Notes under the pieces: model-generated
The model's database searches: none
What the model saw: only the letters and a program-made list of their open reading frames with translations
Told to the model about the DNA's origin: nothing
Assembly (NCBI GenBank): GCA_009699915.1
Contig: WLNG01000015.1
Coordinates: forward strand, 1-13,256
Length of the DNA stretch: 13,256 nucleotides
Source of the DNA: Actinomycetota bacterium
GTDB taxonomy: Bacteria; Actinomycetota; Thermoleophilia; Solirubrobacterales; Solirubrobacteraceae
Direction: 5' to 3'
In this document: positions 1-13,256 of the stretch, one piece after another
How the letters are laid out: each line of letters begins with the position of its first letter
Position numbering within the stretch: the first letter of the stretch is position 1
Program-made: the position numbers and the translations under genes

Positions 1-1224
1 GACTGCGACACGACCGGCATCGAGCCGGACTTCTCGCTCGTCAAGTTCAAGGAGCTCGTCGGCGGCGGTCAGATGACGATCGTCAACCGCACCGTCCCGC
101 TTGCGCTGCAGACGCTCGGCTACGCCGACGAGCAGGTCGAGCAGATCGAGGCGTACATCCGCGAGCACGGCACGATCCTGGACGCCCCCGGTCTGCGCGC
201 CGAGGACCTCCCGGTCTTCGACGTCGCGGTCGGCGCCCGGGCAATCTCGCCGCAGGGCCACATCACGATGATGGGCGCGGTCCAGCCGTTCATCTCGGGT
301 GCGATCTCCAAGACGGTGAACATGCCGCACGACTCGAGCGTCGAGGACATCGAGCAGGCGTACATCGATGCATGGCGCCTCGGCGTCAAGGCGCTCGCGA
401 TCTACCGCGACGGATCGAAGACCGCCCAGGCGCTGCGCACCGACGCTCAGGACAACAAGGACATTCCCGTCGGCGCCGGGGGCTTCACCCAGGAGCAGGT
501 GGACGCGCTGGTCGAGCAGGCCGTCGTGGCCGCGAAGAAGGAGGCAGGCCCGGCCCGTCACCGGATGCCGCGCGAGCGCCAGTCGATCACCCACAAGTTC
601 TCGATCGGCGGCCATGAGGGCTACATCACCGCCGGCATGTACGAGGACGGCACGGTCGGCGAGATCTTCCTCACCGACATCGGCAAGGAGGGCTCGACCC
701 TCCGCGGCATGATGAACTCGTTCGCGACGGCGATCTCGATCGCGCTCCAGTACGGGGTGCCGCTCGAGACGCTCGTGCGCAAGTTCAGCTACATGCGCTT
801 CGAGCCGGAAGGGATCACGCAAAACCCCGAGATCCCGTTCGCCAGGTCGATGCCGGACTACATCATGCGCTGGCTCGCCTCGCGCTTCCTGGACACCGAC
901 GCGCAGGAGGAGCTTGGGATCCTCACCCCCGAGGTCCGCGCCCGCAAGTCGGCCAGCGAGGCGGCAACGTCGCTCGTGAGCGACACGGCCTCGCCGGTCG
1001 CGCCCCCGGAGCTGCCGGGTAATGCGAAGGTTCTTGACGTGCGAACGGTCGAGCCGGTCGCGGCCGCCGTCGCGATCACCGACGCTCCGCCGGTCGTCCC
1101 GGCGCGGCTCGGCGTCGGCGGCATCGACGTCGGCCCCGCGTGCAACCAGTGCGGCGGCATCATGCAGCGCACCGGCGCTTGCTACACCTGCACCAGCTGC
1201 GGGAACAACACCGGCTGCGGCTGA
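1..1224 (+). CDS. nrdJ: Coenzyme B12-dependent ribonucleotide reductase, C-terminal part (5' end outside window)
   Basis: Class II ribonucleotide reductase, which makes deoxyribonucleotides in the cytoplasm using adenosylcobalamin. Frame 1 is open from the first base, so the gene enters from the left; the ATG at 73 is internal. Seen: the start of the window reads DTTGIEPDFSLVKFK and then GGGQMTIVN, typical of the late catalytic barrel of NrdJ. Next come MMGAVQPFISGAISKTVNMP and the GVKALAIYRDGSK stretch. A TSCPD-type domain follows (about 560-880 nt), then a low-complexity Ala/Val/Pro linker, and a zinc-ribbon-like tail with C-x2-C near 1141 and CxxC plus a terminal Cys near 1183-1221. The tail is known in this family as a redox or metal-binding end. 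Its last 97 bp recur at 3051-3147. No terminator follows; the next gene starts 9 nt after the stop. Confidence 0.95.
   Translation, partial: DCDTTGIEPDFSLVKFKELVGGGQMTIVNRTVPLALQTLGYADEQVEQIEAYIREHGTILDAPGLRAEDLPVFDVAVGARAISPQGHITMMGAVQPFISGAISKTVNMPHDSSVEDIEQAYIDAWRLGVKALAIYRDGSKTAQALRTDAQDNKDIPVGAGGFTQEQVDALVEQAVVAAKKEAGPARHRMPRERQSITHKFSIGGHEGYITAGMYEDGTVGEIFLTDIGKEGSTLRGMMNSFATAISIALQYGVPLETLVRKFSYMRFEPEGITQNPEIPFARSMPDYIMRWLASRFLDTDAQEELGILTPEVRARKSASEAATSLVSDTASPVAPPELPGNAKVLDVRTVEPVAAAVAITDAPPVVPARLGVGGIDVGPACNQCGGIMQRTGACYTCTSCGNNTGCG
1128..1224 (+). repeat. 97-bp nrdJ-tail repeat, copy 1 (in the functional gene)
   Basis: Direct repeat partner of 3051-3147 (offset 1923 bp). By eye 94 of 97 positions agree; the differences are at 1137, 1140 and 1160. 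Homology begins at the shared CGTCGGCC and ends at the nrdJ stop codon, after which the two copies diverge. The pair brackets the propeller A insertion exactly. Confidence 0.9.
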
Positions 1225-1233
1225 GTTTGCCTG

Positions 1234-2781
1234 ATGGTTCGCGGCGGACGGGGCCTGGCGCTGGCTGTGCTGAGCTCATTCATCATGTGTGTGGCAGCCG
1301 CGCCGGCCGGTGCGGCAGCGCCGGGGCAGGTGACGGAGTTCAGCGCGGGGATCACCGCCGGCTCCGATCCCTTTGGCATTGCGGCAGGGCCGGACGGGAA
1401 TCTGTGGTTCACCGAGTACAGCGGGGACCGGATCGCGAGGATCACGCCGGCGGGTGTGGTGACGGAGTTCAGTGACGGGATCACCCCGGGCTCTTATCCC
1501 ATTGGCATCGTTGCGGGCCCGGACGGGAACATGTGGTACACCGGCCAGGTCCGGATCGGGAGGATCACGCCGCTCGGTGCGGTGACCGAGTTCAGTGACG
1601 GGATCACCGCCGGGTCGCGGGTGATCGGTATCGCTGCGGGTGCGGATGGGAATTTGTGGTTCACCGAGGACTTCGGGGACAGGGTCGGCAGGATCACACC
1701 GCTCGGTGTGGTGACGGAGTTCAGTGCGGGAATCACCGCCGGCTCGAGTCCCAATGGCATTGCGGCGGGGCCGGACGGGAACATGTGGTTCACCGAGAAC
1801 AACGGGAATCGGGTTGGCCGGATCACGCCGTCCGGGGTGGTGACGGAGTTCAGTACGGGGATCTTGAGCGCCCACGAGATTGCGGCGGGCCCGGATGGGA
1901 ATCTGTGGTTCACCGAGGTGGACGCGAACCGGATCGGAAGGATCACGCCGTCTGGTGTGGTGACCGAGTTCCCTGCGGCGATCACCGCCGACTCTGGTCC
2001 CCTCGATATTGCGGCGGGTCCGGATGGGAACATGTGGTTCACCGAGATCAGCGGAAATCGGATCGGGAGAATCACGCCGTCGGGTGTGGTGACGGAGTTC
2101 AGTGCGGGGATCACCGCCGGCTCGAGTCCCCATGACATTGCGGCGGGTCCGGATGGGAACATGTGGTTCACCGAGATCAGCGGAAATCGGATCGGGAGAA
2201 TCACCCTCGGGACGTATGCGTTGTCGGTGACGAAGACGGGCAGTGGTTCGGGGACCGTCACCTCATCGCCTGCTGGCATTGACTGCGGTTCCGCCTGCTC
2301 TGCGGACGTCGACGCCTATGCGGCGGTGACGCTCACGGCGGTCGCGGCGTCTGGGTCCACGTTCGCTGGCTGGGGCGGCGCGTGTTCAGGGGACGGCGCC
2401 TGCACGGTGACGATGAGCGAGGCCCGGTCTGTTACTGCGACCTTCAATGCGGCGGCGAGCCTTTCGCTGCTGCGGGTGCGCAGCTTGGGAGGGAGAATCT
2501 CCTCGCTGGTGAAGGTCTCTGGCCGCGGGAAGACGACGCAGCGCGGCACGTTCCGGGCGGGCGGGCGCACCCACATCGCATGCCGCAGTGCAGCTCGCAC
2601 CTCAACGAAGGCCGGCCGGTTCACGATGTCCTGTTCGCTGCGCGATGTGGTGGCTCAGGCGCGCCTAGCGGGGGCGGTGCGGGTGCGTCTGACGACGACG
2701 TTCACGCCGGCGGCCGGCAGGCAGAAGACCGTGGTGCGCACAGTGGTGCTCTCGCGGCTGGTGCCGGCGTTCGCCGGCTGA
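1234..2781 (+). CDS. Secreted Vgb-like seven-bladed beta-propeller protein (propeller A)
   Basis: A 515-residue exported protein. Residues 1-28 form a signal peptide (Arg-rich start, hydrophobic core, AGAA-type cleavage site). Residues 33-326 hold seven blades of about 40-44 residues with the signature AGPDGN(L/M)WFTE and then NRIGRITP, the virginiamycin-B-lyase / streptogramin-lyase propeller family. I do not see the catalytic His/Glu set of true Vgb enzymes, so a binding or structural role is more likely than lyase activity. Residues about 327-405 look like a divergent InlB B-repeat domain (GSGTVTSSPAGIDCG, then FAGWGGACSG). Residues 410-515 are the C-terminal domain shared with propellers B and C, with Cys450 and Cys467. 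The ATG lies 9 nt after the nrdJ stop with no Shine-Dalgarno and no promoter of its own, unlike propeller D at 12853. It uses more G/T-ended glycine and valine codons than nrdJ or the B and C genes. Confidence 0.88.
   Translation: MVRGGRGLALAVLSSFIMCVAAAPAGAAAPGQVTEFSAGITAGSDPFGIAAGPDGNLWFTEYSGDRIARITPAGVVTEFSDGITPGSYPIGIVAGPDGNMWYTGQVRIGRITPLGAVTEFSDGITAGSRVIGIAAGADGNLWFTEDFGDRVGRITPLGVVTEFSAGITAGSSPNGIAAGPDGNMWFTENNGNRVGRITPSGVVTEFSTGILSAHEIAAGPDGNLWFTEVDANRIGRITPSGVVTEFPAAITADSGPLDIAAGPDGNMWFTEISGNRIGRITPSGVVTEFSAGITAGSSPHDIAAGPDGNMWFTEISGNRIGRITLGTYALSVTKTGSGSGTVTSSPAGIDCGSACSADVDAYAAVTLTAVAASGSTFAGWGGACSGDGACTVTMSEARSVTATFNAAASLSLLRVRSLGGRISSLVKVSGRGKTTQRGTFRAGGRTHIACRSAARTSTKAGRFTMSCSLRDVVAQARLAGAVRVRLTTTFTPAAGRQKTVVRTVVLSRLVPAFAG
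2008..2075 (+). repeat. 68-bp perfect direct repeat, blade 6
   Basis: Identical to 2137-2204 with an offset of 129 bp, exactly one 43-residue blade. Blades 6 and 7 of propeller A therefore look like a recent in-frame blade duplication or conversion. Confidence 0.9.
2137..2204 (+). repeat. 68-bp perfect direct repeat, blade 7
   Basis: Second copy of the unit at 2008-2075. The copies diverge after the shared ATCAC, where blade 7 leaves the propeller and enters the next domain. Confidence 0.9.
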
Positions 2782-2971
2782 GCCGGTCCGCGCTCAGCCC
2801 AAGTCGATGATCGCGTCGAGCTCCGAGCGGTAGCCGGGGAGCACGGCCTCGTGCTCCCCGCGGCGGAAGATCGCGCGGGCGGTCTGCACCGCCTCCGGGG
2901 GGAGCGCGGCGATGCGCGCGGAGAGCTCGAATGCCGTCGGCAGCAGCTCCTCGCGCTCGACGATCGCCGCG
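2764..2971. repeat. Duplicated block matching 9565-9772 (propeller 3' end plus crotonase 3' end)
   Basis: Aligned at a constant offset of 6801 bp, with 5 differences in 208 bp by eye (at 2773, 2787, 2802, 2803 and 2922). The block starts inside CCGGCGTTC, the last codons of the propeller genes, and crosses the identical 12-bp stop-to-stop spacing into the antisense crotonase. Upstream of 2764 the coding sequences of propellers A and C differ at many third positions, so the junction lies at this 9-bp microhomology. Confidence 0.88.
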
Positions 2972-3058
2972 CCACCGCCCACGGCCGGTCCGTTGAGCGC
3001 GCCGACGAGCGGCTTGGGGAAGGCGGAGAGCGTCTCGAACCACGTCAGCGCGTCGGCC
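2794..3058 (-). pseudogene. Crotonase (enoyl-CoA hydratase/isomerase) remnant, internally deleted and 5'-truncated
   Basis: A broken second copy of the gene at 9595-10278. It keeps the C-terminal end (IVEREELL to the stop, with IIDLG instead of IIELG) joined directly to the GPAVGGGAAI segment. Between them 195 bp (65 codons) are missing compared with the intact gene. The deletion ends fall on two copies of GATCGCCGCG (9763-9772 and 9958-9967 in the intact gene), leaving one copy at 2962-2971. The deletion is in frame but removes the residues after the glycine-rich oxyanion segment, including the PEL glutamate, so no activity is expected. The upstream half of the gene is absent: at about 3051-3058 it switches to the nrdJ tail through a short CGGCC microhomology. 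There is no start codon in context. Confidence 0.9.
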
Positions 3059-3147
3059 CGGCCTGCAACCAGTGCGGCGGCACCATGCAGCGCACCGGCG
3101 CTTGCTACACCTGCACCAGCTGCGGGAACAACACCGGCTGCGGCTGA
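3051..3147 (+). pseudogene. Second copy of the nrdJ 3' end (97 bp)
   Basis: Encodes the zinc-ribbon tail of NrdJ up to and including its stop codon, with one Ile-to-Thr change in the tail (1160 T versus 3083 C). It is separated from nrdJ by the 1.9-kb insertion. It is followed by a terminator, whereas the functional nrdJ copy is not, so this probably marks the original 3' flank of nrdJ. A GTG-initiated open frame (2851-3147) runs through the antisense crotonase remnant into this tail. It has no visible ribosome-binding site, and I do not call it a gene. Confidence 0.88.
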
Positions 3148-3179
3148 GTGCTGACCTTCACCACGTCGTCCTGAAGGAC

Positions 3180-3207
3180 CGAAAGCCCCGCTCCGGCGGG
3201 GCTTTCG
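3180..3207 (+). terminator. Rho-independent-type terminator hairpin, probably the original nrdJ terminator
   Basis: Perfect 11-bp stem CGAAAGCCCCG / CGGGGCTTTCG around a CTCCGG loop, 32 nt after the duplicated nrdJ stop. There is no long U-tract beyond the T-run inside the stem, which is common in high-GC actinobacteria. It now ends transcription of the nrdJ-propeller A unit. Confidence 0.8.
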
Positions 3208-3248
3208 CGTTCGCTCGACGCTTGTCGTAGCGGTGCGCCGACTGAGAG

Positions 3249-3264
3249 GTGGGGCTGCCCCTAC
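3249..3264. promoter_or_regulatory. 16-bp GTGGGG...CCCCTAC dyad upstream of propeller B (putative operator)
   Basis: Imperfect dyad GTGGGGCTGCCCCTAC with a 6-bp stem including one G-T pair. Its last base is 43 nt before the propeller B ATG. A related 16-mer, GTGGGGGAACCCCCAC, ends exactly 43 nt before the propeller C ATG; 12 of 16 positions agree. No such site stands before the regulator, ohr or propeller D genes. The 159-bp gap 3148-3306 holds only the terminator, this dyad and the -10 box. Confidence 0.6.
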
Positions 3265-3294
3265 GTTTGCCCGTGAGCGTCGGAAGGCTCCGCT

Positions 3295-3300
3295 TACCGT
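3295..3300 (+). promoter_or_regulatory. -10 box TACCGT of a probable leaderless promoter for propeller B
   Basis: TANNNT hexamer within CCGCTTACCGT, followed by 6 nt and the ATG, so transcription would start at or next to the start codon. Propeller C has the closely similar CCGCTTATCCT at the same place. No convincing -35 is seen, consistent with an activator-dependent promoter. Confidence 0.6.
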
Positions 3301-3306
3301 TGGCGC

Positions 3307-5247
3307 ATGCGCCGCCTCGTCCGTCTCGTAGTCACCTCCACCGTCGTGCTCGCGGGCCTCCTGCCGCTCGCGTCAGTCGCGACGGCAGCCGTCCCGGTCA
3401 ACACCGTCGCGCCCTCGATCTCGGGCACGCCCGACGTCGGCCGGACCCTCACCGCCAACAACGGCACGTGGACGGACTCTCCGACGGGCTTCACCTACCA
3501 GTGGGAGAGCTGCACGGAGGCCTGGACCGCGTTGTCCAGCCCGACGGGCGCCGACAGCACCTCATGGTTCGATGTCGCCTACGGCGGGACAGCGGGGTCC
3601 GAGCTGTACGTCGCGGTCGGCGTGGGTTCCTCCTCCGGCGGCCGGATCATCACCAGCCCGGACGGCGTGACCTGGACGGCCCGGCAGGACCCGGGTCCCG
3701 ACAGCCTGAAGGAGTGGCGTGCCGTCGCCTACGGAGCGGGCCGGTTCGTCGCGGTCGGCGACTACGGCGGGTCGGGGACCGAGCGGGTCATGACCAGCAC
3801 CGACGGCATCAATTGGTCGTACGCGACCAGCGTCCCCACGACCACGACGTGGCAGAGCCTCGCGTTCGGTGGCGGCAAGTTCGTCGCGACGGCTTACTCC
3901 GGCACGGTGATGACGAGCTCGGATGGCCTCAGCTGGACGATCGCGTCGAGCACGCTCGACACCGCGCCGAAGGCGGTTGCGTACGGCAATGGACGGTTCG
4001 TCGTCGTCACGAACGACAAGGCGTACTACAGCGCCGACGGGGACACGTTCACCGCGACGACCACGGTCGGCAGCGGCAAGTACTGGCGCGACGTCACGTA
4101 CGGAGCAGGCACCTGGGTGGCGGTCGGCACGACCGGCTTCTCCAGCGCGAACAGCACCGCGATGGTGAGCACCGACAACGGATCCACCTGGACCGCGGCA
4201 ACCATCCCGAGCGTCGTGTGGTGGGGCGTCGCCTACGGTGACGGCCAGTTCGTCGCCGTGGGAAACGGTGCAAATTCGATCGCCACGAGCGCGGACGGCA
4301 CCACCTGGACGGCGCAGACGACGCCGAACCTCGGCTCGTACTCGGTCGCGATCGGCGCCGGCACGACGGTCGCCGTCGGTGATCCGACCGGCGGCGCGGC
4401 GGGGGCGATCGCGACCATCGAGGTGACCTGCACCGACATCGGCGGGGCGACGAATGCCACCTACCAACTGCAGGCAGGCGACCAAGGCAAGCAGATCAAG
4501 GTCAAGGTCACCGCGACGAACGGGAGCGGCTCGGCCAATGCCACCAGCGGAGCGACGGAGGCCGTCGGCGCCGAGCCCAGCCCCTACGCGCCCGTCAATA
4601 CCGCGCTGCCGACCCTGTCCGGCCTTGCCGAGGTCGACAAGACGCTCACGGCCGACCCGGGCACCTGGAACGCCTATCCGGAGGCGATCACTTACACCTA
4701 CACGTGGCAGCGCTGCGACGACGATCAGGGCAACGGCTGCGTCGACATCTCAGGTGCCGACGGATCGACCTATGTCACCGGTAGTGCCGACGTCGGCAAG
4801 TACATCCGCTCCAAGGTGACGGCCACCAACGACTCGGGCAGCGGGTCGGCGTTCAGCGACTCCGTCGGGCCCATCACGAAGGCCATTACGCCTGAGGAGC
4901 CGGGCGGTGGAACCCCGTCGAACACATTCACGCTGCGTACGCCGCTGCTCATAGGCGGAGGCATCCGCACGCTGGTTCGCGTCCCGGGCGCGGGCGTCGT
5001 CCGGCAGAACGCCACGTTCCGTTCGCGCGGCAAGACCCGCCAGGCATGCGTCGCCGGCTCCCTGAAGGTCGCGAAGACGGGGACCTACCGCCTCCGGTGC
5101 CGCCTCTCGGCAGCGGTAATGAACGCGCGGCGCAGCGGCCCAGTGCGCGTCACGCTGCGCACCACGTACACGCCGACCGGCGGCACCGCACGGGTGGTCG
5201 TCCGCACCGTTGTGCTCTCGAGCCTCAAGCCCCGCTTCACCGGGTGA
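3307..5247 (+). CDS. Secreted protein: Ig-like domain with inserted seven-bladed propeller, second Ig-like domain, shared C-terminal domain (propeller B)
   Basis: A 646-residue exported protein. Residues 1-28 are a signal peptide (RRLVRL, hydrophobic core, ATAA). Residues 29-69 are the first half of an actinobacterial Ig-like domain (VNTVAPSISGTPDVGRTLTA, then GFTYQWESC69). Residues about 72-372 hold seven BNR/Asp-box-like repeats, each with (V/L)AYGxGxFVAVG and then SxDGxTWT. The motif split between WTAL at the start and GAIATIEV at the end suggests a ring closed by N- and C-terminal strands. Residues 375-420 are the second half of the Ig-like domain (TC375TDIGGATNATY, then VKVTATNGSGS). Residues about 430-530 are an uninterrupted Ig-like domain of the same kind, with Cys470 and Cys478 only seven residues apart. 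Residues about 541-646 are the shared C-terminal domain with Cys581 and Cys598. No LPXTG motif or C-terminal membrane helix is seen. Function unknown; a surface or secreted binding protein is plausible. Confidence 0.88.
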   Translation: MRRLVRLVVTSTVVLAGLLPLASVATAAVPVNTVAPSISGTPDVGRTLTANNGTWTDSPTGFTYQWESCTEAWTALSSPTGADSTSWFDVAYGGTAGSELYVAVGVGSSSGGRIITSPDGVTWTARQDPGPDSLKEWRAVAYGAGRFVAVGDYGGSGTERVMTSTDGINWSYATSVPTTTTWQSLAFGGGKFVATAYSGTVMTSSDGLSWTIASSTLDTAPKAVAYGNGRFVVVTNDKAYYSADGDTFTATTTVGSGKYWRDVTYGAGTWVAVGTTGFSSANSTAMVSTDNGSTWTAATIPSVVWWGVAYGDGQFVAVGNGANSIATSADGTTWTAQTTPNLGSYSVAIGAGTTVAVGDPTGGAAGAIATIEVTCTDIGGATNATYQLQAGDQGKQIKVKVTATNGSGSANATSGATEAVGAEPSPYAPVNTALPTLSGLAEVDKTLTADPGTWNAYPEAITYTYTWQRCDDDQGNGCVDISGADGSTYVTGSADVGKYIRSKVTATNDSGSGSAFSDSVGPITKAITPEEPGGGTPSNTFTLRTPLLIGGGIRTLVRVPGAGVVRQNATFRSRGKTRQACVAGSLKVAKTGTYRLRCRLSAAVMNARRSGPVRVTLRTTYTPTGGTARVVVRTVVLSSLKPRFTG

Positions 5248-5266
5248 TCTGACACGTCCCGGACGT

Positions 5267-5272
5267 TAGGCT
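5267..5272 (+). promoter_or_regulatory. -10 box TAGGCT before the response regulator (probable leaderless start)
   Basis: TANNNT followed by exactly 6 nt and the ATG at 5279, in the 31-bp gap after propeller B. The G/C-run dyad found before B and C is absent here. Partial transcription from the B promoter is also possible because no terminator stands between them. Confidence 0.5.
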
Positions 5273-5278
5273 GACCGC

Positions 5279-5989
5279 ATGTCGATGGCGTCGCTTGACG
5301 AGGAGAACGACGCCGCAACGCACTCCCGGTCGGTGCTCGTCGTCGAGGACGAGCCACTCCTGCGCGAACTGATCGGGGCTGCGCTCGAGGCGCACGGATT
5401 CGAGGTCGTCACGGCCGGGTCCGCGTCGGACGCCGTGCGCGCCTTCCGCGCCGTCGACCCGGACGGCGTCGTGATGGACGTCGACCTGGGGCTGGGCCCG
5501 AACGGCTTCGACGTCGCCGAGCGCTTCGTGCAGGCAGGGACCGGCGTCGCGATCGTCTTCCTCACCAATCTGCCCGATCCCCGCTTCGCGGGGCGCGGCC
5601 CGGATGACGTGCCCGCTGGAATCGCATACCTGCGTAAGGGCGCCGTGCATGACGTCGGCGCACTCGTCGCGACGCTCGACGCCGCAATGCGGGGGGACGT
5701 CGCGACGGAGATGCGGCACGACCGCGACGCGAGCCGCCCGCTCGCCGATCTGACGCGTCATCAGGTGGAGGCGCTGCGGCTCGTGGCGCTCGGGCGCACG
5801 AATGCGCAGATCGCGCAGGTGCGAGGCACGACCGAGAAGGCCGTCGAGCGCGTCGTGGCGCGGGCGTTTGCCGCGGCCGGGGTGAGCGCACAGGCGGCGA
5901 GCAACACCCGTGTCGATGCCGCGCGCCGCTTCATCCACCTCAGCGGCCATCCGATGGTGAACGCGGACGACCTCGGGCCGGGCCGGTGA
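5279..5989 (+). CDS. Two-component response regulator, receiver plus LuxR-type HTH
   Basis: A 236-residue cytoplasmic transcription regulator. The receiver domain (about 18-137) shows the acidic pair E23-D24, the phosphoacceptor Asp67 in VVMDVDLG, Thr96 in FLTNL, and Lys120 in YLRKG, so the full phosphorylation set is present. The HTH region (about 155-205) reads LTRHQVEALRLVALGRTNAQ, then IAQ...TTEKAVERVVARAFAAAGV, the LuxR/NarL-type recognition pattern, followed by a C-terminal tail of about 30 residues. The ATG at 5279 is preferred because of the -10 box 7 nt upstream; the ATG at 5285 is an in-frame alternative. Its stop overlaps the start of the kinase gene (GTGA), so the two are translationally coupled and form one signalling pair. 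Likely targets, by position only, are the flanking propeller genes B and C. Confidence 0.9.
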   Translation: MSMASLDEENDAATHSRSVLVVEDEPLLRELIGAALEAHGFEVVTAGSASDAVRAFRAVDPDGVVMDVDLGLGPNGFDVAERFVQAGTGVAIVFLTNLPDPRFAGRGPDDVPAGIAYLRKGAVHDVGALVATLDAAMRGDVATEMRHDRDASRPLADLTRHQVEALRLVALGRTNAQIAQVRGTTEKAVERVVARAFAAAGVSAQAASNTRVDAARRFIHLSGHPMVNADDLGPGR

Positions 5990-7782
5990 GGCCGGTGGAG
6001 CGGATCGGCGCCGTCCTGGTGGCGAGCGTGGCCCGAGTTCGCGAGGCGGCGCTGCCGCTCGGATCAGCCGGCGCCTTCTCGTGGCCGGTCATCGCGATCT
6101 ACTGCCCGCTCGGGGTGCTCATCCAAGCGCCCGCGAACGCCTCGATCTTCGGCGGCCAGCTTCACGCGTGGATCCTGGCGTCGGCGGCCGGCATGGCAGT
6201 CCTCGCCGCCGTGCTGGCCGCGGCGCGCGCACTCGTCTGCCGCCGCGCCGGCCCCGGCCCCGCCTGCGTGCTCGTCTCCTACGGCATCGCCGCGCTCGCC
6301 CAGACGGCGACGTTCGGGTGGATGACAGTCTTGCTCGACGTCGCGGGCTCGCCGCTCCTGAGCTTCCGTCTCATGGGGGTCTTCTTGCAGATTCCGCTGC
6401 TCACGGTGACTGGATACGCGGTCGCGCGGCACGACGCCCATCGCCGCGTCATGGCCAAGCTGGAGCGCACGCGGGACCGGCTCCTGGAGGTCGAGGCGAC
6501 GCTCGACGCAGAACTCGATCGCGCCGAGACGGCTCTCGTCGATGCCCTGCATGCGTCTCTCGAGCCTGCCGTCGCATCCCTGGAGGACGCGCTCGCCGAC
6601 GCCGAAGCGGGGCGCGAACCGGCCACGGTGATCCACGCGATCGACGCGCTCGTCGAGGAGCAGGTCCGCCCGCTGACGGACCGCCTCGTCGCCGACGCGC
6701 AGGAGCGCGCACCCTTCGAGACCGTCGCCGCGAGCCGCACCCGGTCCCGCACGCGGGTGCCGTTGCCGGCGGCGTTCCGCGTCGGTGATGCGCTCCGGCC
6801 GGGGATCGCCGCATTCGTGTTGCTGCTCGCGGCGGTGCCGACCGCCGTCCGTGCGCTCGAGCCGTGGAGCGTGCTGCTCTATCTAGCGGCCTTCTCCCTT
6901 TCATCCTGGACGCTGCTGGAGCTCGCCAGGCTCACCCTGGGCCGCGCACGAGTGTGGACGGTGCTGGGCGCGCCCGCAGTCGTCTGTCTCTACCCGGCGG
7001 TCGGCGTAGCGGCCTACTGGCTCGTCGGCGTCGCCGGGATCGCGCGGCCCGGGGGCATCACCGTCGGGATCGCCGGGGTGTGGGCGGTGCTCGGCCTCAC
7101 GCTGACCTCAGACCTGCTCGTCGAGACGTATCGCGTGCGCAGCGAGCGTGAGCTGGAGCGGGCGACACGGCGCCTTGAGCGGGTGGTCGCGCTGATCCGC
7201 CGCCGGGAGCGTCTGGTCAAGCGCCGTCTGGCGTTCGTCGTCCATGGAGCGCTGCAGGGCGCGCTCCATGCCGCCGCGCTGCGCATCGTCGAGGCGCAGG
7301 CGATCACGGAGCAGCTCGGCCTGGAGATCCGACGCGACATCGCAGCCGCCCTCTCTCAGATCAGTCGTGGGCGGGAACCGGGAGCCTCCCTGCGCACGCC
7401 GACGACGATCGATGAGCTCGCATCGGTATGGGGAGACCACCGGCATCTGCGCGTGCAGATCTCTCCGACGGCGCGCGAGAGGCTCGTTCAGGCCCCCGAC
7501 GTCGACGAGGCGGTCGCCGAGGTGATCCGCGAAGCTGTCAACAACGCCTTCCGGCACGGAGCGGCGCGCTCCATCGAGCTCGAGGTGACGAGCGGTGACG
7601 GCGACATCGCCATTGCCGTCCACGACGATGGCCGCGGCCATCCCGGCGATGGCCGGCGAGGCTTCGGCAGTCGCCTCTTCGACGATCTCTGTCGGACTTG
7701 GACGGTCGACACCGGCAGCGATGGGACGCGCTTCCATGGACTCGTCGCGCTGGCAGGTCAGCGCTCCCTGGGCCCCGTCTGA
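5986..7782 (+). CDS. Membrane sensor histidine kinase with tandem 4TM-DHp modules
   Basis: A 598-residue kinase starting at a GTG within the 4-bp overlap with the regulator; a GTG at 5995 is an in-frame alternative. Hydrophobic segments lie at about 30-48, 60-84, 93-118 and 125-147, then a cytoplasmic helical region (about 155-245), then four more at about 272-290, 294-314, 323-351 and 357-378. A dimerisation helix follows with His420 in FVVHGALQGAL (HisKA_3-like), and then an HATPase domain: N-box EVIREAVNNAFRHG with Glu516 and Asn519/520, G1 box DDGRG at 547-551, and GFG at 559-561. The first helical region aligns with the second without gaps from LER (159 and 390) to a histidine (189 and 420), so the N-terminal half looks like a duplicated sensor-DHp module without its own ATPase. 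No periplasmic ligand domain is seen; sensing is probably within the membrane. The stop is followed by an 87-bp gap with the dyad before propeller C. Confidence 0.85.
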   Translation: MRPVERIGAVLVASVARVREAALPLGSAGAFSWPVIAIYCPLGVLIQAPANASIFGGQLHAWILASAAGMAVLAAVLAAARALVCRRAGPGPACVLVSYGIAALAQTATFGWMTVLLDVAGSPLLSFRLMGVFLQIPLLTVTGYAVARHDAHRRVMAKLERTRDRLLEVEATLDAELDRAETALVDALHASLEPAVASLEDALADAEAGREPATVIHAIDALVEEQVRPLTDRLVADAQERAPFETVAASRTRSRTRVPLPAAFRVGDALRPGIAAFVLLLAAVPTAVRALEPWSVLLYLAAFSLSSWTLLELARLTLGRARVWTVLGAPAVVCLYPAVGVAAYWLVGVAGIARPGGITVGIAGVWAVLGLTLTSDLLVETYRVRSERELERATRRLERVVALIRRRERLVKRRLAFVVHGALQGALHAAALRIVEAQAITEQLGLEIRRDIAAALSQISRGREPGASLRTPTTIDELASVWGDHRHLRVQISPTARERLVQAPDVDEAVAEVIREAVNNAFRHGAARSIELEVTSGDGDIAIAVHDDGRGHPGDGRRGFGSRLFDDLCRTWTVDTGSDGTRFHGLVALAGQRSLGPV

Positions 7783-7804
7783 ACCTCGAGAATCGGGTCC
7801 GCAA

Positions 7805-7832
7805 GGGATGCGTGGGGGAACCCCCACATCCC
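7805..7832. promoter_or_regulatory. Long dyad containing the 16-bp GTGGGGGAACCCCCAC element upstream of propeller C
   Basis: The core 7812-7827 is a perfect 7-bp inverted repeat around AA. Outer arms GGGAT (7805-7809) and ATCCC (7828-7832) extend it to 12 pairs with a 2-nt bulge. The core ends 43 nt before the propeller C ATG, the same spacing as the related element at 3249-3264. The strong hairpin could also end transcription of the kinase gene, but no T-tract follows. Both roles are possible. Confidence 0.65.
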
Positions 7833-7857
7833 GACGTGCGCGCCCGTCGGCGCCGCT

Positions 7858-7863
7858 TATCCT
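7858..7863 (+). promoter_or_regulatory. -10 box TATCCT of a probable leaderless promoter for propeller C
   Basis: TANNNT in CCGCTTATCCT, with 6 nt to the ATG at 7870 and 30 nt from the 16-bp dyad. Both spacings are identical to those before propeller B. No Shine-Dalgarno precedes the ATG. Confidence 0.62.
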
Positions 7864-7869
7864 CGACAC

Positions 7870-9582
7870 ATGCAGCGCGGAACACATCTGTCGCGAACCC
7901 GTCTCCTGCTCGCCGTCGCGAGCGTCGCCGCGTGCATCGCAGCGATCACCCCAGTCGCCTTCGGCGGTTCGGCGCCCGTGAACACGGCCCCACCGACCGT
8001 GTCCGGCACGGCGAAGGTCGGGTCGAAGCTCACCGCCGACCCCGGCACCTGGAGCGGCTCCCCGACCGGCTTCGCCTACCAGTGGCAGCGGTGCGAGTCG
8101 ACCGGCTCGACTCCGGCCGGTGAGAGCTGGGCGCTGCAGAACGCCACGGTCAACAATCCCATCCTCTCGATCGTCTGGGGCGGACCCGCTGGGGCCGAGA
8201 CGTTCGTCGCGACCGTCGAGGACATCGACGGATCCAACTCCATCCTGACCAGCCCTGACGGAGTCACCTGGACCAAGCGCACCGCTCCCCGCGACACCTA
8301 CGTCTCCGTCGCCTGGGGCGGGCCGGCGGGCGACAGGAAGTTCGTCGCCGTCAACCCCCTCTATGTGGCGACCAGTCCTGACGGGATCACCTGGACCGAA
8401 CAGGCCGCACCCTCCACCCACTTTTGGACGGCCGTCACCTGGGGCGGCCCCACCGGAGACGAGAAGTTCGTCGCCGTCTCGCGGCAGGACCAGGTGGTCA
8501 TGACCAGCCCCGACGGAATCACCTGGACCGAGCACGCGGCGGCGGCCGACGGCTTCTGGGGAGCGGTGGCCTGGGGCGGCCCGCCCGGGCAGGAGAAGTT
8601 CGTCGCAATCGACACGAAAGAGTTTGGCGCTGCCACTGAAGTGATGACGAGCCCCGACGGCGTCGCATGGACGGCCCAGACGGCGCCTGACGGGCGCTGG
8701 AAGTCCGTGACCTGGGGCGGCCCCGCCGGGGGCGAGAAATTCGTCGCCGTCGGCATCGCGGCACTGATGACCAGCCCTGATGGGATCACCTGGACTGCAC
8801 AGCCCGCCGCCGGCACTCGCGACTGGCGAGGTGTCACATGGGGCGGGGAGGCCGGTGACAAGAAGTTCGTCGTCGTCTCTCGGAACAGCACTGAGCCGGT
8901 GGAGGGCGGCGTGATCACCAGTCCGGATGGCGTGACCTGGACCGACCGGACCTCGGCTGCACAGAACTACTGGGTGGCCGTCGCCTGGGGCGGAGCTCAA
9001 GGTCAGGAGACATTCGTCGCGGTGGCCGCGGGCGGTACGGGACCTGATGTCAACGTGTTCTCCCGCGTGATGACCGGCGCCGCGCCGTCGCTCACCTGCA
9101 CCGACATCTCCGGTGCGACCGCCGAGACCTACACCCTCACCAGTGCCGATGCGGGCAAGGTGCTCCGGGTCAAGGTGACGGCGACGAACGGCTCCGGCTC
9201 GGCCAGTGCCACCAGCCGTCCGACGGCGATCGTCGCCGCAGGGTCATCGGGCGGGATCACCGTCGGAGCGCCGCAGGTGCGCGGGTCCACAATCCGCACG
9301 CTCGTGCGCGTGCGCGGGGCGGGTCGCGTCACTCAGGCGGGGACCTTCCGTTCCGGCTCCCGGGCCAAGGTGGCCTGCCGCGCGACGCCGGTCAGTGCCA
9401 AGAAGGCCGGCACGGTGCTCCTGCGGTGCGCGATCACGCAGGGCGCGCAGAGCGCTCGCACGGCGGGTCCGGTCCGCGTGAAGCTCGCCACGACATTCCG
9501 GCCCACCGGCGGGAAGGCGCGTGTCGTGACGCGGACGGTCGTCCTGCGGAGCCTGAAGCCCGCACCGGCGTTCACCGGCTGA
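7870..9582 (+). CDS. Secreted protein: Ig-like domain with inserted seven-bladed propeller and shared C-terminal domain (propeller C)
   Basis: A 570-residue exported paralogue of propeller B. Residues 1-35 are a signal peptide (LSRTR, then LLLAVASVAACIAAI). Residues 36-75 are the first half of an Ig-like domain (APVNTAPPTVSGTAKVGSKL, then GFAYQWQRC75). Residues about 85-405 hold seven repeats of V(A/T)WGGPxGxxKFVAV, six of them followed by a TSPDG(I/V)TWT strand. An unpaired SWALQNAT strand at the front and an unpaired VMTGAAPS strand at the back could close the ring. Residues 408-460 are the second half of the Ig-like domain (LTC410TDISGATAETY, then VKVTATNGSGS). Residues about 463-570 are the C-terminal domain with Cys503 and Cys520. 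It lacks the second Ig-like domain of B. The gene is convergent with the crotonase, stops 12 bp apart, with no terminator visible between them. No membrane anchor is seen, and function is unknown. Confidence 0.88.
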   Translation: MQRGTHLSRTRLLLAVASVAACIAAITPVAFGGSAPVNTAPPTVSGTAKVGSKLTADPGTWSGSPTGFAYQWQRCESTGSTPAGESWALQNATVNNPILSIVWGGPAGAETFVATVEDIDGSNSILTSPDGVTWTKRTAPRDTYVSVAWGGPAGDRKFVAVNPLYVATSPDGITWTEQAAPSTHFWTAVTWGGPTGDEKFVAVSRQDQVVMTSPDGITWTEHAAAADGFWGAVAWGGPPGQEKFVAIDTKEFGAATEVMTSPDGVAWTAQTAPDGRWKSVTWGGPAGGEKFVAVGIAALMTSPDGITWTAQPAAGTRDWRGVTWGGEAGDKKFVVVSRNSTEPVEGGVITSPDGVTWTDRTSAAQNYWVAVAWGGAQGQETFVAVAAGGTGPDVNVFSRVMTGAAPSLTCTDISGATAETYTLTSADAGKVLRVKVTATNGSGSASATSRPTAIVAAGSSGGITVGAPQVRGSTIRTLVRVRGAGRVTQAGTFRSGSRAKVACRATPVSAKKAGTVLLRCAITQGAQSARTAGPVRVKLATTFRPTGGKARVVTRTVVLRSLKPAPAFTG

Positions 9583-9772
9583 GCCGGCCCGCGCTCAGCC
9601 CAGCTCGATGATCGCGTCGAGCTCCGAGCGGTAGCCGGGGAGCACGGCCTCGTGCTCCCCGCGGCGGAAGATCGCGCGGGCGGTCTGCACCGCCTCCGGG
9701 GGGAGCGCGGCGATGCGCGCGGCGAGCTCGAATGCCGTCGGCAGCAGCTCCTCGCGCTCGACGATCGCCGCG
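9565..9772. repeat. Source-like copy of the block duplicated at 2764-2971
   Basis: Covers the last codons of propeller C, the 12-bp convergent gap, and the 3' end of the intact crotonase. It ends at GATCGCCGCG (9763-9772), the left of two 10-bp direct repeats that bound the 195 bp missing from the duplicate. The homology resumes at the second repeat (9958-9967) and continues to about 10054 with about 5 differences in 97 bp. Confidence 0.85.
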
Positions 9773-10278
9773 AGGATGCCCGCCGCGAGCGCCTCCTGCG
9801 CCGTCAGCTTCTCCCCGAGCAGCATCATCCGCTGGGCTTTGAAGTACGTCGGCGCCAGGCGCTTGATGTGGCTGCCGCCGCCAACGACCCCGAGGCTCAG
9901 CTCGGGGATCGAGATCGTCGCGGTGGGGACTGCGACGAGCACGTCGCAGTCGGCGGCGATCGCCGCGCCGCCGCCCGCGGCCGGTCCGTTCAGCGCGCCG
10001 ACGAGCGGCTTGGGGAAGTCGGAGAGCGTCTCGAACCACGTCAGCGCGCCGGCCAGTTCGTCCTCGACGGCGGCCGGGTCGAGCATCTTCCCGGTGTCCG
10101 CGCCCGCATGGAAGGCGCGCTCGCCCGCGCCGGTCAGTACGACGACGCGCACCGCGGGGTCTGCCGCGAGCGCCTGGAGACGCTCGGCGTACGCGCGGAA
10201 CGTCGCGGCGTCGAACGCGTTGACGGGCGGGCGGTCCAGCGTCAGCAGCGCGACGCCGTCCGGCGGGGCGGCGCTCAT
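9595..10278 (-). CDS. Enoyl-CoA hydratase/isomerase family protein (crotonase fold)
   Basis: A 227-residue cytoplasmic protein acting on acyl-CoA thioesters. Seen: LLTLDRPPVNAFD at the start; the first oxyanion-hole segment FHAGAD at about 56-61; and the second one, NGPAAGGGAAIAADCD, at 97-112. A glutamate (E126) sits in IPELSLGV, at the place of the second catalytic Glu of rat enoyl-CoA hydratase. The first catalytic Glu position (GGGCEL in that family) is Ala106 here, so a classical hydratase mechanism is doubtful and an isomerase or other crotonase reaction fits better. It is somewhat short: the C-terminal trimerisation helix region is compact. The ATG overlaps the monooxygenase stop by 4 bp (ATGA), so it is coupled to and co-transcribed with that gene. 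A deleted partial copy lies at 2794-3058. Confidence 0.9.
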   Translation of the reverse strand: MSAAPPDGVALLTLDRPPVNAFDAATFRAYAERLQALAADPAVRVVVLTGAGERAFHAGADTGKMLDPAAVEDELAGALTWFETLSDFPKPLVGALNGPAAGGGAAIAADCDVLVAVPTATISIPELSLGVVGGGSHIKRLAPTYFKAQRMMLLGEKLTAQEALAAGILAAIVEREELLPTAFELAARIAALPPEAVQTARAIFRRGEHEAVLPGYRSELDAIIELG

Positions 10279-12191
10279 GCGGCGCCCTCCGCGCGTGCGG
10301 CCAGCGGTTCGGTCTCGAATTCCTCAAGGTCCGCGTGGCGGGTCATCGCCCAGAAGTCCACCACGCGCCACGGCGACGGCACGACCACGCGGCCCGCGGG
10401 GTTGCGGTAGTAGGTCGTCATCCCTGGGTGGGTCCAGATCATCCGCTCGTGGCGGTCGTCCACCTCGGCGGTGTAGGCGCGGTAGACCTCCTCGCGGATG
10501 CTCGCCGCGCCGAGGTCCTGCTCGAGCATCTGGCGCAGCACATCCATGATGTAGTCGGCGATCGCCTCGTTGGTCCCGACGATGCTGCCGCCGTGCCCGC
10601 CCTGCGTGTTCGGGCCGTAGCAGATGAAGAGATTCGGGAATCCGGGGACGGTGGTCCCGAGGTAGGCGCTCGCGTCGTCCGGCCCCCAGTACTCGCGAAG
10701 GCTCACCCCGTCGCGTCCGCGGATCTCGATCGGCGCGAGGAACCGCAGGGCGTCGAAGCCTGTCGCGCAGATGAGGACGTCGAGCTCGTGCGCATCGCCG
10801 CCTGCGGTGACGACGGCGCCGGGATCGATCCGCTCGATCGGTTCGGTGACGAGGTCGACGTGGTCGCGCGTCAGGGTCCTGAACCAGCCGTTGTCGAGCA
10901 GGATGCGCTTGCCGTAGGGCGGGTACGTCGGCAGCGCCTTCGCCAGCAGGTCCGGGCGGCCCGCGAGCTGCTCCTCCATGTAGCGCGTGAAGAACTCGCG
11001 GAAGCCGTCGTTCACGGCGTTCACGGCGCGCTCGGGATGCGGCCACTGCGGGTCCTTCTGCAGGGTCGCGTGGAGGCGGTCGTTGAAGGTCCACGCCGTG
11101 CGCAGGCGATACCAGGAGCGATAGGGCCCGCACTCCATCGACAGCCGGCGCGCGGGCTCTGGCACCTCGGTGTGGAAGTACTCGAACGGCGCGGCCCACT
11201 GCGGCGAGCGCTGGAAGATCGTCAACGAGGCGACCTCGTCGGCGATCGCGGGCACCACCTGCATGCTCGTCGCGCCGTTGCCGATGATCCCCACCCGCTT
11301 GCCGGTGAGGTCGAGGCCGTCCGGCCACTGCGCCGGGTGCACGAGCGGGCCGGCGAAGGTTTCGAGCCCCGGGATGTCGGGCCAGCGCGGGCGCGAGAGG
11401 ACGCCTGTCCCGCTGATCAGGACGCTCGCCCGGCGGACCTCGGTCGGCCCGCCACCGCGCGGGCGCAGGGTCACCACCCACTCCTGCGCGCCCTCATCCC
11501 AGTCGGCGGCGACGACCTCCGTCGCGAAGCTGATGCGCTCGCGCAGTCCGTGGCGGTCGGCCAGGCCCGCGAGGTATGCGTGCAGCTCGTCACGCAGCGC
11601 GAAGTGCTTCGACCACGGCCACGGCTCCCAGGCGAACGAGTAGAGGGCGCTGGGCGTGTCCACGCCGCAGCCGGGGTAGCGGTTCACGTACCACGTGCCG
11701 CCGACCTCGTCCTCGCGCTCGATGATCTCGTGGTCGATCTGCGCCCGCGTCAGCCGCACGCCGAGCGCCAGGCCCGAGATCCCCGCGCCGATCACCAGAA
11801 CCTTGAACCCCGCGCGCGTCTGAGGCCACGGCGCGGGCTGCGGCCCGAGGCCCAGCTCGGCCGCGATCATCGGCCCGTACTCGGGTGCCACGTCTTCACC
11901 CATTGTGAAGCTCAGCATTCGAAGGAGTTCTGCCTCTGACGGGGTCGGCCGTGCGGGCGGGTGGCCGTCGCGCCAGGCTGCGATCGCGCTGAAGGCGGCG
12001 TCACGGATCTCCTGCTGGGCCTCCTCGGGAAGGCCGCCGGTCGCGTTGTCGCCCAGCCCGCGGTTGCGCGTCGGCCGGTAGCGCTCCTCCAGCCAGCGTT
12101 CGTCCCCGGTGAGCTGCACCAGCACGGGGATCAGCGTGGGGATGTTCGCGATCGCCAGCGCCTCCCGGAGCGTCGCGTCGTCCATCCGCAT
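10275..12191 (-). CDS. Flavin-containing Baeyer-Villiger monooxygenase, HAPMO-like
   Basis: About 638 residues from the ATG at 12191. It likely uses FAD and NADPH to insert oxygen next to a ketone, giving an ester or lactone. Seen: an N-terminal extension of about 125 residues (ATLREALAIANIPTLIPVLV, then LLRMLSFTMGEDVAPEYGPM) as in 4-hydroxyacetophenone monooxygenases of about 640 residues; the FAD Rossmann motif VIGAGISGL near 131; the type I BVMO fingerprint FxGxxxHxxxWP at F279, G281, H285, W289 and P290; and the NADPH-binding motif IIGNGATSMQ just after it. The frame stays open upstream to 12341, but that longer form would cover the divergent ohr promoter and a perfect inverted repeat. 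I therefore prefer 12191, with 12185 or an upstream GTG as alternatives. Substrate unknown. The following crotonase suggests processing of a ketone into the acyl-CoA pool. Confidence 0.88.
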   Translation of the reverse strand: MRMDDATLREALAIANIPTLIPVLVQLTGDERWLEERYRPTRNRGLGDNATGGLPEEAQQEIRDAAFSAIAAWRDGHPPARPTPSEAELLRMLSFTMGEDVAPEYGPMIAAELGLGPQPAPWPQTRAGFKVLVIGAGISGLALGVRLTRAQIDHEIIEREDEVGGTWYVNRYPGCGVDTPSALYSFAWEPWPWSKHFALRDELHAYLAGLADRHGLRERISFATEVVAADWDEGAQEWVVTLRPRGGGPTEVRRASVLISGTGVLSRPRWPDIPGLETFAGPLVHPAQWPDGLDLTGKRVGIIGNGATSMQVVPAIADEVASLTIFQRSPQWAAPFEYFHTEVPEPARRLSMECGPYRSWYRLRTAWTFNDRLHATLQKDPQWPHPERAVNAVNDGFREFFTRYMEEQLAGRPDLLAKALPTYPPYGKRILLDNGWFRTLTRDHVDLVTEPIERIDPGAVVTAGGDAHELDVLICATGFDALRFLAPIEIRGRDGVSLREYWGPDDASAYLGTTVPGFPNLFICYGPNTQGGHGGSIVGTNEAIADYIMDVLRQMLEQDLGAASIREEVYRAYTAEVDDRHERMIWTHPGMTTYYRNPAGRVVVPSPWRVVDFWAMTRHADLEEFETEPLAARAEGAA

Positions 12192-12241
12192 CTCGGACAG
12201 GAACACGTCCGGCAGCCGGTTCGCTGGCACGGTCTCCACTC

Positions 12242-12274
12242 TGCGCCAGTGGGGGCGCCGTGCCCACTGGCGCA
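12242..12274. promoter_or_regulatory. Perfect 12-bp inverted repeat in the divergent monooxygenase / ohr promoter region
   Basis: TGCGCCAGTGGG (12242-12253) and CCCACTGGCGCA (12263-12274) around a 9-nt spacer. It lies 50 bp upstream of the preferred monooxygenase start and 65 bp upstream of the ohr ATG. A bidirectional operator is the simplest reading. A MarR-type OhrR commonly controls ohr, but no ohrR is in the window, and this GC-rich repeat is not an obvious OhrR box. Confidence 0.6.
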
Positions 12275-12327
12275 ACCGACAGACGCGGCGCTTCGCCACA
12301 GGCGTTTGTGTGTCTCGCGCTGGGTTG

Positions 12328-12333
12328 TAAGGT
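12328..12333 (+). promoter_or_regulatory. -10 box TAAGGT of a probable leaderless ohr promoter
   Basis: TANNNT with exactly 6 nt to the ATG at 12340. A weak -35 candidate, TTGTGT, lies at 12306-12311 with a 16-nt spacer. There is no Shine-Dalgarno before the ATG. Confidence 0.6.
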
Positions 12334-12339
12334 CGCCGC

Positions 12340-12756
12340 ATGAACCCGATCTACACCACCTCCGCAACGGTTTCCGGCGGCCGTGACGGCCGCGCATCGA
12401 CCCCCGACGGGCGCCTCGATATCAAGCTCGACATGCCGAAGGAGCTCGGCGGGAGCGACGGCCCGGGCACCGACCCCGAGCAGCTCTTCGCCGCCGGCTA
12501 CGCGGCGTGCTTTGAGAGCGCAGTCCGCGCTTGCGCGCGCGGCGGCGACGTGATGTTCAGCGACCTCTCGATCACGGCGGAGGTCTCGCTGCTGACCGAC
12601 GGAGCAGGGAAGTTCGGGCTCGCCGTGGCGCTCACGGGGAGCTCGGATGATCTCGCGGAGGAGCAGCTCGCCGCGCTTATGCGCGAGGCACACGACGTCT
12701 GCCCGTACTCGCACGCGACGCGCGGGAACATCACCGTGACACTCGCGCCTGCCTGA
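12340..12756 (+). CDS. ohr: Organic hydroperoxide resistance protein (Ohr, OsmC/Ohr family)
   Basis: A 138-residue cytoplasmic thiol peroxidase that reduces organic and fatty-acid hydroperoxides; in this family the electrons usually come through lipoylated proteins. Seen: the N-terminal YTTSATVSGGRDGRA with Arg15/Arg18; the active-site segment DPEQLFAAGYAACF with Glu47 and the reactive Cys57; and the resolving Cys121 in VCPYSHATRGN, which distinguishes Ohr from OsmC. Length is typical. It is transcribed away from the monooxygenase operon across a shared control region, which could link peroxide defence to flavoenzyme activity, since uncoupled BVMOs can release hydrogen peroxide. That link is inference. 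No clear terminator follows before propeller D. Confidence 0.93.
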   Translation: MNPIYTTSATVSGGRDGRASTPDGRLDIKLDMPKELGGSDGPGTDPEQLFAAGYAACFESAVRACARGGDVMFSDLSITAEVSLLTDGAGKFGLAVALTGSSDDLAEEQLAALMREAHDVCPYSHATRGNITVTLAPA

Positions 12757-12788
12757 GCGCGCGCGGCACGGGGGAGCCGGCGAGTGCG

Positions 12789-12815
12789 GCCGCGGATGCG
12801 GGTATGGTCCGCGGC
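12789..12815. promoter_or_regulatory. 8-bp perfect inverted repeat spanning a -10-like TATGGT upstream of propeller D
   Basis: GCCGCGGA (12789-12796) and TCCGCGGC (12808-12815) with an 11-nt spacer. The spacer and first base of the right arm contain TATGGT (12803-12808), a TANNNT candidate. If transcription starts near 12815, the leader is about 38 nt and carries the Shine-Dalgarno. The repeat could be an operator over the promoter. No good -35 is seen. Confidence 0.4.
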
Positions 12816-12841
12816 GAGCGGTCTTTTGGCGTCATCCGAAT

Positions 12842-12846
12842 GGGAG
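12842..12846 (+). promoter_or_regulatory. Shine-Dalgarno GGGAG of propeller D
   Basis: GGGAG ends 6 nt before the ATG at 12853 and fixes that start; the ATG at 12840 is in another frame. Propeller D is the one gene here with a clear leader and ribosome-binding site, unlike its homologue propeller A. Confidence 0.65.
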
Positions 12847-12852
12847 TTGGGA

Positions 12853-13256
12853 ATGCGCGGGCGTTTGGGTGCGAAGGCTGGGCGTGGGCGTGTTCTGGCG
12901 CTGGCTGCGCTGAGTGCTTTGGTGGTGTGTGTCGCTGCCGCGCCGGCTGGTGCTGCCGTGCCGGGCCAGGTGACGGAGTTCAGCGCGGGAATCACCGCCG
13001 GCTCGAATCTCCTTGGCCTCGCAGCGGGCCCGGACGGGAATATGTGGTTCACCGTGCACAACGGGGGTCGGGTTGGCCGGATCACGCCGCTCGGTGTGGT
13101 GACGGAGTTCAGTGCGGGGATCACCGCCGACTCTCGACCCTGGGGGATCGCAGCGGGTGCGGACGGGAATCTCTGGTTTACCGAGGCCTTCGGGGGTCGG
13201 GTTGGCCGGATCACGCCGCTCGGTGTGGTGACGGAGTTCAGTGCGGGGATCACCGC
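12853..13256 (+). CDS. Secreted Vgb-like beta-propeller protein, N-terminal part (propeller D; 3' end outside window)
   Basis: Open to the window end, 134 residues visible. Residues 1-36 form a signal peptide (MRGRLGAKAGRGR, then a hydrophobic run ending APAGAA). Then come two complete blades and the start of a third with the same signature as propeller A: AAGPDGNMWFTV or AAGADGNLWFTE followed by GRVGRITPLGVV. Homology with propeller A begins in the signal-peptide core (LALAALSAL versus LALAVLSSF) and continues through the blades, with the same G/T-rich third positions. This is the more complete 5' form of the family: promoter candidate, leader and Shine-Dalgarno are all present. Domains after the propeller cannot be seen. 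Confidence 0.85.
   Translation, partial: MRGRLGAKAGRGRVLALAALSALVVCVAAAPAGAAVPGQVTEFSAGITAGSNLLGLAAGPDGNMWFTVHNGGRVGRITPLGVVTEFSAGITADSRPWGIAAGADGNLWFTEAFGGRVGRITPLGVVTEFSAGIT

Follow-up and report, generated by a model that had tools for sequence, protein, structure and literature searches.

A predicted two-component switch with paired candidate operators for two secreted propeller genes in an actinobacterial contig

The locus

The stretch of DNA analysed here, called the window throughout, comprises 13,256 nucleotides of an Actinomycetota genome (contig WLNG01000015.1 of assembly GCA_009699915.1) and is contig 57 of an assembly of 1.47 Mb in 229 contigs that is 61% complete. Its genes follow one another in the order reductase, propeller A, propeller B, regulator, kinase, propeller C, two minus-strand genes and ohr, and propellers B and C thereby flank a two-component pair, as a sequence-only reading of this DNA had described. 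The features that bear on the argument are these:

73-1224, 3' end of a ribonucleotide reductase gene
1234-2781, propeller A, virginiamycin-B-lyase family
3249-3264, plus strand, dyad B, predicted operator, GTGGGGCTGCCCCTAC, with the family-type core GGGGCTGCCCC
3295-3300, plus strand, TACCGT, -10 box for a predicted leaderless start of propeller B (ATG 3307)
3307-5247, plus strand, propeller B, predicted secreted
5254-5266, plus strand, a different palindrome, ACGTCCCGGACGT, abutting the regulator -10 box
5267-5272, plus strand, TAGGCT, the regulator gene's -10 box, 6 nt ahead of ATG 5279
5279-5989, plus strand, NarL/FixJ-type response regulator (receiver and predicted LuxR-like helix-turn-helix, HTH)
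5986-7782, plus strand, membrane histidine kinase with H-box VVHGALQ, its start overlapping the regulator stop
7812-7827, plus strand, dyad C, predicted operator, GTGGGGGAACCCCCAC, with core GGGGGAACCCCC
7858-7863, plus strand, TATCCT, -10 box for a predicted leaderless start of propeller C (ATG 7870)
7870-9582, plus strand, propeller C, predicted secreted beta-propeller
between propeller C (end 9582) and ohr, two genes on the minus strand
12340-12756, Ohr-type peroxiredoxin (ohr)

In propeller B, the propeller repeats lie between the two halves of an Ig-like domain and are followed by a second Ig-like domain and a C-terminal domain of about 105 residues that is common to propellers A and C. 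Propeller C is built alike by sequence, with a propeller inside an Ig-like domain and the C-terminal domain of A and B, and its structural model (pLDDT 84) matches chains of virginiamycin B lyase and WDR5 with TM scores of about 0.68-0.78 by target length. A propeller fold for B is suggested by its likeness to C and by a DUF6242 match below the cut-off.

The regulator has a receiver domain (PF00072, E 8e-13) whose phosphorylation-site residues D24, D67, T96 and K120 are invariant in 32 relatives. Over both domains, a profile built from 32 relatives finds DevR, DesR and VraR. Against GerE, the LuxR-type HTH domain, the window protein scores 16.1, under the Pfam cut-off of 23.5, and many of the relatives carry GerE by precomputed Pfam annotation. 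The best fold matches of the regulator model are NarL-type regulators, at whole-chain TM scores of only 0.34-0.55 by query length. The kinase has a HATPase_c domain (PF02518, E 3e-7, 31.2 bits against a cut-off of 26.4). No HisKA_3 match was listed for it at E values up to 10, a range in which the HMMER filters may drop weak matches. It does have an H-G-x-[LIV]-Q motif where one is expected, and a six-frame motif scan detects such a motif in 40 of 82 other loci; the kinase may work like a HisKA_3-type enzyme, though it is not filed as a member of that family. A kinase search in named genomes found no relative.

Leaderless-type promoters and two dyads in register

The promoters of propellers B and C share one layout. 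Upstream of B, the dyad is followed by 30 nt, the box TACCGT, 6 nt and the ATG at 3307; upstream of C, by 30 nt, TATCCT, 6 nt and the ATG at 7870. Both regions contain CCGCTTA. Dyad C is a perfect palindrome (7-2-7), and dyad B has one mismatched pair. The dyads, both distances and the TANNNT boxes are all present exactly as first reported.

Part of this layout is general. In a 151-kb sample of the own genome, TANNNT stands at -12 in 11 of 72 starts preceded by an intergenic gap and at any other position in at most three; in a 340-kb sample of another genus genome (G009), it stands at -12 in 13 of 153 starts and at -13 in 13 of 153. The box is over-represented 6-7 nt before the start codon relative to other positions, which is the mark of leaderless promoters. 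No -35 consensus stands out among genus promoters, and none is recognisable at B and C. We therefore rejected TANNNT plus 6 nt as a special feature: it is the ordinary leaderless-type promoter of the genus and, like the missing -35, uninformative about the window regulator, and the argument that had been built on both falls away. The stated absence of the element before the regulator gene and ohr also needs correction. The dyad is missing there, but TANNNT with 6 nt is present at both (TAGGCT before the regulator, TAAGGT at 12328 before ohr).

What remains specific is the dyad in its register. The pattern GTGGGGN4CCCYAC occurs in the own genome (1.47 Mb, 61% complete) only at the B and C places. 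Across 17 genus genomes, it shows no excess over a reversed control, and the bare dyad was rejected as a genome-wide signature. A composite search of these 17 genomes (dyad, 30 nt, TANNNT, 6 nt, ATG, with up to three mismatches) gave exact matches at B and C only; the other eight places had two or three mismatches and did not exceed the reversed control. Furthermore, when 50 promoters of the own genome and G009 were aligned on the -10 box, B and C were identical at 33 of 55 positions, more than any other of the 1,225 pairs (runner-up 28; mean 16.3, sd 3.6). Within the dyad block they agree at 12 of 16 positions, a value that no other pair reaches at that place.

A regulator family and a recurrent palindrome near its genes

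Among the candidates scored, 517 relatives of the regulator were found at E <= 0.001. Sixty-two loci in named genomes encode such relatives, many of them labelled as freshwater Actinomycetota, and 38 of the 62 also give a kinase match by tblastn. The pair is found, for example, in MAGs labelled Rhodoluna (L162 and L165). The window dyad itself (GTRGGGN4CCCYAC) has no match in these 62 loci. A repeated palindrome of another kind was noticed on reading the sequence upstream of the relatives' regulator genes. When 1,280 palindromic layouts were ranked over 38 non-redundant regulator-upstream regions of up to 150 nt, with the window excluded, GGG-N-TA-N-CCC came first (8 of 38 regions, 0.119 expected, p 9e-13; next layout p 2e-4). 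A plain arm-gap-arm scan (11,520 tests) put GGGT-N-ACCC first at p 8e-6, which alone is not significant after correction; a layout with a central dinucleotide was needed to bring out the family box. As the motif had been noticed during a search for window-like palindromes, a selection effect is avoided only in the exhaustive ranking and in the hold-outs.

Specifically, the box lies upstream of the regulator in two of nine loci of a first hold-out and in four of 26 of a second, the latter split into three of ten plus-oriented loci, counted by script, and one of 16 minus-oriented loci (L270), read from the printout. The four boxes of the second hold-out are close to the number expected in its 85 kb (about 3.4), and all four lie 56-118 nt upstream of the regulator match. 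Loci L270 and L272 look like close orthologues and represent one lineage. In 49 family loci (518 kb), base composition predicts 12.9 boxes and 19 were found, a small excess overall. It is the position that is enriched: 11 of the 19 lie at most 111 nt upstream of a regulator match, two of these in the near-identical loci L157 and L158. Near-identical regions were dropped (L158 from the palindrome rankings and later counts, and in the 38-region set also L152, L162, L165 and L180), and L159, L181, L186, L188, L189 and L195, with little or no upstream sequence, stand outside the upstream sets.

The strict box is missing in 59 of 73 regulator-upstream regions (30 of 38, 7 of 9 and 22 of 26), the closest relative (G001) included, and autoregulation through it is therefore not universal. 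The window's regulator gene likewise has no family box in its own promoter: the palindrome abutting its -10 box has a family-matrix score of -6.2. The spread of GGGGNTANCCCC sites is uneven as well. In G297, five of eight genome-wide sites lie in two of its three regulator loci; G162 (three sites) and G136 (one site) have none inside regulator loci, and the site is missing from G284, G320, G001 and the own genome.

The box tends to keep a distance and often has secreted-like neighbours

The box centre tends to sit about 39 bp before a TANNNT. Across 26 box orientations, TANNNT falls into the 38-44 nt bin in nine, and every other 6-nt bin between 20 and 139 holds at most two. These orientations derive from 23 of 28 strict boxes (L158 aside), read towards a regulator, kinase or secreted gene and in three cases both ways; the five boxes left out (L155, L172, L185, L189 and that of L183 at 10694) lie inside genes or not before the pair or a secreted gene. 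With any GGG-N4-CCC before leaderless-type promoters, 10 of 21 pairs in family loci fall at 35-44 nt, against one of seven in genus control loci; the ten amount to eight promoters, as overlapping registers count some boxes twice.

Individual loci illustrate the arrangement. In L179, convergent regulator and kinase genes each have their own box, both at 39.5 nt. In L144, a single box separates the regulator gene (39.5) from the divergently oriented gene of a predicted secreted F5/8-type-C protein (42.5), and in L147 a box stands 38.5 nt before the TANNNT of an SWM protein. In L237, two boxes precede the gene of a pentapeptide/collagen protein, which converges with the kinase gene, and L242 runs from regulator and kinase through two boxes, one overlapping the kinase end, to a propeller; no TANNNT follows the boxes of these two loci. 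Most like the window is L265, in which kinase and regulator are followed by GTGGGGATTCCCC, located 38.5 nt before TATGGT, 7 nt and the ATG of a predicted secreted propeller that is 40% identical to the L242 propeller. The centre of this site is ATT, not TA, and it has a modest matrix score, with rank 13 of 199.

Genes beside the pair are often large and secreted-like. Of these neighbours, 26 of 62 are classed as secreted-like, against 29 of 236 among the remaining genes in those loci (Fisher p 7e-7), by a crude predictor with false positives by eye in L153, L164 and L181, and with two of the 26 being the window's own propellers. A Pfam scan of 20 secreted-like or boxed neighbours found propellers in L242 and L184 above the cut-off and in L157 and L170 below it. 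The other matches were SWM, FN3, He_PIG, Big_3_5 Ig repeats, leucine-rich repeats, List_Bact/InlB-type repeats, pentapeptide/collagen and OmpA; three neighbours had no match.

Both window dyads come near to this pattern. By the dyad axis, B and C are centred 38.5 nt from TANNNT, inside the range of 37.5-42.5. Each is one central base off GGG-N-TA-N-CCC, which makes it a near match outside the strict pattern; dyad B (GTGGGGCTGCCCC) is one base from the family site GTGGGGCTACCCC in L237, and dyad C is one base from the family site GGGGTAACCCCC in L144. A matrix built from 23 boxes of other genomes was scored 37.5-42.5 nt from the -10 box of 124 genus candidate promoters, the window's included, and ranked C first (9.5) and B second (6.9), with the third at 4.7. 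An earlier, promoter-blind matrix of ten boxes placed C second and B sixth of 13,239 window positions, and in an own-genome sample of 137,589 positions, eight scored as high as C and 51 as high as B. A matrix score like that of B is not proof alone, since seemingly unrelated promoters in family loci (L259, L165, L172 and L185) score 7.0-9.6 at the same distance; such promoters are about five of 199, read off the list, with L165 occurring twice and counted once below 7.

Pair, propellers and dyad across the genus

A clear kinase orthologue occurs only in the own genome (G000) and in G001 among 17 genus genomes, many of them incomplete; three others have weak partial kinase matches. In G001, which belongs to the same genus by kinship, the regulator is 76% and the kinase 55% identical to the window proteins, and the pair comes directly after the reductase gene, propellers A and B being absent there; the contig ends after the kinase. 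G009, a genome of 99% completeness, encodes the reductase, a C orthologue with 65% identity and an OsmC/Ohr-like protein, and yields no kinase relative at E <= 1e-3. Its C promoter lacks the dyad and instead has TACGCT 7 nt before a GTG together with a different palindrome. Pair and propellers are thus separable, and the description of 3249-9582 as a self-contained system was too strong. The only genus member found with C and without the pair is also without the dyad. Among 15 other frames in genus loci that encode the common C-terminal domain, four are preceded by a TANNNT promoter at its normal position, and the dyad is missing from all four.

A proposed switch and its alternatives

The available data favour a model in which the membrane kinase (5986-7782) would phosphorylate the regulator (5279-5989), a dimer of which would bind the GGGG-N3-CCCC palindrome about 50 bp upstream of the ATG and 38.5 bp upstream of the -10 box. 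The bound regulator would then activate two leaderless promoters without a -35, and both secreted propeller proteins would be made when the signal is present. We put the probability that the dyads before B and C are operators of the regulator encoded between them, through which it activates both propellers, at roughly 70%. The site and its position are supported; binding, activation as opposed to repression, phosphorylation and surface display of the propellers are what we infer from sequence. The arrangement of kinase, regulator and dyad may well be a real switch for cell-surface display. In this form, the earlier proposal that the LuxR-type regulator controls both propellers through the dyads gains support on new grounds, namely boxes of its relatives that nearly match the dyads in sequence and often match them in distance, and not from its original -10 and -35 argument.

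Common descent offers an unlikely alternative, in which the duplication that produced B and C kept the promoter and the dyad is the site of another regulator. B and C are indeed paralogues (41% identical over the propeller part) with protein domains in common, and shared ancestry may account for some of the similarity upstream. Their 25-nt spacers show some similarity too (13 of 25 positions, a value reached by 28 of 1,225 pairs), and the centre of each dyad departs from that of the family box. However, the likeness peaks in the dyad and CCGCT, the C orthologue of G009 has no dyad, and scoring with the family-box matrix, at the distance typical of the family, singles out B and C.

It is slightly less probable still that the regulator binds the dyads and represses B and C. 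The computed evidence concerns site and position, not sign, and L183 and L173 each have a second box at 10-20 nt from a TANNNT, a place suited to a repressor. The sites at B and C, by contrast, are centred some 50 bp before the start, beyond the core promoter, and no -35 is recognisable; activators commonly bind at such a position.

That two GC-rich dyads merely coincide is improbable. Dyads of this kind are ordinary, with one-mismatch dyads anywhere upstream of 23 of 50 promoters against 19.9 in shuffles, the bare pattern does not exceed its control among the genus genomes, and a 12-of-16 match is not rare among the 50 promoters once the register is free, six pairs reaching it when any in-register position is allowed. 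Chance has more difficulty with the first rank of B and C among all pairs in register, with their being the only exact composite sites in 17 genomes, and with a matrix from foreign boxes that puts C and B first and second of 124. Finally, the dyads are most improbable as RNA hairpins, that is, a terminator or attenuator, which for C would mark the kinase transcript end: dyad C starts 29 nt past the kinase stop and can fold back, but the loop is 2 nt without a T-run, a terminator was rejected on a consensus scan of 3100-8000 that gave no terminator-like site, and the dyads, lying upstream of predicted leaderless starts, would be outside the B and C messages.

A wider reading, on which we are evenly divided, takes the window as one case of an undescribed Actinomycetota two-component family. 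Such a family would combine a membrane kinase of the H-G-x-[LIV]-Q kind with a regulator of the NarL type and an operator resembling GGG-N-TA-N-CCC, placed some 39 bp ahead of the -10 box of often leaderless promoters, and the pair would control an adjoining large secreted surface protein (propeller, Ig, FN3, SWM, LRR or pentapeptide/collagen), making pair, operator and surface protein an exchangeable surface-display cassette. If true, this would supply the DNA recognition site of a sensor-regulator family that is widespread in Actinomycetota, many of these labelled lake bacteria, and would predict which surface proteins these hard-to-grow bacteria switch. The family box could then be used for listing candidate target genes.

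Comparison with known systems

No description of the regulator family or its box was found in the open literature searched. Envelope-regulator systems of the LiaR, VraR and DesR type resemble the window in regulator profile and modelled fold and in having a membrane kinase beside the regulator, and differ from it in the operator and in the secreted repeat proteins that are neighbours here. None of the window genes is a liaF- or des-like partner gene of the kind known from those systems. Leaderless promoters of M. tuberculosis are described in PMC3898074 as having a TANNNT -10 box and no conserved -35; those are general promoters, whereas the two in the window have a predicted operator at a set spacing.

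DosR/DevR of Mycobacterium and OsdR of Streptomyces belong to the NarL family, to which profile comparison assigns the window regulator as well, its best solved relative by profile being DevR (3c3w). PMC5069765 gives the OsdR site as AGGGCCGATCGGCCCT, a 16-nt palindrome deduced from the regions upstream of osdR orthologues, and PMC6448022 gives the DosR consensus as GGGACTTNNGNCCCT. These sites share with the family box a palindrome with outer (A)GGG and CCC(T), but the centre between GGG and CCC is 4 bp in the family box and 8-9 bp in DosR and OsdR sites, which places the box outside the DosR/OsdR pattern. The kinases also differ, that of the window having an H-G-x-[LIV]-Q box and no Pfam sensor domain, as do the genes concerned: dormancy or stress genes in DosR and OsdR systems, the pair and secreted repeat proteins beside the boxes here. 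In operator logic, DosR/OsdR is nevertheless the nearest known system.

Architecture and surroundings of the propeller genes

Three propellers and one truncated frame lie in the window:
1234-2781, propeller A
3307-5247, propeller B
7870-9582, propeller C
12757-13256, open frame resembling propeller A, with repeats of the virginiamycin-B-lyase type, which begins past ohr and is cut by the contig end

Propellers A, B and C have in common a C-terminal domain of about 105 amino acids, which also occurs in other frames of the genus (loci L080-L088), many of them with a secreted look, and which may serve as an envelope anchor. In B and C, an Ig-like domain is split into two halves with the propeller between them, an apparent domain insertion, and B additionally contains a second, complete Ig-like domain. 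Propeller A is bracketed by two copies of the reductase gene end, a 99-bp repeat at 1128-1226 (around the end of the gene itself) and 3051-3149, 1.9 kb apart and identical at 96 of 99 positions, as if propeller A had arrived together with a duplication of the reductase gene tail.

Palindromes at related and neighboring promoters

Among loci of the regulator family, the GGG-N-TA-N-CCC box is paired in L237 (4427/4458), L242 (888/919), L183 (7933/7963) and L173 (600/624). The boxes are spaced 30-31 bp apart in the first three (24 bp in L173), about three helical turns, an arrangement that suggests that two dimers could bind side by side. Two uncultured actinobacteria carry a longer palindrome, CAC-N-GGG-N-TGACCCC-GTG (L150 249, L155 7553), located 38.5 nt from the downstream TANNNT of a 105-aa gene that itself lies upstream of the regulator.

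The promoter of the window's regulator has its own palindrome, ACGTCCCGGACGT (5254-5266), directly against the -10 box; no palindrome of this type was seen upstream of the regulator in G001, a genome of the same genus. This palindrome differs from the dyad in front of B and C. In G009, another genome of the genus, the propeller C orthologue carries a perfect palindrome, TGATTGTCAATCA, shortly upstream of its -10 box (L079 7944-7956, minus strand), a sequence perhaps reflecting takeover by a different regulator.
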